DNA from: Bacteroidia bacterium
GTDB taxonomy: Bacteria > Bacteroidota > Bacteroidia > Chitinophagales > Chitinophagaceae
NCBI GenBank assembly: GCA_030426665.1
Contig: JAUHYD010000018.1
Location: 1-64,000, forward strand
DNA: 64,000 bases
Reading direction: 5' to 3'
The position numbers and the translations under genes were made by a program. Positions 1 through 64,000 of the stretch are shown here, in pieces. Position 1 is the first letter of the stretch. Each line of letters begins with the position of its first letter. The notes beneath the pieces are model-generated. The model saw nothing but the letters and a program-made list of their open reading frames with translations, was not told the origin of the DNA and searched no databases.

Positions 1-2
1 GT

Positions 3-794
3 TTTGGAGGTACTAGTTCTGAAGGCGGTGGAGGTGTTGAGGGGTGTGCTGCTACGAGTAATGGTAGTAATGGCATTCTTGTGGCTGCCAAGGCTGGCTC
101 TGTAGATGGGGATGTGACCCACAGGGTAACTGAATTTGGAAATAATATATGGTTGGTAAATGTGGATAGCGATGGCAATGTGCTGTGGGACAACTGCTAT
201 GGTGGGGCTGGGCAAGAATACCCTAACTCTATATGTCGTGGGACAGATGGCGATATTTGGATAATGGGTTGCTCGCAAACTGCAGGCGGTCAGGTAAAGC
301 ACGGATATGGCGATAAGGATGCCTGGCTGGTGCATACAGATAGTGATGGAAACTTCTTAAACGCGAAAGTATTGGGGAGCAGTCGTCAGGACGTCGGGTA
401 CATGGTATGCCCTCTTAGCGATGGTTCGGTTTTAGGGGGAGGATATTACAGATATGGAGATGGTGGTTTTTCTTTGTATCCGCTTCATGGTGGTGAGAAA
501 GATGCTTTCCTTGCAAAGTTTGCCAACTGGGCAAATGAAATACATTCAGTTGCGCCCAATACTTCAATATCAATATACCCTAATCCGGCTCATGATTTTA
601 TTCAAATCAGGTGTCAAGGTAATGAAAAGGGGAAAGTATCTATAACCGATGTAGTAGGTAAGGTTGTCTATACCGGTGAGTTTAAAAAGCAGTTGCAACT
701 GTCTGTAGTTGGCTGGCATAGCGGTATGTATTATGTGCAGGTTACTGATGAAAATGGCAATAAAGAAGGAATACAAAAAATATTAGTTCGATAA
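3..794 (+). CDS. T9SS-secreted repeat protein, C-terminal part (5' end outside window)
   Basis: The reading frame is open from the left edge, so the gene starts upstream of the window; the internal GTG at 81 is not the true start. The visible part carries glycine-rich repeats of the type FGGTSSEGG and CYGGAGQEYP with D-S-D-G-N turns (WLVNVDSDGNVLW, WLVHTDSDGNFLN), the pattern of a beta-propeller-like secreted protein. It ends in a typical type IX secretion sorting domain of about 75 residues (IYPNPAHDF, then GMYYVQVTDENG, final basic KILVR). It is therefore probably exported across the outer membrane and anchored or released by the T9SS. The gene at 51910 has the same overall design. The substrate or ligand cannot be told from the sequence. 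Confidence 0.85.
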   Translation, partial: FGGTSSEGGGGVEGCAATSNGSNGILVAAKAGSVDGDVTHRVTEFGNNIWLVNVDSDGNVLWDNCYGGAGQEYPNSICRGTDGDIWIMGCSQTAGGQVKHGYGDKDAWLVHTDSDGNFLNAKVLGSSRQDVGYMVCPLSDGSVLGGGYYRYGDGGFSLYPLHGGEKDAFLAKFANWANEIHSVAPNTSISIYPNPAHDFIQIRCQGNEKGKVSITDVVGKVVYTGEFKKQLQLSVVGWHSGMYYVQVTDENGNKEGIQKILVR

Positions 795-1517
795 GTACAA
801 CTTTGTAATAGAAAAACATAAAAAAAGTCACTATGTTTTGTTGCAGTTCGGCTATTTTACTACAACCTTTTGGAGAAAAGAATGAGTTAACCACCCCGGA
901 TACAAAAACCGGTAAACCGATGTTTTTGTGCCATCCCTTCCTAAAAACAGGAGGGGGGGGGCCTGAAGTTACTTACACAATAAGAGTAAGATTTATGTTG
1001 AATAAATGATATGGGCAGTAATACAGAGCAGACATTAAATACAAACACTAAGAGCAAAAACTAAGAACAAACAACACGAACAGACACCATGAGAACTCCC
1101 CTCCTGTTTTTAGGAGGGGACGCTGTGAAAATGCGAAGCTATTTTTAAAGCCGGGGTGGTAAAATATTTGAAAACACAACGCTCGCTAGTCCAAGTGCCT
1201 CCTTACGCTACGCCCAGTGCCATCGATTCGCTTCCGAAAAAGAATGTGGGTATCTCATGCTATCGGACTGTATTTATGGCTTGGTTTTTGTGGTATTATT
1301 GTTGCGTTTCATTACCTGAATGACAATCAAATAATCAGGATGGCCAAACCAGAGTGCATATTACCTAATTCAGGACGGTACATGGGAAATAAGTGGGCAA
1401 TTTTTGGGCAGTTTTTAAGGTGTAAGTTGCTGATTATTAACTAAAGTTCTAAAAAACGATACTGCGTGTGCAAGTGTGCAATTTTGGTCGGACAATAGTA
1501 CTATATGCTCGGAAAAA
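795..1517. other. Gene-poor stretch with REP-like repeats
   Basis: No convincing gene lies between the T9SS protein stop and the convergent porin stop. The stretch holds the inverted REP-like pair described separately, an A-rich segment around 1030-1085, and a 9-base G run at 953-961. A 75-codon open frame at 1217-1444 has no family resemblance and no visible ribosome site, so I treat it as chance. Confidence 0.6.
890..1160. repeat. Inverted pair of REP/BIME-like palindromic units
   Basis: The outer 10-mer ACCACCCCGG (890-899) is matched in inverted orientation by CCGGGGTGGT (1151-1160). Inside, CCTAAAAACAGGAGGGG (940-956) is matched by CCCCTCCTGTTTTTAGG (1098-1114). Each unit is thus a short C/G-rich hairpin (1098-1119 is CCCCTCCT-loop-AGGAGGGG) plus a conserved tail, and the two units face each other. 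This resembles REP/BIME or MITE-like extragenic elements. No transposase is present nearby, so any mobility would need a factor in trans. Confidence 0.65.
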
Positions 1518-3563
1518 TCAATTAATCATTACCCAATTAAACCCGAACCTAAACAGGAAGTTTGGTTTGGCATAGACAGTAGTGGTTGCTGCGCCTGTTG
1601 TTCTATTGATGTAGGGAGAGCCGGTATAAAGGATGGTGTTACGCGCAAATATCTGTTGCAGATTATCACCCATCAAAAAAGCCCTGAAACGTTTGATTCG
1701 GAAATTGAAGAATACAGAAAAGTCCGGCAAATTGCCCACGTAGTAATTGTTTTGGTAGAAGTAATTATTGAAAAGTGCCGTATACCCGGCTGGTTTGTAG
1801 GCAGTATTATATCTGGCCTGTATACCTGTGGCTATAGTAATGGCATTCTTAAATAACCCTTTTTCAAAGCTAAACTGATGTCGACCCATTACCGCCGGTA
1901 CGTTAACAGGTAGGCTACTATCTGCTATCTGATATACGATTTCGTTATCCAGATAAAAGTTGCCGAACTTAAACACTTTGCGCAGCCAGAATTGCGGTAT
2001 CACAAACGAGTTGGCATACTGTGTCGGTAGCTCTTGGGTTCCTATATATATGTAGTTGTCTATGACGTTTCCCCGTGCGCCGCCAGACAGTTTCAGCTTT
2101 GAACTTTCCAGAGTCGCATAAAGGGTGGTGATGCTTTCCGGGTTGATGTTGAAGGCAGTATTTGTATAGATATTCTGATAGGTGGAGTAGGCATAGGGGG
2201 CACTGCCTAATTGCTGTTTGAAGCCGGCGGTGAAGTTCGCCAGATTGTTTTTTAGTTGCTTGCCGATTACAGCATTAAGTGAAAAATTTCCGGCATAGGG
2301 ACCTGTAGTAATAAACCGGCTAGCGGCACCATATCCCCAGGCACCATCGGTAAGGGCTTCTTTCTTAATCTGCCCTTCTATATAGGTAGTTGCCGAGCTT
2401 CTCCTGTCATAACCAATGCGGGTAAAGGGGGTGTCCGGAATCAGTTTGGTGACGGGGTCAGAGATAAATTGGTCATATCTGATGCCTGCACCCGCGCTGA
2501 ATTTCAGCTGCCTGCCGGCCTTACCAATGTAGCCGTCGAGTAGAAGCTTGTTGTCAGCCCAAAACCACTTCTGACCTGTATATACTGAATCTCCGCCGGC
2601 ACTGTAATAGCCGGTACCATCATTGGCAAAAGACTCATTAAAAAGAGAAAGGTATCTCATTGAATCAGGAGTAAGGTCTTTGTAAGCATGTTTCTCGGTG
2701 CCCATCGTCAGCTTGTGGGTTATGCTGAACCTGGGTGTAAGATCGTAGGTGTATGCCGAAGTGTCTTGCTTGTTAAATACAGTGTCGGTTGCTCCCCACG
2801 TATATCGTTGTTGCAACAATACCGAGAAGTCACGTTGCATATTTGATACCGACGAGCGCGAAGTACTGTATGAGGAGCTTTCGTAAAGTGTTTGGATTGT
2901 TTTTCTGGTGCTATAGGCCGGATTAGATAGAAAAGTGTCGATAAAACCACCATTCTCATCGTGTTGCTGTTTGTTGTACACCATGCCAAAATTCAGCCTA
3001 TAGTGTTTGTCAATGCTCTTGTAATTGGAAGACAGAAAGAAGTTATCGAGATTGTTGCGCTGAATTTTGTAATAACCTGTTGAACTTATTTTTCGGTATT
3101 GTAATGCAAAATTCCAATTGGGTCTAATGTTTTGGGTGTGTAGAATGCTTGCGATGTTTTCCTGGCGTCCCGCTGTTTGGTAGCAAAAATCGGAATAGGG
3201 GTTTGTTGTAGAATAGTAATTTAAACTATCTACCTTAAATCTGTATTGGTCAAATGAGTAATAGCCGAATGTAGGTCCTACCTTATTTGTTGGAGAGAAA
3301 AGCAGGTTGTTGGTAGGACTACCGGGGTTTCCCTGGTCCATTACCCAGGGTTGGATAAATGGTCTTCTGTGAAATGTATGTATGCCGGTATCAGGTTTGT
3401 ATATACGAGCAGAGTTTAGCTTTTGGAATGTGGTAACAGCACTTTGGTTTTTCCATTTTCCATCATTTGTTTTGTTGTCGCTGGTATCCCATTGCGCCGG
3501 CATCTGCACATTCGAAGGTTGTGCAATAGCGCCGACGCCTAGCATAACTAGCATCAAAACCAT
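1518..3563 (-). CDS. Putative outer-membrane porin (Porin_10-like)
   Basis: A large beta-rich protein with many alternating aromatic strands (FGYYSFDQYRF, FNFALQYRK-type segments) and a short hydrophobic terminal strand ending FGFNWVMIN, as in the putative porin family of Bacteroidota. The frame is open to 3791, but I place the start at the ATG at 3563: it is followed directly by a signal peptide (MVLMLVMLGVGAIAQ), and a TAnnTTTG promoter box at 3651-3644 lies inside the longer frame, so the first 76 codons would not be transcribed. This gives 681 residues. It is predicted to sit in the outer membrane; the solute is unknown. It is divergent from the secreted protein at 3783. Confidence 0.75.
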   Translation of the reverse strand: MVLMLVMLGVGAIAQPSNVQMPAQWDTSDNKTNDGKWKNQSAVTTFQKLNSARIYKPDTGIHTFHRRPFIQPWVMDQGNPGSPTNNLLFSPTNKVGPTFGYYSFDQYRFKVDSLNYYSTTNPYSDFCYQTAGRQENIASILHTQNIRPNWNFALQYRKISSTGYYKIQRNNLDNFFLSSNYKSIDKHYRLNFGMVYNKQQHDENGGFIDTFLSNPAYSTRKTIQTLYESSSYSTSRSSVSNMQRDFSVLLQQRYTWGATDTVFNKQDTSAYTYDLTPRFSITHKLTMGTEKHAYKDLTPDSMRYLSLFNESFANDGTGYYSAGGDSVYTGQKWFWADNKLLLDGYIGKAGRQLKFSAGAGIRYDQFISDPVTKLIPDTPFTRIGYDRRSSATTYIEGQIKKEALTDGAWGYGAASRFITTGPYAGNFSLNAVIGKQLKNNLANFTAGFKQQLGSAPYAYSTYQNIYTNTAFNINPESITTLYATLESSKLKLSGGARGNVIDNYIYIGTQELPTQYANSFVIPQFWLRKVFKFGNFYLDNEIVYQIADSSLPVNVPAVMGRHQFSFEKGLFKNAITIATGIQARYNTAYKPAGYTALFNNYFYQNNYYVGNLPDFSVFFNFRIKRFRAFLMGDNLQQIFARNTILYTGSPYINRTTGAATTTVYAKPNFLFRFGFNWVMIN

Positions 3564-3643
3564 GACTGCTTTTCCGCAAATATTAAACGATGTGCCGTTC
3601 AATCGAAATCGTGTATAATGTGTCTTTAATATTGACAAGGCTG

Positions 3644-3651
3644 CAAAATTA
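3644..3651 (-). promoter_or_regulatory. Promoter -7 box for the porin gene
   Basis: TAATTTTG on the minus strand matches the Bacteroidota -7 consensus TAnnTTTG. It predicts a transcript start near 3637 and a leader of about 75 nt before the ATG at 3563. No clear -33 TTG was found at the usual 19-21 nt spacing. Confidence 0.45.
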
Positions 3652-3770
3652 ACTACGATAGTTGAATTATGTTGTTTTCTGTCGGTTTTACAGATGTTAA
3701 ATCGCATTAAAGACTGTTTTATGTCTGCAAAATGTTCATTGTTGTTACCCAAAGGCAGCGATAATTGTAT

Positions 3771-3778
3771 TAGGTTTG
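3771..3778 (+). promoter_or_regulatory. Promoter -7 box abutting a start codon
   Basis: TAGGTTTG fits TAnnTTTG and ends only 4 nt before the ATG at 3783. If used, the mRNA would be leaderless or nearly so. Confidence 0.35.
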
Positions 3779-3782
3779 GGAT

Positions 3783-4685
3783 ATGAAGCATATTCTTTCT
3801 TCATTTCTTGCGCTTTTAATGCTGGTATTGAAATTAGGGACTGCTTTTGGTCAACCGGCATTGCCGGACGTAGCGGTCCTGGAACGCGACAACATAGTAT
3901 TGCTTTCGTGGAGGTGCCAGTACAGCAGTGTCAAATCAATCGCTGTGGAACGTTCGCGCGATAGTCTCAGGGACTATAGTGTGATAGGATATGTAAAAAA
4001 CACAAAGAAAGGAGTTCAGGCGTTTGCAGACGGGCATCCCCTTCCGGGAAAAAGCTATTATAAGCTGACAATTACGTTTAATTCCGGGCTGAAATGGACA
4101 AGTAACGATTGTAGCGTATATGTAGATTCCGTTAAGTACATGAAAACCAACAGAACTTTACCGGACAATGACTCGCTTCAGGCTTTTATAAAGACAGAAG
4201 CAAAAATATCAGCGTTAAACGTTACGCCGGAGCCGTTACCGGAAAATGGAGACCGAAATTATAAAGCAGATACTACAGCACTGGTCAACATTGTTGTGCT
4301 GTTTAAAGAAGAGGTCCCAAGAATTAAAGTGGCGGGTAAACCAATCGATCAGAAAGATGGAATAAGTTCAAGAGTGAGTATAATAATTCCTGAAGTTGGG
4401 GTAGGTGGGGTTCGATTGACAAAATCTCCCTTTGTTTCGGTCAACTCAGTAACCGGGCACATAGACGTTGAGGTGCCCGACAATGTTCGTAAAAATAGAT
4501 ACGCAGTTCGTTTTTTTGACCAAAGCGGAGCTTCTGCCGTCACTATTCCGTATATTAAGTATAACCACATAATAGTCGATAAACGCAATTTTCAACACAG
4601 TGGACGATTAAAGTTTATTCTGACTAAAGATGGTAAGGAGCTGGAATCAGGTTATATTTATCTGGATTTGTCAGTTGGAAATTAG
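3783..4685 (+). CDS. Secreted protein of unknown function with Fn3-like N-terminus
   Basis: 300 residues with a clear signal peptide (about 1-23, ending LGTAFGQ). Residues about 25-110 read like a fibronectin-III-type fold: V-x-L-S-W-x-C-x-Y-x-S-V-K, ERSRDS, then a G-K-S-Y-Y-K-L strand, typical of secreted Bacteroidota proteins. The C-terminal half is beta-rich and ends in a regular strand pattern without the YPNP sorting signal. The segment VPDNVRKNRYAVRFFD looks like another beta-sandwich strand pair. Its start is only 4 nt from a promoter-like box. No enzymatic motif is visible; it may be periplasmic or surface associated. It is divergent from the porin, but joint function is only a guess. 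Confidence 0.7.
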   Translation: MKHILSSFLALLMLVLKLGTAFGQPALPDVAVLERDNIVLLSWRCQYSSVKSIAVERSRDSLRDYSVIGYVKNTKKGVQAFADGHPLPGKSYYKLTITFNSGLKWTSNDCSVYVDSVKYMKTNRTLPDNDSLQAFIKTEAKISALNVTPEPLPENGDRNYKADTTALVNIVVLFKEEVPRIKVAGKPIDQKDGISSRVSIIIPEVGVGGVRLTKSPFVSVNSVTGHIDVEVPDNVRKNRYAVRFFDQSGASAVTIPYIKYNHIIVDKRNFQHSGRLKFILTKDGKELESGYIYLDLSVGN

Positions 4686-4834
4686 AATTTGCGGTGGGTG
4701 CAATCTAATTGATATTGTTACTGAAGTTCGTATTTCTTACATTTTTCTTCACATTCACTATCAGTAGTTTGTAGTATCTTTCTTGCTGTGTTCAAAGGAC
4801 CGCAGGCATTTTGTTTGTATCAGGTTAAATTTTT

Positions 4835-6703
4835 ATGATGAAGAGTAGAATTGTATCAATGTTGCTTCTGTTATCTTTCGGTGTGTTCGCTCAGGAAAAA
4901 GCGCCGAACATGGGAATTGTTCCAGCACCGGCTTCAGTAAAGGCAGGTAGAGACACATTCCGGTTCGAACCCGAAACAATTGTGTTGGTCGATTCACCCA
5001 ACCATAAGGCGATAAAGTTTTTTGCCGATTACCTCAAAAAAGCCAACCTGGCTACCAGTGTAACGGACAGGGCGTGGGTAAAAGGAAAGAAAATTACGGT
5101 TAAGAATACCGTAACGCTGTTGCTGGATTTTAAAGGAAAATTACCTGAAGATGGCTATGAACTGAAAATCGAGGAGCACAGTATTGAGTTAAAGGGTAGA
5201 GGTGCAGGGATGTTTTATGGCATCCAGACTTTGATTCAACTTATGAATAAAACCTCCGTCGGATATGCCTCTATTCCTTGTGGCACTATCAAAGATAGTC
5301 CGCGTTTTCCCTATCGGGGGATGCATTTAGATGTTGTACGCCATTTTTTTGATGTAGACTTTATCAAAAAATACTTGGATGTGATGGCGATGTACAAGCT
5401 AAACAGATTTCATTGGCATTTGACTGACGACCAGGGATGGCGTATAGAGATAAAGAAATACCCTAAACTGACCGAAGTCGGTAGCAAAAGGGCGCAAACC
5501 AAAATTGGTAGGGCTGCCGGGCCGAAAGCAATAAAAGGATTATATGACAATACGCCGTATGGTGGATTTTACACTCAGGAACAAATCAGAGAAATAGTAG
5601 ATTATGCCAATGCCAGGTACATCACTATTGTGCCGGAAATAGAAATGCCTAGTCACTCTCTGGCGGCCTTGGCGGCATATCCCGAGTTTAGTTGCGATCC
5701 GAACAAAACGTATAAAGTTGGGGAGACATGGGGTGGTTTTGACGACGTCTTTTGCCCCACTCCTGAAACATTCACTGCACTGTATGCTATTTTAAGAGAA
5801 GTGATGGATCTGTTCCCGGGAGAATATATACACATAGGTGGAGATGAATGTAACAAAGTGGCCTGGAAGAAATCTGATTATTGTCGGCAACTGATTGCTG
5901 ATGAAAAACTTAATAATGTTGATGGGTTGCAGAGTTATTTTGTTCGAAAAATTGAAAAGTATGTCAATTCCCAGGGGCGGAGAATTATAGGTTGGGACGA
6001 GATATTGGAAGGCGGTCTGGCACCTGATGCTACTGTAATGTCATGGCGCGGTGAAAGGGGCGGAATTGCTGCGGCACAGCTGGGGCATGATGCAATAATG
6101 ACTCCGGGCTCCGGCGGTATGTATTTTGATCACGTCCAAAGCCATTCTGACCAGGAGCCTCTAAGTATCGGAGGATTCGCCCCGATCGAGAAAACCTATG
6201 CCTATGAGCCGGTGCCGGCTGTATTGACCAAAGATCAGGCGAAGCACATTATTGGTGTTCAGGCAAATCTTTGGACAGAATATATTGCTACGCCCGGAAA
6301 GGTAGAGTACATGTTGCTGCCACGTATGTTGGCAATGGCAGAGACAGGTTGGTCTGAAGCCAAGAACAAGGATTATGAAAACTTTTCAGAGTTGCGGCTA
6401 CCACGCCAGTTGGCTATTCTGGACAAGGCCGGTTACAATTATAGGGTACCAGTCCCCATTGGCGCTGCAGACACAGTATTGAAGGGCGATAAGTTTAGTA
6501 TCGACCTAAAGCCATCGGTTGAGGGCGCAAAAATATATTATACCATTGATGGGGCTGCACCTACCGAAAATGACCTTGAATATTCTGCACCTATCGAACT
6601 GACAATACCTGAAGGTGGTGCAATAAACTTTAAGAGTATAGTGGTAACAGCTTCGGGTAAACGAAGTATATCTACCACAATTAAAATGATAAATAAAAAA
6701 TAG
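4835..6703 (+). CDS. Beta-N-acetylhexosaminidase, GH20
   Basis: 622 residues with a signal peptide at 1-20 (ending FGVFAQ). It has a GH20b-type N-terminal domain (about 25-150) and a GH20 catalytic barrel (about 155-505). The catalytic pair is in HIGGDE, Asp337-Glu338; other family marks are FPYRGMHLDVVRHF with Arg161, WHLTDDQGWRIEIKKYP, and NLWTEY with Trp480. A chitobiase-like C-terminal beta domain follows (IYYTIDGAAPTEND). The enzyme releases terminal GlcNAc/GalNAc from chitin oligomers or glycans by substrate-assisted catalysis, probably in the periplasm or at the surface. There is no T9SS sorting domain. It stands alone and is not part of a polysaccharide utilisation locus in this window. 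Confidence 0.95.
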   Translation: MMKSRIVSMLLLLSFGVFAQEKAPNMGIVPAPASVKAGRDTFRFEPETIVLVDSPNHKAIKFFADYLKKANLATSVTDRAWVKGKKITVKNTVTLLLDFKGKLPEDGYELKIEEHSIELKGRGAGMFYGIQTLIQLMNKTSVGYASIPCGTIKDSPRFPYRGMHLDVVRHFFDVDFIKKYLDVMAMYKLNRFHWHLTDDQGWRIEIKKYPKLTEVGSKRAQTKIGRAAGPKAIKGLYDNTPYGGFYTQEQIREIVDYANARYITIVPEIEMPSHSLAALAAYPEFSCDPNKTYKVGETWGGFDDVFCPTPETFTALYAILREVMDLFPGEYIHIGGDECNKVAWKKSDYCRQLIADEKLNNVDGLQSYFVRKIEKYVNSQGRRIIGWDEILEGGLAPDATVMSWRGERGGIAAAQLGHDAIMTPGSGGMYFDHVQSHSDQEPLSIGGFAPIEKTYAYEPVPAVLTKDQAKHIIGVQANLWTEYIATPGKVEYMLLPRMLAMAETGWSEAKNKDYENFSELRLPRQLAILDKAGYNYRVPVPIGAADTVLKGDKFSIDLKPSVEGAKIYYTIDGAAPTENDLEYSAPIELTIPEGGAINFKSIVVTASGKRSISTTIKMINKK

Positions 6704-6722
6704 ATAATATACAATAAAAAGG

Positions 6723-6730
6723 AAGGAGGT
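6723..6730 (+). promoter_or_regulatory. Unusually strong Shine-Dalgarno
   Basis: AAGGAGGT lies just before the ATG at 6734, a near-perfect match to the anti-SD. Such sites are rare in Bacteroidota, where most genes here have none. It fixes the start of the SRPBCC gene. Confidence 0.6.
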
Positions 6731-6733
6731 AAT

Positions 6734-7180
6734 ATGAAACCGTTTGTAAAAGCTGAGATTGAGATAAATGCACCTAAGGAAAAAGTTTGGGATGCTTTAA
6801 CTAACCCCGAAATAACTAAAAAGTATATGTTTGGTTGTAGGGTAGTAACCAACTGGAATCCGGGTAGCAGCATAGATTGGGTAGGCAGCGTAGACGGAAA
6901 AGAAGTTGTTTTTGTTCGCGGTAAAGTGATTTTGTGTGAGCCATTCAGTGCATTAACTTATTCTGTAATTGACCCGCTAGCCACTTATGAACATACGCCG
7001 GAAAACCATTTGGTGGTTACTTGTACCCTTAAGGAGACTGAAAATGGTGTCACGGAAGTGAGCGTAACTCAGGGCGATTACTCAAAAGTAGCGGACGGTG
7101 CTAATAGATATGCGCACGGTGGTGACGGTTGGGGTGAATTGTTGAAAGTAATCAAGCAATTGGTTGAAGCAGAAAAATAG
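6734..7180 (+). CDS. SRPBCC / AHSA1-like ligand-binding protein
   Basis: 148 residues with the START-like fold of the AHSA1 (activator of Hsp90 ATPase homologue 1-like) branch: the opening KAEIEINAPKEKVWDALTNPE is the classic first strand and helix, followed by a W-x-x-G-S pattern and a final amphipathic helix (GWGELLKVIKQLVEAE). Proteins of this family bind hydrophobic small molecules; the ligand is unknown. It is cytoplasmic with no signal peptide. It follows the hexosaminidase by 30 nt and may be co-transcribed, although its own strong ribosome site suggests efficient independent translation. A second, different AHSA1 protein lies at 11096-11560. Confidence 0.88.
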   Translation: MKPFVKAEIEINAPKEKVWDALTNPEITKKYMFGCRVVTNWNPGSSIDWVGSVDGKEVVFVRGKVILCEPFSALTYSVIDPLATYEHTPENHLVVTCTLKETENGVTEVSVTQGDYSKVADGANRYAHGGDGWGELLKVIKQLVEAEK

Positions 7181-7188
7181 GAGAGCAG

Positions 7189-7713
7189 TTATCTCTTGTG
7201 CAAATGCGCCAATTTTTGAGAACGCAGTATTATGTCTAACAGTGCCAATCCCAGAATGACATTTGCACCAATTGCGATACTCATAAATAGTCTTCCTTCG
7301 TTTCGGCTGATGGTAACACCCTGCAAGTCGAAGCGTTGTAGTACTACACTTGTGGACAGAAAAATATCTGTTTCTGCCAGAAAATAGACCAGGGAAGCGG
7401 CTATGCAGATTGTAAAAATAGCAGTAATTCCGGCTATTATTTTGTAGTTATAGTATTTTCTTTCAATAATACGTTCGGTTGGCTCAATTGATAGTTTACT
7501 TAATACGGTTGACGTTATATTTGATTGAATTTCAATATTATGTATGTTTTGTTTGATGCTTTTATTTAAGTCAGTCAGGCTCGCATAGGTTGCACGCCAG
7601 GTATCGTTTTCCCGTATCATTTTCTCAATACGAAGCCTATGGTCATCAGTACATGAATTGTCTATGTATTCCCATATTTGCTGCTCAATTGTATTTATGT
7701 CTTCCGTAGGCAT
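7189..7713 (-). CDS. Probable anti-sigma factor, membrane protein
   Basis: 174 residues, reading directly downstream of the ECF sigma gene (31 nt gap), which is the main reason for the call. The N-terminal 75 residues are hydrophilic and helical (IEQQIWEYIDNSCTDDH), resembling an anti-sigma domain but without the zinc HxxxCxxC motif. Two membrane helices follow (about 92-112, YYNYKIIAGITAIFTICIAA, and about 145-165, FMSIAIGANVILGLALLDII). It would hold the sigma factor at the inner membrane. It could instead be a sigma-linked membrane protein of other function. It is distinct in design from the 18150 gene. Confidence 0.65.
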   Translation of the reverse strand: MPTEDINTIEQQIWEYIDNSCTDDHRLRIEKMIRENDTWRATYASLTDLNKSIKQNIHNIEIQSNITSTVLSKLSIEPTERIIERKYYNYKIIAGITAIFTICIAASLVYFLAETDIFLSTSVVLQRFDLQGVTISRNEGRLFMSIAIGANVILGLALLDIILRSQKLAHLHKR

Positions 7714-7744
7714 AACCGTTCAGTTAAAGTTAGTGATTTGCATT

Positions 7745-8320
7745 CTAATTCATCAATTCTTGTCTGTAATGTTTTTCAATTATATCTTTTAGTTTTTGTC
7801 TCGCTCTGAATAGTTTAACTTTTACATTAGCAGTTGTCAGACCGGTAATTAATGTTATTTCCTCTACTGTTTGTTCGCCCTGATAGAATAGCGTTATTAT
7901 CTGTGCCTCTATATCCGATAAGTGGGTGATGGCATCGTTGATTGCCGTTTTCAACGCTTCTTTTTCTAACTTTTTGCCTGGATTGTATTGAAACTTGTCA
8001 TCATGTATTGATGCGATTTTTTCGTCACCCGGGAAACTGTGGGCGGTATTCTTCTTGCGTAGGTGAGAGAGGCACGTAGTATGTACAATCGTATATAACC
8101 AGGTGCTGAATTTACATTCGCCACGAAAGGAAGACAGATTGTTGAACGCCTTAATAAATACGTCTTGCGTTAGCTCTTCAGCAAGTTCGCGCTGATGGAT
8201 ATATCGCATTGTAAGCGTGAAAACGTAGTTGCTATAGTGGTTGACAAGGACTGAATAATCTTGATGTCTGCCCCGCAGAATCTCTTTTATTACAGCCAAG
8301 TCTTCTTCCCGTGTGCGCAT
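7745..8320 (-). CDS. ECF-family RNA polymerase sigma factor
   Basis: 191 residues. Region 2 spans about 20-95 (YVFTLTMRYIHQRELAEELT, DVFIKAFNNLSSFRG, FSTWLYTIVHTTCLSHLRKK), with core-binding and -10 recognition helices. Region 4 spans about 125-185 (LSDIEAQIITLFYQGEQTVE, then GLTTANVKVKLFRARQKLK), a clear HTH. There is no extracytoplasmic or C-terminal extension. It heads a two-gene operon with the putative anti-sigma factor. Target genes are unknown. Confidence 0.93.
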   Translation of the reverse strand: MRTREEDLAVIKEILRGRHQDYSVLVNHYSNYVFTLTMRYIHQRELAEELTQDVFIKAFNNLSSFRGECKFSTWLYTIVHTTCLSHLRKKNTAHSFPGDEKIASIHDDKFQYNPGKKLEKEALKTAINDAITHLSDIEAQIITLFYQGEQTVEEITLITGLTTANVKVKLFRARQKLKDIIEKHYRQELMN

Positions 8321-8470
8321 CCTTATTTCGTATGACGTAGCTACTGCCGTTATGGTTACATCAGGTAGCAGGCATATTCACGAAAATACGCAAATCCCAA
8401 TAGCACCTATCCCAGCTAAGAGGGTATAGTCTGGCATTTGAGACTCTTTGTATTGTTATATTCACCTTCG

Positions 8471-8941
8471 TCAACTGTTGTTGTTGAGCATTTTCTTGAT
8501 GAGCGAGATTTGCCCAAGATGATAAGAAGTATGCTCAATAATGCCGGTAATATTTCGGTAGTAATTCCCGTATTTTTCATCTACAAATGTCTCGAAGTAT
8601 CGTTCATCGGGAAGTTGTTCCAGCAGATTCGCAAATTCTTCCGCTTCGATTAGTGCTTTGTTGCGCAACTGTTCCCAATCTTCCTGATTGTTTATTGGTG
8701 GCAAATCATAACTATACCTATCTCGGATTACTAACTCGCCACCCTTCAGCACATTCATTACACCGCTTACATAATAGTTGATGTGAAATACAAGTTTGGC
8801 AATTGTATTCAATGATGAAACTTGTGTAACAGCTTGCTGCCACGTAATATCGGAGAGTACCGTTTTGACGTTTGTGCCGGTTGAGTTATCACCAAAATGA
8901 GTGTCTCTGAACTGTTTTGCTATGTTTGCTGCAAGTCCCAT
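8471..8941 (-). CDS. DinB-like / DUF1572 protein
   Basis: 156 residues forming a helical bundle with the three metal-ligand histidines expected of the DinB/YfiT fold: one in the segment LVFHINYY (about 53) and two in IIEHTSYHLGQ (about 138 and 142). The family includes damage-inducible proteins and thiol-dependent S-transferases; the reaction here is unknown. It is cytoplasmic. It appears monocistronic, with a 150-nt gap to the sigma gene downstream. Confidence 0.85.
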   Translation of the reverse strand: MGLAANIAKQFRDTHFGDNSTGTNVKTVLSDITWQQAVTQVSSLNTIAKLVFHINYYVSGVMNVLKGGELVIRDRYSYDLPPINNQEDWEQLRNKALIEAEEFANLLEQLPDERYFETFVDEKYGNYYRNITGIIEHTSYHLGQISLIKKMLNNNS

Positions 8942-9144
8942 ATTTCATAGTTTGATTAAAAATAAAAATTGGCCAATTAGTTTCAAACGGAGCGTGTCAT
9001 ATTTTACGAATATATGTGAATAACCCAATTCGCACTACTCCCTTAATAATGTGATAAATACTATAATTTAGCCAAATGGGTTAGCTCTCAGTGCGAATAG
9101 TGCCAATTTGACTAATGTATGCCATTATAATAAAACCAAAGCAA

Positions 9145-9522
9145 ATGAAGCAAAACGCAATTTCAATTCGTCCATTCATCGGTTCGAAAGATTTCAATTT
9201 GTCTCGAAGTTTTTATCGGGATTGGGGGTTTGTTGAGCTCGTTCTTGAAAATAAGCTCTCTTATTTTGAAAAGGACAACCTAGGCTTTTATCTCCAAGAT
9301 GCATACGTTAAGGATTGGGTAGATAACACAATGGTGTTTATGCAGGTGGCAGATGTTGTTCAATACTGGGAGGAGTTGAGCTCGCTAAATCTATCGAAAA
9401 AATATCCCTGCATAAGACTTGTCCCAACCAGGATTCAACCATGGGGAAAGGTTTGTTATGTACACGACCCCTCGGGTGTTCTATGGCATATTGGGGAATT
9501 TTTTCCAAAAACGGATTTATAG
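9145..9522 (+). CDS. VOC-superfamily (glyoxalase/bleomycin-resistance fold) protein
   Basis: About 125 residues. I chose the ATG at 9145 (MKQNAISIRPFIGS) over an upstream ATG at 9115 because the family fold begins at IRPFIGSKDF. Family marks are SRSFYRDWGFVELVLENKLSYFE, ADVVQYWEEL, and VCYVHDPSGVLWHIGEF, the paired beta-alpha-beta-beta-beta modules. Function within the superfamily (antibiotic binding, lyase or dioxygenase) cannot be told; the metal ligands are not obviously complete. An inverted-repeat-rich stretch (9022-9097) lies upstream. Confidence 0.82.
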   Translation: MKQNAISIRPFIGSKDFNLSRSFYRDWGFVELVLENKLSYFEKDNLGFYLQDAYVKDWVDNTMVFMQVADVVQYWEELSSLNLSKKYPCIRLVPTRIQPWGKVCYVHDPSGVLWHIGEFFPKTDL

Positions 9523-9537
9523 TACTACAATATTGTG

Positions 9538-10095
9538 TTACACATACAAAACACCGCGGAATCCTCTGGCAGCGTAATAAGACTCGGCACCATTGTGATA
9601 CATGAACACATGCTTATATCGTTTATCACAAAAAATTGCACCGCCATGTTTTCGTATTTCAGCCGGCGTTAAAACCCAACTCGACGTCTTGGTGTCGAAA
9701 TCACCGATTTGCTGTAAATGCCTGTATTGTTCCTCTGTCAGTAAATTAATTCCAATTTCGGCTGCTGCGTCAATTGCGTTGCTTTTTGGCTTGTGTTCCT
9801 TTCTTTGCTCCCATGCTTCACGGTCATAACAAAGGCTTCTGCGACCTTTTGGGCTTTCTGTTGAACAATCAAAAAAGACAAATTCGTCCTTTGCCTTGTT
9901 ATACCCAACAACATCAGGTTCTCCTCCTGTTGCTTCCATTTCATTGAGCGTCCATAGTTTTGATGGCTGTGCTTCAAGTTTTGCTTTCACCTCGTCCCAT
10001 ACAATACCTTTATGACGAGCCATGTTCCTTTCAAACCGCTTTTTTAATAAGTCTAGTATTTCTTGTTGCTTTTGTTGTGATATTGCCTTTTTCAT
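9538..10095 (-). CDS. DUF4256 family protein
   Basis: 185 residues matching the DUF4256 pattern: RFERNMARHKGIVWDEV, KLWTLNEMEATGGEPDVVGY, FFDCSTESPKGRRSLCYDRE, NAIDAAAEIGINLLTEEQY and a C-terminal FMYHNGAESYYAARGFRGVL. The family is widespread, has no known activity, and often accompanies DoxX, YdeI and AHSA1 genes in small stress-type operons, as here. It is the last gene of the run starting with the ArsR regulator (21-nt gap to the YdeI gene). Confidence 0.88.
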   Translation of the reverse strand: MKKAISQQKQQEILDLLKKRFERNMARHKGIVWDEVKAKLEAQPSKLWTLNEMEATGGEPDVVGYNKAKDEFVFFDCSTESPKGRRSLCYDREAWEQRKEHKPKSNAIDAAAEIGINLLTEEQYRHLQQIGDFDTKTSSWVLTPAEIRKHGGAIFCDKRYKHVFMYHNGAESYYAARGFRGVLYV

Positions 10096-10116
10096 ATGCG
10101 TTCAGTTTAGTCAAGC

Positions 10117-10698
10117 TTATTTATCATTTAGCCCCAAACCATTCAGAATGTCAGGTATGCATTTGTCAATTCTCGAGACACGGGTTTTCGATTGTTTGGG
10201 AGATGAAAAATGCAGGATATATCCCCTTTGCCGTCCCGGAGTTAGTGATTCAAATGCCGCTTTTAGTGTTGGGTTCTCATCCATCTTGTGCAGCATCTCT
10301 TCAGGAATGGCGTATTCTTTGGTCTTTTTAAGTGTTACTTTCAGTCCTGCTTTTTCTATTTCTATTGCTTCATAGATGTAGGCCTTCAGGGTGGGGGACA
10401 GCTTAGCAATTTCATGAGCACTGGTAAAACGAATCTGGCGGGCAGCCTGCACATTTTCTGTCTGTTGTATCAGAATACCATTGGTGTCCTGCATTAATGC
10501 GCCTTTGAAAAACAAAAAGGCACAATACTCTTTGAATGTGTGTATCAGTACAACGTTACTATTCTGAAAGGTATAGCAAGGGCAGCCCCATTTTAGTTCT
10601 TCTGCCAGCCCGCAATCCAGGGCAATAGCTCTCATTTGTGCCAGTTCTTTCTGCCACCGGGTAGGTTTGCTAAAGTAGAAGTCGACTTTAGGATTCAC
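10117..10698 (-). CDS. YdeI/OmpD-associated-like protein (DUF1801 + OmdA)
   Basis: 193 residues. The N-terminal DUF1801-like region has LAEELKWGCPCYTFQNSNVV and [15 protein letters not shown]; the C-terminal OmdA-like helix is ALTPGRQRGYILHFSSPKQ with a basic KTRVSRIDKC tail, the recognised YdeI arrangement. It is cytoplasmic with no signal peptide; the biochemical role is unknown, although B. subtilis YdeI is linked to stress and antimicrobial peptides. It sits in the ArsR-AHSA1-DoxX-YdeI-DUF4256 operon, a recurrent set in Bacteroidota. Confidence 0.87.
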   Translation of the reverse strand: MNPKVDFYFSKPTRWQKELAQMRAIALDCGLAEELKWGCPCYTFQNSNVVLIHTFKEYCAFLFFKGALMQDTNGILIQQTENVQAARQIRFTSAHEIAKLSPTLKAYIYEAIEIEKAGLKVTLKKTKEYAIPEEMLHKMDENPTLKAAFESLTPGRQRGYILHFSSPKQSKTRVSRIDKCIPDILNGLGLNDK

Positions 10699-10707
10699 TT
10701 TATTTAA

Positions 10708-11088
10708 TTATTTGGATAAAACGATTTTTCTGTCTGTCGGTCTGAAATACCAAGATACGACAGTAAGTGTTAGCAAAAGAACCGAAGGTAATATTTCGCT
10801 TATCGGGTTGCCGGTTGCAATATGCGAAAATACCGCTCCCGACATCGCAAAGAAGAAACCAGCATAGGCCCATTCCTTAAGTAACGGAAATTTGGGAATA
10901 AGGATTGTAATAACTCCCAAAAACTTCCAGATGGCAAGTAGCGTTAAAAGGTAGATAGGGTAGCCTAACTTAGCAATGTTTTCTACTTCATTATCAACTT
11001 TCAGTAATTGCACTATTCCTGTTGATACCATACCCAATGCCAGCCAGCACGTAGCTACCCAATATATTACTTTATCTCTCTTAGGCAT
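10708..11088 (-). CDS. DoxX-like membrane protein
   Basis: 126 residues with four predicted membrane helices (about 8-28, 45-65, 72-92, 97-115) and the DoxX-type opening YWVATCWLALGMVSTGIVQL followed by LGYPIYLLTLLAIWKFLGV. DoxX-like proteins are small inner-membrane proteins tied to redox or thiol stress in some bacteria. Only 7 nt separate it from the AHSA1 gene upstream, so co-transcription is very likely. Confidence 0.87.
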   Translation of the reverse strand: MPKRDKVIYWVATCWLALGMVSTGIVQLLKVDNEVENIAKLGYPIYLLTLLAIWKFLGVITILIPKFPLLKEWAYAGFFFAMSGAVFSHIATGNPISEILPSVLLLTLTVVSWYFRPTDRKIVLSK

Positions 11089-11095
11089 GATTATA

Positions 11096-11560
11096 TTATT
11101 TCAGTTTGCTGGCTATGTCCTGTAATCGGTTGTGTGCCATATTGATACCTTGTGCAAAAGGCAGTTGTAATATTTGATCTCTTAGCGCGACAGACCGATA
11201 TATAACGTGCATGGTTAGTTTACTTCTGGTCTCTGACAAGGGTTCAAATTCGAGAAACTCAAGTTGTGGATCAAAAGGTGTCTGCTCCATTTCAAATGTT
11301 CGGGTGATCTTGCTTTCGGGAACAAATTCATGAATAACGCCGCTGAATATGTGTTTGTTCCCCCTGGGGTCAGTAGTTTCGAAGATGTAGCTACCGTGTT
11401 TTTTATTGTCCAGCTTTATCACTTTTGTTCCCATCCATTGTGCAACAATTTCCGGTGCTTCATAAGCCTTGAATAGCAGCGATAATGGCAGATCAAACTC
11501 TCGTGTTATTGTTATCTCCTGCCGGCCGTCTACAGCGTTGATTCTTGTTTTCTGTTCCAT
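11096..11560 (-). CDS. SRPBCC / AHSA1-like protein
   Basis: 154 residues, AHSA1 branch of the START-like fold: ITITREFDLPLSLLFKAYEA, PEIVAQWMGTKVIKLD and the ending GINMAHNRLQDIASKLK. It begins one base after the ArsR stop and must be translated from the same mRNA. ArsR-AHSA1 pairs are common, and the AHSA1 partner is thought to bind a small hydrophobic ligand. The substrate is unknown. Confidence 0.9.
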   Translation of the reverse strand: MEQKTRINAVDGRQEITITREFDLPLSLLFKAYEAPEIVAQWMGTKVIKLDNKKHGSYIFETTDPRGNKHIFSGVIHEFVPESKITRTFEMEQTPFDPQLEFLEFEPLSETRSKLTMHVIYRSVALRDQILQLPFAQGINMAHNRLQDIASKLK

Positions 11561-11561
11561 G

Positions 11562-11891
11562 TTATTTTGAGTCGTTTTGTTTGTAATTTTTCATAATATC
11601 CTCCAGTTTGTTGAATCTGTCTTCCCACATCGTGCGAAATGGCTCAATAAAATCTGCTATTTCCTTCATCTTTTGTGGGTTCAGGTGATAATAAACCTCC
11701 CTGCCGTTTTGTTCTTGCTTCAGAAGCTCGCATTCGGTGAGTATTTGCAGATGTTTCGATACGGTAGGTCTTGCGGTGTCGAAGTTTGAAGCTATGGCTC
11801 CGGCTGTCATAGATTGGGCAGCTACTAATAGTAGTATGCCTCTTCTCGTTGGATCTGCGATTGCCTGAAATACGTCTCTCCTTAAATTCAT
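11562..11891 (-). CDS. ArsR-family winged-helix repressor
   Basis: 109 residues. The opening [20 protein letters not shown] is the hallmark of the ArsR/SmtB group that pairs with AHSA1 proteins; the recognition helix is in [19 protein letters not shown], followed by the wing [14 protein letters not shown]. The metal-binding CxC of true arsenic sensors is absent, so it probably responds to a non-metal ligand or acts by autorepression. It is first gene of a five-gene operon, and two matching operator sites flank its promoter at 11895-11936. Confidence 0.92.
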
Positions 11892-11894
11892 TGT

Positions 11895-11940
11895 GTAGCT
11901 ATTTGGCTACAAATATACATGTAGTTACTTGGCTACGCAA
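11895..11940 (-). promoter_or_regulatory. ArsR-operon promoter with two operator copies
   Basis: Two 16-bp near-identical sites lie in direct repeat on the plus strand: GTAGCTATTTGGCTAC (11895-11910) and GTAGTTACTTGGCTAC (11921-11936), each an imperfect palindrome (GTAG...CTAC). Between them on the minus strand lies TATATTTG (11917-11910), a -7 box, with TTG at 11940-11938 exactly 20 nt upstream. This is the best full promoter in the window. A repressor at either site would block transcription, so autorepression is inferred. Confidence 0.75.
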
Positions 11941-12060
11941 ATTTTTAAGTATGAATTAAGTGATTTGTCGTCTATTTTATTGCTTAAATGGAAATCAAAA
12001 TGACAATAATTAAAAATTGCAGTATAGTAGATCTTAGCGATTTCTCCGGATTACATACGA

Positions 12061-12342
12061 CTACTCATAGACATTCGTCACTATTCTTACTGTATTATTG
12101 CCATAGTCTGCAATTAGCAAATTACCGGAATGGTCTATGGCAATACCTCCCGGATTAAAGATTTTTCCTCTTAGTGGTGCATTCCCATCACCGGAATAAC
12201 CCGGCTGCAGAACGCTGCCGGCAACGGTTGTAACGATATTCCTTTTGTCTATTTTTCGGATAACAACATTGCCATTGTCAGAAAAGAAGATATTGTCATC
12301 CTTATCAATGAATATGCCATTACACACTCTATATCTTTTCAA
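12061..12342 (-). pseudogene. Decayed NHL-repeat fragment
   Basis: 93 codons that encode roughly one and a half NHL repeats (NGIFIDKDDNIFFSDNGNVV, IRKIDKRNIVTTVAGS, YSGDGNAP, then PGGIAIDHSGNLLIADYGNN). The intact NHL protein at 19863 carries the same units. Here there is no signal peptide, no sorting domain and only a TTG as start, with an in-frame stop just upstream. It is most likely the remnant of a larger secreted protein. Confidence 0.65.
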
Positions 12343-12399
12343 TCTTCCGATTTAAGAGCAATAATAGCCCTACAGCCCATAAGGGCAATATCAGTAAAG

Positions 12400-12442
12400 A
12401 AAGACGACCAAGGCGAGAAATTACCGTGCCTTGGTCGTCTTT
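12400..12442 (-). terminator. Strong hairpin downstream of the DUF4402 gene
   Basis: AAAGACGACCAAGGC (12400-12414) is perfectly complementary to GCCTTGGTCGTCTTT (12428-12442), a 15-bp stem with a 13-nt loop and A/T ends. It lies about 90 nt past the DUF4402 stop and can act in both directions. Confidence 0.75.
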
Positions 12443-12530
12443 AAAGTTGCCTAAAAAAATACAATGTTTTTTCAGTGTTCGCGTTTCCGGAGGCGTTTCA
12501 CAGTGAAAGGAAAATTATGTTGTGTTGTTA

Positions 12531-13055
12531 TTAGTTGTAGTTAACAGTTACCGGAACACCAGTTGCATTGGTATAAGTTCCTGAAGCCTGACCAGCTGAT
12601 ACGTTAAGGGTAGCACCTACATTCAAAGTTTGTGTACCTGAACCGCTCAGTGTACCTGTAGTAGCGGGAACACTAGTGAAGTTATCAACAGTCATTGTAT
12701 GAGATGCGCCATCAGTGATAGTAGTAGAAGATGGCAAAGTGATTGCGTAAGTGTAGCTCGCTTGTCCTGTTACATCGAAGCTGGCAGCAGAAACAGTTCC
12801 TGTAGTTGCTGGTAGAGTTACACCACCTGCGCCACCAGTGGTACGAGTACCAGCCGGAGCCAGAACAGCAGTACCAGCTATTGTAGCAGAAACGGCTACG
12901 TTACCGAAGTTCATATCTACAGTTTTAGCGATAGAGATAGGAGTGATGATGTTAGCAGAAGCTGAAGCAGTTGCTGTAGCTTGAGCGAAAGAGCTGTTAG
13001 AAAGTCCGATAACAGCGATAGAAGCGATTGCGATTGATTTGAAGATGTTTTTCAT
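12531..13055 (-). CDS. DUF4402 secreted protein, pilin/surface-like
   Basis: 174 residues: signal peptide (about 1-25, ending SSFAQA), then a Ser/Thr/Ala/Gly-rich beta domain with the DUF4402 marks IITPISIAKTVDMNFGNVAV, DVTGQASYTYAITLPSSTTI and a closing G-TYTNATGVPVTVNYN strand. The family consists of small secreted beta proteins, often in tandem in Bacteroidota and Proteobacteria, and has been suggested to be fimbria-like; the role is not established. It appears monocistronic, with its own inverted-repeat upstream region and a strong terminator, which suggests high expression. Confidence 0.85.
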   Translation of the reverse strand: MKNIFKSIAIASIAVIGLSNSSFAQATATASASANIITPISIAKTVDMNFGNVAVSATIAGTAVLAPAGTRTTGGAGGVTLPATTGTVSAASFDVTGQASYTYAITLPSSTTITDGASHTMTVDNFTSVPATTGTLSGSGTQTLNVGATLNVSAGQASGTYTNATGVPVTVNYN

Positions 13056-13109
13056 TTTGTTATGTTTTTAAGTTTGTTTGAATGATTGATTTGCTATATA
13101 TAATACCAA

Positions 13110-13165
13110 CGACGTGCCAATATTGTAACTAATTGAAAATCAATTAATTAATTTTTGGCACGTCG
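13110..13165. repeat. Inverted repeat in the DUF4402 upstream region
   Basis: CGACGTGCCAA (13110-13120) and TTGGCACGTCG (13155-13165) are an 11-bp perfect inverted repeat, with a further palindrome AATTGAAAATCAATT between them. On the minus strand the promoter-proximal arm (TTGGCACGTCG) is followed by TTGGTATTATATATAG. The element may be the operator or part of the promoter; it also could terminate the yigZ transcript, but it has no U-tract. Confidence 0.5.
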
Positions 13166-13258
13166 ATTTTTATTCCGAATTGCGGATGGATATTCCGAAA
13201 AGTGGAAAGTTTTCCGGTGAAATTCAAGTAACTGGATGGAGTAGCGGCTTTTGCCACA

Positions 13259-13861
13259 TCATTTTAGTGTGACACCCTTAATCTCTTCAAGCTTTTTGGT
13301 GTATTCGTCCTTATAGAGGGTTGGTATTCCCGCAGAAACAACACAAAACAGCTGGAGATCCTGTTTGTAAATCGTCGCTTCGCATTGTTTCAGCAGATAT
13401 AGTACTTCGCCCATTACGGGATAATCGAACGAGATTTCATAACGATGTTCTATCCATTTTTCAACCTTGGGAAGGGGAGTAAGGGCTAATGAAGTGGCAG
13501 TCTTGTAGGCATTAATTAGTCCGGGGACACCCAATAGTGTTCCACCAAAGTAACGGACTACAACAACAAGTGTATTGGTTAGCCCCAAGCTATCTATCTG
13601 TCCTAGAATGGGTTTGCCCGCACTTCCGGATGGTTCTCCATTGTCATTAGCCCGAAAGTCAGTACCGTCTATGCCCAGTCGGTACGCATAACAATGGTGT
13701 ACAGCTTTGGGGTGCTCCTTTTTGAGAATTTGTAATTTGTCTTTTACGTCCTGACGGTCTGAAATAGGGTAGGCATATGCCAGAAATTTACTTCCTCGAT
13801 CTCTGAAATCGCCCTGGCCTTCTGTAGCAATAGTGGTGTATTTGTGTTCGTCTGGTGTCAT
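13259..13861 (-). CDS. YigZ / IMPACT family protein
   Basis: 200 residues with the YigZ signature: GSKFLAYAYPISDRQDVKD, HPKAVHHCYAYRLG, DNGEPSGSAGKPILGQID and VVVVRYFGGTLLGVPGLINA, then a C-terminal ferredoxin-like domain. The family is conserved in all domains, and the eukaryotic IMPACT member regulates translation; the bacterial role is unclear. The start ATG overlaps the stop of the thioesterase gene by 4 nt (ATGA), so the two genes are translationally coupled. Confidence 0.93.
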   Translation of the reverse strand: MTPDEHKYTTIATEGQGDFRDRGSKFLAYAYPISDRQDVKDKLQILKKEHPKAVHHCYAYRLGIDGTDFRANDNGEPSGSAGKPILGQIDSLGLTNTLVVVVRYFGGTLLGVPGLINAYKTATSLALTPLPKVEKWIEHRYEISFDYPVMGEVLYLLKQCEATIYKQDLQLFCVVSAGIPTLYKDEYTKKLEEIKGVTLK

Positions 13862-14304
13862 TCGTTTGTTTCCTTCGTCAAAAACTGTTTTAATTCGGCT
13901 GTCATCATTGAAATCCGGCGTTCGCTGTAATCAAAACAAGCCATCCCGGTTTTGGCATGGGCGATGTCTGTAATTTTGCCATTTCTTTCGGTTGATAGGT
14001 GGTATAGCAGATTAAAAGTCTTGCGGGTTACTTCCTCAACAAATATCTTTATCAGTATTTTATCGCCATAAAATGCCTCGCCTTTGTAGGCAATCATTAC
14101 GTCACCCATTATCATGCTGTTTCCACCGGCATTCATTTCGCTGTAGTTGTTGCTCGCCAGCATTTGCATTCTGGCTTCGTGCATTAGTGACAGAATCGCG
14201 TCATTGCCGACGTGATTGCCATAATTAAGGTCACTCACACGAATGGGTATTGTGGTGACAAACCGTGGATTATAATCAGGAAAGAGTATTTTTACGCGCT
14301 CCAT
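13858..14304 (-). CDS. Acyl-CoA thioesterase, hotdog fold
   Basis: 148 residues. Hotdog-fold features: TTIPIRVSDLNYGNHVGNDAI places the conserved Asp/Asn and His of the 4-hydroxybenzoyl-CoA thioesterase type active site near residues 24-32, followed by the long central helix ILSLMHEARMQML and the MGDVMIAYKGEAFYGDKILI strand pair. It hydrolyses an acyl-CoA whose identity is unknown. GGAGG at 14316-14312 (minus) sits properly before the ATG. The start codon is only 17 bp from the divergent FAA-hydrolase start. Confidence 0.85.
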   Translation of the reverse strand: MERVKILFPDYNPRFVTTIPIRVSDLNYGNHVGNDAILSLMHEARMQMLASNNYSEMNAGGNSMIMGDVMIAYKGEAFYGDKILIKIFVEEVTRKTFNLLYHLSTERNGKITDIAHAKTGMACFDYSERRISMMTAELKQFLTKETNE

Positions 14305-14311
14305 AATAAAA

Positions 14312-14316
14312 CCTCC
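14312..14316 (-). promoter_or_regulatory. Shine-Dalgarno for the thioesterase
   Basis: GGAGG on the minus strand lies 7 nt before the ATG at 14304. It fixes the start and occupies almost all of the 17-bp gap between two divergent start codons. Confidence 0.55.
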
Positions 14317-14321
14317 AAAGT

Positions 14322-14933
14322 ATGAAAATTATCTGTGTCGGGCGAAACTATGCTGAACACGCGAAAGAATTGAAGAATGAAGTGCCGAGTGCGCCCGTGC
14401 TATTTATGAAGCCCAAAACTGCAATTTTGCTACCAGGCAAAGCATTTTATTATCCTGAGTTTACAAAGGATTTGCATTATGAGTGCGAATTGGTCGTAAG
14501 AATCAGCAGTAACGGAAAACATATTCAGGAGAAGTTTGCACACAAATATTACGATAGCGTAACGCTTGGTATAGACTTTACAGCGAGAGATTTACAGCAG
14601 GAGCAGAAGAAGAAAGGTCTGCCCTGGGAAATTGCCAAGGCGTTTGACGGCTCGGCTGCGGTCGGGAGTTTTATTCCGTTGAAAGAGGGCATTGACATTA
14701 ATAATATCACCTTTCAGTTAGATAAAAACGGCGAGGCGGTACAAAATGGAAATACTGCAGACATGATATTTACAGTGAACCACCTGATAGCATATATTTC
14801 TACATTCTTCACTCTGAATATAGGTGATTATATATTTACCGGGACACCGGCAGGAGTAGGGCCGGTGCATATCAATGACCGATTAGAGGGACACATGTTC
14901 GGAGAAAAAGTTTTGGATGTTGCCATCCTTTAG
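14322..14933 (+). CDS. Fumarylacetoacetate hydrolase (FAH) family enzyme
   Basis: 203 residues, the short one-domain FAH form: GRNYAEHAKELKNEVP, FMKPKTAILLPG, the metal-binding E-x-E in LHYECELVVRI, DFTARDLQQEQKKKGLPWE, and the closing TGTPAGVGPV. These enzymes cleave or decarboxylate 2,4-dioxo acids or acylpyruvates with Mg2+/Mn2+; acylpyruvase or oxaloacetate decarboxylase activity is possible. It is cytoplasmic. It shares its upstream region with the divergent thioesterase. Confidence 0.92.
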   Translation: MKIICVGRNYAEHAKELKNEVPSAPVLFMKPKTAILLPGKAFYYPEFTKDLHYECELVVRISSNGKHIQEKFAHKYYDSVTLGIDFTARDLQQEQKKKGLPWEIAKAFDGSAAVGSFIPLKEGIDINNITFQLDKNGEAVQNGNTADMIFTVNHLIAYISTFFTLNIGDYIFTGTPAGVGPVHINDRLEGHMFGEKVLDVAIL

Positions 14934-14935
14934 CG

Positions 14936-15379
14936 TTAATGCGTTGGTGCAGTAAATGTACCTATGATGTGTTCCTGCATATAGTGGAGTTCATATTTTC
15001 CTGTGATGAAGGTATTGGTAACAACATCAATAACGACTTTCCCGACTCTCGCTACAATCATCTCCGTCCCATTAGTAAACTGCCCCATATTCACTTTCGT
15101 ATTGCCACCTGTGCCACTATAATCTATTTCGAATGTACCTGGTCTTCCTTTATAGTCCGAAATACTCAAGCTTATTTTCTCTGTTCCATCAGGACTTTTT
15201 CCTGTGATAAACAAAAGCCCGGCATTGCTGGCATCGGTTGTCACATTCGTGGTAGTCCACAGTGAGTCTCCGTTCCATACGGTAGTCATTTCGGTAGGTA
15301 TCGGCGTTCCTTTGTCTTTGTTGCAGGCAGCCATACCGCTTGTCAATATAAGTAGCCCGTATATAAAGTATTTTTTCAT
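14936..15379 (-). CDS. Small lipoprotein of unknown function
   Basis: 147 residues with a lipoprotein signal (LILTSGMAAC, Cys at about 19) and a beta-rich domain of about 125 residues (VTTDASNAGLLFITGKSPDG, IDYSGTGGNTKVNMGQFT). A DUF-type lipocalin or jelly-roll fold is possible. It is the last gene after rimM and trmD (18-nt gap), so it may be carried on their transcript, though its function need not be related. Its stop nearly abuts the FAH gene stop. Confidence 0.75.
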   Translation of the reverse strand: MKKYFIYGLLILTSGMAACNKDKGTPIPTEMTTVWNGDSLWTTTNVTTDASNAGLLFITGKSPDGTEKISLSISDYKGRPGTFEIDYSGTGGNTKVNMGQFTNGTEMIVARVGKVVIDVVTNTFITGKYELHYMQEHIIGTFTAPTH

Positions 15380-15397
15380 GTTATTAGATATTTTTTG

Positions 15398-16078
15398 CTA
15401 TTGTTCGTTCAATAAGTCCGGTCTTCTTTCCTTAGTCCTTTCCAATGATTGCTGGTAACGCCATTCATCAATTTTTTTCGGGTCACCACAAAGTAAAACC
15501 TCCGGTACTTTCCATCCTCTGAAATCTGCCGGACGTGTGTAAACAGGCGGAGCCAACATGTCGTCTTGAAAAGAGTCGAATAGTGCAGACGTTTCGTCAT
15601 TAAGTACTCCGGGCAACAACCTGCCGACGGCATCTACCACCACCGCAGCGCCCAATTCACCACCACTCAGTACATAGTCACCAATCGAAATCTCCATTGT
15701 TACATAATGTTGACGTATTCTATCATCAATTCCTTTGTAATGTCCGCAAATAATTATGATATTTTTTTTGAGCGATAATGAATTAGCCGCCTTTTGATCG
15801 AATAGCTTGCCATCGGGTGTCATAAAGATGACTTCATCATAGTTACGTTCGGCTTTTAGCTTGTCTAAAAGGACAGCGAGCGGTTCCGGCATCATTACCA
15901 TTCCTGCTCCACCTCCAAACTGGTAGTCGTCTACCTGGCCCTGCTTATACGGCGTATGGTCACGCAGGTTGTGTAGTTGTATGTCCAGCAAGCCACGGTC
16001 TTTTGCCCTTTTCATCATGGAGTGGTTAAATGGGCTTTCGAGAAGCTCAGGCAAAACGGTAATGATATCTATTCTCAT
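15398..16078 (-). CDS. trmD: tRNA (guanine37-N1)-methyltransferase
   Basis: 226 residues with the SPOUT trefoil-knot signatures: [40 protein letters not shown], the [12 protein letters not shown] knot loop, [20 protein letters not shown] and the C-terminal [20 protein letters not shown] domain. It transfers the SAM methyl group to G37 of tRNAs reading CNN codons, guarding the reading frame. It lies 20 nt after rimM as in most bacteria, but rpsP is not upstream and rplS is not downstream. Confidence 0.97.
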
Positions 16079-16098
16079 CTTTTTATTATATAAATTTC

Positions 16099-16605
16099 TT
16101 ATTCATAGACTTCAAGAAGCCCTTCGGGAAGTGATGTAGTTATTGACTTTTTCTTAAAATCTACTTTTTTGATGGTTTCGTCAACCAACGGTATTAATGC
16201 TTCAACTCCCTTGTAGTTTAGAGTGGCAATCCATTGTGCACCCGTCTGCATTACGTCGGCTATTTTCCCTAAGTCACCATAATGCATGTCTGTAATGCTA
16301 AAGCCTATCCAAAGTAACGGCGACTCTTTACTCATTCCCGTCAGTAATGCTTCATCGACATACACATGTCTGGAAACCAAGTGCTTAGCATCTTCTTGTG
16401 AATCAACATCTTCAATAGAAACATGATATTCCTCATTGCTTACCGCCTTGCAATCAGCAACAAAGTAGGGAATAAGACTTCCCTTTTGCATTTCAATCAT
16501 TAGCACATTTCCCTTTGACAGCCAGCTGCTTTTGCCGGCAATGTGCGTCATTATCAGGGTGCCACGAATTCCGTGTGTCGCGACCAATTTTCCAATTCTT
16601 ATCAT
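16099..16605 (-). CDS. rimM: 16S rRNA processing protein RimM
   Basis: 168 residues from the ATG at 16605 ([17 protein letters not shown]), the standard RimM opening. The open frame extends 15 codons further upstream, but a promoter -7 box lies there, so I use the ATG. RimM N-domain ([15 protein letters not shown]) and PRC-barrel ([31 protein letters not shown]) are both present. It assists maturation of the 30S head around S19. It is directly upstream of trmD. Confidence 0.95.
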
Positions 16606-16612
16606 GGTGTTG

Positions 16613-16620
16613 CAAAGATA
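16613..16620 (-). promoter_or_regulatory. Promoter -7 box of rimM-trmD
   Basis: TATCTTTG on the minus strand matches TAnnTTTG and ends 7 nt before the rimM ATG, implying a leader of at most a few nucleotides. It also supports the shorter rimM start. Confidence 0.5.
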
Positions 16621-16849
16621 TACTATTACCTTTTTGCTATTGATTTCCACTATAATAATAATCAGGAAAGCATACTAAGTAAATAGTTTGTGTTAAATTT
16701 GTATATATGTTGTTGTTGTTCATTTCTTATTAAGACATCCTTTAACAGATGCTTTGCCAAATAGTTTATGCAAAAAGAGTTGGGGATATATAATTGTATT
16801 AATTTTAGATTATAAGATTGTAGTAATAAACATAAAATACAAACCACAT

Positions 16850-17266
16850 ATGAATTATCTTGAAAATTTTCTCATTATAGATGACGATAAAATCAATAAC
16901 AAGTTATGTCGTAAAATAATTGAAAAGACTTATCCTTCGTCGGAAATAGTCGATTTTACCGATCCTGTCGAAGGGTTTAGGTATTTAGAAAATACTTTTT
17001 CTGCACCTGACACGAGTAATGGTGCCATTTTGTTACTGGATATAAGCATGCCGGTATTAAATGCCTGGGACTTCCTTGAACAGTTTCACACTTTGGATGA
17101 GATCGTTAAGCAAAGAGTCTGTATATATATACTTTCGTCTTCTGTTGACGTTCGGGACATGGAGCGTGCCAACGCTAATCAATATGTCGAATATTACCTT
17201 ATCAAGCCATTGACAAGAGAGTCAATTAAACTTATGGTATACGCATTGGCCAAAAAGAAAAAATAG
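16850..17266 (+). CDS. Single-domain response regulator
   Basis: 138 residues from the ATG at 16850 (MNYLENFLIIDDDKINNKLC). It has the acidic pocket IIDDDK, the phospho-acceptor Asp in LLLDISMPVLNAWDF, the Ser in YILSSSVDV and the conserved Lys in YYLIKPLT. No output domain follows. Such CheY-like proteins are usually phosphorylated by a distant hybrid or soluble histidine kinase; none is in this window. It is not obviously co-transcribed with the ECF sigma gene 284 bp downstream. Confidence 0.92.
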   Translation: MNYLENFLIIDDDKINNKLCRKIIEKTYPSSEIVDFTDPVEGFRYLENTFSAPDTSNGAILLLDISMPVLNAWDFLEQFHTLDEIVKQRVCIYILSSSVDVRDMERANANQYVEYYLIKPLTRESIKLMVYALAKKKK

Positions 17267-17550
17267 TCGTTTTTATATAATGCCTGGAGTATCGTAGAAC
17301 TACCTGTTGGCGTTTACGGTGATATGCATTTTTTAACTTTGTATTTGCGGGTTTATAGGTGATAGCAAAAAGTAAACTTCAAATATAATTCGACCTTTAC
17401 AGTAAATTACTTTGTTCTGGCGCTAACATTTTTTATGTATAGTACGCCTATGAATAAAGTAGGTAATGATCCGTTTTTTAATTCGTAGATTATTATTCGG
17501 TATTGTTAGCTTGGGTATAGTTTGTTTCATTAATAAAGAAGGCATGAGCA

Positions 17551-18147
17551 TTGGCTAAAGCGATTGATGTGAGCAGTCATTTTCCTACTTCAGAACAACA
17601 CTTGTCAAGACATGAGGAGTTGCGCGTTCTGATACGGGAGTGTATTGCCCTGTCAAGGCTATCTCAAAAACGCCTTTATGATATATATTCACCTGCTGCC
17701 TATGGTATTGTCAGAAAATATATTCATAATAATGAGCAAATTGCGATGGAGATCCTGAACGATGCTTTCTTTAAAGTTTTCAGAGACCTGCATCAATATT
17801 CATTTCAGGGGGCGTTTGAGGGCTGGATTAGGCGAATAGTCGTTCATACGGTGAGTGACTATCTCCGTAAGCACATGAAAACAGAAAGGCTTACCAGAGA
17901 AGTGCAACCTGAAGATGCCTATGTGAATAGTGAACCGGTGGCCAATATGTCGCATAAAGAGTTATTAGCAATAATTGAAACCCTACCGGATGCTCAAAGG
18001 AACATTTTTAATCTGTTTGTTTTTGAGAATTACTCTCATAAGGAAATAGCAAAAATGTTGGGTATGAAGCAAAACAATTGTAGATGGCACCTGAATGATG
18101 CTCGTAGAAGGTTAAAAGAAAAAATTAACGCATTAGAAAATAGGTAA
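17551..18147 (+). CDS. ECF sigma factor paired with a Dma-like anti-sigma
   Basis: 198 residues with sigma region 2 (SQKRLYDIYSPAAYGIVRKY, EQIAMEILNDAFFKVFRDLH, GWIRRIVVHTVSDYLRKHMK) and region 4 (LPDAQRNIFNLFVFENYSHK, EIAKMLGMKQNNCRWHLNDA). It starts with TTG at 17551, preceded by AAGAAGG; the GTG at 17569 is an alternative. The stop is 2 nt before the next gene, so the two are one operon and coupled. The partner is a transmembrane-plus-beta-barrel protein, as for the sigma factors regulated by dual membrane-spanning anti-sigma factors in Bacteroides thetaiotaomicron. Confidence 0.9.
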   Translation: MAKAIDVSSHFPTSEQHLSRHEELRVLIRECIALSRLSQKRLYDIYSPAAYGIVRKYIHNNEQIAMEILNDAFFKVFRDLHQYSFQGAFEGWIRRIVVHTVSDYLRKHMKTERLTREVQPEDAYVNSEPVANMSHKELLAIIETLPDAQRNIFNLFVFENYSHKEIAKMLGMKQNNCRWHLNDARRRLKEKINALENR

Positions 18148-18149
18148 AC

Positions 18150-19703
18150 GTGGAAAATAAAAAAACACACATCGATGACTTATTCCGGGATAAACTCGGT
18201 AGTTATTCGGAGCGCCCCCCGGTTGGCTCGTGGAATAACATGGATGCAAAGTTAGATTTGCTGGGTGGTGGGATTCCGACAACAGCGGCAACTTCGTCGT
18301 TTAGCCTGGCTTCTCATATCGGCATGGTTTCATTGATTGCCGTATTGGGAACTTCATTCGTTCAGAAGTTTATAAACAACGATAGTAAGTCTAAAATAGA
18401 TACTATCAGTAAGTTAGATGCTCATAATTCTATTAAAGATGTAGATGGTGTGTCGGAGAGTAGATCAATTACTCCGGTTGCGATGAATGAAAACGACAAG
18501 GATGATGATGGCAATCGTGATTTGGATAATTCCGAAATAGGTACTCTCGCTGGTTCGGGTAATGGTGAATCTCAATTGTCTGAAAATGAAGATATTGCAA
18601 CAGACAATAGAAGGAAAAGTTCTAGGTCTGAGGTGTTGAAAGCTGCTGACGCTTCCGGTGGTACTTCAAAGGTTATCGGGGCGGTTTCATCAGGTAATAG
18701 TATGGTAGTTGCGTCGACAAGTACCACGGGCACAAAGGGTGATGCAAAAAAGCCGGCACCTGAAGTTTTAAATGAAGTGAATGAATATAACGGCAATGTA
18801 AATGAAGTAGTTGGGAAAAATGCCAATGAGCATGCTGCTGTTGATGTAAACCGAAAACCAGATGCAAGAGTTCCGGAAATTGCTGCCAAAGTATTAGACA
18901 ACCCAAAAGCAAAGCCCGGATTTTCTCGTTGGGGAGTGGGTGTAAAAGCTGGCTATGAAAGGGGATTTGATAAATCTGGTTCAACGAAATATTTGGTGTC
19001 CCCATATGTTGAATATAAAATTACACCGAAGTTTGCCATAATGGTGCAGCCTGCTATTAAATATGCACAGGCGCCAAATAGAATAATTGGTGACGCGCAG
19101 ACATATTATGACGTTAAGTCAGACGGCAATGTTTCAGATAACGGAAGCAATACATCAGTAAAAGTAGAGGGTAGTACGGTTGTAACCTATTATAATGCAA
19201 AGTACCGTTATACGCAGGTGTACGACAGTATTGTTAAGACTAACACTTATGGCGGTGCATATATGGAATACGAACTTCCTGTGCTTGCCAAATATAATGT
19301 CACTGAGAAACTTGCATTGTATGGTGGTGTAAATATGATATACAGTCAGATGAAGGGTGTTAAAGAAAATACTCAAATTATTTCCGGACTTATAAATTCA
19401 AAAGATACCATGATTTCCTCTACTTCAGGAATGACTCCTGCTCCGGCTATCGGGCAAGTACTTACTTATTCTGGTGCACAATTTTCTGATTACAACGGCC
19501 CCTTATACCCTGCCACCCAGGAAAACAGTCTGCGTTTTGGTGCGATGCTGGGTTTTAGTTATGAGTACAGTGACAGATGGTTGCTTGATGCACTGGTACA
19601 GAAAAATCCGGCGCCAAGAGATGTCAGGGGAGGCGTAAATATCAACGCGCCTTTGTCATCCGCTTATTTCCGATTGGCAATTGGATACAGGATTGCTAAG
19701 TGA
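18150..19703 (+). CDS. Dual membrane-spanning anti-sigma (Dma)-like protein
   Basis: 517 residues from GTG. Order: a short cytoplasmic N-terminus (1-40: IDDLFRDKLGSYSERPPVGS, WNNMDAKLD); one inner-membrane helix (about 54-72, SHIGMVSLIAVLGTSFV); a low-complexity, Asp/Asn/Ser/Gly-rich periplasmic stretch (about 75-245) with no fold; and an outer-membrane beta-barrel of PorT/OMP_b-brl type (about 253-517, WGVGVKAGYERGFDKS to YFRLAIGYRIAK). There is no signal peptide, so the order places the sigma-binding end in the cytoplasm and the barrel in the outer membrane. This is the layout of Dma factors that gate ECF sigma activity. The position directly behind an ECF gene supports it; binding is inferred. 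Confidence 0.8.
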   Translation: MENKKTHIDDLFRDKLGSYSERPPVGSWNNMDAKLDLLGGGIPTTAATSSFSLASHIGMVSLIAVLGTSFVQKFINNDSKSKIDTISKLDAHNSIKDVDGVSESRSITPVAMNENDKDDDGNRDLDNSEIGTLAGSGNGESQLSENEDIATDNRRKSSRSEVLKAADASGGTSKVIGAVSSGNSMVVASTSTTGTKGDAKKPAPEVLNEVNEYNGNVNEVVGKNANEHAAVDVNRKPDARVPEIAAKVLDNPKAKPGFSRWGVGVKAGYERGFDKSGSTKYLVSPYVEYKITPKFAIMVQPAIKYAQAPNRIIGDAQTYYDVKSDGNVSDNGSNTSVKVEGSTVVTYYNAKYRYTQVYDSIVKTNTYGGAYMEYELPVLAKYNVTEKLALYGGVNMIYSQMKGVKENTQIISGLINSKDTMISSTSGMTPAPAIGQVLTYSGAQFSDYNGPLYPATQENSLRFGAMLGFSYEYSDRWLLDALVQKNPAPRDVRGGVNINAPLSSAYFRLAIGYRIAK

Positions 19704-19862
19704 TTTTTCATATAAACCTTATCTTTTTTTCTTAATTTTGAATTGATCTTAATCAGCAGTTTTATATAGCCCGTCACCAGTATTTGCCTTTTCGGTTTTA
19801 TTGAGTGTTTTGCATTTATTATTGCAACAGCGTATGTGAAAAAAAAAGAATAATTAAACGCC

Positions 19863-22385
19863 ATGAACAAATGTCTATACTGTCTGTATTGTATAGTTTT
19901 TATATTTGGCTTTAATATTCAATCAAGTGCGCAGATTATTTCTGATTTTGCCGGTAACGGAACAGTCGGTTACTCTGGTGACGGTGGTGCAGCAACGCTG
20001 GCGCAACTTGATTCCCCCTCATGTTTGGCCTTAGATTTAAACGGAAATATATACATTAATGATCAGTTCAATAATTGCGTTCGTAAAGTTACCCCCGGGG
20101 GCGTAATTACGACAGTTGCCGGTAATGGTTCCTTTGGTTTTTCGGGGGACGGCGGACCGGCAACAAATGCTAAGTTCAGCTCTAATTGGGGTGTGGCAAC
20201 TGATGCTTCGGGAAACTTATACATAGCAGATCAGTTAAATCACAGAATTCGTAAAGTAAATACTTCAGGTATTATAACTACTATAGCCGGGACGGGAATA
20301 TTGGGCTTCTCCGGGGATGGTGGTCCGGCATCTGATGCAAAGATGAGCTTCCCGCTGGCAATTACGGTCGACAAAGATGGAAATATCTATTTTGGCGACT
20401 TCAACAACTTCAGAGTTCGGAAAATTAATACAGCCGGCGTTATTTCGACCTATGCAGGTACCGGTATTAGTGGGTATAGCGGAGACAACGGACCCGCAAC
20501 AAATGCACAATTAAGCTACATTTTTGGTTTGGCAACTGATTTGAGTGGTAATCTGTATATATGTGATGCGCAAAATCACAGGTTACGTAAAGTTGATGCA
20601 ACGGGCAGGATATCAACAGTAGCGGGTAATGGGTCTTCTGTTTATTCCGGAGATGGATTTCCTGCTACTGCGGCGGGCCTAATCAGGCCGGTAGGCGTAT
20701 TTGTTACTCCTTCAGGAGTTATTTATATTACAGACGCTAATGATAACAGAATCAGGAAGATAGGGCGTGGTGGTATTATTGAAACCATGGCAGGTACCGG
20801 GGTTCCTGATTATTATGGTACGGGAATTTCGGCTACATCAGCACGATTGCATAGCCCCATTGGAATAGTGGTGGATACAAATGAGAATGTATATTTTTCT
20901 GATTTGATGAATGTTAGGGTTAGGAAAATTACTAATATTTTATCCTTTGTAAAAGGCGATGATGAATTACTTGCGGTTTGTGAGAATTCGGGTCCTGTCG
21001 AAATAAATGAGCTCCTTGCAGTAAAAGATGTATATGTGGGATTGACAGATGTATGGACACTGGAATCTGCGGCGGCACATGGTACTGCCACCGTGGGTTA
21101 TTCCGCAACGTCGTCAGGAGGTGTAATTACTCCGGTTGGGCTTACTTATACTCCTTATCCCGGTTATTCTGGAAATGATTCGTTTAAAGTCAAAGTAGCA
21201 AATGCATTGTCTTCGGATATAATTACCGTATATGTAAGGGTAGACCCTATGTTGTCGGCCGGCGTCATAGAGGGACCTTCGCAGGTGTGTGTCGGGGAAT
21301 CTATAATTCTGACTGATACTGCTCGGGGTGGAGTTTGGGTCACAGCTACCGGAAGAACCTCATTAACTCCTACTGATACCGGCACAAGTTGTAAGGTACT
21401 TGGGGTAACGCCAGGGGTAGATTTGATTGAATATCAGATTACCAACGCATGTGGTACTGCTGTTGTTAGCAAGTCTGTAACGGTAAATCCATTGCCATTT
21501 CCAGGTACTATTTTAGGGCCAGATGCTATTTGTATTGGATCATCGGTTCAATACAATGCTGGTATTCCGGGAGGGACATGGAGCACCGAGAATGCGAAAG
21601 CTGTTGTTGGGCCGGATGGGCTGGTAAAAGGGGTTGCTCCGGGTGTAGCTACAGTAAAATATTCTGTTGCAAATACCTGGTGTGTTGCCGCTACGATAAT
21701 AAATGTTCAGATTGATACTTTTCCGTCGCCAGGTACTCTTAATGGCCCTACAAGCGTTTGTGTGGGGTCTAGCGTCAGTTTGTCAAACTCGATTCCCGGC
21801 GGAGTATGGAGTAGCTCAAACGGTATGGTTTCTGTCAATTTCGGTGAAGTGACTGGCCTGATTGTCGGTAGTGATTTTGTAAATTATAGTATTACCAATT
21901 CGTGTGGAACAGCTGTAGCAACCATACCGATGACCGTTAAACCGGTTCCGGAAGTTCCTGAGATAAATGTGTACCGCGGGACATTGTATACAACAGGAGG
22001 GTATTCGGTGTATCAGTGGACATATAATGGGGCTGAGCTGCCCGGAGCAACAAATGATTCACTCTTTGCACAGAAGACTGGTAGTTATCAAGTTAGCGTT
22101 ACTACCGCAAGTGGCTGTTCGAGCAGCTCCGATATTTTCAATTATCCCGGTTGTGACCCCGAGGATATCTTAGTTTTTCCGAATCCTACAATCGACGAAA
22201 TTGATATTTCGTGGTGTAAAAAAGTGACAGCAAAACTGATGGCGGCTGATGGAAAGATGGTTTTGCTTGCTAAAAATGTAGATGTCCTGCATATTGGAAA
22301 TCTTGCAGCCGGCGTATACCTATTAACACTACACGACAATTTGGGAAATAAATTGAAAACGACGAAAATTCTGAAATTAAAATAA
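19863..22385 (+). CDS. NHL-repeat and Ig-like T9SS-secreted protein
   Basis: 840 residues: signal peptide (about 1-24, ending IQSSAQ); six NHL-type propeller repeats of about 54-56 residues (about 25-360; each shows YSGDGGPAT, then GN-Y-I-D, then RIRKV and G-I-T-AG); a bridging domain (about 370-460); three Ig-like repeats (about 465-740) of the same class as in the giant gene at 58608 (GVIEGPSQVCVGES, PGTILGPDAICIGSS, PGTLNGPTSVCVGSS); and a T9SS sorting domain (VFPNPTIDEIDISW to KTTKILKLK). It is probably a surface adhesin or binding protein; the ligand is unknown. It is monocistronic. Confidence 0.9.
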   Translation: MNKCLYCLYCIVFIFGFNIQSSAQIISDFAGNGTVGYSGDGGAATLAQLDSPSCLALDLNGNIYINDQFNNCVRKVTPGGVITTVAGNGSFGFSGDGGPATNAKFSSNWGVATDASGNLYIADQLNHRIRKVNTSGIITTIAGTGILGFSGDGGPASDAKMSFPLAITVDKDGNIYFGDFNNFRVRKINTAGVISTYAGTGISGYSGDNGPATNAQLSYIFGLATDLSGNLYICDAQNHRLRKVDATGRISTVAGNGSSVYSGDGFPATAAGLIRPVGVFVTPSGVIYITDANDNRIRKIGRGGIIETMAGTGVPDYYGTGISATSARLHSPIGIVVDTNENVYFSDLMNVRVRKITNILSFVKGDDELLAVCENSGPVEINELLAVKDVYVGLTDVWTLESAAAHGTATVGYSATSSGGVITPVGLTYTPYPGYSGNDSFKVKVANALSSDIITVYVRVDPMLSAGVIEGPSQVCVGESIILTDTARGGVWVTATGRTSLTPTDTGTSCKVLGVTPGVDLIEYQITNACGTAVVSKSVTVNPLPFPGTILGPDAICIGSSVQYNAGIPGGTWSTENAKAVVGPDGLVKGVAPGVATVKYSVANTWCVAATIINVQIDTFPSPGTLNGPTSVCVGSSVSLSNSIPGGVWSSSNGMVSVNFGEVTGLIVGSDFVNYSITNSCGTAVATIPMTVKPVPEVPEINVYRGTLYTTGGYSVYQWTYNGAELPGATNDSLFAQKTGSYQVSVTTASGCSSSSDIFNYPGCDPEDILVFPNPTIDEIDISWCKKVTAKLMAADGKMVLLAKNVDVLHIGNLAAGVYLLTLHDNLGNKLKTTKILKLK

Positions 22386-22407
22386 AGCTCCCCCTCAACG
22401 TATAACC

Positions 22408-23619
22408 TTATTTATCCAGCATTGTCTCCAGATGAGCAATTACGTTTTGTATCATTCTGGTTTGCTCATATTTTTCAATTACTAATTTTGTAGCGTTTTC
22501 GGCAATTTTTTCAGCTTCAGATTTATTATCGAGGGTCCATTTAATAGCTTTTGCAAACCCTTCGGGTGTTCGAGCCAGTAAAAAGTGTTTGTCTGGTTGC
22601 GCCTCAATACCCTTTATTCCCTTTGGTGTTGTTATTACCAATTTTCCGGCAGCCATAGCTTCCAGAATTTTCACCCGGATGCCACCTCCTGACCATATTG
22701 GCACAATCAGGATTTTCTTATCTGCAATAAACGCACCCGCATCCGGTACTTCGCCAAGGCACTCTACTCCTCGAACATTAATATTTTTGAACTCTTTTGG
22801 CATGTTGCGCCCTGCGAAGTAAAACTTAAAGTCGGGGCATGATTTATGAATTTTGGGAATAGCTTTGTTTAGAAACCACTTCACCCCCGATACGTTTGGC
22901 ATCCAGTCCATCGCTCCGATATGGTAGCCGACCCATTTTTCTGTTTGCGAGGATTTTTTAATTTGAGATTTGTCTATTGTAAACGGAGCAACGATTACAT
23001 TGACATTACTTTCGAGCCGAAGGGCGAGCGCAGCGTCTTTTTCGGTTATTGCCAACAATAACCCATATTCTTGCCATACTTTTCGCTCGTAGTTTCGAAT
23101 TCTTTCCGTTAGGTTTTCTAAGTAATAGTGTTTCGCGAAATTTTTTGTCTTACGGGCTACTCCTTGCCATATCTGGTACTCGACGTTATGCATTCGTAAC
23201 ACCGTCTCAGCGGAAGTGCATTTCCGTATGGTTGAAAGGTACGAACTTAGGTAGACACTCTCTATTTGAATGACATCTGGATTGAATTTTGCGATTGCAG
23301 ATTTTATCTTACGCTTGAAGCCTTCATTTGAAAATCTGACTACGTGTTCGGGCAGGCTGGAAAAGAGAAAATTCTTTAGGATTTCTTTGGGCTTTAGCTT
23401 GTTGTCAATGTTAACCCAAACAAATCGATGCAAATGCTTATAAATCTCATGTAGCGTTTCTTCTTTTACATTATGCCGGGATGTGTTCATAGACAATAGG
23501 TAGACCTGCCAGCCTGCGTTGTGGTAGCCTTCTATCATAGCGTTCATGGCCAAGTTGCCCCCATCTTTGAGTGGGTAGGGTACTCTATTCGTAAGGATAA
23601 GTATTTTTCGACCAGACAT
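22408..23619 (-). CDS. GT-B glycosyltransferase (GT4-like)
   Basis: 403 residues from the ATG at 23619 (MSGRKILILTNRVPYPLKDG). N-terminal Rossmann domain with the acceptor-side motif VPYPLKDGGNLAMNAMIEGY, and C-terminal donor domain with the GT4-type VPIWSGGGIRVKILEAMAAG and ITTPKGIKGIEA. It transfers a sugar from a nucleotide-sugar to an unknown acceptor, most likely in cell-surface glycan synthesis. It is divergent from the formyltransferase, with only 43 bp between start codons, so the pair may share regulation. Confidence 0.9.
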   Translation of the reverse strand: MSGRKILILTNRVPYPLKDGGNLAMNAMIEGYHNAGWQVYLLSMNTSRHNVKEETLHEIYKHLHRFVWVNIDNKLKPKEILKNFLFSSLPEHVVRFSNEGFKRKIKSAIAKFNPDVIQIESVYLSSYLSTIRKCTSAETVLRMHNVEYQIWQGVARKTKNFAKHYYLENLTERIRNYERKVWQEYGLLLAITEKDAALALRLESNVNVIVAPFTIDKSQIKKSSQTEKWVGYHIGAMDWMPNVSGVKWFLNKAIPKIHKSCPDFKFYFAGRNMPKEFKNINVRGVECLGEVPDAGAFIADKKILIVPIWSGGGIRVKILEAMAAGKLVITTPKGIKGIEAQPDKHFLLARTPEGFAKAIKWTLDNKSEAEKIAENATKLVIEKYEQTRMIQNVIAHLETMLDK

Positions 23620-23651
23620 TGTGATTGCAATATAAAGTAAGTTTTTAGATT

Positions 23652-23659
23652 TATTTTTG
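23652..23659 (+). promoter_or_regulatory. Promoter -7 box abutting the formyltransferase start
   Basis: TATTTTTG fits TAnnTTTG and ends 3 nt before the ATG at 23663, so the transcript would be leaderless. No well-spaced -33 TTG is present. Confidence 0.4.
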
Positions 23660-23662
23660 GGC

Positions 23663-24415
23663 ATGGATTTGAAAAAGGTAATTTTTCTCGGTTCTAAACC
23701 TATTGGATATAATTGTCTGCTTTATATTCTGGACAATCGGCAGCAACTTGGAATTGATCTTATTGGAGTTATGACCAGCGAGCGTAAGGAGTTTGGTGGC
23801 GACCATGATTTGGCAAATCTGGCTGACAGCCAAAATATTCCGGTGTACAACAGATTAGGTGACCTGCCGGACTGCGACATTATTTATTCTGTTCAGTATC
23901 ATGAAATACTAAAGCAAGAGCACATAAACAAGGCAAAACAAATTGCGGTAAACCTGCATATGGCTCCGTTGCCGGAGTACAGAGGTAGTAATCAGTTCTC
24001 CTTTGCCATTATTGATGGCAAAACTGAATTTGGTACAACTATTCACAAAATGAGTGCCGGCATTGATAGTGGAGACATTATTTTCCAGAAGCGGTTTCCT
24101 ATTCCCGAAAATTGTTGGGTAGACGAATTGTACGACCTCACCTATAAAGCTTCTTTGAATTTGTTTCGCCAGACTCTTGGACATATTGTAACAGGTACAT
24201 TCCAGACGGTCCCACAGGAGCTGTTGGAGTCAAAGTATGGCACTTCTCTGCATTATAAGGGTGAAATAAAGAAGCTAAAAGAGATAGATCTTAATTGGGA
24301 TGCGGAGAAGTTGTCCCGACATATAAGAGCTACTTACATGCCCGGTTTCGAACCGCCATATTGTTTGGTTAATGGGGAGAAAGTACATTTCCGCCGAGAC
24401 AGGAGCCCGGATTAA
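23663..24415 (+). CDS. Formyltransferase-fold enzyme, possibly sugar N-formyltransferase
   Basis: 250 residues with the formyl-transferase fold of Fmt/ArnA: VIFLGSKPIGYNCLLYIL, the catalytic Asn-x-His triad element in NLHMAPLPEYRGSNQFSF, and the Asp in SAGIDSGDIIFQKRFP. It is too short for methionyl-tRNA formyltransferase (about 310 residues) and lacks the C-terminal tRNA-binding domain. N10-formyl-THF-dependent transfer to an amino-sugar is therefore more likely. The divergent glycosyltransferase fits a surface glycan role. Its stop overlaps the DUF983 stop by 4 nt. Confidence 0.82.
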   Translation: MDLKKVIFLGSKPIGYNCLLYILDNRQQLGIDLIGVMTSERKEFGGDHDLANLADSQNIPVYNRLGDLPDCDIIYSVQYHEILKQEHINKAKQIAVNLHMAPLPEYRGSNQFSFAIIDGKTEFGTTIHKMSAGIDSGDIIFQKRFPIPENCWVDELYDLTYKASLNLFRQTLGHIVTGTFQTVPQELLESKYGTSLHYKGEIKKLKEIDLNWDAEKLSRHIRATYMPGFEPPYCLVNGEKVHFRRDRSPD

Positions 24416-24819
24416 TCTTCGATAATTACTCTGCGGGAGTTGCCGAAACCTACATATAGATACAAGTAAATCATCCGAGACAGGCGCATCAGATAGGGTT
24501 GTGCTATCAAAACGATGATCGTACTGGTAACAAGGTAATATAATACGCTATTGTCTTTGTAGGACAGCCCGAATACAGGCCAATACCAGCAGAGGTTCAA
24601 AAAAAACAGAATCATTGTGAGCGCATAATTTATGCCACCTCCATTGTTACTTTCAGATTTCATTTTCTGGCCGCATACTTCACATTCATCTTTCATTGCC
24701 AGGCATTTGCCGAGGGGAAACACACTTTTATTGACAAATACCGTGCTTTTCCGGCAGCTGGGGCATTTCATTGTCATCATCGCAGGTAGCATTGATGGTC
24801 GTTTCGAAGGAGTTTCCAT
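24412..24819 (-). CDS. DUF983 membrane protein
   Basis: 135 residues from the ATG at 24819. A zinc-ribbon-like N-terminus holds two Cys pairs (MKCPSCRKS and DECEVCGQK), followed by two membrane helices (about 70-92, YALTMILFFLNLCWYWPVF, and about 95-118). This is the standard DUF983 layout. Its function is unknown; family members are sometimes tied to cytochrome oxidase loci, which is not the case here. The convergent neighbour overlaps its last codon. Confidence 0.87.
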   Translation of the reverse strand: METPSKRPSMLPAMMTMKCPSCRKSTVFVNKSVFPLGKCLAMKDECEVCGQKMKSESNNGGGINYALTMILFFLNLCWYWPVFGLSYKDNSVLYYLVTSTIIVLIAQPYLMRLSRMIYLYLYVGFGNSRRVIIED

Positions 24820-24823
24820 AATG

Positions 24824-24831
24824 CAAAAATA
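24824..24831 (-). promoter_or_regulatory. Promoter -7 box abutting the DUF983 start
   Basis: TATTTTTG on the minus strand ends 4 nt before the ATG at 24819, again suggesting a leaderless or near-leaderless mRNA. Confidence 0.4.
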
Positions 24832-24902
24832 ATTTTTTTGCATGACATAATGGAAGTATGATTCAGTTCGACGTATACAAATCCGGATATTTATTCAGAG
24901 CC

Positions 24903-25388
24903 CTAATCTATTGGCTGACCTTCTTTAAGCGTTATTATCGTTCCCAGCCCTTTCGCCCATTCTATAAGGGACTGTTTTTCTGCCTCAGACAACTTCGCCT
25001 CTCCGTGCATCCAGGTATAACTATCCAGTGGCATTTCTCCTTCTTCAACCTCCTTAACTATCTCTCTCAATTTTTTTAGTTTTCTTTTTGTCGAGAACGT
25101 TCCGAATTCAGAAAAATTAAGCTCACGTTTGCCTTCTTTTACATGGTCCGCCAACCAGGAAGCGACTGGCTGGATGTTATTGTACCAGGGGTATTTGGTA
25201 TTGTTGCTATGGCAGTCGTAGCAAGCATTATGAAGTGTTTTTGAAACATTTTCAGGAACAGTGTAGCCAGCCATAATATCATTAGGTTGTGCACCTTCTG
25301 CGATATTTTTTTCGGGTCTTACAAATTGCATCAAAACAAGTATGGCTATAATTGTGATGCTTCCCCATTTTAGTATTTTCTTCGACAT
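24903..25388 (-). CDS. Haem-binding (Haem_bd) secreted protein
   Basis: 161 residues from the ATG at 25388 (MSKKILKWGSITII). A single N-terminal membrane anchor (about 8-22) is followed by a periplasmic domain with one c-type haem motif CYDCH and the family marks NNTKYPWYNNIQPVASWLAD, HVKEGKRELNFSEF and EGEMPLDSYTWMHGEAKL. It binds haem covalently and may carry electrons at the inner-membrane periplasmic face. It is monocistronic. Confidence 0.9.
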   Translation of the reverse strand: MSKKILKWGSITIIAILVLMQFVRPEKNIAEGAQPNDIMAGYTVPENVSKTLHNACYDCHSNNTKYPWYNNIQPVASWLADHVKEGKRELNFSEFGTFSTKRKLKKLREIVKEVEEGEMPLDSYTWMHGEAKLSEAEKQSLIEWAKGLGTIITLKEGQPID

Positions 25389-25539
25389 GATAATTTCTGT
25401 TTCCTGCAATAGTAAACAAGGTTGTTGAGAAATATTTGCAGTATCCGCATTTTTTTTAGTGACGTAAAGCTTAATTGATCGCGGTTTAACAGCGATTTTA
25501 AGAGGGATGTCCTAAATTTAATGCGTTAAGTGGTAGCAT

Positions 25540-26670
25540 ATGAAATGTTTTTATGTTTTTGTGATTGGATTATTGAGTGTGGCACTATCGGGTAAGGTAA
25601 GTGCTCAAAATGTGATTGTTGATTCGCTGAAGCGTGTGGCAATGAGTGGCGATACAGCTGCGCAAGCGCTCCTTGGCGACGTTTATCATATAGGAGAAGG
25701 AGTGCCACAAGACGATTCTGAGGCGGTAAAGTGGTATCGGATGGCTGCGGAAGCCGGTAGTCCGGTTGGTCAATGCAACCTTGGATACATGTATGAAAAC
25801 GGTCTTGCGGTTGAGAAAAGTAACCTGGAGGCTATAAAGTGGTATCGGAAGAGTGCGGAACAGGGGTTCGCAAGGTGTGAATGTAGTATGGGAGATATGT
25901 ATGAGAATGGTAAAGGGATAAGTGTCGATTTTGAGGAGGCATTGAAATGGTATCGTCGGTCTGCAGAGGGTAAGTATAGCTATGGCTATCTGAACGTAGG
26001 CCGAATGTATGAGAGGGGCCTTGCGGTTGAAAAGAGCGATACCGAAGCAATTAAATGGTTTATACTATCTGGCGAGGCGGAAAATGCTGTTGCGCAAGGG
26101 ATAGTAGGGTGGATGCTCGAGCATGGGTATGGCGCAAAAGCGGATACCGTACGTGCTGTATACTGGTATAAAAGAGCTGCGCTTAATGACGACCCGACCG
26201 GACACAATAATCTTGGGCGCATGTACTACTTTGGGTTAGGTGGGTTGAGTGTCGACTATAAAAAGGCTGCGCACCACTTCCGAAGGGCAGCGCATGGCGG
26301 CAATGTTCTGGCACAATATATACTGGGGCAGATGTATGAAACGGGGATAGGAACAGACGTAAAGCAGGATTATACCGAGGCGGCTGAGATGTACCTCGCT
26401 GCTGCCAGGCAAAACCACAGGAGTGCACAAGCAAGACTGGGCCGGCTCTCGTATCTGGGCCACGGAGTGAAGAAGGACTTCAAGCAGGCAGCCTTTTGGT
26501 TTGAGAAAGCGTATGCGCAGGGCGATATATATGCAGGCGGTATGCTCGGTATGCTTTATTATGAAGGAAAGGGCGTACAACAAAATAAGCAGAAGGGTAG
26601 GGAGCTGATGTTAAAAGCCGCCAGGGTTCCCGAAATAAAGGCGTATATAAATGAACATGGGGTTGAGTAA
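25540..26670 (+). CDS. SEL1-repeat secreted protein
   Basis: 376 residues with a signal peptide (about 1-22, ending GKVSAQ) and about nine SEL1 repeats of 36 residues: each shows A-Q-x-x-L-G-x-M-Y, G-V, and A-x-x-W-Y-R-x-A-A-E (for example AQALLGDVYHIGEGVPQDDS; then SEAVKWYRMAAEAG). SEL1/TPR-like superhelices bind other proteins. Export to the periplasm is predicted; the partner is unknown. It is monocistronic. Confidence 0.92.
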   Translation: MKCFYVFVIGLLSVALSGKVSAQNVIVDSLKRVAMSGDTAAQALLGDVYHIGEGVPQDDSEAVKWYRMAAEAGSPVGQCNLGYMYENGLAVEKSNLEAIKWYRKSAEQGFARCECSMGDMYENGKGISVDFEEALKWYRRSAEGKYSYGYLNVGRMYERGLAVEKSDTEAIKWFILSGEAENAVAQGIVGWMLEHGYGAKADTVRAVYWYKRAALNDDPTGHNNLGRMYYFGLGGLSVDYKKAAHHFRRAAHGGNVLAQYILGQMYETGIGTDVKQDYTEAAEMYLAAARQNHRSAQARLGRLSYLGHGVKKDFKQAAFWFEKAYAQGDIYAGGMLGMLYYEGKGVQQNKQKGRELMLKAARVPEIKAYINEHGVE

Positions 26671-26751
26671 AACGAGATGAATGTGTATTTTACTCCTGAA
26701 AGAGTGAAGGAGGAAATAATTCACATATCAATCTGTTTGCACCATGATGGC

Positions 26752-26883
26752 TTAATACTTCATTACTTTTTCTCTGCCCACTATAAATCCATCAGAGCTG
26801 AACAACTCAATAAAATAGATACCGGAAGGAAGTTCTATTAGTGAAATTGTTTCCACTCCATCTGCAGATTTTGAAAAATAAAC
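26752..26883 (-). pseudogene. Ghost of a T9SS sorting domain
   Basis: The minus strand encodes VYFSKSADGVETISLIE, then LPSGIYFIELFSSDGFIVG, REKVMKY and a stop, the last third of a T9SS C-terminal sorting domain. Upstream in frame is a TGA (26886-26884), and no signal peptide or body follows. It is therefore the 3' remnant of a lost surface-protein gene in the 311-bp gap between the SEL1 and cyclase genes. It is too short for routine gene callers. Confidence 0.75.
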
Positions 26884-26981
26884 TCATTGATTTCATTAAC
26901 AATTCAACGTAAACTGTTTTTGGGCAATTTGTCGGATATTACACATTCTGTCGGCAATCTGATTAATTGGTTGTGATTATT

Positions 26982-29141
26982 ATGAAACGATTTTGCGTCA
27001 TATTGTTTATTATGTATTCAGCTTTGTTCGATAACTCAGTTTTCGGGCAATCTGAATATCAGGCTCGTATTGACTCTCTTTTGAACGCGTTGCCAGAGCA
27101 AAAGGAAAATACCGGAAAGGTAAATATTCTGAATTCGTTATCCGACATAAATACTGCGATTAATCCCGACGAAGGTATTCAGTTCGGAAATCGAGGATTG
27201 GCGCTCGCCATCAAGCTTGGGTGGCAACGGGGCATTGCCGATGCCAACAATAATATTGCACTAAATTATATTACCAAGTCCGAATACGATTCAGCTTTAG
27301 TCTATGCCTCGACTGCTTTGGAAATACTTACAGAACTAGATGACAAAATTGCGACGGCCGGGGCGACGGGCAATATCGGACTCATTTACCAAAACAAGGG
27401 TGATTATGCAAATGCTTCGAAATATTACAGGAAATCGCTTGAACTGAATGAAAAGATCGGCGATAAGCGTGGAATTGCAACCAGTTCTGTAAACATTGGC
27501 ATTGTCTGCTATTTTCAGGGGGATTATCCCGCTGCACTCAAGTATTGCTTTAAGGCATTGAAGAATGACGAGCACGGTGGAGACCCGCAGGCTATAGGTC
27601 GCGATTTGGCGAATGTTGGTAATATCTACTATGTTATGCGAGATGTGCCCAACGCGCTAAAGTATTTTAATAGAGCGCTTAAGTTTTCGGAAGACTTAGG
27701 CGATAAAAGAACTGTTTCCGGTATTACATCAAACATTGGTGTTATTTATATGGAAGAGGGGGAATATGAAAATGCTCTGGATTTTATCAAAAAGTCTTTG
27801 AAGCTTTCTGAGGAAATTGGTGATGTACAAGGTATGTTAGTCTGCTATAGTAACATGGGTTTAATATGCCATGACAAAAAAGACTATTCGCTCGCATTGG
27901 CGTATAATGAGCTCGCGTTGAAGCTGGCCCGGAAAATTGGTCATAAGAGCCAGGTTGCGTTTAATCTCACGGCTATAGGGAATTTATTTCTATCGTATTC
28001 TGAAGATACTTCTATAGCAAGCAGATACTCTGGTAGTGTTGACGAATACTTGGAATCGCAGTTGCCGGGTAGTTCCGGAGAACTAAAGATCTTGCCGTCC
28101 GGCAAAACCGCTCAGGTTCGAGGTGCTATCAGTTATCTAGAGCAAGCTCTAAGGGTAGCACACGAAATAAATGAACCGGAACAGCTGAAGGCCTGTTATG
28201 AAAGTCTGGCAAAAGCATACAAACAGGTTTCATTGTACAAAAAAGCGCTGGCAGCATCTGATAATTATTGGGCAATTAAGGACTCCCTATTCTCTATCGA
28301 GAAAAAAGAAGAAATTCTGAAACTAAGTTTACAAAACGAATATGAGCGTCAACGTTTGGCAGACAGCATGAAGACTGCAGAAAAGCAAAAAATTGCGTCT
28401 ATTTACCTGAAAAAGCAGAAAAGCTATACCTCTCTCGGTATCGCGGGGATGATTTTATTGGCTGGTTTTTCATTTTTCATTGTAAAAGAACGTAGTAAAT
28501 CTGAAAAGGAGCGTAAGAAATCAGATGAGTTACTTTTGAACATATTGCCGGAAGCGGTGGCAGCCGAGCTAAAAATAACCGGTGAGATTGCAGCAAAACA
28601 TTACGACAATGTTACTGTGCTTTTTACAGATTTTGTCAACTTTACTCAGGCCAGCCAAAGCATGGGGCCTCAAAATCTGATAGAAGAGTTACATACTTGT
28701 TTTCAGGCTTTTGACGAAATAGTTACGAGGCATGGCGTTGAAAAAATCAAGACAATTGGCGATGCATACCTTGCAGTCGGCGGACTACCCACCGCAGACG
28801 CAAATCATGCAAAGAACGTCGTGAGCGCTGCCATCGAAATTGCTGACTATATGGATAGAAGGCTGGCCAGGTTAGGTGTAGAACGTACATTTCAGTTGCG
28901 CATCGGTATTCACAGCGGGAGTGTTGTGGCGGGTATCGTAGGCGTAAAGAAATTTGCTTACGATATTTGGGGAGATACAGTAAATACAGCGGCACGTATG
29001 GAGCAGAATAGCGAGGCAGGCCGGATTAATATTTCACAGACAACCTATACCCTGGTAAAAGGGGATTTTAATTGTTATTTCAGAGGTGAATTGGAAGTAA
29101 AGAATAAAGGTGCAATGAAGATGTATTATGTGTCTGTTTAA
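26982..29141 (+). CDS. TPR-adenylate cyclase, inner membrane
   Basis: 719 residues from the ATG at 26982; an in-frame TTG at 26967 is less likely. Signal or anchor at 1-22 (ending NSVFGQ); about six TPRs (about 45-330, of the NIGLIYQNKGDYANASKYYR type); a coiled coil (about 430-478); one membrane helix (about 482-500); and a class III cyclase domain (about 520-715). The metal Asps are in LFTDFVNF (550) and KTIGDAYLAV (594); the purine-specifying Lys590 and Asp661 (YDIWGD) indicate ATP; Asn668 and Arg672 follow. It should make cAMP in response to a periplasmic protein signal sensed by the TPRs. No kinase or PDE is nearby. Confidence 0.92.
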   Translation: MKRFCVILFIMYSALFDNSVFGQSEYQARIDSLLNALPEQKENTGKVNILNSLSDINTAINPDEGIQFGNRGLALAIKLGWQRGIADANNNIALNYITKSEYDSALVYASTALEILTELDDKIATAGATGNIGLIYQNKGDYANASKYYRKSLELNEKIGDKRGIATSSVNIGIVCYFQGDYPAALKYCFKALKNDEHGGDPQAIGRDLANVGNIYYVMRDVPNALKYFNRALKFSEDLGDKRTVSGITSNIGVIYMEEGEYENALDFIKKSLKLSEEIGDVQGMLVCYSNMGLICHDKKDYSLALAYNELALKLARKIGHKSQVAFNLTAIGNLFLSYSEDTSIASRYSGSVDEYLESQLPGSSGELKILPSGKTAQVRGAISYLEQALRVAHEINEPEQLKACYESLAKAYKQVSLYKKALAASDNYWAIKDSLFSIEKKEEILKLSLQNEYERQRLADSMKTAEKQKIASIYLKKQKSYTSLGIAGMILLAGFSFFIVKERSKSEKERKKSDELLLNILPEAVAAELKITGEIAAKHYDNVTVLFTDFVNFTQASQSMGPQNLIEELHTCFQAFDEIVTRHGVEKIKTIGDAYLAVGGLPTADANHAKNVVSAAIEIADYMDRRLARLGVERTFQLRIGIHSGSVVAGIVGVKKFAYDIWGDTVNTAARMEQNSEAGRINISQTTYTLVKGDFNCYFRGELEVKNKGAMKMYYVSV

Positions 29142-29250
29142 TGAGTCTGAAGTATTTTGCTTGCGACATAGCCCTGCAATTGAAGGCGTGCACCAAAACT
29201 TAAAACGGCAATGTTGCGTTCTCTCGGTTGAGAGTCGCTACCCAAAACGC

Positions 29251-30351
29251 TCACGACTTCGGTGCGCAATATTCATAGCCCGGATAAAAAAACCTGAATA
29301 GAATTGAAGCGGCAATACTTTCAGACAGAAACAGAAGCCATAGGTTGAATGAAGCCAGAACGAGCAGCGAAACGAAGAAAAAACCAAAAACTATTAATGT
29401 GTAACGTTCTGTGTTCATTTTGCCAAAGTAGCGGAAAGCAGTAAACAAAGATAACTGAGATATACCCACCGCATACAAAGAAAGTGTGAGTTGTACCGGG
29501 AGAGAATGATGTCCGTTTAGTAGTAGAAATAATAGTTCCGGCAGAAAAAGTACCGCATAAGTGAACACATAGAGCAGGAATCTTTTCGGTAGTAGTATCG
29601 GGAGATTGCGCATAATTGCCATGTCATACTCCACAAACCTGGTGTAGTACTGTGGCAGCAACGCATGTGCTGAAATCAAAAACATCATCAGCACACAAAC
29701 CGATTCTTTGTTTACCTCATACTTGTTTGCTATTACCATAGCTTGTAATAAGAGTAAAGAGAATATTTTTAATCCGGCAATAGTTCCCTTTCTTGTGTCA
29801 AGCGAATAGTGTAACAGAAAACTATAATATCCTTTCCGGATATACTTTGAAAAGTCAGGCAATGAAAGCAACGGTTTTTGCCAGGTGTTATTAATCTGAT
29901 GAAAGTAGAAATATGCCGGGGCAATACAGAGCAACAGCTGGAACAATGTAAATAAGGAAGCAAGCAGGTAGTTGCCATCTTTGAAACCTATTATTACCGT
30001 AGCCCCGGCGTAGCCCAGCATTGGTAACATTAGCATCGATTGGCAGGATAGCCAAAGCAAGTAGTGCTTCTGGTCGGCAACTGGTTGCAATGCAGATAAA
30101 AAACTGTTGGCGCTGTTTTTTATCTCCCTAAAACAAAACGCCATGCATTTCATACAATACAGCACCCAAACAATTACCGCACCACCTGCAAATGCATAGC
30201 TACTCGTAATTTGCTGCATGAGCGTGTAATGCAGGTCCAATGTTGCTTTTCCATTGGTTAGCCCGAACAACAATATGAACGATGCCAGAAAGAACCCGGT
30301 ATTAATCTTGTAGTACTGGACAACAAACACTTTTGACATTACTTGTTTCAT
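29251..30351 (-). CDS. ABC transporter permease
   Basis: 366 residues with about nine membrane helices spread over the full length (for example AFAGGAVIVWVLYCMKCM, FLLYVFTYAVLFLPELLFLL, VFGFFFVSLLVLASFNLWLL) and no other domain. It overlaps the stop of the ATPase gene by 4 nt and so is its permease. The length and helix layout fit a small ABC-2-like exporter permease. A membrane-fusion protein gene lies upstream, though such permeases do not always use one. The substrate is unknown. Confidence 0.75.
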   Translation of the reverse strand: MKQVMSKVFVVQYYKINTGFFLASFILLFGLTNGKATLDLHYTLMQQITSSYAFAGGAVIVWVLYCMKCMAFCFREIKNSANSFLSALQPVADQKHYLLWLSCQSMLMLPMLGYAGATVIIGFKDGNYLLASLFTLFQLLLCIAPAYFYFHQINNTWQKPLLSLPDFSKYIRKGYYSFLLHYSLDTRKGTIAGLKIFSLLLLQAMVIANKYEVNKESVCVLMMFLISAHALLPQYYTRFVEYDMAIMRNLPILLPKRFLLYVFTYAVLFLPELLFLLLNGHHSLPVQLTLSLYAVGISQLSLFTAFRYFGKMNTERYTLIVFGFFFVSLLVLASFNLWLLFLSESIAASILFRFFYPGYEYCAPKS

Positions 30352-30968
30352 GCTGACGTAAGTGTTTTGTTGGCAATGTGCAGGTGCTGCAAAGAATGTG
30401 TGCCGGTGGTTACTTCCTGGTGCGAGGTAATGATAAAGGATGCCTGCCGGTGGTAGTCTTGTATGAGTTTTTGCAGAACCGCTACGGACTGTGTGTCCAA
30501 TGTTATCAGCGGCTCGTCCAGCAATATTAGCTTGGGGTTGCCCAGAAAGCCAAGTACCAGCGATAATTTTTTGGCCATGCCACTGGAGTATGTGGCCACC
30601 CTGTTGCCCTTATAGCTATCTATTCCAAATGCTTTAGATAAATGCTCAGACTGACCCGATGGTGCATTTTTCGCTTTCTCGAAAAACCTTATCAGGTCGA
30701 TGCCTGTAAGAAAGCCCGGGTACAGTGGTTCTGCTTCAGAATAGTTGACTATTGAAGTGTAACCGATTCTGTCTTGTCGTATATTTTTGTCACAGACCGT
30801 AATGTCGCCTTTATAAGGAATAAGTCCGGCAACAGATTTCATTATAGTAGTTTTGCCTGAGCCGTTTTCTCCACGTAGCCAATAGATACCGTGTTCCAGA
30901 CTCATACTATTTACTGAAACTATCTCGGTTTGTTCAAAACATTTCTTGTAGTTCTTAAACTGCAGCAT
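30348..30968 (-). CDS. ABC transporter ATPase
   Basis: 206 residues with Walker A in LRGENGSGKTTIMKSVAG, the signature YSSGMAKKLSLVLGFLG, Walker B in PKLILLDEP and the switch His in FIITSHQEV. It is a short ATPase without accessory domain. It is coupled by a 4-nt overlap to the permease and follows the HlyD-like gene by 96 nt on the same strand. It energises efflux or import of an unknown compound. Confidence 0.93.
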   Translation of the reverse strand: MLQFKNYKKCFEQTEIVSVNSMSLEHGIYWLRGENGSGKTTIMKSVAGLIPYKGDITVCDKNIRQDRIGYTSIVNYSEAEPLYPGFLTGIDLIRFFEKAKNAPSGQSEHLSKAFGIDSYKGNRVATYSSGMAKKLSLVLGFLGNPKLILLDEPLITLDTQSVAVLQKLIQDYHRQASFIITSHQEVTTGTHSLQHLHIANKTLTSA

Positions 30969-31064
30969 GGTTTCCTTTTACGTTTTCGGGCGGAGTAAAA
31001 GTATAACTTATGGGAGATGCATTTTCTTTCAGAAAATATAAAGTTTGTGCAACGGGTTGTGTCG

Positions 31065-32396
31065 CTATTCCTTTATTTCAAACAGTTTTTCCTTGTCGAC
31101 TACTTCCACTTTCGTTTTGTCTTCCAATGTTCGGGCAATGGCACCGTATGGGGCTACCACTACCTCTTCATTTTCTTTTAACCCACCTTTTATTTCAAGG
31201 TATTTGTTGTCTTGTATGCCAGTCTTCACGTCTGTTACGGAAACTGAGCCGGTATTTCTATTATAAACAAAGGCTACCTGACGTATTTCGCTCGTTATAT
31301 CAGACAGCTCATCCATTTTTTTCATGCTGTCCGGCCAATCGCGTGTAGTCACTGCATTCACGGGTACAGACAGGGTATTTTCCTGTGTTTTAGTTTTTAT
31401 TTCTACTGAGGCCGACATACCAGGCTTAAACGGAAAATTCCCCTTTCCAACCCTATGCGTCAAATCTTCGTAGCTCGATGGAAGTATGAGAATATGCACT
31501 GTATAGTTAGTTACCTGATCTGTACTGTTGCCACCTGCGCTCAATGTGGCATTTGTGCTACTTACAGCAATCTTTGAAACAATACCGGTGAATTTTCTGT
31601 TTCGATAGGCGTCTGCATCAATTATCGTCGTATCTCCGATTTTTACTTTTGAAATGTCTGTTTCGCTTACATCCACACGAATTTCTATGCGACTCATGTC
31701 CGCAATAGTCAGCATTTCTGTTCCTGCCATTTGTGCGGTACCTACAACTCTTTCACCTTTTTTTACATTCAGCTTCGAGATAATGCCCGAAGTGGGTGCG
31801 ATAATAGTGGTTCGCTGCATGTTTTCTCTTGCTTGCGATAACCCGGCCTGAGCACCCTGCACAACGAACTTTCCTCCGGAAATAGATGCTTTTGACGCCT
31901 CGTATGTTGCTTTTGCTGACTTGAAGGAGGCTTCTCCCTGCTGAAACTCAAGTTGAGAAATCACCTTTTGTTCGTAGAGCTTTACATTTCTGTTGTGAGT
32001 AGCCAACGCTAATTGATATTGCGACTCTGCCTGCGCCATCATCTCTTTCGAATTATCTACGCTTGCTTTTGATTGTTCAACAGTTGCCGTCGCTTGTTTT
32101 ACAAGAGAGGCGTATATCGCAGCATTAATTTTTACAAGTACATCGCCTTTTTTTACGCTATCTCCTTCTTCTACATTAAGCATGGTGATTTCACCACTTA
32201 CTTCCGGGGCTATCTTAACTTCCGTTTCAGGGTATATTTTGCCACTTGCCGTTACCGTCTCTGTTATGGTATGAGTGCTCACCTTTTCTACTGCAACTTT
32301 GGTTTCGCCTCCGTTTCGTTTCTTAAAATAGATGCCTACTGCTACCAGAACAAGCAAAATTATAATGATGACCCACCATGTTTTCTTAGACTTCAT
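31065..32396 (-). CDS. HlyD/MacA-type membrane-fusion protein
   Basis: 443 residues: an N-terminal membrane helix (about 5-22, WWVIIIILLVLVAVGIYF), a lipoyl half-motif (TITETVTASGKIYPETEVKI), a long coiled-coil hairpin (about 90-200: SKASVDNSKEMMAQAESQYQ), the second lipoyl half with TIIAPTSGIISKLNVKKGE, and beta-barrel and membrane-proximal domains. It is a periplasmic adaptor of the RND/MacAB class. No OMF or MacB-type FtsX permease gene is adjacent; the ABC genes downstream may be its partners or may be coincidental neighbours. Confidence 0.88.
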   Translation of the reverse strand: MKSKKTWWVIIIILLVLVAVGIYFKKRNGGETKVAVEKVSTHTITETVTASGKIYPETEVKIAPEVSGEITMLNVEEGDSVKKGDVLVKINAAIYASLVKQATATVEQSKASVDNSKEMMAQAESQYQLALATHNRNVKLYEQKVISQLEFQQGEASFKSAKATYEASKASISGGKFVVQGAQAGLSQARENMQRTTIIAPTSGIISKLNVKKGERVVGTAQMAGTEMLTIADMSRIEIRVDVSETDISKVKIGDTTIIDADAYRNRKFTGIVSKIAVSSTNATLSAGGNSTDQVTNYTVHILILPSSYEDLTHRVGKGNFPFKPGMSASVEIKTKTQENTLSVPVNAVTTRDWPDSMKKMDELSDITSEIRQVAFVYNRNTGSVSVTDVKTGIQDNKYLEIKGGLKENEEVVVAPYGAIARTLEDKTKVEVVDKEKLFEIKE

Positions 32397-32575
32397 AAAA
32401 GACGCAAATTGAGAGCGTAAAGATAGGTATTAACGCGGATGTGTATAGAGGGGAATTATTGTTTGATTATCCATAAATTTATTGTGAATTGCGAAACTAC
32501 CGGAATTCAGGATTTTTCTTCACCAACCTTAAAGATTCCTGTTGAGCGATTGTTGTCTAAAAAATTGACGTGTAT

Positions 32576-33631
32576 ATGTTGACTCCAACGATAAGACGAT
32601 ATGGCTTTTTGTTTTTTGGTGTGCTTTTTGCTTTTTCTGTTGATGCACAGCCTGCAAAAATTTCAGTCATAGGCAATAAGGCCGCATCAATCAATACCTG
32701 CTTCGTAGGGGAGTCTCATATAATGGAAGATTTATGGAAAGTGAAATATTCTATAGTGGAGTATTTATATGTTAATTTCAATATTAATGATGTCGTACTG
32801 GAGTACAACAAATCGGTGGAATATGCTTCAAATACACTAATAATGAATGGAGACTCCAGCCTGTTGTTGGAGTTTTCTGACTACTATACTCAATACCGCT
32901 ACTTTGTTAGTCGGTTAAAAAAGCTGAGCGATGAAAATCCTGTAAAGCCCCGGATAAAAATTCACTGCATTGATTTCGAGCGTATCGACTTTGTAAACGT
33001 GCTTTTGCAAGTATTGAGAAGTTACGACAATCAACAAATTCAATCAACAGAGTTATTTAATTACCTAAATAGCATAAGCAGCGAGACTATTACCAGCATT
33101 CGGCGGTGTCCGGTTGAAAAACGAAAGTCGCGAAACGGAATCAGGAAGTTGCACGATAAGGCTCGTATAGCTTTCGTCAACGACTCAGCAAAGTTGAAGT
33201 TATTGCTTGCTCCCGCAGATTATAATGGCGTTAGCGATATCTTATTTAATACAGCAGGGTTGTCTTATAAACATCGGGAACGCGATATGTATACTGCGCT
33301 GTCGGCTATCGGCACAAACCATTTTGTATGTCTTGTTGGGGCGTTTCATGTTTCGCTCAGAAACAATCAGTCGCTATTGAGTAGATACGTAGAGAGTTTA
33401 ACTGCGCGGCAGAACGTGGCAATCATAAACATGATTTGTCCGGAATGCAGTAGTTTCCACTATCCCGGGCTACCAAAAGCTGTCGTAAAAAATGAAAGTA
33501 ATATTGAATTGATGCAACACGAATATAACAGCACAACAGATAAATTAAGAGTCGTACATTCTTCAAGATTCAGTGAGATAACTCCGGACGACACAAAAGG
33601 GCTTAATGTTTACTATATGTTCTTTTATTAG
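32576..33631 (+). CDS. Secreted EreA/ChaN-like protein of unknown function
   Basis: 351 residues from the ATG at 32576 (an in-frame GTG lies 6 nt earlier). Signal peptide (about 1-24, ending FSVDAQ). The domain shows FVGESHIMEDLWKVKY and NDVVLEYNKSVEYASNTL, then HRERDMYTALSA and the late CLVGAFHVSL, an order seen in the erythromycin-esterase/ChaN-like superfamily (G-E-x-H, R-D-x-x-M, G-x-x-H). Overall similarity appears distant. The His and Glu residues of the active site seem preserved; the role is unknown and may be hydrolysis of an ester or lactone, or haem-related chemistry. It is a single gene. Confidence 0.6.
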   Translation: MLTPTIRRYGFLFFGVLFAFSVDAQPAKISVIGNKAASINTCFVGESHIMEDLWKVKYSIVEYLYVNFNINDVVLEYNKSVEYASNTLIMNGDSSLLLEFSDYYTQYRYFVSRLKKLSDENPVKPRIKIHCIDFERIDFVNVLLQVLRSYDNQQIQSTELFNYLNSISSETITSIRRCPVEKRKSRNGIRKLHDKARIAFVNDSAKLKLLLAPADYNGVSDILFNTAGLSYKHRERDMYTALSAIGTNHFVCLVGAFHVSLRNNQSLLSRYVESLTARQNVAIINMICPECSSFHYPGLPKAVVKNESNIELMQHEYNSTTDKLRVVHSSRFSEITPDDTKGLNVYYMFFY

Positions 33632-33782
33632 TTTGGCTTTAAGTAGCATTAGTTGTGTTGCTATCATAGAAAATTTGACTTTGTCTTGTATTGTTATGAG
33701 TTGAATCCCGGTTTGCAAAAACCTCGAATCTTTGTTGTTTTGTTGCCCATATTCGTACCTTAGTTGGTTCAAACTGTAGATA

Positions 33783-36056
33783 ATGGCACAACTAATAAGA
33801 AAGGAAGACGCACTTGAATACCATGCGAATGGCAGGCCGGGAAAAATAGAGGTTGTTCCCACTAAGGAAACGAAAACCCAGAGAGATTTGGCACTTGCCT
33901 ATTCTCCCGGCGTTGCAGACCCATGTATGGAAATACATGCCAACGTTGAGGACGTATATAAGTATACCGCAAAAGGAAACTTGGTAGCTGTAATCAGCAA
34001 TGGAACGGCTGTCTTGGGCTTGGGGGACATTGGCCCTGAAGCATCTAAACCGGTGATGGAAGGGAAAGGGCTGCTATTCAAAATATACGCAGATATTGAT
34101 GTGTTTGATATAGAATTGAATGTACATGATGTAGATGAGTTTGTGAAAGTTGTAAAGGCAATGGAGCCTACATTCGGCGGTATAAATCTGGAAGACATTA
34201 AATCGCCCGAATGTTTTGAGATTGAACGTCGGCTCAAAGAAGAACTGTCTATACCTGTCATGCATGATGACCAACATGGTACTGCGATAATTTCAGGTGC
34301 TGCCTTGCTGAATGCATTGGAGCTGGTAGGAAAGAAAATAGACGAAGTGAAGCTGGTAGTGAGCGGAGCGGGAGCTTCAGCTATCTCATGTTGCAAAATT
34401 TATAAGAGCCTGGGTGTAAACCCCAGGAACATTTTGATGTTTGACACAAAGGGTTTAATTGTTAGTAGTCGTACAGATCTGGACGACAACAAGCGACCTT
34501 TTGCTCAGGATTGCGAACAAGTGTCGCTGGAAGAGGCAATGAAAGGTGCAGATGTATTTATCGGCCTCTCTAAGGGCGGACTTGTTTCTCAGGATATGGT
34601 GAAAGGTATGGCAGACAATCCTATAGTTTTTGCGTTGGCAAACCCCACTCCGGAGATTGGTTATGATGATGCAATGGCCGCACGTCCTGATGTAATCATG
34701 GCGACAGGTAGAAGCGACTACCCCAATCAGGTAAACAATGTTTTGGGCTTCCCCTATATTTTCAGGGGGGCATTAGATGTTAGAGCAAGTGGCATCAACG
34801 AAGAAATGAAGATAGCTGCTGTCTATGCCCTGGCTGCGCTCGCGAAAGAGCCGGTGCCGGATATTGTTAATGTGGCTTACAATAATCATCATTTACAATT
34901 CGGGTCTAATTATATAATCCCCAAGCCTATGGACCCGCGCTTGCTCATAACTGTCTCGACAGCGGTTGCTAAAGCGGCGATGGATAGTGGTGTTGCCCGG
35001 AAACCGATTGCGGACTGGAGTTTGTATGAGACGGAGCTGATGCGTCGTGCCGGTTCTTACAACAACCTGTTGAAGTTTATCAATAACAGAGCTAAACAGA
35101 AACCGAAAAGAGTTGTATTTACCGAAGCTGAGAATATTAAAATTCTCAAAGCGGCGCAAATTGCCAAAGATGACGGTGTGGCTACTCCGATACTAATTGG
35201 CAAACGAGCTAAAATTGAAGCAATAATCAAAGAATACGGTCTGCACCTTACGGATGTGGATATCATAGACCCTATGAGCGATGAGTCTGAAGATATGAGG
35301 ACGCACTATGGTGAACTGTATTTTGAGAAGCGTAAGCGACGCGGCGTCAATCAGTACGAAGCCAAAAAAGCAATGAGGGAACGTACCTATTTCGGTTGTA
35401 TGATGGTGCAGAATGGAGATGCCGATGCCATGATATCCGGGCTTACCCGACAATATCCCGATACAATAAGACCGGCACTGGAGATAATAGGCATGGAAGA
35501 AGGGGTGCGAAAAGTTGCAGGAATGTATATAATGCTTACAAAGCGCGGTCCGCTGTTTTTTGCAGATACTACCCTGAATTTTAACCCAACAGAAGAAGAG
35601 CTGATAGACATAACTATGCTGACTGCAGATATGGTTAGTAGTTTTAATATTAAGCCTCGTATTGCGCTGCTGTCATATTCCAACTTTGGAAGCAGTCCGT
35701 CTCCTGAAGCAACTATTGTCCGGAATGCGGTAGCACGTATAAAAGAAAATCATCCGGATATGATAATTGATGGAGAGGTACAGGCAGGTGTCGCATTCAA
35801 CAAAGACCTGTTGAAGGAAAATTATCCTTTCTCCGATCTTGTCAATGAATCTCCGAATGTGCTAATATTCCCTAATCTTGCAGCGGGCAATATTGCCTAC
35901 CATTTGCTACAGGAGGTAGGAGGCGCAGAAGCTGTCGGTCCTATATTACTCGGGCTTCGCAAACCTGTATATGTACTTCAATTAGGCAGTACTGTTCGCC
36001 AGATAGTCAATATGATAGCTCTGTCTGTTGTGGAGGCGCAGGTGAAAGAAGGGTAG
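33783..36056 (+). CDS. maeB: NADP-dependent malic enzyme fused to phosphotransacetylase-like domain
   Basis: 757 residues. Malic enzyme half (1-430): ALAYSPGVADPCMEI, MEGKGLLFKIYADIDVFDIE, VMHDDQHGTAIISGAALLNAL and the NAD-fold LVVSGAGASAISCCKIYKSL. C-terminal half (about 430-757) is a phosphotransacetylase-like domain (RVVFTEAENIKILKAAQIAK, LIFPNLAAGNIAYHLLQEVG), as in MaeB. It makes pyruvate and NADPH from malate; the second domain is thought to be regulatory (acetyl-CoA binding). It is a single gene. Confidence 0.95.
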   Translation: MAQLIRKEDALEYHANGRPGKIEVVPTKETKTQRDLALAYSPGVADPCMEIHANVEDVYKYTAKGNLVAVISNGTAVLGLGDIGPEASKPVMEGKGLLFKIYADIDVFDIELNVHDVDEFVKVVKAMEPTFGGINLEDIKSPECFEIERRLKEELSIPVMHDDQHGTAIISGAALLNALELVGKKIDEVKLVVSGAGASAISCCKIYKSLGVNPRNILMFDTKGLIVSSRTDLDDNKRPFAQDCEQVSLEEAMKGADVFIGLSKGGLVSQDMVKGMADNPIVFALANPTPEIGYDDAMAARPDVIMATGRSDYPNQVNNVLGFPYIFRGALDVRASGINEEMKIAAVYALAALAKEPVPDIVNVAYNNHHLQFGSNYIIPKPMDPRLLITVSTAVAKAAMDSGVARKPIADWSLYETELMRRAGSYNNLLKFINNRAKQKPKRVVFTEAENIKILKAAQIAKDDGVATPILIGKRAKIEAIIKEYGLHLTDVDIIDPMSDESEDMRTHYGELYFEKRKRRGVNQYEAKKAMRERTYFGCMMVQNGDADAMISGLTRQYPDTIRPALEIIGMEEGVRKVAGMYIMLTKRGPLFFADTTLNFNPTEEELIDITMLTADMVSSFNIKPRIALLSYSNFGSSPSPEATIVRNAVARIKENHPDMIIDGEVQAGVAFNKDLLKENYPFSDLVNESPNVLIFPNLAAGNIAYHLLQEVGGAEAVGPILLGLRKPVYVLQLGSTVRQIVNMIALSVVEAQVKEG

Positions 36057-36315
36057 GGCTCGTATTGAGATTTAGTGGAAGATGGTTCTTATGAACATGT
36101 GCATATTGTTTTTTGTTTGGTTTGATGTTGGTGGTAGTTACAACAATAAAATGTGTACCATCGTACATATATAAAACACTACAAGTTACAAATACCCATA
36201 TTTGCAACTTCCAATGATAGTTGTAGATTTGTTGTAAATATTATTCAGTCAATCCGCCCTGTTGACATCCTTTTATGTTACATTGCAGATTGCGGGTTTT
36301 AAAAAAAATGCATTA

Positions 36316-36681
36316 ATGAAAAACTTTTTTGTTGGCTTGATTATCGGCGTTGTTATTTGTGGAATTATTGGGTTTGTTATGCACCCCAAAGTAAAGAAGG
36401 CGGGATATGATGAGGGGTATAAGACCGGTACTGAAGAAGGGATGGCACAGGGTACAAAGCAAGGTATTGCCGAAGGTATTGAGCGACTGAAAGCAGAGCA
36501 ACAGCATACTCAGGATAGTATCGCTTTGGTTCGCGAACGTATTGAGGCTGAACGTAGAGCAGCAGCCCGCCGTCGCTACAAGAAGCCCGAGCCCGTGCAA
36601 AACTGGCATGTGGTAAACGGGAAAATTGGTGAGCCGATTCTGAATGAACCTGAAAAGAAAGAAGAACCGCAGTACAACTAG
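36316..36681 (+). CDS. Small membrane-anchored coiled-coil protein
   Basis: 121 residues from the ATG at 36316 (MKNFFVGLIIGVVIC). One N-terminal membrane helix (about 3-22), then G/E-rich heptad-like segments (GYDEGYKTGTEEGMAQGTKQ, GIAEGIERLKAEQQ) forming a probable coiled coil, and a basic-to-acidic tail. Its topology resembles YtxH-like or glycine-zipper anchored proteins, but no family was recognised. A terminator-like hairpin follows. Confidence 0.7.
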   Translation: MKNFFVGLIIGVVICGIIGFVMHPKVKKAGYDEGYKTGTEEGMAQGTKQGIAEGIERLKAEQQHTQDSIALVRERIEAERRAAARRRYKKPEPVQNWHVVNGKIGEPILNEPEKKEEPQYN

Positions 36682-36709
36682 CAGGTTCTGGTTAAACTTC
36701 ACAAAACTG

Positions 36710-36747
36710 AAAGAGGGTGTTCCAAAAATTTATGGAACACCCTCTTT
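36710..36747. terminator. Bidirectional hairpin terminator
   Basis: AAAGAGGGTGTTCCA (36710-36724) pairs with TGGAACACCCTCTTT (36733-36747), a perfect 15-bp stem with an 8-nt loop and A/T flanks. It separates two convergent genes (36316+ and 36814-). Confidence 0.85.
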
Positions 36748-36813
36748 ACGTATGTTATTCGATAGAACTGGACAATCTTTTATCGTCTGGTAAACCTGTG
36801 TTGCTTCCGGCGA

Positions 36814-37308
36814 CTATAATGCAGCCATGTTCTTTTCCAGCCCACCATCGTTTAGGATGGTATGTGCAGTGCTCACCATTTCTTCACTGTCCTTTGCGAT
36901 AAGTAAAAATTTGCCTTCTTCTAACGCATCCTGATATTTCTTTTTGAATTCGTCCTTTACGCCAATTGTTGTCAGTACAGAAGCAATACCACCGCCCATT
37001 AGGCCAAAGTCGAAACCGCCTATACCCCCAATAACGGCACCGGCACCATAAAGAAAGCCAACACCCGGAATGGCAAATAGCCCCAATCCTGTTAATACCC
37101 CCAAAGCGGTACCTACGGCAGTAGTAGCAGCCAATTCAGCCATCTTTACAGGGTTTTCTGCTATGAGGTGCAACTCTTCATCTACAACTTCAGTCCCCGT
37201 TTTGCCGATAATGCTTAAGTTGTCGATAGGGTAATTTTTCTCTTTAAGTTTCTGAACAGCACTTACGGCCTGTTCGTGGTCATCAAATATTCCAATTAGT
37301 AATTTCAT
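36814..37308 (-). CDS. General stress protein 17M-like (YflT) protein
   Basis: 164 residues from the ATG at 37308 (MKLLIGIFDDHEQAVSAVQK). YflT/GspM-like domain (KLKEKNYPIDNLSIIGKTG), a hydrophobic glycine-rich middle (AATTAVGTALGVLTGLGLFA, GAGAVIGGIGGFDFGLMGGG) that may insert in membranes, and a C-terminal KKYQDALEEGKFLLIAKDSE motif, the family arrangement. It is probably a stress-related protein with unknown mechanism. It is convergent to the coiled-coil gene. Confidence 0.8.
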   Translation of the reverse strand: MKLLIGIFDDHEQAVSAVQKLKEKNYPIDNLSIIGKTGTEVVDEELHLIAENPVKMAELAATTAVGTALGVLTGLGLFAIPGVGFLYGAGAVIGGIGGFDFGLMGGGIASVLTTIGVKDEFKKKYQDALEEGKFLLIAKDSEEMVSTAHTILNDGGLEKNMAAL

Positions 37309-37391
37309 TGCTGATGTTTTATTTGTTATGTATATAGATTTCCCGTTCACAACGGCAAAGGTCGTGATGCGTTTTTAGATGTGCTTTTTGA

Positions 37392-37652
37392 TTACTCGTC
37401 TGTACCGCCCGATAGTGGAAAGTTGGTATCGAGGTGCTCTCTTTCTGTAAAGTCGCCATCTTCCTCATTCGCATCGTCATCGGGAAAAATCTCCAGGTCT
37501 TCATCTTGAGCAGCCCCGGAAAGAGGAAAGTTTGTATCTATTTTTTCGAGTGCATGATCAATTTTTTCCGAAATTTCTTCTATCCAGGATTCATGATGTT
37601 CCGGTTGTTCATTTGAATTCTGCTCCTTCTTTGGTTCTTCATTCTGGTTCAT
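37392..37652 (-). CDS. Small acidic protein with duplicated DTNFPLSG motif
   Basis: 86 residues, strongly acidic and predicted disordered. It shows a helix-forming N-terminal half (ESWIEEISEKIDHALEKI) and two copies of DTNFPLSG, at about residues 39-46 and 75-82, the second ending at the C-terminus (GGTDE). No family was recognised. The ORF has its own ATG and normal codon use, and is on the strand of the stress gene, 83 nt upstream of it. The duplicate, nearly terminal motif suggests a docking peptide for a partner protein. Confidence 0.7.
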   Translation of the reverse strand: MNQNEEPKKEQNSNEQPEHHESWIEEISEKIDHALEKIDTNFPLSGAAQDEDLEIFPDDDANEEDGDFTEREHLDTNFPLSGGTDE

Positions 37653-37707
37653 GATTTATTTTTTTAAGTGAACAATTACTTAATTTCAAGACTGAAAGAG
37701 GGAAAAA

Positions 37708-37790
37708 GAAAGTTTTGTGTCTTAAACTTTCTATGTGTACAGATGTGCAGATTTCTACTTAAGAGGGGATATTAAATCAGGGTAGAAATC
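37708..37790. repeat. Two inverted repeats in the 289-bp intergenic region
   Basis: GAAAGTTT (37708-37715) pairs with AAACTTTC (37724-37731), and GATTTCTAC (37750-37758) pairs with GTAGAAATC (37782-37790). They lie between divergent genes (37652- and 37942+), so a regulatory hairpin or operator is possible. Otherwise the region looks empty. Confidence 0.4.
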
Positions 37791-37908
37791 GTAGCTAATG
37801 CATATCTCTTTTTTATCCCTTTTCAATAATCAAAGTTACCAATTATACAGTTAAGGGATTTGTAATATTGGGAAAAAAGGCATTTTCGATACCTAACTCA
37901 ATTCGTCG

Positions 37909-37916
37909 TAACTTTG
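37909..37916 (+). promoter_or_regulatory. Promoter -7 box of the TonB-receptor locus
   Basis: TAACTTTG matches TAnnTTTG and lies 25 nt before the GTG at 37942. It would begin a transcript covering the three-gene TonB locus. No -33 TTG was found. Confidence 0.45.
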
Positions 37917-37941
37917 CAATCTGGTTTGTTCAAAGTATTAA

Positions 37942-38274
37942 GTGGTGGTAAAGCAACCGATAAAAGTTGTTGGCTTATTGTTGTTTATAGTATTCCTGGC
38001 AGGGATAATGCCCAAGGAATACATACATGATGCGCTTTTTGACCATGTTGACGATGTACATCCTGTATACGCCAAGGGGGAAATAGTTATTACCAAGAAA
38101 CACAACCACTGCTCCTTTTTGAGCTTTGAGTTTGCTCCTTTTGTTACGCCACAGCCATATTATTTTTCACATACCGAGGTGTCTATCTATACGGTATTTG
38201 TATTGCCGATATATAGTTTTCATTACTTTTCGCCCCAGCAGTTTGTACTTTCACGTGGGCCTCCGTTAGCTTAA
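37942..38274 (+). CDS. Small His-containing membrane protein, first gene of a TonB locus
   Basis: 110 residues from GTG (two successive GTG codons, 37942 and 37945). One membrane helix (about 8-24, IKVVGLLLFIVFLAGIM), then an aromatic region with many His (HDALFDHVDDVHP, KKHNHCSFLSFEF) that could bind a metal. No family was recognised. Its position directly before a TonB-dependent receptor and a lipoprotein, a set I associate with other Bacteroidota, suggests a role in metal acquisition. Function inferred from context only. Confidence 0.65.
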   Translation: MVVKQPIKVVGLLLFIVFLAGIMPKEYIHDALFDHVDDVHPVYAKGEIVITKKHNHCSFLSFEFAPFVTPQPYYFSHTEVSIYTVFVLPIYSFHYFSPQQFVLSRGPPLA

Positions 38275-38383
38275 TATCTACATGTAATTGTCTTCCTAAC
38301 CCAAGTGCAAGAGCTTTCGCTTACTTCAGATATCTGATAAAATCGACTGTTGCTTGTAGTCAGTTTCACGTAAACTATTTCCA

Positions 38384-40702
38384 GTGGCAAAATATAGACT
38401 TGCTGCTTTGTTGCTAGTTGCATTTATGCAACCATATAGCAGCAAGGCACAAAATTGTGATTATATCATTACCGGCATCGTAACGGATGCACAGCTTCAT
38501 GTTGTGCCGGGTGCCGTTATTCATGTAGCGTCTGATGCTGCGAAGGGCGATGTGACAGATACGGGTGGAAAGTTTCGGTTGAGTAATGTATGTGAGGGGC
38601 ATATTGTACTTGTGTGTGATGCCCTGGGTTATAGTACTGCGACAGCCCACCTGCATGTTACGGGAAATAGCAGTATTGAGTTTAAGCTCAGCTCCGAAAA
38701 GAACCAGCTGAACGAAGTAGTCATAAACGGTGTGAAGATGCAGGATTTGCAAACTGTTTCGCACACAGAGTTGAAGGGGCTGGCGCTACTTCAGTCGAGG
38801 GGAAAGTCGTTGGGGGAAGCGCTGAAACAATTGCCCGGTCTCAATGCAATTCAGACCGGTCCGTCAATTTCTAAACCCGTAATACATGGCTTGCACAGCA
38901 ATAGGGTGCTCGTTCTCAACAACGGCGTTCGACAAGAAGGGCAGCAGTGGGGGTCTGAGCATGCGCCGGAGATAGACCCTTTCGTTGCCAATCGGATTAC
39001 TGTAGTAAAAGGAGCCGCCAGTGTCCGCTACGGTGCCGATGCTATTGGCGGCGTGGTGTTGCTGGATGCAGATCCGCTGCCGTTGGCGCGAGGAGTATCA
39101 GGAGATGTCTATGCTGTTGCGCAGAGCAACGGTCAGATGGGTACATTGTCAGCGGCATTGCAAGGACGAACAGGAACCAATGGCGTTTCCTGGCGTGTAC
39201 AAGGGACAGGAAAACGTGGAGGCAATTTCCGGACACCGAACTATTTCCTTAAGAACACAGGTATTTCCGAACAGGATTTTTCGGCGTCAGCGGGGTACAA
39301 CTGGAAGGGAATTGACATTGTCGGATTCTTCAGCATGTTTAATACAAAGAATGGCATTTTTGAAGGGTCGCATGCAGGTAATATTACCGACCTTAATGCA
39401 GCACTTGGTCGCCCGAGGCCGGTTTCAGCATCTGTGTTCTCGTATGACATTGCCCGCAGTTACCAGCAAATATATCACGACCTCGCCAAGTTGAAGGCTT
39501 CATATCGTTTTGTCAATGAAGGTAAGTTGGAGTTAAGCATCGCACGTCAGAAAGACCTCCGCAACGAGTACGACGTGAGCCTACCGTATACTAACAAGGA
39601 AGACCTGCTGACAAAGCCGCAGGTTAGTTTTCAGCTGAAAACCCATAGCGGAGAGTTGGTTTACACCGAACCGTCGCACAAGGGGTTTTCGGGGTTGGTA
39701 GGGCTGGCAGGTAATACACAGGGGAACGTGTTTAAGGGCATTAGGTACCTGATACCCAACTTTAGGACATACAGCGGAGGGGCATTCGCTGTAGAGCGTT
39801 ATGGCTACAACAAGTTTACATTCGAGGCAGGTTTGCGCTACGACTATCGCTGGCAGCGGGTGTATCAGCGAAATCAGACAACTCTGGAAACCTATCATAC
39901 CACGCTACAGTTCAAGAACGCTACCGGTACCGTTGGCGCAACGTTCAGGGCTAACGGCCGACTCTCGTTTACCGGCAATATTGGTACGGCATGGCGCGCA
40001 CCGGCTGTAAATGAGTTGTATATTCATGGGGTACACTTCAGTAATGCCAGTTATCAGGACGGCGATTCATCGCTTGCCTCAGAGCGCTCTCTTAATTCCG
40101 GATTGACTGTTAAATACAATAGCAAAAAGCTACGTACGACGGTGGATGTGTATTACAACAGTATCGGCAATTATATTTATCAGGTGCCTCAGTTGCAGCT
40201 TGTAACCCTGCTGAGTGGAACATTTCCATCTTTTCAGTTTACTCAGAACAATGTTGCAATACGCGGGACTGACTTATCTGTCCAATATGACTTCGTAAAG
40301 CACTTTACTTTGCAATCGAGAGTCACCATTGTAAGGGGGTGGAACATAGACAGGAAAGAATGGCTGATATACATGCCGGCAGACCGATATGAAAATGGTA
40401 TTGTCTACAGTCTGCATGCATGGAAGTTTATGCAGGAGCCATATATCTCCGTTGAGAATGTAAGCGTGCTGCGACAAACTAGAGTTGTTCCGAACAGCGA
40501 TTATGTCGCTCCTCCTGCCGGCTATTCAATATTTAATGCCAGTGCCGGTTTTACAACCTTAGTACGCGCAAATACGCTTCGGTTTGACTTTACGGTAAGT
40601 AACCTGCTCAATACTGCATATCGAGATTACCTGGACAATTACAGATATTATGCCGATAATATCGGTATTAATTTTATAATAAAAGCGAAGTATTCTTTTT
40701 AA
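38384..40702 (+). CDS. TonB-dependent outer-membrane receptor
   Basis: 772 residues from GTG, with a signal peptide (about 1-23, ending YSSKAQ). Order: CarboxypepD_reg-like domain (about 28-105, ITGIVTDAQLHVVPGAVIHV); plug (about 110-235, GEALKQLPGLNAIQTGPSIS, KPVIHGLHSNRVLVLNNGVR, ASVRYGADAIGGVVLLDADP); and a 22-stranded barrel (about 240-772, ending IIKAKYSF). It takes up a substrate with energy from TonB; the first part of the plug is like those of metal or organometallic receptors, but the substrate is not fixed. It is flanked by a His-rich small protein and a lipoprotein. Confidence 0.93.
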   Translation: MAKYRLAALLLVAFMQPYSSKAQNCDYIITGIVTDAQLHVVPGAVIHVASDAAKGDVTDTGGKFRLSNVCEGHIVLVCDALGYSTATAHLHVTGNSSIEFKLSSEKNQLNEVVINGVKMQDLQTVSHTELKGLALLQSRGKSLGEALKQLPGLNAIQTGPSISKPVIHGLHSNRVLVLNNGVRQEGQQWGSEHAPEIDPFVANRITVVKGAASVRYGADAIGGVVLLDADPLPLARGVSGDVYAVAQSNGQMGTLSAALQGRTGTNGVSWRVQGTGKRGGNFRTPNYFLKNTGISEQDFSASAGYNWKGIDIVGFFSMFNTKNGIFEGSHAGNITDLNAALGRPRPVSASVFSYDIARSYQQIYHDLAKLKASYRFVNEGKLELSIARQKDLRNEYDVSLPYTNKEDLLTKPQVSFQLKTHSGELVYTEPSHKGFSGLVGLAGNTQGNVFKGIRYLIPNFRTYSGGAFAVERYGYNKFTFEAGLRYDYRWQRVYQRNQTTLETYHTTLQFKNATGTVGATFRANGRLSFTGNIGTAWRAPAVNELYIHGVHFSNASYQDGDSSLASERSLNSGLTVKYNSKKLRTTVDVYYNSIGNYIYQVPQLQLVTLLSGTFPSFQFTQNNVAIRGTDLSVQYDFVKHFTLQSRVTIVRGWNIDRKEWLIYMPADRYENGIVYSLHAWKFMQEPYISVENVSVLRQTRVVPNSDYVAPPAGYSIFNASAGFTTLVRANTLRFDFTVSNLLNTAYRDYLDNYRYYADNIGINFIIKAKYSF

Positions 40703-40725
40703 TCAAAAATCTTAATCAATAGAAA

Positions 40726-41292
40726 ATGAACAATAGATCAATAATATATTTAGGCGCAATCGCCCTTTTGACAACATGGACAGCATGTAATAAAGATGAA
40801 CAAACGGTCGCTCCGCCTGATCCGGAAAATGAAATAATAACTACTGTAAAGCTGACGGCAGTAAATACCGCTAACTCCGCAGATGTGGTAACCGCCCAAT
40901 GGAAAGACCTGACACCGACAGATGGCAATCCCGACACTTCCCTGGCTCACCTCGTCCTCAGTAAGGATGCTGTGTACAACGTGACAGTATCATTCCTCGA
41001 CGAAACCAAGACCCCTGCAGATGATGTGTCTACAGAGATAAATGAACGTTCAAACTACCATTTGATTTGTTATGAACCTGCTTCAGGCCTAAACCTAACA
41101 GTACAGCGTACAGACTACGACAATAATACCCCTAAACTGGAACTGGGGCTACATAGTGACTTTACTACGGGAGCAGCAAGTGCCGGCAATCTGCAGGTGT
41201 CGCTACACCACCAACCAAGCGGTAAAAACGGCACCGACTGCAGCATAGGCTCTACGGATGCAGAGGTGAACTTTTCTGTAGATGTGCAGTAA
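40726..41292 (+). CDS. Lipoprotein, periplasmic-binding-fold-like (TonB locus partner)
   Basis: 188 residues with a lipoprotein signal (LLTTWTAC, Cys at about 20). The rest is beta-rich: ENEIITTVKLTAVNTANSAD, VVTAQWKDLTPTDGNPDTSL, YNVTVSFLDETKTPADDVST, ETNERSNYHLICYE-like. It matches the small lipoproteins annotated as type 1 periplasmic-binding-fold superfamily that often follow TonB receptors in Chitinophagaceae. It is 24 nt after the receptor and so is co-transcribed. It probably binds or hands over the same ligand. Confidence 0.78.
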   Translation: MNNRSIIYLGAIALLTTWTACNKDEQTVAPPDPENEIITTVKLTAVNTANSADVVTAQWKDLTPTDGNPDTSLAHLVLSKDAVYNVTVSFLDETKTPADDVSTEINERSNYHLICYEPASGLNLTVQRTDYDNNTPKLELGLHSDFTTGAASAGNLQVSLHHQPSGKNGTDCSIGSTDAEVNFSVDVQ

Positions 41293-41376
41293 TTGTGTTT
41301 CTGTTTAGAGAACAACAAACTAAGGCAATGAAAGTCTGTATCGTTAAATGTTTTCTGTAACAGGAGTTTAATATTG

Positions 41377-41405
41377 GGGCTGTCTTGAAAGAGGCAGCCC
41401 TTTTT
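41377..41405 (+). terminator. Rho-independent terminator of the TonB locus
   Basis: GGGCTGTCTT (41377-41386), loop GAAA, then GAGGCAGCCC (41391-41400) and a T-run TTTTT (41401-41405). The stem has 10 pairs, two of them G-U. A textbook rho-independent terminator about 85 nt after the lipoprotein stop. Confidence 0.85.
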
Positions 41406-41449
41406 AATTTCACAGGAAGCTGGTGTGGAATCAAATTTTGAGCAATCGA

Positions 41450-41860
41450 TTAGTTAAATAGAGCATATGCAACTATCGCGGCTATCGTAAGGAGAAATAC
41501 GATAAGGTTAAAAGTTAAATCCCATCTTCTTTTGGGTATGGTATGTTCCGGATATACAATAGCCCATTTTCCTGAGTTGGCGAAATCTAACATCATTCGG
41601 GGTGTAACGGGGATACGGGTAACTCTTTCGTTCGGTGGCCTGAAGAAATATCCACCCAAGCCTGGTGAGCCTTCTTCGTCGGTATGAAAGTACCACAAGT
41701 AGCTTGTCATATCTACGTTGAACCTGCTTGCATAAAGCTCCATCAGATCTTCGAAGTCATCGCCAATTAGTCCAATTTCATAAATATCGTCATCAATAGC
41801 AATGTTTGTTTCTCCGGAAAATTCTTCGATAACTTTTAGGATGTCTTCAGCCGAATACAT
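41450..41860 (-). CDS. DUF1493 family protein
   Basis: 136 residues. The N-terminal 100 residues match the acyl-carrier-like DUF1493 pattern (DDIYEIGLIGDDFEDLMELY, FNVDMTSYLWYFHTDEEG, FFRPPNERVTRIPVTPRMML) and a single C-terminal membrane helix (about 115-134, TFNLIVFLLTIAAIVAYALF). The Ser for a phosphopantetheine arm is not seen at GDDFED. The role is unknown. DUF1493 is best known from enterobacteria, so it is slightly unusual here. Confidence 0.8.
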   Translation of the reverse strand: MYSAEDILKVIEEFSGETNIAIDDDIYEIGLIGDDFEDLMELYASRFNVDMTSYLWYFHTDEEGSPGLGGYFFRPPNERVTRIPVTPRMMLDFANSGKWAIVYPEHTIPKRRWDLTFNLIVFLLTIAAIVAYALFN

Positions 41861-42051
41861 AATGCAAAAGGTGAGATTAACTTGTCTTATAAAATTAGTG
41901 CTTTTCTCTACTTGTTAATTTCTGTCGACGATTCAAAATGGTTTTAGTGGGCAAAATGCCTCGGTTTTTTGTTCTTTCAAGAGTGAGATTGAAAACTGCA
42001 TATCAAATATTGCCTCAACTGTTTTTGTTGCTGCTGTTTAGGTATCAACTT

Positions 42052-42477
42052 CTAATCTTCTATCGCATCAATTCCTTGTTCTTTAAGCTTTGCTATACCA
42101 GCCTTCATTGCTTCAATTTGTTCACTTGGGTGTCCCTGCCAAACAGTGACTTCACCAACAACTTTAAAAGGGTGTTTTGAGCGGTAAGATTTTGAGGGAT
42201 TACCCGGAAACTTCTTATCTGTTAAGTTCGGGTCATCTTCTATAGGTCCAGTAGGTTCTACCAGATAGATTCTTTCTCTTTCGTTCCCATGTGCCAATTC
42301 TGCACCCCATATTGCCGGGTCAAGTGTAGCTGTAAGGTAGATGTATTTCGCGGTTCTGTCGCCAAAGTTAGATTTATATCCAACTTCTATTAGTTCGCCC
42401 AATTTCAGGTCGGCTCGTGTTCCGTGGAAGTAGGTTTGCTCAAATGGGCTGTGTACAGTGCTACTTAGTTTTGTCAT
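42052..42477 (-). CDS. arr: Rifampicin ADP-ribosyltransferase (Arr)
   Basis: 141 residues, the usual length of Arr. Conserved residues are in place: His18 (QTYFHGTRADLKLGEL), Tyr47 (AKYIYLTATLDPAIWGAEL) and Asp82 in IEDDPNLTDKKFPGNPSKSY. Arr transfers ADP-ribose from NAD+ to the C23 hydroxyl of rifampicin and inactivates it; chromosomal homologues also exist outside pathogens and may have other substrates. It overlaps the MarR gene by 17 nt and is therefore transcribed with it. Confidence 0.94.
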   Translation of the reverse strand: MTKLSSTVHSPFEQTYFHGTRADLKLGELIEVGYKSNFGDRTAKYIYLTATLDPAIWGAELAHGNERERIYLVEPTGPIEDDPNLTDKKFPGNPSKSYRSKHPFKVVGEVTVWQGHPSEQIEAMKAGIAKLKEQGIDAIED

Positions 42478-42925
42478 TTTTATATTGATTGGTTGTCGAT
42501 TTCATCAATTCTACAGATTTCATTAAAAAAGATTCTATAACTTCTATTTCATGGTTGGAGTACGAGGAAATAAGTTCATCGGTCTTGTCCTGAAACTCTT
42601 TGTAAAGTGGTTCCAGAAACGCTACTATTTTTTGTTTGTTGGGTACTACTATGATTTTTCGTCTGTCTTTTTTATCAAACACTCTCTTTAGAAGCCCTTT
42701 TTTCTCAAACCTATCTATTAACCCCGTTACTGCACCTGTTGTAAGGCCGGTTGAGCCAGCCAGTTCGCCTGCGGTCATTTTTTCTTTTTGCAATAAGAAA
42801 CCTAAATATTTGTGGTCAGTTCCCGATAGACCTGCACTTTTGGCGATTGTTTCGTGCATCTTCAAAGACGAATACGCATATTGCTGACTTACCTTCCTTA
42901 ATCTAATAATGTTTTCGTTCGTCAT
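42461..42925 (-). CDS. MarR-family regulator
   Basis: 154 residues: dimerisation helices at both ends and a winged HTH in the middle (KMTAGELAGSTGLTTGAVTG, LIDRFEKKGLLKRVFDKKDR, RKIIVV). It is a ligand-responsive regulator and probably controls arr, with which it overlaps. A TAnnTTTG box and a doubled TTAGCTG element lie upstream of its start, consistent with autoregulation. Confidence 0.9.
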   Translation of the reverse strand: MTNENIIRLRKVSQQYAYSSLKMHETIAKSAGLSGTDHKYLGFLLQKEKMTAGELAGSTGLTTGAVTGLIDRFEKKGLLKRVFDKKDRRKIIVVPNKQKIVAFLEPLYKEFQDKTDELISSYSNHEIEVIESFLMKSVELMKSTTNQYKNDKTK

Positions 42926-42930
42926 TTATA

Positions 42931-42961
42931 TTAGCTGGTTAATATCTTAGCTGCAAAGATA
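42931..42961 (-). promoter_or_regulatory. marR-arr promoter with possible operator
   Basis: On the minus strand TATCTTTG (42961-42954) matches TAnnTTTG. Two direct copies of TTAGCTG sit just downstream (plus strand 42931-42937 and 42948-42954 region, spaced 17 bp) between the box and the start codon at 42925. They are possible half-sites for MarR. Confidence 0.45.
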
Positions 42962-43021
42962 AATGAAATCTGCCATTATTGATAAAAAAACATGACGATG
43001 TATCAGATTTAAAAGACAAAA

Positions 43022-43049
43022 AAGAGGGTCCCTTTTCCGGGACCCTCTT
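43022..43049 (-). terminator. Hairpin terminator after icd
   Basis: AAGAGGGTCCC (43022-43032) pairs with GGGACCCTCTT (43039-43049), with a 6-nt loop TTTTCC and A/T-rich flanks. It lies about 87 nt past the icd stop and shields marR from upstream transcription. Confidence 0.8.
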
Positions 43050-43135
43050 GTAGCACTTGCCCAATAAGCTACTTTTTACAAACCGCCTTTTTTTACAAAA
43101 CTTGTTTGTTTGATTTTTTGAAAGTAGGGTTATCA

Positions 43136-44629
43136 CTACTGCCCCTGGCCTGCGCTAAACATCTTTTTGCCATTCATTGTGTATAGATTCTCTGTCTTTA
43201 TTACGTTTAGCCGCTTGTTATGAAGTCGCTGAAGGATATCTATAATAACCTGATAGCTTACCCCTTGTGGCTCATCGCTTATAAATCGGCAACGCCAGTG
43301 GTCGGTACAAAACGTTTCGGCGAAGCCGTTTGGCCAGACTTTGGTACCTCTGTTCGTTATCATCTGCAGTTTGATGCCGGCTGATTCTATATCTTTTAAA
43401 AGGGATGCAAGATTTTCGGGATTGCGGTCGGAGTGGTATAGAAATATATCGATGCCCACAAGCTCCTTTACTGCTGGTACTGTAGGTGTTGTTTTTATTG
43501 TAATAGTAGGAGCGTCTTTCGCATATTTTACAACAGGAAATTTATCAGGAGCTAACCCCAAGCGCGCAATGACTGCATCTGCAAAACTATCAGTACCAAC
43601 GCATTCGGATGATACATTTGAGTCGTATATATCACCTGTGTGTACTCCGTCTTCTATTGTTCTTAACCATGCGTTGTGGATTTTCTCTGCCACGTCAGCC
43701 TGACCTAAATGAACAAGCATTTGTACAGCGGCAAGCATAAGACCAGATGGGTTTGCTTTGTCCTGTCCGGCAAGATCAGGGGCAGAACCATGTATTGCTT
43801 CAAACATGGCAATGCCGTCGCCAATGTTTGCGCTGCCAGCCAAACCTACCGAGCCTGTTATCTGTGCGGCAATATCACTCAGTATATCGCCATAAAGGTT
43901 TGGAAGGACTATCACATCAAATTTTTCCGGAGACTCTGCAAGCATGGCAGCTCCTATATCGATGATTCGATGCTCTTGCTCAATTTCAGGGTATTCCTTA
44001 CCCACAATATTAAATACTTCATGAAAAAGCCCGTCTGTCATTTTCATGATGTTGTCTTTCGTAAAGCAAGACACTTTCTTTCGTCCGTAAGCTCTGGCGT
44101 ATTCAAAGGCATAACGGATAATTTTTTCGGTGCCGGGTCTTGATATGAGTTTCAGACATTGTACTACTTCGTCCGTTTGCTGATGCTCAATGCCTCCATA
44201 TAGGTCTTCTTCATTTTCTCGTACAATAACCACATTCATCACCGGATGTTTTGTCGATACAAATGGGTGATACGATACGCAAGGTCTAACATTCGCATAT
44301 AGCCCCAGAACCTTGCGCGTTGTAACGTTCAGGCTCTTATAGCCTCCTCCCTGTGGAGTGGTAATAGGTGCTTTTAGAAAAACCTTTGTTTTTCGTAGTG
44401 ACGTCCACGTTTCCTCGCCAATGCCTGAAGTGTTGCCTGATAGGTAGACTTGCTCACCTATGTCCACGGTTTCGTACTCCAGACGGGCACCGGCTGCGTT
44501 AAGCACTTTCATTGTCGCATTCATGATTTCCGGACCTATTCCGTCGCCATAAGCTACCGTTATAGGAGTTAGTTGCTCGGTGGTTTTTACTTTTCGCTCC
44601 GTTGTTCTGCTTTCGATTTGTGTAATCAT
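43136..44629 (-). CDS. icd: NADP-type isocitrate dehydrogenase, long form
   Basis: 497 residues. The N-terminal 350 hold the isopropylmalate/isocitrate dehydrogenase fold: ITVAYGDGIGPEIMNATMKV, VRPCVSYHPFV, VIVRENEEDLYGGIEHQQTD, DIGAAMLAESPEKFDVIVLP, NLYGDILSDIAAQITGSVGL and IAMFEAIHGSAPDLAGQDKA. The C-terminal 140 residues (LVGIDIFLYHSDRNPENLAS, LLKDIESAGIKLQMITNRGT) form an extra domain found in the long, Thermus-type enzyme. It converts isocitrate to 2-oxoglutarate in the TCA cycle. It follows purE by 30 nt on the same strand, an unusual partner. Confidence 0.92.
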   Translation of the reverse strand: MITQIESRTTERKVKTTEQLTPITVAYGDGIGPEIMNATMKVLNAAGARLEYETVDIGEQVYLSGNTSGIGEETWTSLRKTKVFLKAPITTPQGGGYKSLNVTTRKVLGLYANVRPCVSYHPFVSTKHPVMNVVIVRENEEDLYGGIEHQQTDEVVQCLKLISRPGTEKIIRYAFEYARAYGRKKVSCFTKDNIMKMTDGLFHEVFNIVGKEYPEIEQEHRIIDIGAAMLAESPEKFDVIVLPNLYGDILSDIAAQITGSVGLAGSANIGDGIAMFEAIHGSAPDLAGQDKANPSGLMLAAVQMLVHLGQADVAEKIHNAWLRTIEDGVHTGDIYDSNVSSECVGTDSFADAVIARLGLAPDKFPVVKYAKDAPTITIKTTPTVPAVKELVGIDIFLYHSDRNPENLASLLKDIESAGIKLQMITNRGTKVWPNGFAETFCTDHWRCRFISDEPQGVSYQVIIDILQRLHNKRLNVIKTENLYTMNGKKMFSAGQGQ

Positions 44630-44659
44630 TGTTTTGGTTTGATGTTTTTGTGAGTCTAA

Positions 44660-45145
44660 TTATTGAATGGATTGGTTTTGTCGTTCAACTTTTTCTCGGT
44701 TATCAGCTTTTCGCTGTTTCAGCTTTTTCTCAATTTCCGGGCTGCCTACAGCCAAAATCTGTGCTGCCAGAATTGCCGCATTGTGTGAGCCGTTGACAGC
44801 AACCGTTGCTACAGGCACGTCATTTGGCATCTGAACAATTGATAAAAGCGAGTCGATTCCGCTTATGGAGTTAGAAGAGTTGATGGGTACCCCGATCACC
44901 GGTACTGTGGTGAGCGCTGCCATCATGCCCGGCAAGTGCGCCGCACCACCGGCGCCGGCAATTACTATGCCGATGTTTCTTTCTTCTATTGATGCGGCAA
45001 ACTCGTACATCCAATCCGGACTTCTGTGTGCCGATACAACCATATATTCATATGGTATGTCCAGTGAGGCGAGTAGTTCTTTCGCCGGATTCATTACGGG
45101 TGCGTCAGAACTGCTACCCATGATAATTGCTACTTTTTTGTTCAT
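44660..45145 (-). CDS. purE: N5-carboxyaminoimidazole ribonucleotide mutase
   Basis: 161 residues with the PurE signature: VAIIMGSSSDAPVMNPAKEL, VVSAHRSPDWMYEFAASIEE, IGIVIAGAGGAAHLPGMMAA and LTTVPVIGVPINS. It moves the N5-carboxy group to C4 in purine synthesis. It lies 3 nt after purK, so the pair forms one operon for AIR to CAIR conversion. Confidence 0.97.
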   Translation of the reverse strand: MNKKVAIIMGSSSDAPVMNPAKELLASLDIPYEYMVVSAHRSPDWMYEFAASIEERNIGIVIAGAGGAAHLPGMMAALTTVPVIGVPINSSNSISGIDSLLSIVQMPNDVPVATVAVNGSHNAAILAAQILAVGSPEIEKKLKQRKADNREKVERQNQSIQ

Positions 45146-45148
45146 AAT

Positions 45149-46273
45149 TTATGCTTTTAATAAGTGACGTATCATTACAGATTTTGCAAGAGCCTGTTCC
45201 AGTTTGTCGTCGGTGATGGTAACGTGTCCCATTTTTCTTCCTTCTTTTCCTCTTGTTTTGCCGTACCAATGTAGGTGTACATCGTTGGTACATAATATTG
45301 TCTTTAGCGCTTCTGAAATTGTGTTTTTTCTGTACGCTGCAGGCTCTAATATGTTAACCATGACTGAGGCCTTTTTTGTTTTTGTGTTGCCCGGTGGTAA
45401 ACCTAGTATTAGTCGGATATGCTGTTCGAACTGCGACGTTACATTTGCTTCGATTGTATGGTGACCACTATTGTGTGGCCTGGGCGCCAATTCGTTGACG
45501 TATAATTTGCCGTTAGTGGCAATAAACATCTCTACAGCCATAATGCCCGTTAGGTCTATTGCCTCTGCTACGCTGGCAGCCAGATTGCAGGCTTTTGCCG
45601 CTGTTTGTGTGTCAATGTCTGCCGGACACATTTGAAAGTCAAGAATCATTCGCTCGTTGTCAAATATCATCATCACCGGGTCATAACATTCTATTATCCC
45701 ATCTTCGTTGCGTGATACTATGACGGACAATTCATGGCGGACATCTACAAGTTCTTCCAAAACACTCGGTTGGTCGAAAGCCTTCGAGAAGTCTTCAACT
45801 GTTTTTAGCATTAGTACGCCCTTCCCGTCATAGCCGTCTTTGCATTTTTTCAAGCAAGCAGGCAGTTTTTCCGAATGTTGAGGAAGTTCTGCTTTGTCCG
45901 TCACGAGCCAGCCGTTTGCTACCGGAATGTTGTTCTCAATGAGAAACTGCTTCTGAACGTATTTGTCCTGAATAATTTCTATTGTTTCCGGAGATGGGTA
46001 CACCTTTACTCCTACGTCTCTAAGGTCTTTTAGCGCGTCGGTATTTACTGCCTCCTTTTCGATTGTGATGATATCCATGTTTTTGCCAAACTTCATAACA
46101 TCCTTATAACTCATGGGGTCGCCCAAATGAAAGGATGATGTATATCTGGCACATGGTGCTTTTTCATCTTTCTCCAGAATTGATACATCCAATCCGAAGT
46201 CAATTGCATATCGGAGTAGCATTGCGCCAAGCTGTCCGCCACCTAATATTCCTACTTTAAGATCCTCAATCAT
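45149..46273 (-). CDS. purK: N5-carboxyaminoimidazole ribonucleotide synthase
   Basis: 374 residues, an ATP-grasp enzyme: VGILGGGQLGAMLLRYAIDF, PSPETIEIIQDKYVQKQFLI, CLKKCKDGYDGKGVLMLKTV, GIMAVEMFIATNGKLYVNEL and APRPHNSGHHTIEANVTSQF. It makes N5-CAIR from AIR, ATP and bicarbonate, the substrate of PurE encoded immediately downstream. The start is shared with the divergent LysR gene region. Confidence 0.97.
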   Translation of the reverse strand: MIEDLKVGILGGGQLGAMLLRYAIDFGLDVSILEKDEKAPCARYTSSFHLGDPMSYKDVMKFGKNMDIITIEKEAVNTDALKDLRDVGVKVYPSPETIEIIQDKYVQKQFLIENNIPVANGWLVTDKAELPQHSEKLPACLKKCKDGYDGKGVLMLKTVEDFSKAFDQPSVLEELVDVRHELSVIVSRNEDGIIECYDPVMMIFDNERMILDFQMCPADIDTQTAAKACNLAASVAEAIDLTGIMAVEMFIATNGKLYVNELAPRPHNSGHHTIEANVTSQFEQHIRLILGLPPGNTKTKKASVMVNILEPAAYRKNTISEALKTILCTNDVHLHWYGKTRGKEGRKMGHVTITDDKLEQALAKSVMIRHLLKA

Positions 46274-46342
46274 AAATGTGTTTTTAATGGTTTTGAACTA
46301 TTTGATTGCAAAAGTGCATCAATCGAATAAATAAAAATCATT

Positions 46343-46350
46343 TAACTTTG
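46343..46350 (+). promoter_or_regulatory. Promoter -7 box of the LysR gene
   Basis: TAACTTTG matches TAnnTTTG, 24 nt before the ATG at 46375. It lies in the 101-bp gap between divergent purK and lysR genes. Confidence 0.5.
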
Positions 46351-46374
46351 TAATGAAAATCATAAACATTATTT

Positions 46375-47301
46375 ATGAATTATACACTTAATCAGCTCAG
46401 AATATTTCAGAAGATTGCGGAAGAGGGTAGTATCACAAAAGCCGCTGAAGAGTTGCACCTGACGCAGCCTGCGGTTTCAATTCAGCTACGTAACTTCCAG
46501 GAACAATTTGAAATGCCATTAACAGAAGTAGTAGGCAGGAAATTGTATGTTACGGATTTTGGTAGAGAGATTTATTCCATAACCAGGCAGATACTGAAAA
46601 GCGTAAGTATTCTTGATCATCAGATGATGAGCCATAAAGGGCAAATTATGGGTCGTCTGAAGATTTCTATTGTTTCTACCGGGAAGTATGTGATGCCGCA
46701 CTTTCTTGCAGATTTTTTGCACCAGCACCCGGGAGTAGAATTGCAAATGGACGTAACTAATAAGTCAAAGGTTATTGAAAGCCTGGAAAAGAACGAAGTT
46801 GACTTTTCACTTGTATCCTTGTTACCCGCTAGTCCGGCTATTGAAAGCGTTAAGTTAATGTTGAATAAACTATACATGGTCGCCAACGCAGAATTTGATA
46901 TAAGTGGCGGTAAACGACAAACAGAACGAAACCTTGAGCAAGTTCAGCTTATATACCGGGAGCCCGGTTCCGGAACAAGACAGGTTATGGAGCGTTTTTT
47001 ACAGAAGAAAAACTTTGCAATAACGAGAAAGATGGAATTGACTTCGAATGAAGCAGTCAAGCAAGCTGTGATTGCAGGCTTGGGAGTGTCCATTATGCCG
47101 ATAATCGGCATCAAGAATGAGTTGTTGAGTGGAGAGTTGAAGATCGTTCCTATGAACGGACTACCTATCAAAACTAACTGGTACCTTATCTGGCCAAAGA
47201 GCAAAAAATTCTCTGCTGCCGCCGGCGCATATTTAGATTTCGTGCGATCGGATAAGGAGCAGATCATTGATAAACGTTTTGATTGGTTCGAGGATTTATA
47301 G
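46375..47301 (+). CDS. LysR-family transcriptional regulator
   Basis: 308 residues. HTH at about 3-60 (LNQLRIFQKIAEEGSITKAA, EELHLTQPAVSIQLRNFQEQ), and a periplasmic-binding-fold effector domain from about 90 (MGRLKISIVSTGKYVMPHFL, NEAVKQAVIAGLGVSIMPII). The CysB/CbbR-type effector site region VSTGKYV suggests a small-molecule signal. LysR proteins often regulate the divergent gene, here purK-purE-icd, but no operator could be recognised. Confidence 0.92.
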   Translation: MNYTLNQLRIFQKIAEEGSITKAAEELHLTQPAVSIQLRNFQEQFEMPLTEVVGRKLYVTDFGREIYSITRQILKSVSILDHQMMSHKGQIMGRLKISIVSTGKYVMPHFLADFLHQHPGVELQMDVTNKSKVIESLEKNEVDFSLVSLLPASPAIESVKLMLNKLYMVANAEFDISGGKRQTERNLEQVQLIYREPGSGTRQVMERFLQKKNFAITRKMELTSNEAVKQAVIAGLGVSIMPIIGIKNELLSGELKIVPMNGLPIKTNWYLIWPKSKKFSAAAGAYLDFVRSDKEQIIDKRFDWFEDL

Positions 47302-47364
47302 CGTTGCCTGTAATTGGGATTGAGATCCTTATTCCTTGTCGTAACTTAGCGTAGAATAAACTGT

Positions 47365-47907
47365 ATGCAAATGTACCTTACTCCACAAAAGGCGTTTATT
47401 ATATTATCTATGTTTTTTGTAACACTATTATCCTCCTGTTCTATGAAGTCACAGCCAATGAATACCGTTCCTTACGTAGACCTTGAAAGATATGCCGGAA
47501 AGTGGTATGAAATTGCCTCTTTTCCGCAGCGCTTTCAAAAAGGTTGTCACTGTACAACCGCTGAATATACCCCTACAGAAAAAGGGTATATTATAGTTGA
47601 AAACCGTTGCAATAAAGGAAGTGTAACAGGCAAAGAAAGCTATATTAAGGGGAAGGCATTTGTGCAGAAGAATTCCGGAAATGCAAAACTCAAAGTTCAA
47701 TTCTTCTGGCCGTTTAAAGGCAAATATTGGATTATCGATTTAGCTGACGATTACAGCTATGCCGTAGTTAGTCATCCAAACAGAAAGTATTTGTGGATTT
47801 TGTCACGAACAAAAGAGCTGGACGAACGTTCGTATAGTCGCATCATATCGAGACTAAAAATGATGGGCTTTGATTTGTCCAAATTGCAGCGGACAGAACA
47901 AATGTAA
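47365..47907 (+). CDS. blc: Outer-membrane lipocalin (Blc-like)
   Basis: 180 residues with a lipobox (FVTLLSSC, Cys at about 25) and lipocalin fingerprints: VDLERYAGKWYEIASFPQRF (the G-x-W motif), KVQFFWPFKGKYWIIDLADD and YAVVSHPNRKYLWILSRTKE. Blc lipocalins bind fatty acids or lysophospholipids at the outer membrane. It is a single gene, convergent with the HxlR regulator. Confidence 0.92.
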   Translation: MQMYLTPQKAFIILSMFFVTLLSSCSMKSQPMNTVPYVDLERYAGKWYEIASFPQRFQKGCHCTTAEYTPTEKGYIIVENRCNKGSVTGKESYIKGKAFVQKNSGNAKLKVQFFWPFKGKYWIIDLADDYSYAVVSHPNRKYLWILSRTKELDERSYSRIISRLKMMGFDLSKLQRTEQM

Positions 47908-47923
47908 CCCAGGCTTTTGTAGG

Positions 47924-48274
47924 TTATGCACCACGCAGTATCACTTTTCTGAAATTGCTACCCCATGTCATAAGTTCATCGAGTGGTTTCTTCAATGAGC
48001 GACCGAGGTCAGTTAGTGAGTATTCTACAGTAACAGGCATGGTGTCATAAACAGTACGGACAACAATTTTGTTTTCTTCTAATGCTTTCAGTTCCTGGGA
48101 TAGCATTTTTGGTGAAATTTCCGCAATATCCTTACTGATTTCCCCAAATCGTTTATCGCCATAAAGAAGTGAGATGATAATAGGTATTCTCCATTTACCC
48201 TGAATTACTTCAAGGGCATCTCTTGTGACTTTTAATTTTCTATCACATTCTTTGCTTTTTGTTACATGTGCCAT
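47924..48274 (-). CDS. HxlR-family winged-helix regulator, probably redox sensing
   Basis: 116 residues from the ATG at 48274 (a TTG at 48283 would add 3). It contains the HxlR core VIQGKWRIPIIISLLYGDKR, FGEISKDIAEISPKMLSQEL and KALEENKIVVRTVYDTMPVT. The N-terminal Cys (about residue 10) matches the Cys used by YodB/QorR-type quinone and electrophile sensors. It is divergent from an Old Yellow Enzyme gene, the typical target of such regulators; a set of GGTAAC half-sites lies between. Confidence 0.87.
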   Translation of the reverse strand: MAHVTKSKECDRKLKVTRDALEVIQGKWRIPIIISLLYGDKRFGEISKDIAEISPKMLSQELKALEENKIVVRTVYDTMPVTVEYSLTDLGRSLKKPLDELMTWGSNFRKVILRGA

Positions 48275-48292
48275 CTGTGTCAATTTGCGATG

Positions 48293-48361
48293 GTTACCGA
48301 CAGGTAACTACTTACTTAGAGGTAACAACTATCTTTTGGTAAGTAAAAGTAGGTACTTTTG
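48293..48361. promoter_or_regulatory. HxlR operators and OYE promoter
   Basis: GTTACC-GACA-GGTAAC (48293-48308) is a perfect 6-bp inverted repeat, followed by a further GGTAAC at 48321-48326. A TAnnTTTG box TACTTTTG at 48354-48361 points to the OYE gene (start 48402). The sites are placed to block either divergent promoter, as expected for an HxlR repressor. Confidence 0.65.
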
Positions 48362-48401
48362 GTTATTCAATCAGATTTTTTTCAAAAAAAGTTCAATATT
48401 T

Positions 48402-49469
48402 ATGAAACAAGACAATTCAGTTCTTTTCAGCTCCTATAAATTGGGGCAAACTACGCTAAAAAACAGGGTAGTAATGGCGCCTATGACTCGTAGCCGCGCT
48501 ATCGGAAATATTCCAAATGACATGATGGCTAAGTATTACAGTGATAGGGCAGAGGCGGGTCTCATAATTACTGAAGGCGTATCACCGTCTCCAAATGGAT
48601 TGGGCTATCCGAGAATTCCCGGATGCTATACTAGCGATCAAATTGCAGGATGGAAGAAGGTTGCTGATGCTGTTCACCAAACAGGCGGAAAAATATTTAT
48701 GCAGATAATGCATACGGGAAGAATAGGTCATACATACAATTTGCCTGAAGGTGCCAAACTGGTTTCCGCTTCTGACAAAACAGCCGCCGGCGAAATATGG
48801 ACCGATACACATCAGATGCAGCCACACACTCAGCCGGAGGCAATTAATACCGATGATATTGCTGGTTTGATTGCTGAGTATGTACATAGCGCAAAAGGCG
48901 CAATAGAAGCGGGATTTGATGGGGTAGAGATTCATGCAGCAAACGGCTATTTGCCAATGCAGTTTTTAAGTCCAGGTAGTAATCAACGTACAGATAAATA
49001 TGGTGGAAGTCATGAAAATCGTAATCGTTTTGTGCTGGAGCTAACACAGGCAGTTGCTGATGCAATCGGGAAAGATAAGGTAGGTATCAGACTGTCTCCA
49101 TTTAATGTTTATAATGATATGACACCCGATGAAAATGAGGAGGCACAGTATATTGCTTTGGCGGAAGGGCTTGGCAAGTTAGGTATTACATACATGCACC
49201 TCATTACATTTGTTATACCTGAAGGGCTGATATCCGCAATGAAGAAGGCCTTTGGCGGCACAGTTATACTTAATGGTGGTTATACAAATGAGCGTGCAGA
49301 GGCCGATCTTGCTGCAGGTAATTGCGAATTAGTATCGTTTGGTGCACCTTATACATCAAATCCGGATTTGGTAAGTCGAATGATGTCAGGTAAACCATTA
49401 ACTGCTCCGGACCCGGCTACTTTCTTTACTCCGGGAGAACAGGGTTACAATGACTTTTCCTTTGCATAG
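48402..49469 (+). CDS. Old Yellow Enzyme-family ene-reductase
   Basis: 355 residues from the ATG at 48402 (MKQDNSVLFSSYKLGQTTLK); the open frame extends upstream but without the fold. FMN-barrel marks: NRVVMAPMTRSRAIGNIPND, GRIGHTYNLPEGAKLVSASD, AIEAGFDGVEIHAANGYLPM, QFLSPGSNQRTDKYGGSHEN. It reduces the C=C of alpha,beta-unsaturated carbonyls with NAD(P)H. The usual second active-site His is HAAN rather than HGAN-type, as in related enzymes. Likely induced by quinones or other electrophiles under HxlR. Confidence 0.93.
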   Translation: MKQDNSVLFSSYKLGQTTLKNRVVMAPMTRSRAIGNIPNDMMAKYYSDRAEAGLIITEGVSPSPNGLGYPRIPGCYTSDQIAGWKKVADAVHQTGGKIFMQIMHTGRIGHTYNLPEGAKLVSASDKTAAGEIWTDTHQMQPHTQPEAINTDDIAGLIAEYVHSAKGAIEAGFDGVEIHAANGYLPMQFLSPGSNQRTDKYGGSHENRNRFVLELTQAVADAIGKDKVGIRLSPFNVYNDMTPDENEEAQYIALAEGLGKLGITYMHLITFVIPEGLISAMKKAFGGTVILNGGYTNERAEADLAAGNCELVSFGAPYTSNPDLVSRMMSGKPLTAPDPATFFTPGEQGYNDFSFA

Positions 49470-49493
49470 TATTTGTCAAAAAGAATATATTTC

Positions 49494-49524
49494 AAAAGGG
49501 CAACCAGATAATGGTTGCCCTTTT
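49494..49524. terminator. Bidirectional hairpin terminator between OYE and katG
   Basis: AAAAGGGCAACC (49494-49505) pairs with GGTTGCCCTTTT (49513-49524), loop of 7 nt, with A and T tracts at both ends, so it can serve both convergent genes. Confidence 0.85.
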
Positions 49525-49560
49525 GGATTCTTGCTGTTTTGCTATGTTATGACTTTGAAG

Positions 49561-51765
<2,205 letters not shown>

Positions 51766-51909
51766 TTATTTTATTTTCGGAAATATCAGATTGAATTCTT
51801 GACTGAGACTAAAGTTAAGACAATTGGCAGGGCTGCAGGTTTGATTTAACAAACGTTACCATAAGCATATTCTATGGTTAAGTGGATTTATTTTCATAAT
51901 TTTAAATGT

Positions 51910-53544
51910 ATGAGAACGAGGATTTTGCTGCTACTGATTTTAGTTTCTTTATCAATTTCTACCTCGGCTCAGTCATGGTTATGGGCGCAACGACTGCACT
52001 ATCAATTTAGCGCTGCAATGACTGTGGACAATAAAGGTAATATATTTGTAACCGGCCAAATTGACACAGGTTTAATTATTAGCCCGTATCCTTTGCCTAA
52101 TCACGGAACATTTATAACAAAATTCACTGCTTCTGGAGATACAATATGGACTAAGACTTTCGATGGAGGTCGACCTCAAACTATTGTAGTGGATGAGTCA
52201 GGTCATGTATTCGTAGGTGGTACTTATTTCGACTCGGTATTGGTCTGGAATGGTCATGTAGTTAGGAATGCGTCGCCGTATTCTACTTGGGCGTCTTTTT
52301 TAGCGATGTTTGACACATTAGGTAACTGTGTCTGGATCAGGGGTGATAGTTCTTTATCGAATAGTGGTGTATCGAATGTTGCAGTAGGACCCTCTGGTAA
52401 TATTTATTTATCCGGCGGTGCTTTTGGCGTTGCCAAGTTTAACCATATTACTTTACCTCACCATGGAAGTAACTATAATGCGTTTCTAGTTAAATATAAT
52501 ATTTTTGGAGATGTGATTTGGGCTGTCAGTGGTACTGCCGGTTATGGTATGTCGTTAGCTATTGACAAATCGGAGAATATTTATCAATCGGGAAATCTCA
52601 TAGAAAGTGAAATTTCTTTTGGTTCGGTTACATGTACTCCAGACCCTGTGCCAGGTGCGATGTATGGTGGGTATATTGCTCGATTTGACTCTAACGGGCA
52701 CGCAATTTGGATAAGGGGCAGAAAAAATAATGTAAGTTCGAGTTATTGGCATGTAGCTGTAGATGAATATGGGAGCGCGTTTGAGGTAAATAGTTACGAC
52801 AAGGAGCACATCATAGGAGTAGATACCATGAAGGTGGTGTCTGGCGGTGTTAATATGGAATTGGTTAAATATAGTTCATCTGGTGAGATTCTGTCTGCAA
52901 AGAGTGCGGGTGGTATTGAATTCGTAATTCCTAGGGATATCTGTACTGATAAATGGGGTAACATTTTTGTTTCGGGTTCTGTTTCACCGGGAGGAACAAC
53001 CGATTCAGTACATTTTGACAATATTTCTTTAAGTTGTATCCCCTACAGCGTGCCATTTGTCGTCAAATATAATAAGTGTGGAGAAGTTGTTTATGCTACG
53101 GTTTTAGGCAACAGTATTCGTAATAACGGAGATATTCGCAACATATTTTCGACAGATAGCAACTTATATGTTTTAGGACTTTACAGTAACTACGGTATTT
53201 CAATTGGAGAAACAGCGTTAACGAATACCTATAAAACCTATGATTGCTTTTTAGCCAAATTAAGCGGTACCGGAGGGGGGAGCGATTGTTGGCCAATGAC
53301 TGTTGCCGAAGTGTCTGATTCAGAACAATTATCGCTTTTTCCTAACCCCTCAAATTCAACTATAGTAATCAATTATTGCAATGACATATACAGTATAACT
53401 GTTTATAACACGCTTGGGCAAAAGGTAAGTAGTCAAACATACAAAGGTAGACGTGAAATCGAATTAGATGTAAGTAGATGGTCACATGGGTTTTACTTTA
53501 TCCAGATAAATAATATTATAATGAAACGTTTCTTGAAAATTTAA
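51910..53544 (+). CDS. T9SS-secreted propeller-like protein
   Basis: 544 residues from the ATG at 51910 (MRTRILLLLILVSLSISTSA, a signal peptide; upstream Met at 51874 would give an awkward extension). The body has SBBP/propeller-like repeats with D-x-x-G-N-I-F-V-T-G (DNKGNIFVTGQIDTG, DESGHVFVGGTYFD, DKSENIYQSGN, DKWGNIFVSGSVSPGG). It ends in a T9SS sorting domain (LSLFPNPSNSTIVINYCND to FIQINNIIMKRFLKI). It is probably a cell-surface protein of unknown ligand and resembles the partial gene at the left edge. Confidence 0.88.
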   Translation: MRTRILLLLILVSLSISTSAQSWLWAQRLHYQFSAAMTVDNKGNIFVTGQIDTGLIISPYPLPNHGTFITKFTASGDTIWTKTFDGGRPQTIVVDESGHVFVGGTYFDSVLVWNGHVVRNASPYSTWASFLAMFDTLGNCVWIRGDSSLSNSGVSNVAVGPSGNIYLSGGAFGVAKFNHITLPHHGSNYNAFLVKYNIFGDVIWAVSGTAGYGMSLAIDKSENIYQSGNLIESEISFGSVTCTPDPVPGAMYGGYIARFDSNGHAIWIRGRKNNVSSSYWHVAVDEYGSAFEVNSYDKEHIIGVDTMKVVSGGVNMELVKYSSSGEILSAKSAGGIEFVIPRDICTDKWGNIFVSGSVSPGGTTDSVHFDNISLSCIPYSVPFVVKYNKCGEVVYATVLGNSIRNNGDIRNIFSTDSNLYVLGLYSNYGISIGETALTNTYKTYDCFLAKLSGTGGGSDCWPMTVAEVSDSEQLSLFPNPSNSTIVINYCNDIYSITVYNTLGQKVSSQTYKGRREIELDVSRWSHGFYFIQINNIIMKRFLKI

Positions 53545-53857
53545 TGGCGTCATAGATAACTTGAAAAAAGGTGTTTTTTTATTGTATATGAAAATATATG
53601 ACTTTGGTTTTCTTGAAATGTAGGGTATTGGTAGTTGTTTTTGTTGTTTCTTATTATGTAATGTGGTCACTCGTATTTCATACGGTAAGCATCAGTAAAG
53701 AATTGGCTAAATGTGATTGTCGTTGGCTTTCTGCAATACGACGTTTCTGTGTACTCACAGATAGGGTATGGCAATAATTAATGAACTAAGAAACGGCAAG
53801 TTTGCCGGACCTACAGCCAAGTTGTGTTGCATTTAATTTAATTCTTTTGTTATCCTT
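53545..53857. other. Intergenic gap between convergent genes
   Basis: 313 bp between the T9SS protein stop and the aspartate kinase stop. I see no gene, tRNA-like cloverleaf or clear terminator stem. A 62-codon frame at 53802 lacks any family resemblance and overlaps the kinase 3' end, so it was left out. Confidence 0.6.
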
Positions 53858-55129
53858 TTACCCCTCTCTCAGCACCATCTGTTTTGTCTTTCTGGTTTCC
53901 TGGCAAAGTAGCTTTTCTTTACCATCGGTGAGGTTGGACATAATCCCGTCTGTAAAGTGGCGGACCGTAAGTAGATTTACGTCTTTGTGAAGGGTGACTT
54001 TGTAATCGTCGCTAAGTGCTTTTATTAGTTTCTCGACTTTGTCTTCCCGGTTGTTGATGCAGGCAATAAAGCTGATAGCAGCATTCTGTATCAGGTTAAT
54101 TTTTACCTTAAGATCGTGGAAGATGCTGTATAGTTTGCTCAGGTTGCTTTCGGTAATAAACGAGAAATCCTTGGTAGTCACTTCTACTAATACCTGATTT
54201 TCTTTCAACACAAACATTGGAGGGAACGTTTCTCCACCTTTCGCCGCAATAATTACAGAGCCGGGTAGCGTAGGGTCAAGAAAGCACTTAACGTACAAAG
54301 GTATTTTGTTGTTTTGAAGCGGTTTAATGGTCTTTGGGTGAATAATCTGTGCTCCGTAGAATGCCATTTCAATTACCTCTTCATAAGTAATTGAGTCAAT
54401 TCGGCAGGTGTTGGCAAACATTTTCGGATCCGCATTCTGAAAACCGTCAACGTCTTTCCATATCGTGAGCGAGTCCATTTTTAGCATTTCAGCCAGAATT
54501 GCGGCCGTATAGTCGGAACCCTCCCTGCCCAGCGTTACCGCTCTGCCATCGACGGTTGAGCCTATAAAGCCCTGAGTAACGACAACGGTGCCTCGCATTA
54601 GCTTTCGACCGATTATTGCTTCTGCTTCCAGTCTGGTATAATCCCTGTCTACAACGGCATCTCTGAAAGTGTCGTCTGTTAGCACCACTTTTCTTATATC
54701 CACCCATTCACAATTGACGCCGTTTTGTAGTAGCAAAAAGTAAAAGAGCAGCGATGATAGCAATTCTCCTACGGATACAATCTGATCGTAAGAATAATCG
54801 TAGTTGGAAGGGTCTATGTTTTCTATTGCTCGGTTTAGCTCACCAAAATACGGTGCCAGCCCTTCTTCAGCCATTTCGTAATGACTGGAATCTAACATTT
54901 CTTTTGCCTGAATGAGATGTTTCTGTGCAAGGTCTGCTGCAAGTATCAACGCCATTTCCCTGTCATTCTTGAACGCAAATTCAACAATGACTTCAAGGGC
55001 ATTTGTGGTCTTGCCTAATGCCGACAATACTATGAGTAGCGGATTTTTTTCTTCTTTAATAATCGGCAACAATGCCGTCATTCTTTCTGCTGTAGCCGTA
55101 GAGGCTCCCCCGAATTTATAAACTTTCAT
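53858..55129 (-). CDS. lysC: Aspartate kinase, monofunctional
   Basis: 423 residues from the ATG at 55129 (MKVYKFGGASTATAERM). The kinase domain carries KFGGAS, IVSVGELLSSLLFYFLLLQN, GFIGSTVDGRAVTLGREGSD and the aspartate loop IWKDVDGFQNADPKMF. The C-terminal part has two ACT-like sensor segments (LVEVTTKDFSFITESNLSKL, INLIQNAAISFIACINNRED). It phosphorylates aspartate for lysine, threonine and methionine synthesis. There is no fused homoserine dehydrogenase. It is expressed from its own TAnnTTTG promoter. Confidence 0.93.
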   Translation of the reverse strand: MKVYKFGGASTATAERMTALLPIIKEEKNPLLIVLSALGKTTNALEVIVEFAFKNDREMALILAADLAQKHLIQAKEMLDSSHYEMAEEGLAPYFGELNRAIENIDPSNYDYSYDQIVSVGELLSSLLFYFLLLQNGVNCEWVDIRKVVLTDDTFRDAVVDRDYTRLEAEAIIGRKLMRGTVVVTQGFIGSTVDGRAVTLGREGSDYTAAILAEMLKMDSLTIWKDVDGFQNADPKMFANTCRIDSITYEEVIEMAFYGAQIIHPKTIKPLQNNKIPLYVKCFLDPTLPGSVIIAAKGGETFPPMFVLKENQVLVEVTTKDFSFITESNLSKLYSIFHDLKVKINLIQNAAISFIACINNREDKVEKLIKALSDDYKVTLHKDVNLLTVRHFTDGIMSNLTDGKEKLLCQETRKTKQMVLREG

Positions 55130-55144
55130 ATTTTGTAAAGTGCG

Positions 55145-55152
55145 CAAAGGTA
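55145..55152 (-). promoter_or_regulatory. Promoter -7 box of the aspartate kinase gene
   Basis: TACCTTTG on the minus strand matches TAnnTTTG and ends 15 nt before the ATG at 55129. The leader would be about 10 nt. Confidence 0.55.
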
Positions 55153-55258
55153 ACAAAAACAACACATGTTACACATGTGTTATTTGGAATTGAATACATG
55201 TAAGATTCAAAGCGATTGCAAAAATCCCTTTTTGATTTATGGATTAAGCAGCGAAGAA

Positions 55259-57106
55259 TTAAAGCACCTTCTTTCCTTTCATTGCGTCTTTAAGTGCGCC
55301 TTCCATTACGCGCTCTGCATATGGGCGCGATACATCGTTAAGTTGCTCCGTTTCCTGTTGAATTTTGTCCTTGTCCTGGCCATTGATAGCGGCTGCCAAA
55401 ACTGCCATTTGTTTTCTGGTTGCTGCTATTTCTTCTTCAGACAGACTGTCGCTATGCTTACTAATAAACTTCTCGGTAGTATCTAACATTTGTTTCGCCT
55501 CGGTGCTTGCTTCCACCAGCGCACGAGTACCGATGTCTTCTTTTGCATGGGTAAGACTGTCGAGCAACATTTTTTCTACTTCCTCATCTGTAAGTCCGTA
55601 TTGTGGCTTTACGTCTATCGATTGGGCAACGCCACTTCTCAGCTCTTTTGCGCTTACACGCAATATGCCATCCGCATCTATCAGGAACGTTACTTCAACT
55701 TTCGGGAGTCCGGCAGGCATGCCCGGTATGCCGGTCAGGTTAAACTCAGCTAGTTTCCTGTTGTCTTTTACCAGATCTCTTTCCCCTTGAAAAACAGAAA
55801 TGCGCATTCCGCTTTGTCCGTCTTTCTGGGTCGTGTATTGTCTGGCAATTTTATTTGGGATTTTTGAGTTTCGGGGGATTAATACGTCCATCAGGCCTCC
55901 CATAGTCTCTATACCGAGCGAAAGGGGAGTGACGTCAAGTAACAGCATGTCCGTGTTTTTACCGGCCAGAATATCTGCCTGCACGGCGGCACCCAAAGCG
56001 ACGACCTCATCGGGATTCAAATCATCAAAAACATCTTTTTCGAAGAAGCTTTTTACACTTTCCTTTACGATAGGCACCCGCGTACTTCCTCCTACCATTA
56101 CAACGGCATCAATTTTATCTTTAGCGATACCTGCATCTTTCAATGCATTCTTGCAGGCAGTTATTGTCCGGTCAATCAATGGTTGCACCAACTCATTGAA
56201 TTTGTCTCTGCTTAGTGTTACCTTCTTGCCCGAAATTTCGCCTTCAAATCCATCATTTTTTGATAAATGTTTTTTAGCTGCCTCCGCGGTTACTCGCAAA
56301 TGTTGCATCGCCATTTTGTCGTCAGCGGGTATTCCCAGCTCTTCGCTCCAGTAGTTAGCAATTGCTCTGTCCATATCATCGCCGCCCAGATAGGTGTCTC
56401 CGTTTGTCGACAATACTTCAAAAATGCCATTACTTATTGTAAGTATCGATACATCAAACGTCCCTCCGCCCAGGTCATATACCGCGATCGTCTTTTCTTC
56501 ATTTGCTTTTGCACCAAGACCGTATGCCAGACTCGCGGCTGTTGGTTCATTGATAATCCTCAGTACATCAAGCCCAGCCAGTCTGCCGGCATCTCGCGTT
56601 GCCTGCCTTTGTGCATCATTGAAGTAAGCCGGTACTGTAATTACTGCTTTGCTTATGTTTACCTTTAATATATGCTCGGCGCGCTTTTTTAATTCTGATA
56701 GGATAGCTGACGACAACTCAATAGGTGAGTAAAACTTATCGCCTATCTGTACCTTTACCAGAGAATCTGTATCATCGTCAATAACATTGTATGAGAAGAA
56801 TCCCGCTTCCTTGCTGACATCCTTATAGGATTTTCCCATTAGTCGCTTGGCAGAGTATATAGTGCGTTCGGGTTGTTTCAACAGCATGTCTTTTGCCGGG
56901 TTGCCTACTGTGATATTGTTATATTCATCAAAATGCACAATTGACGGAACCAATGTGAGTCCGTCTGTCTCTTTAAGTGCAATCGGTTGTTGAGAATCTT
57001 CTCTGACAATTGCCACTAAGCTATTCGTAGTGCCTAAATCTATTCCTACTATTATGTCTTCTGTTTGTAAACTTCCCGTCGCTATATTTATCGCTACTTT
57101 TCCCAT
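55259..57106 (-). CDS. hscA: Fe-S assembly chaperone HscA (Hsp70 family)
   Basis: 615 residues. Actin-like ATPase ([74 protein letters not shown]) and the Hsp70 substrate-binding domain ([40 protein letters not shown]). The opening [20 protein letters not shown], length of 615 and absence of the DnaK C-terminal EEVD-like tail point to the HscA-type chaperone of Bacteroidota, which assists the Fe-S scaffold IscU with a J-protein HscB. iscU, hscB and fdx are not adjacent. Confidence 0.85.
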
Positions 57107-57125
57107 ATCTATTGTTTTCGAAGTG

Positions 57126-57133
57126 CAAAGGTA
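57126..57133 (-). promoter_or_regulatory. Promoter -7 box of hscA
   Basis: TACCTTTG on the minus strand matches TAnnTTTG, 19 nt before the ATG at 57106. The same octamer is used by the aspartate kinase gene. Confidence 0.55.
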
Positions 57134-57256
57134 ATTAAGTTGTATCCTTTTTTTGATTGAGTAATCTTATTGGTACATCTACTATAACTAACTATCGAGG
57201 CTACCCGTTTTCCTGAATAAATGGTGCGTAAGCTTACTATTGAGAAACGTACTGTG

Positions 57257-57264
57257 TACATTTG
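57257..57264 (+). promoter_or_regulatory. Promoter -7 box of the methyltransferase gene
   Basis: TACATTTG matches TAnnTTTG and lies 17 nt before GTG 57282. It sits inside the longest possible reading frame (TTG at 57240), so the longer start is unlikely. Confidence 0.5.
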
Positions 57265-57281
57265 AGTCTAAATACGCAATT

Positions 57282-58229
57282 GTGACAGACGATAAACAAA
57301 TAATGTTCCTGAACCGCCTCACCAAGGTTTTTAAACATTTTGGAAAATTGGCACGTAAGCAAAACGTTGCATGTTTCCGGTTTTATGATCATGATTTACC
57401 GGAGTTTCCTTTTGCCATTGATTGGTATAATGGAGTGATACACGCTGCAGAATACAAAAGAAAGCACGGAATGGATGATAATGACCATGAGTTATGGCTA
57501 CAGACATGCCGAGAAACCATTGCTGAGGTAACCGGTGTAGATGAGTTAGAAATATTTATGAAAGTGAGGCAGCGTAAAGCCGGCAGACAAGGGCAATATG
57601 AAAAGTTTGACGGTAAGAAAGAGGAACGTATTGTGCCTGAAGGAGGGCTGAACTTCATCGTAAATATGACAGACTATCTGGATACGGGATTGTTTCTTGA
57701 CCATCGCATAACACGAAACATGGTAAGGGATGAGTCGAGAGATAAACACGTATTGAATTTATTTTGTTATACAGGGGCTTTTAGTGTTTATGCTGCCGCT
57801 GGCGGAGCCAAGACCGTTACATCTGTAGATTTATCGAAAACATATATTAATTGGGCAAAGCGGAATATGCAATACAATAAATTGTATGATGATGAAAAAC
57901 ACGACTTTGTGCACGGAGATGTAATGGAGTGGCTGGATCATATGCCCGAAAATTATTATGATATTATCATATGTGACCCGCCTACATTCTCAAACAGTAA
58001 ACGCATGGAGGATAATTTTGATGTTCAGAGAGACCATGTTGTGCTGCTTCGAAAGTTATTGAAAAGCTGTGCCGATACAGGCCGTATTTATTTTAGCAAT
58101 AATTACAGAAATTTCGAAATTGAGTCGGAAAGGATTCCGGCTGTCACTATAAAAGATATTACCAAGATGACGACCCCGTTTGATTTTCAGGGTAAACTAA
58201 ATAGGAAATGTTACCAGATAGAAAAGTAG
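57282..58229 (+). CDS. SAM-dependent methyltransferase, RlmI-like
   Basis: 315 residues from GTG 57282, or about 308 from ATG 57303. A PUA-like N-terminal region is missing or reduced; the N-terminal NRLTKVFKHFGKLARKQNVA and LPEFPFAIDWYN segments precede a Rossmann methyltransferase: motif I NLFCYTGAFSVYAAAGGAKT and motif IV DIIICDPPTFSNSKRMEDNF, as in the RlmI/RlmK 23S rRNA C5-cytosine methyltransferase group. It probably methylates an rRNA base; the site is not certain. Single gene, divergent from hscA. Confidence 0.88.
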   Translation: MTDDKQIMFLNRLTKVFKHFGKLARKQNVACFRFYDHDLPEFPFAIDWYNGVIHAAEYKRKHGMDDNDHELWLQTCRETIAEVTGVDELEIFMKVRQRKAGRQGQYEKFDGKKEERIVPEGGLNFIVNMTDYLDTGLFLDHRITRNMVRDESRDKHVLNLFCYTGAFSVYAAAGGAKTVTSVDLSKTYINWAKRNMQYNKLYDDEKHDFVHGDVMEWLDHMPENYYDIIICDPPTFSNSKRMEDNFDVQRDHVVLLRKLLKSCADTGRIYFSNNYRNFEIESERIPAVTIKDITKMTTPFDFQGKLNRKCYQIEK

Positions 58230-58607
58230 ATATTTAATATTTATTGCCTTTTCTTTTCCTTTTAGTAAATATTGCTGTTGATTTAATGAATTCCCGAATT
58301 TCTAATCAATTGATCTAATCGATTGATAAATATTACATTATGTAAATTTATCGTTCGCGATACCCAACGTTTTCCCCTTTTTGACCGCCTATATTGATAT
58401 GCAAGATGTGGAATGATTGCAAGGCTTTTCAATTCTCTACTTTCATTCCATCTGCTTGCGTTGTTCGGAGCTATTTTAGACAAAAAATGTATATATTTGA
58501 GTTGCTGATTTGGAACACTCTGTTAATAGAGCGATTAAATATACAATTTTGCTATTTGCTTTCGAGCAAATATGGTATTGCTGTAGACCTAATTTAATGT
58601 GATTGTT
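58230..58607 (+). promoter_or_regulatory. Long leader region of the giant surface protein
   Basis: 378 bp without a gene. TATATTTG at 58492-58499 is a TAnnTTTG box, giving a leader of about 105 nt. Within it ATTTGCT-TTCG-AGCAAAT (58554-58571) is a 7-bp hairpin with a UUCG loop, 37 nt before the ATG at 58608; it could affect mRNA stability or translation. An imperfect palindrome lies near 58300-58325. The remainder looks AT-rich and empty. Confidence 0.5.
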
Positions 58608-61600
58608 ATGAACAAACAAATGATTTTCAGGGCCGTTTCCCCGGTTTATATGGGCGCAATCTTGTCGGTAGTGTATTTGTTTTCTGCGTTCGGAGCAAGT
58701 GCACAGCAAGCAAATCCACCAATTGCTGCCGGCGGCACTTTGTTGCAAGCTACTAACAATAGTAGCTTGTCAAATGCTTGGAACGGTAGTAGCAATATAT
58801 CAAATGAAAAGGATTACGCTCCACAAATTCGTTCAGGTAAAAACGGAGCGCCGAATTATACTTCATTTTCGCAACCTTCCATTTATTCAGGTAGTGAAGT
58901 CAAAACATATAATGCCGATTATCTCGATCACCCTGAATTAGGAGTTTTGTTCACAGAAACGCCATGTTCTGATTGTTATGAATTGATAGGTAAACGAACG
59001 GCAACAGAAAAATACTTTGTTAAAGAAGGGACAGAAGCGAGTGAGTTTGCGTTGCAATCTAGTTTGTACCCGATGCACTATAAGGATGCCGAGGGCAGAT
59101 GGATGACCATAAACAAACATCTGCAGAAAAGTAAAGATGAAGATGGGGTATACTTCACGGAAAACAGACCATATAATATCACTATCAATGCGAAGAAAGG
59201 GTATTGTATGCTAACCGGCAAAAAAGGAAGCCTCACTTATAACGATAATCTGGCTTTGGTTTATCAACGGCCGGATGGCACAGAAGTGTCTTTAGGGAAT
59301 GCAGACTGGTCAAACTTTACTGCCGGAGATGATGGGGTAAGAATTGTGGATGCATGGCCCGGGATAGATATAGAAATAGGTGTCATGATAAATAGTTTAA
59401 AAACGAACTATGTTATTAAGAGTCCTATGGGCAGCTATTCTTCGGGGAAATTGCTGATAAAAGATGACTTCAACACTTCTGGTGGCTTGTCGGTCGATTT
59501 GCAGGAAGGCAGCGTCACGAAGGAAGTCATAAAAGTAACTGACGAATCAGGCAACGAAGTATTTACAATTAATAAAGCTTTGGGTTACCCTAAAGTTGGT
59601 GATGATGATGCCCTAACAGTGTTGAACTTCAAAAAAGGGACAGGTAATAGGCTGGACATTGAAATTCCGGGCAGCTTGTTAGACCAACCTGCATCAGCCT
59701 ATCCATATATTATTGACCCATTGGTAGCGGGTACATTGTCCTCTGGTTTTACTTATACCTCTGGTACATGGCCTCCGGCTATTACGAGTACATCTGAGTT
59801 TTGCACAAATACAAATTCCGTAACTATCCCTGCTGCTGCGACACTTACCGACATTCAGTTGACGTTCACCTATTACGGACCACCGGCAACGTCCTGGGGG
59901 CAGTCCAGGTTGGCTTTTCAGGTGAGTGGTGGGTGTACCTGGGGGTGGCTGTCATGTTCTGCCGCAGCCTCGAGCAGTGGTATCCCGGGCAATACATGTG
60001 GATTACTAAATCGTAGTGTATGGTCTACCAGTGCAGCATGGGGAACAACTGCCGGTTGTTTGCCTGCATTCAGTTGTAGCTCGTACACGTTACCTTTTCA
60101 GCTTTTGCTCACGCAGCAGGCGTCGTCTACAGCTGCTTGTTCTCAGACTGTCTATGCAACGGCTACGGGGTTCACTGTAACTGTGTATGGAACTACGGCA
60201 ATATTGCCTAGCATTACTCCTCCTTCAGGAACAACATTGTGTATGCCATCCACGCTGACACTGTTGGGCTCGCCGGCAGGTGGTACGTGGTTGTCAACCG
60301 CAACTGGTGTTGCGACTGTTTCCGGCGGCGTTTTGACCGGCGTTTCTAACGGTACTACGAGTATTGAATATACATCCAGCGGATGCACAGCATCTTTGGG
60401 TATTACCGTCGGCACAACTCCTACAGTAACCGGTACACCACGCATCTGTTTCCCTGGAACAACCAGCCTTACAGGAACCCCAACCGGGGGCACGTGGTCT
60501 TCCTCTGCGACCGGCGTTGCAACTATTACTACCGGTGGGTTGGTTACAGGGGTTTCCATTGGAACTACCTTAATAAATTACAATACGGGTACCTGTTCTG
60601 CTACCGTGCCGGTAGACGTTAATAGCCCTACAGCCGTTACACCGACTACACAGCCAACGGGTATTACTTTTACGGGAGTTACGGCTTCCGGTGCAACAGT
60701 CAATTTCACACCCAATGGCTCATCAGGGTATTTGGTTATTGCCAGTACGTCACCCACGCTTTACGCTTCGCCAACAACGTACACTACCTATGCTACGGGA
60801 AGTTCTTTTGGTGGTGGAATTGTAATTCAGGGGTCGACATCCGGAAGTGCACCGGCCTATACAACCACTTTGTTGAACTCAAATACGCATTATTACATTT
60901 TTGTTTTTGCCTTTAATAATAATTGCACAGGACCGCAATACAACCTCTCATCGCCCCTTACTGGCAATTTCAATACCTGTGTCGGTGCTACCGGTAGCCC
61001 GACTGTCGGCACCACAGGGGTTAATTTTATTAATATCAGCTGGACCGCTTCCCCTGCCGGTGGCGGACATGTTTCTCCTATAAACTATACAGTTTATGCC
61101 TATACCGATGCAGGTCTGACGACTTTGGCGCCCGGTTTTCCGGTTGCTGCGGGAACAGGTACATCCTATACGCTTTCAGGTCTCACACCGGGAGCACAAT
61201 ATTGGTTCCGTGTTGCGCCTTCAGATGCATGTGCCATCATGAGCGGAGTTGCTACAGCTATGACTACTTGTTCTGCAGCTGGTTCTATTCCCTATTTACA
61301 GACGTTTGAAGTTAGTACCATTCTTGGAGACAGAAGCCCGAACTGTATGACCTCTAATGTTCAGAATTGTGTTTTCTCGGGTGTGCAGACAAGTGTTACG
61401 TATATAGGTACTATTAGCACAAATCATACATCGGGTGGGTCAAAGTTTTATAATTTCTTCAGAGGCGGTGCTTGTTCCGCAGGATGGGCCAATCAATGGT
61501 TGCTGCTACCTCCGCTTACTATGAACGCGGGTACTACATATACCCTTAGCTTTTGGTATGTCACCAGCGGCCCGGCCTGGGCTGCCGTTGATGCGCAGGT

Positions 61601-64000
61601 AAGTTCTGTATCTACCGTCCCCGCAGTAACATCCACAACAATGGGTGGTACGCCTGTAACAATAGGTCCGGGATTGGCCGGTATCAGTAACACCACCTAC
61701 GCGCAATACATCCAAACGTTTACAATTCCGGCAACAGGTACGTATTACGTTGGTATTGATGCTCGCAGCGGTGGTGGTGCAGGTTTGCTTGCGATTGACG
61801 ATATAGAAGTTTGCGCAATGCCGGATATTACCCTGTCCAATGCCACAGCGCCTTATTGCGATCCTGACACTGTTACTCTGGTAGCAACAGGTTTAGCTTC
61901 GGCAATATCCTATTCATGGTCCGGACCTTCAGGCTTTACGTCAACGTTGGCATCACTCCCTCCGTTTACGGGGCTTACTCCGGGCACCTACACTTATTCG
62001 CTTACCGCCGTCAACGATCCCATTTCTGCCGGTTTCGGCGGGTATTGTTCGGTTACAGAAACTACTACTTTTACAATTAACAGTCCTCCGGCAGCTATTA
62101 CAGGAGGGACTTCTATATGCACCGGCCAGACAACTACGTTGGCAAATACCGTGGCTGGAGGGAGCTGGAGCAGTAGTGTGCCGGCTGTCGGAACAGTCGA
62201 TGCATCGGGTGTTGTAACGGGAATTACTGCCGGCACAACAACAATTACATATGATATTGGCGGGTGTTTTTCCACAAAAGTGGTTACTGTTACTGCTATG
62301 CCTGCTGCAATATCGGGAATTAGAATTGCGTGCCTCGGGTCAACGACTACGCTTTCTAATTCCGTCACGGGAGGTACATGGAGCAGTAGCAATGGTAATG
62401 CAACCGTCGGTACTCCTTCCTCAGGGGTTATCACCGGTTCGGCACTCGGCACCTCAATAATCACATATTCTATGGGGGCAGGCTGTCTGGTGACTGCTGA
62501 GGTTACCGTGAACCCAACCCCGGATCCCATTACGGGACCTTCGAGTATTTGTGTTGGTATTACCGACACACTGTTCAGTTCGCCTGCTGGTGGTATTTGG
62601 ACGAGTAGCGCACCCGGTGTGGCTTCTGTTTTCCCGACAACAGGAGTCATATCTGCTTCTGCTATCGGCACTACAACAATAAGTTATCGCGCCATGGGGT
62701 GTTCTGTCACAAAGGTAGTGACGGTAGTATCGGCACCAACGCCTATAGTCGGGCCGTCGACAGTGTGTCTTTATTACCCGACAATTACGCTAACCAATTT
62801 ATCTTCCGGCGGCACTTGGGTCAGCAGCAATGCGAATGTCACCATAGGGACGTCCAGCGGTATTGTTACCGGAAACACGACCGGCACCAGTACTATTACA
62901 TATTCGCTTAGCGCAGGTTGTGTTGCAACTAAAGTCGTAACAGTATTGCCTGCACCGGCTGCGTTCACCGGGACATTAACGGTATGTGAGGGTGGGGGAA
63001 CTTCCACCCTGAGCCATTCTGTGACCGGTGGCACGTGGATAAGTGGCAGCGCCAATGCTACTGTTGGTTTTGCGACTGGTGAAGTAACCGGTGTGACAGC
63101 CGGGACCGCTGCCATTACTTATACATTACCGACAGGCTGTGTCGCTATTGGAGTCGTTACGGTAAGCCCTGTTCCTTCGACCATTTTAGGAAGTTTGACA
63201 TTGTGCCAGGGGGCAACTTCAACATTGTCTTCAGCTACGTCTGGTGTGACGTGGACCAGTGGTAGTCCGGGTACTGCTTCGGTTGACATCTCAAGCGGTG
63301 TGGTAACGGGGCATACTCCGGGTACGGCAACTATCGTAGCGACATCGCCAGTCGGTTGTCAGACTTCAACTGTTGTTACAGTTAATCCACTACCATCTGC
63401 TATTACAGGAACACCCTCCTTGTGTGTTGGAGGAACGAGCACGCTCACTTCTTCACCTTCTGTAACCTGGAGTAGCACAAATGCGAGTGTGGCTACAGTA
63501 TCAGCTTCAGGTGTTGTTACAGGTGTGTCTGCAGACACTGTTACTATTGTAGCAGCTGCTGCCGGTGGTTGTTATGTAGACTATATAATGACAGTTAATG
63601 CAGCACCTGCTGCTATTACAGGTACATCAGCATTGTGCGTTGGATATACAGTTACTTTAGGATGCCTGACTCCGGGTGGCGTTTGGTCGACGAGTGACGC
63701 AACGGTAGGCAGTATTTTAAGCCCTGGTTTAGCGGCTGGGGTATCGGCCGGAACTGCGACGATAAGTTATACAGTTGCAGGTTGTTCTTCTACGTTCGTT
63801 ATTACCGTTAATACTGTTCCCGGTTCAATTTCAGGTGGCACTACGGTTTGTATCGGCGAAGACATAACGTTGTCCGCTGCGCCATCAGGTGGCACCTGGA
63901 CAAGTAGTTCGCCGAACGTGATTGTTGATATTGCAACAGGTGAAGTTACTGGTACTTTAGCTGGTACGGCCGAAATAACATATTCGCTTGGTTCAGGTTG
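58608..64000 (+). CDS. Giant secreted Ig-repeat surface protein (runs off the right edge)
   Basis: At least 1797 residues; the frame stays open from ATG 58608 to the window end. Signal peptide about 1-33 (ending FGASAQ). Domains in order: an unrecognised N-terminal domain (about 40-375; LFTETPCSDCYELIGKRTAT); a Cys-rich jelly-roll-like domain (about 390-525); two Ig-like repeats (about 530-675); two fibronectin-III domains (about 678-785, 798-886); a MAM/choice-of-anchor-J-like domain (about 893-1069, WLLLPPLTMNAGTTYTLSFW); then Ig-like tandem repeats from about 1161 to the edge. A T9SS sorting domain is expected beyond the window but not seen. Probably an adhesin or matrix protein. Confidence 0.88.
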   Translation, partial: MNKQMIFRAVSPVYMGAILSVVYLFSAFGASAQQANPPIAAGGTLLQATNNSSLSNAWNGSSNISNEKDYAPQIRSGKNGAPNYTSFSQPSIYSGSEVKTYNADYLDHPELGVLFTETPCSDCYELIGKRTATEKYFVKEGTEASEFALQSSLYPMHYKDAEGRWMTINKHLQKSKDEDGVYFTENRPYNITINAKKGYCMLTGKKGSLTYNDNLALVYQRPDGTEVSLGNADWSNFTAGDDGVRIVDAWPGIDIEIGVMINSLKTNYVIKSPMGSYSSGKLLIKDDFNTSGGLSVDLQEGSVTKEVIKVTDESGNEVFTINKALGYPKVGDDDALTVLNFKKGTGNRLDIEIPGSLLDQPASAYPYIIDPLVAGTLSSGFTYTSGTWPPAITSTSEFCTNTNSVTIPAAATLTDIQLTFTYYGPPATSWGQSRLAFQVSGGCTWGWLSCSAAASSSGIPGNTCGLLNRSVWSTSAAWGTTAGCLPAFSCSSYTLPFQLLLTQQASSTAACSQTVYATATGFTVTVYGTTAILPSITPPSGTTLCMPSTLTLLGSPAGGTWLSTATGVATVSGGVLTGVSNGTTSIEYTSSGCTASLGITVGTTPTVTGTPRICFPGTTSLTGTPTGGTWSSSATGVATITTGGLVTGVSIGTTLINYNTGTCSATVPVDVNSPTAVTPTTQPTGITFTGVTASGATVNFTPNGSSGYLVIASTSPTLYASPTTYTTYATGSSFGGGIVIQGSTSGSAPAYTTTLLNSNTHYYIFVFAFNNNCTGPQYNLSSPLTGNFNTCVGATGSPTVGTTGVNFINISWTASPAGGGHVSPINYTVYAYTDAGLTTLAPGFPVAAGTGTSYTLSGLTPGAQYWFRVAPSDACAIMSGVATAMTTCSAAGSIPYLQTFEVSTILGDRSPNCMTSNVQNCVFSGVQTSVTYIGTISTNHTSGGSKFYNFFRGGACSAGWANQWLLLPPLTMNAGTTYTLSFWYVTSGPAWAAVDAQVSSVSTVPAVTSTTMGGTPVTIGPGLAGISNTTYAQYIQTFTIPATGTYYVGIDARSGGGAGLLAIDDIEVCAMPDITLSNATAPYCDPDTVTLVATGLASAISYSWSGPSGFTSTLASLPPFTGLTPGTYTYSLTAVNDPISAGFGGYCSVTETTTFTINSPPAAITGGTSICTGQTTTLANTVAGGSWSSSVPAVGTVDASGVVTGITAGTTTITYDIGGCFSTKVVTVTAMPAAISGIRIACLGSTTTLSNSVTGGTWSSSNGNATVGTPSSGVITGSALGTSIITYSMGAGCLVTAEVTVNPTPDPITGPSSICVGITDTLFSSPAGGIWTSSAPGVASVFPTTGVISASAIGTTTISYRAMGCSVTKVVTVVSAPTPIVGPSTVCLYYPTITLTNLSSGGTWVSSNANVTIGTSSGIVTGNTTGTSTITYSLSAGCVATKVVTVLPAPAAFTGTLTVCEGGGTSTLSHSVTGGTWISGSANATVGFATGEVTGVTAGTAAITYTLPTGCVAIGVVTVSPVPSTILGSLTLCQGATSTLSSATSGVTWTSGSPGTASVDISSGVVTGHTPGTATIVATSPVGCQTSTVVTVNPLPSAITGTPSLCVGGTSTLTSSPSVTWSSTNASVATVSASGVVTGVSADTVTIVAAAAGGCYVDYIMTVNAAPAAITGTSALCVGYTVTLGCLTPGGVWSTSDATVGSILSPGLAAGVSAGTATISYTVAGCSSTFVITVNTVPGSISGGTTVCIGEDITLSAAPSGGTWTSSSPNVIVDIATGEVTGTLAGTAEITYSLGSG
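62092..64000 (+). repeat. Tandem Ig-like (Big_2-type) repeats, about 215 bp period
   Basis: Nine consecutive units start near 62092, 62305, 62525, 62741, 62957, 63179, 63397, 63610 and 63825, each about 70-74 residues. Each reads AITG-x-x-x-x-C-x-G, then GGTWSSS, then VVTGVSAGTATITYS and G-C before the next unit. The first words GCTATTACAGG recur exactly in several units. Related copies occur at 60195-60630 and in the NHL protein at about 21255-21950. The array continues past the edge. Confidence 0.85.

Follow-up and report, generated by a model that had tools for sequence, protein, structure and literature searches.

In the window, i.e., the whole stretch of 64,000 nt that was analyzed, an ECF sigma factor gene and the gene directly behind it probably form a sigma/anti-sigma switch. 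Here, a single polypeptide would connect cytoplasm and outer membrane, and the sigma factor would drive its own operon as well as T9SS surface proteins. This reading is drawn from sequence comparison and structure prediction, namely from the architecture of the second gene product, its pairing with a sigma gene across relatives, and a promoter signature that recurs ahead of the predicted targets. The original prediction had likened the protein to the published Dma (dual membrane-spanning anti-sigma) proteins, and architecture together with sigma pairing bears this out. It had also spoken of an undescribed member, which is fair for the window protein, though the kind itself is already known.

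The sigma factor gene (17551..18147, + strand, 198 aa, with an inferred TTG start at 17551) was assigned by Pfam and NCBIfam. Its ORF matches Sigma70_r2 (3e-10), Sigma70_r4_2 (1e-13) and TIGR02937 (1e-25), where the general TIGR02937 is the only model whose cut-off is passed among the best 25 of 95 NCBIfam matches. Compared to its intact relatives, the window sigma is 56-82% identical. The gene of the Dma-like protein follows after 2 nt (18150..19703, + strand, 517 residues, with an inferred GTG start at 18150), such that both ORFs of the predicted pair are in place. For this protein, nothing is found above the Pfam or NCBIfam cut-offs (OMP_b-brl_2 stays below with E=0.066), and a sequence search of the PDB returns two matches only (E 0.04 and 0.5), both to proteins of other kinds. 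A response-regulator receiver gene (16754-17266) is located ahead of the sigma gene.

The prediction had listed a short N-terminal end, one helix, about 170 disordered residues and a barrel. All four parts are recovered, with a disordered stretch of about 180 residues. The presumed cytoplasmic anti-sigma segment covers residues 1-42 (18150..18275, + strand). Among 47 sequences, M1, D9, P23, W28 and L35 are invariant (47/47), and four of these positions are internal (D9, P23, W28, L35). The predicted inner-membrane helix (residues 53-76; 18306..18377, + strand) is based on hydropathy, where the best 19-residue window begins at residue 53 with a mean of 1.8, and on a modeled helix of low confidence. 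It is followed by the disordered periplasmic tether (residues 77-256; 18378..18917, + strand) and by the C-terminal outer-membrane beta-barrel (residues 257-517; 18918..19700, + strand). The tether length varies from 150 to 701 aa in 50 sequences, which fall into two groups of about 150-250 and about 490-700 aa, with one sequence at 350.

The AlphaFold2 model of the 517-residue protein is based on an alignment of 14 rows of named relatives and shows overall a mean pLDDT of 62 and a pTM of 0.46. Helices are modeled for residues 8-16, 27-39 and 53-91, where the membrane helix reaches block means of pLDDT 41-54. Within residues 77-256, the pLDDT is below 50 almost throughout, i.e., for 77-240 and 242-256. 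The strands of the barrel span residues 261 to 516, with 20/26 ten-residue blocks at a pLDDT of 80 or more and the rest at 61-78. When the model is compared with the PDB by Foldseek, all 50 matches listed are outer-membrane barrels, e.g., OmpX (1qj9) with a target TM of 0.60. Normalized to the whole 517-residue query, the TM values are just 0.11-0.20, because half of the query is not barrel.

With regard to topology, KKRR or similar residues are found just N-side of the helix in many relatives, which fits the expectation for a cytoplasmic N-terminus. For the window protein, a reading by eye gives several positive charges behind the helix and none ahead of it, contrary to the positive-inside rule. 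A cleavable leader, which would speak against the original prediction, is unlikely since the hydrophobic stretch starts only at about residue 53, behind the conserved N-terminal block. Co-folding of the sigma factor with the N-terminus results in a poor model (mean pLDDT 47). The N-terminal 42 residues would bind the sigma factor, and one molecule is presumably inserted in both membranes.

We studied whether the pairing is retained among relatives. A single-sequence search finds matches in 34/35 genomes of the genus and in 0/25 genomes outside of it. Within the genus, 57 loci of 61 places were examined (left out are G006:C251, G014:C237, G019:C140 and G023:C24; at G019:C140, which is L011, a sigma ORF adjoins too). 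The N-terminus is present in 55/57 loci, while the other two are truncated by a contig end. For all of these 55, including L051 and L052 with a frameshifted or broken pair, a sigma ORF is located directly upstream, and its end overlaps the start by up to 4 nt or precedes it by up to 19 nt. Relatives at 10 loci stem from lake metagenome assemblies (uncultured Bacteroidetes bacterium or Chitinophagaceae bacterium). A profile of the N-terminus matches 182/395 sampled genomes of the class at E 0.001, the own genome counted. We inspected 30 further loci, i.e., one pair of the own genome and the 29 best matches among the other genomes of the class, and an upstream sigma ORF is present in 30/30 with its end at -17 to +61 nt relative to where the profile match begins. 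That is, homologs lacking a nearby sigma gene, which the original prediction had named as evidence against itself, do not occur among the examined loci.

In addition, the distances among sigma factors, N-termini and barrels correlate with r=0.57-0.73 for 50 pairs, while the maximum in 999 permutations is 0.16. Given the 55/55 pairing and this correlated divergence, the neighborhood of sigma and barrel genes is more than chance. An unrelated barrel gene that merely happens to lie beside a sigma gene is thus hardly credible, also in view of the 30/30 loci from the class survey, and the neighboring sigma factor is presumably the cognate partner of the anti-sigma protein.

The class loci also reveal how the protein is composed. 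The long one-piece form is found in 24/29 loci, where 21/24 match OMP_b-brl_2 (E <= 0.01). The other five (L120, L126, L131, L133, L137) encode a short form in which no barrel is seen, and behind each of them lies a separate gene that starts like a leader. Of two such separate genes compared with OMP_b-brl_2, one is over and one under the cut-off. The N-terminal part and the barrel therefore occur as split and fused versions, and the profile matches indicate that Dma-like systems are widespread in the class. At L121, near position 1389, the N-terminal anti-sigma motif is present in two tandem copies.

The own genome holds four pairs, namely that of the window and those at C22 (889 aa), C40 (813 aa) and C43 (403 aa). 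OMP_b-brl_2 is over the cut-off for C40, and no barrel match is found for C43. The barrels of two of the own-genome paralogs share about 41% identity. At C29 of the same genome (L104), a leader-bearing gene with OMP_b-brl_2 just under the cut-off is located behind an apparent anti-sigma gene of another type.

Downstream of the window pair, a linked partner gene (19863..22385, + strand) encodes an NHL-repeat protein with an Ig-like domain and a T9SS type A tail (TEN_NHL, NHL and TIGR04183 over the cut-off, Big_9 below). In 23/25 window-type loci, an NHL-type gene of equal orientation is located no more than 1500 nt downstream, with L041 and L062 as the two without. Loci of the second type, i.e., of the paralogous pair, show a divergently oriented gene upstream that encodes about 300 aa in 21/30 cases. 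At the start of the NHL gene (19875-19896), CTATAC...GTATAG may form a hairpin, which recurs in some orthologs.

Next, we consider the promoter signature. The predicted sigma-dependent promoter CTAACATT-N14-CGCCTAT is located at 17423..17451 (+ strand), 99 nt upstream of the inferred sigma start. The pattern CTAAC-N16-18-CGCCTA is found upstream of the sigma gene in 19/21 loci and 0 times in 300 shuffles, where the shuffle test is not independent since the motif was first read from those same leaders. An independent test is provided by the genome-wide search with the exact window-type pattern, which yields 63 sites in 27/35 genomes of the genus versus 0 in the reversed control. Beyond the genus, 98 further genomes of the order hold 0 sites (control 4). 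The second-type pattern has 16 sites in 12/35 genomes (control 1).

The two types differ in their -10 core CG[CT]C. Leaders of the window type show CGCC in 23/25 cases and never CGTC, while second-type leaders show CGTC in 28/30 cases and never CGCC. Neither core is found in L051, L064, L078 and L083, of which L064 and L083 begin near a contig end. From these statistics, the window sigma factor would use CTAACATT-N14-CGCCTAT as its promoter.

For the own genome, the exact pattern has two sites, namely ahead of the window sigma gene and ahead of a gene for a 1002-aa T9SS-tailed protein; the one-mismatch site belongs to the paralogous sigma gene. Allowing up to two mismatches in a 14-base version gives no excess over the control in this genome (30 vs. 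41). By eye, no such promoter is present in the leaders of the C40 and C43 pairs, and generic scans for promoters and terminators in the window stretch stay at shuffle level. Ahead of the NHL gene, the promoter is found in 0/21 leaders of 260 nt, such that this gene is probably transcribed with the sigma operon or from another promoter. A one-mismatch 14-base site of the own genome (L246; C10:160392-160419, minus strand) is located 85 nt before an apparent primary sigma factor gene, possibly by chance.

We then investigated which genes follow the sites. Among the 63 exact sites in the genus, 19 precede sigma genes and 44 do not. Within 500 nt, 34 of these 44 non-sigma sites have an ORF of at least 190 aa. 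For 22 of them the target gene is complete. The T9SS tail model of type A is matched by 19 of these genes and that of type B by two more (L218, L225), which leaves L221 as the sole complete target that matches neither. The remaining 12/34 target ORFs are incomplete in the sequence examined, and their leader-like starts were judged by eye. The predicted targets are large surface proteins, many with Ig-like repeats. T9SS tails are common as such, with at least 150 type A matches in the own genome (320 candidates). Nevertheless, a few hundred tailed genes in a 4.6-Mb genome cannot account for 21/22 tailed targets. For the second type, 7 sites are located before sigma genes and 9 are not, where 8/9 of the latter precede genes with a leader-like start (by eye). 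The predicted regulon of the sigma factor thus comprises its own operon and T9SS-exported surface proteins.

The other 10/44 non-sigma sites, which lack an ORF of this size in the same range, are of a different kind. Nine of them (L200, L208, L217, L219, L223, L229, L231, L233, L237) look like small RNAs, eight as identified by script and L229 by eye; for the tenth (L224), a leader-bearing ORF starts just past 500 nt. A terminator-like hairpin with a T-run starting 139-205 nt downstream is found for 8/10 gene-less sites, compared to 2/35 ORF sites and 38/400 random stretches drawn from the loci studied. The nine sequences share repeated C-rich words and contain CCTAT 21 times (shuffle mean 4.6, maximum 11), where two pairs among them are near-duplicates. 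Rfam shows no match at these nine loci or within 17000-20200 of the window. In some relatives, the gene-less sites may thus represent sigma-dependent small RNAs. No probable small-RNA site was found in the own genome; one such site, which adjoins an aldehyde dehydrogenase gene in four relatives, is not found beside that gene in the own genome. Just past the anti-sigma stop codon (19713-19723), and at orthologous loci of several species, there is a word like TAAACCTTATC, which resembles words in the probable small RNAs.

Taken as a switch, the pair would work as follows. The 42-residue N-terminus would retain the sigma factor at the inner membrane, which is spanned by the single helix, while the disordered tether would span the periplasm and the barrel would reside in the outer membrane. 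A change of the barrel, caused by a surface ligand or by outer-membrane stress, would serve as the trigger. Most likely, tether and helix would then be exposed to stepwise proteolysis such that the sigma factor is freed, where both the release step and the signal are presumptive. The free sigma factor would recognize CTAACATT-N14-CGCCTAT and raise its own operon; its further targets would be large surface proteins exported by the T9SS and, for some of the relatives, probable small RNAs. A more far-reaching and clearly tentative version is a closed surface loop. Here, the barrel would sense the state of the surface, perhaps the NHL T9SS protein of the adjacent gene. The sigma factor freed by the same polypeptide would renew giant surface proteins of the T9SS, and in some species it would also fire small RNAs by which other envelope genes are trimmed. 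Two loops of this kind within one genus would be kept apart by a single -10 base (CGCC vs. CGTC).

Other explanations differ in which part of the system they reassign. The barrel could be an anchor only. In that case, the protein would report on periplasmic distance or integrity, and tension or cleavage of the tether would be the signal instead of a surface ligand. The two groups of tether lengths would suit such a role, as would the split version that retains the tether without the barrel. On the other hand, similar barrels are combined with widely differing tethers, and the identity of about 41% between the own-genome barrels is presumably more than a plain anchor needs, which renders this explanation rather unlikely. 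We consider it improbable that the helix is a cleaved signal sequence and the barrel an ordinary protein of the outer membrane whose gene is co-transcribed with that of the sigma factor. An ordinary exported protein would indeed have such parts, namely a single hydrophobic segment close to its N-terminus and a barrel. However, about 52 residues precede the helix, the first 42 of them conserved, and the same N-terminus is also found in proteins that lack a barrel and whose gene adjoins a separate one with a leader.

The promoter itself might belong to another regulator with the sigma pair as one of its targets, given that sigma factor and promoter are linked by co-occurrence alone. This is quite improbable, since the -10 core tracks the paralog with no exchange between the two types and the exact motif is absent from the 98 other genomes of the order. 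Furthermore, autoregulation is usual among ECF factors. We therefore retain the sigma/anti-sigma switch as the preferred reading.

According to the accessible part of the respective report, Dma proteins of Bacteroides thetaiotaomicron consist of an N-terminal sigma-binding region, one helix, a long disordered tether and a C-terminal barrel, with an ECF sigma gene adjacent for Dma1 and Dma2 (PMC13088901). Deletion of dma2 is described there to raise das2 and neighboring genes, and effects are given for Dma1 on nigD1 and for Dma2 on its own operon and PULs (PMC13088901). By these descriptions, the window protein is alike to Dma1, Dma2 and Dma3 in its predicted layout, and to Dma1 and Dma2 in its adjacent sigma gene. 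It differs from what is described for them by its predicted T9SS-exported targets, the conserved NHL partner gene and tethers of up to 701 aa in its relatives. The promoter sites indicate an output that differs from the NigD and PUL genes of B. thetaiotaomicron.

An ECF sigma factor linked with T9SS is also described, in the accessible text, for PorXY-SigP of Porphyromonas gingivalis, where the T9SS-tailed PorA is proposed to pass on a signal from the surface (PMC7712824). As far as that text goes, PorXY-SigP relies on a two-component system next to the sigma factor, and it is the T9SS machinery that it controls, while the system at hand would use a one-piece anti-sigma protein and control T9SS cargo (PMC7712824). 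Similarly, the targets given for the SM6 promoter class of Flavobacterium psychrophilum in the accessible part of its report include T9SS machinery, unlike here (PMC9723704). Within the literature searched, outside of which most subscription journals lie, no report of the present system was found.

Dma proteins are a recent class, for which the functional work in the accessible literature comes so far from Bacteroides. The sequence data indicate that the arrangement extends across the class in split and fused forms. In one lake genus, it is accompanied by a promoter code that can be read, and the predicted regulon of surface-exported proteins is coherent. Given this code and regulon, it becomes directly testable what Dma barrels sense and which roles their sigma factors play outside the gut.
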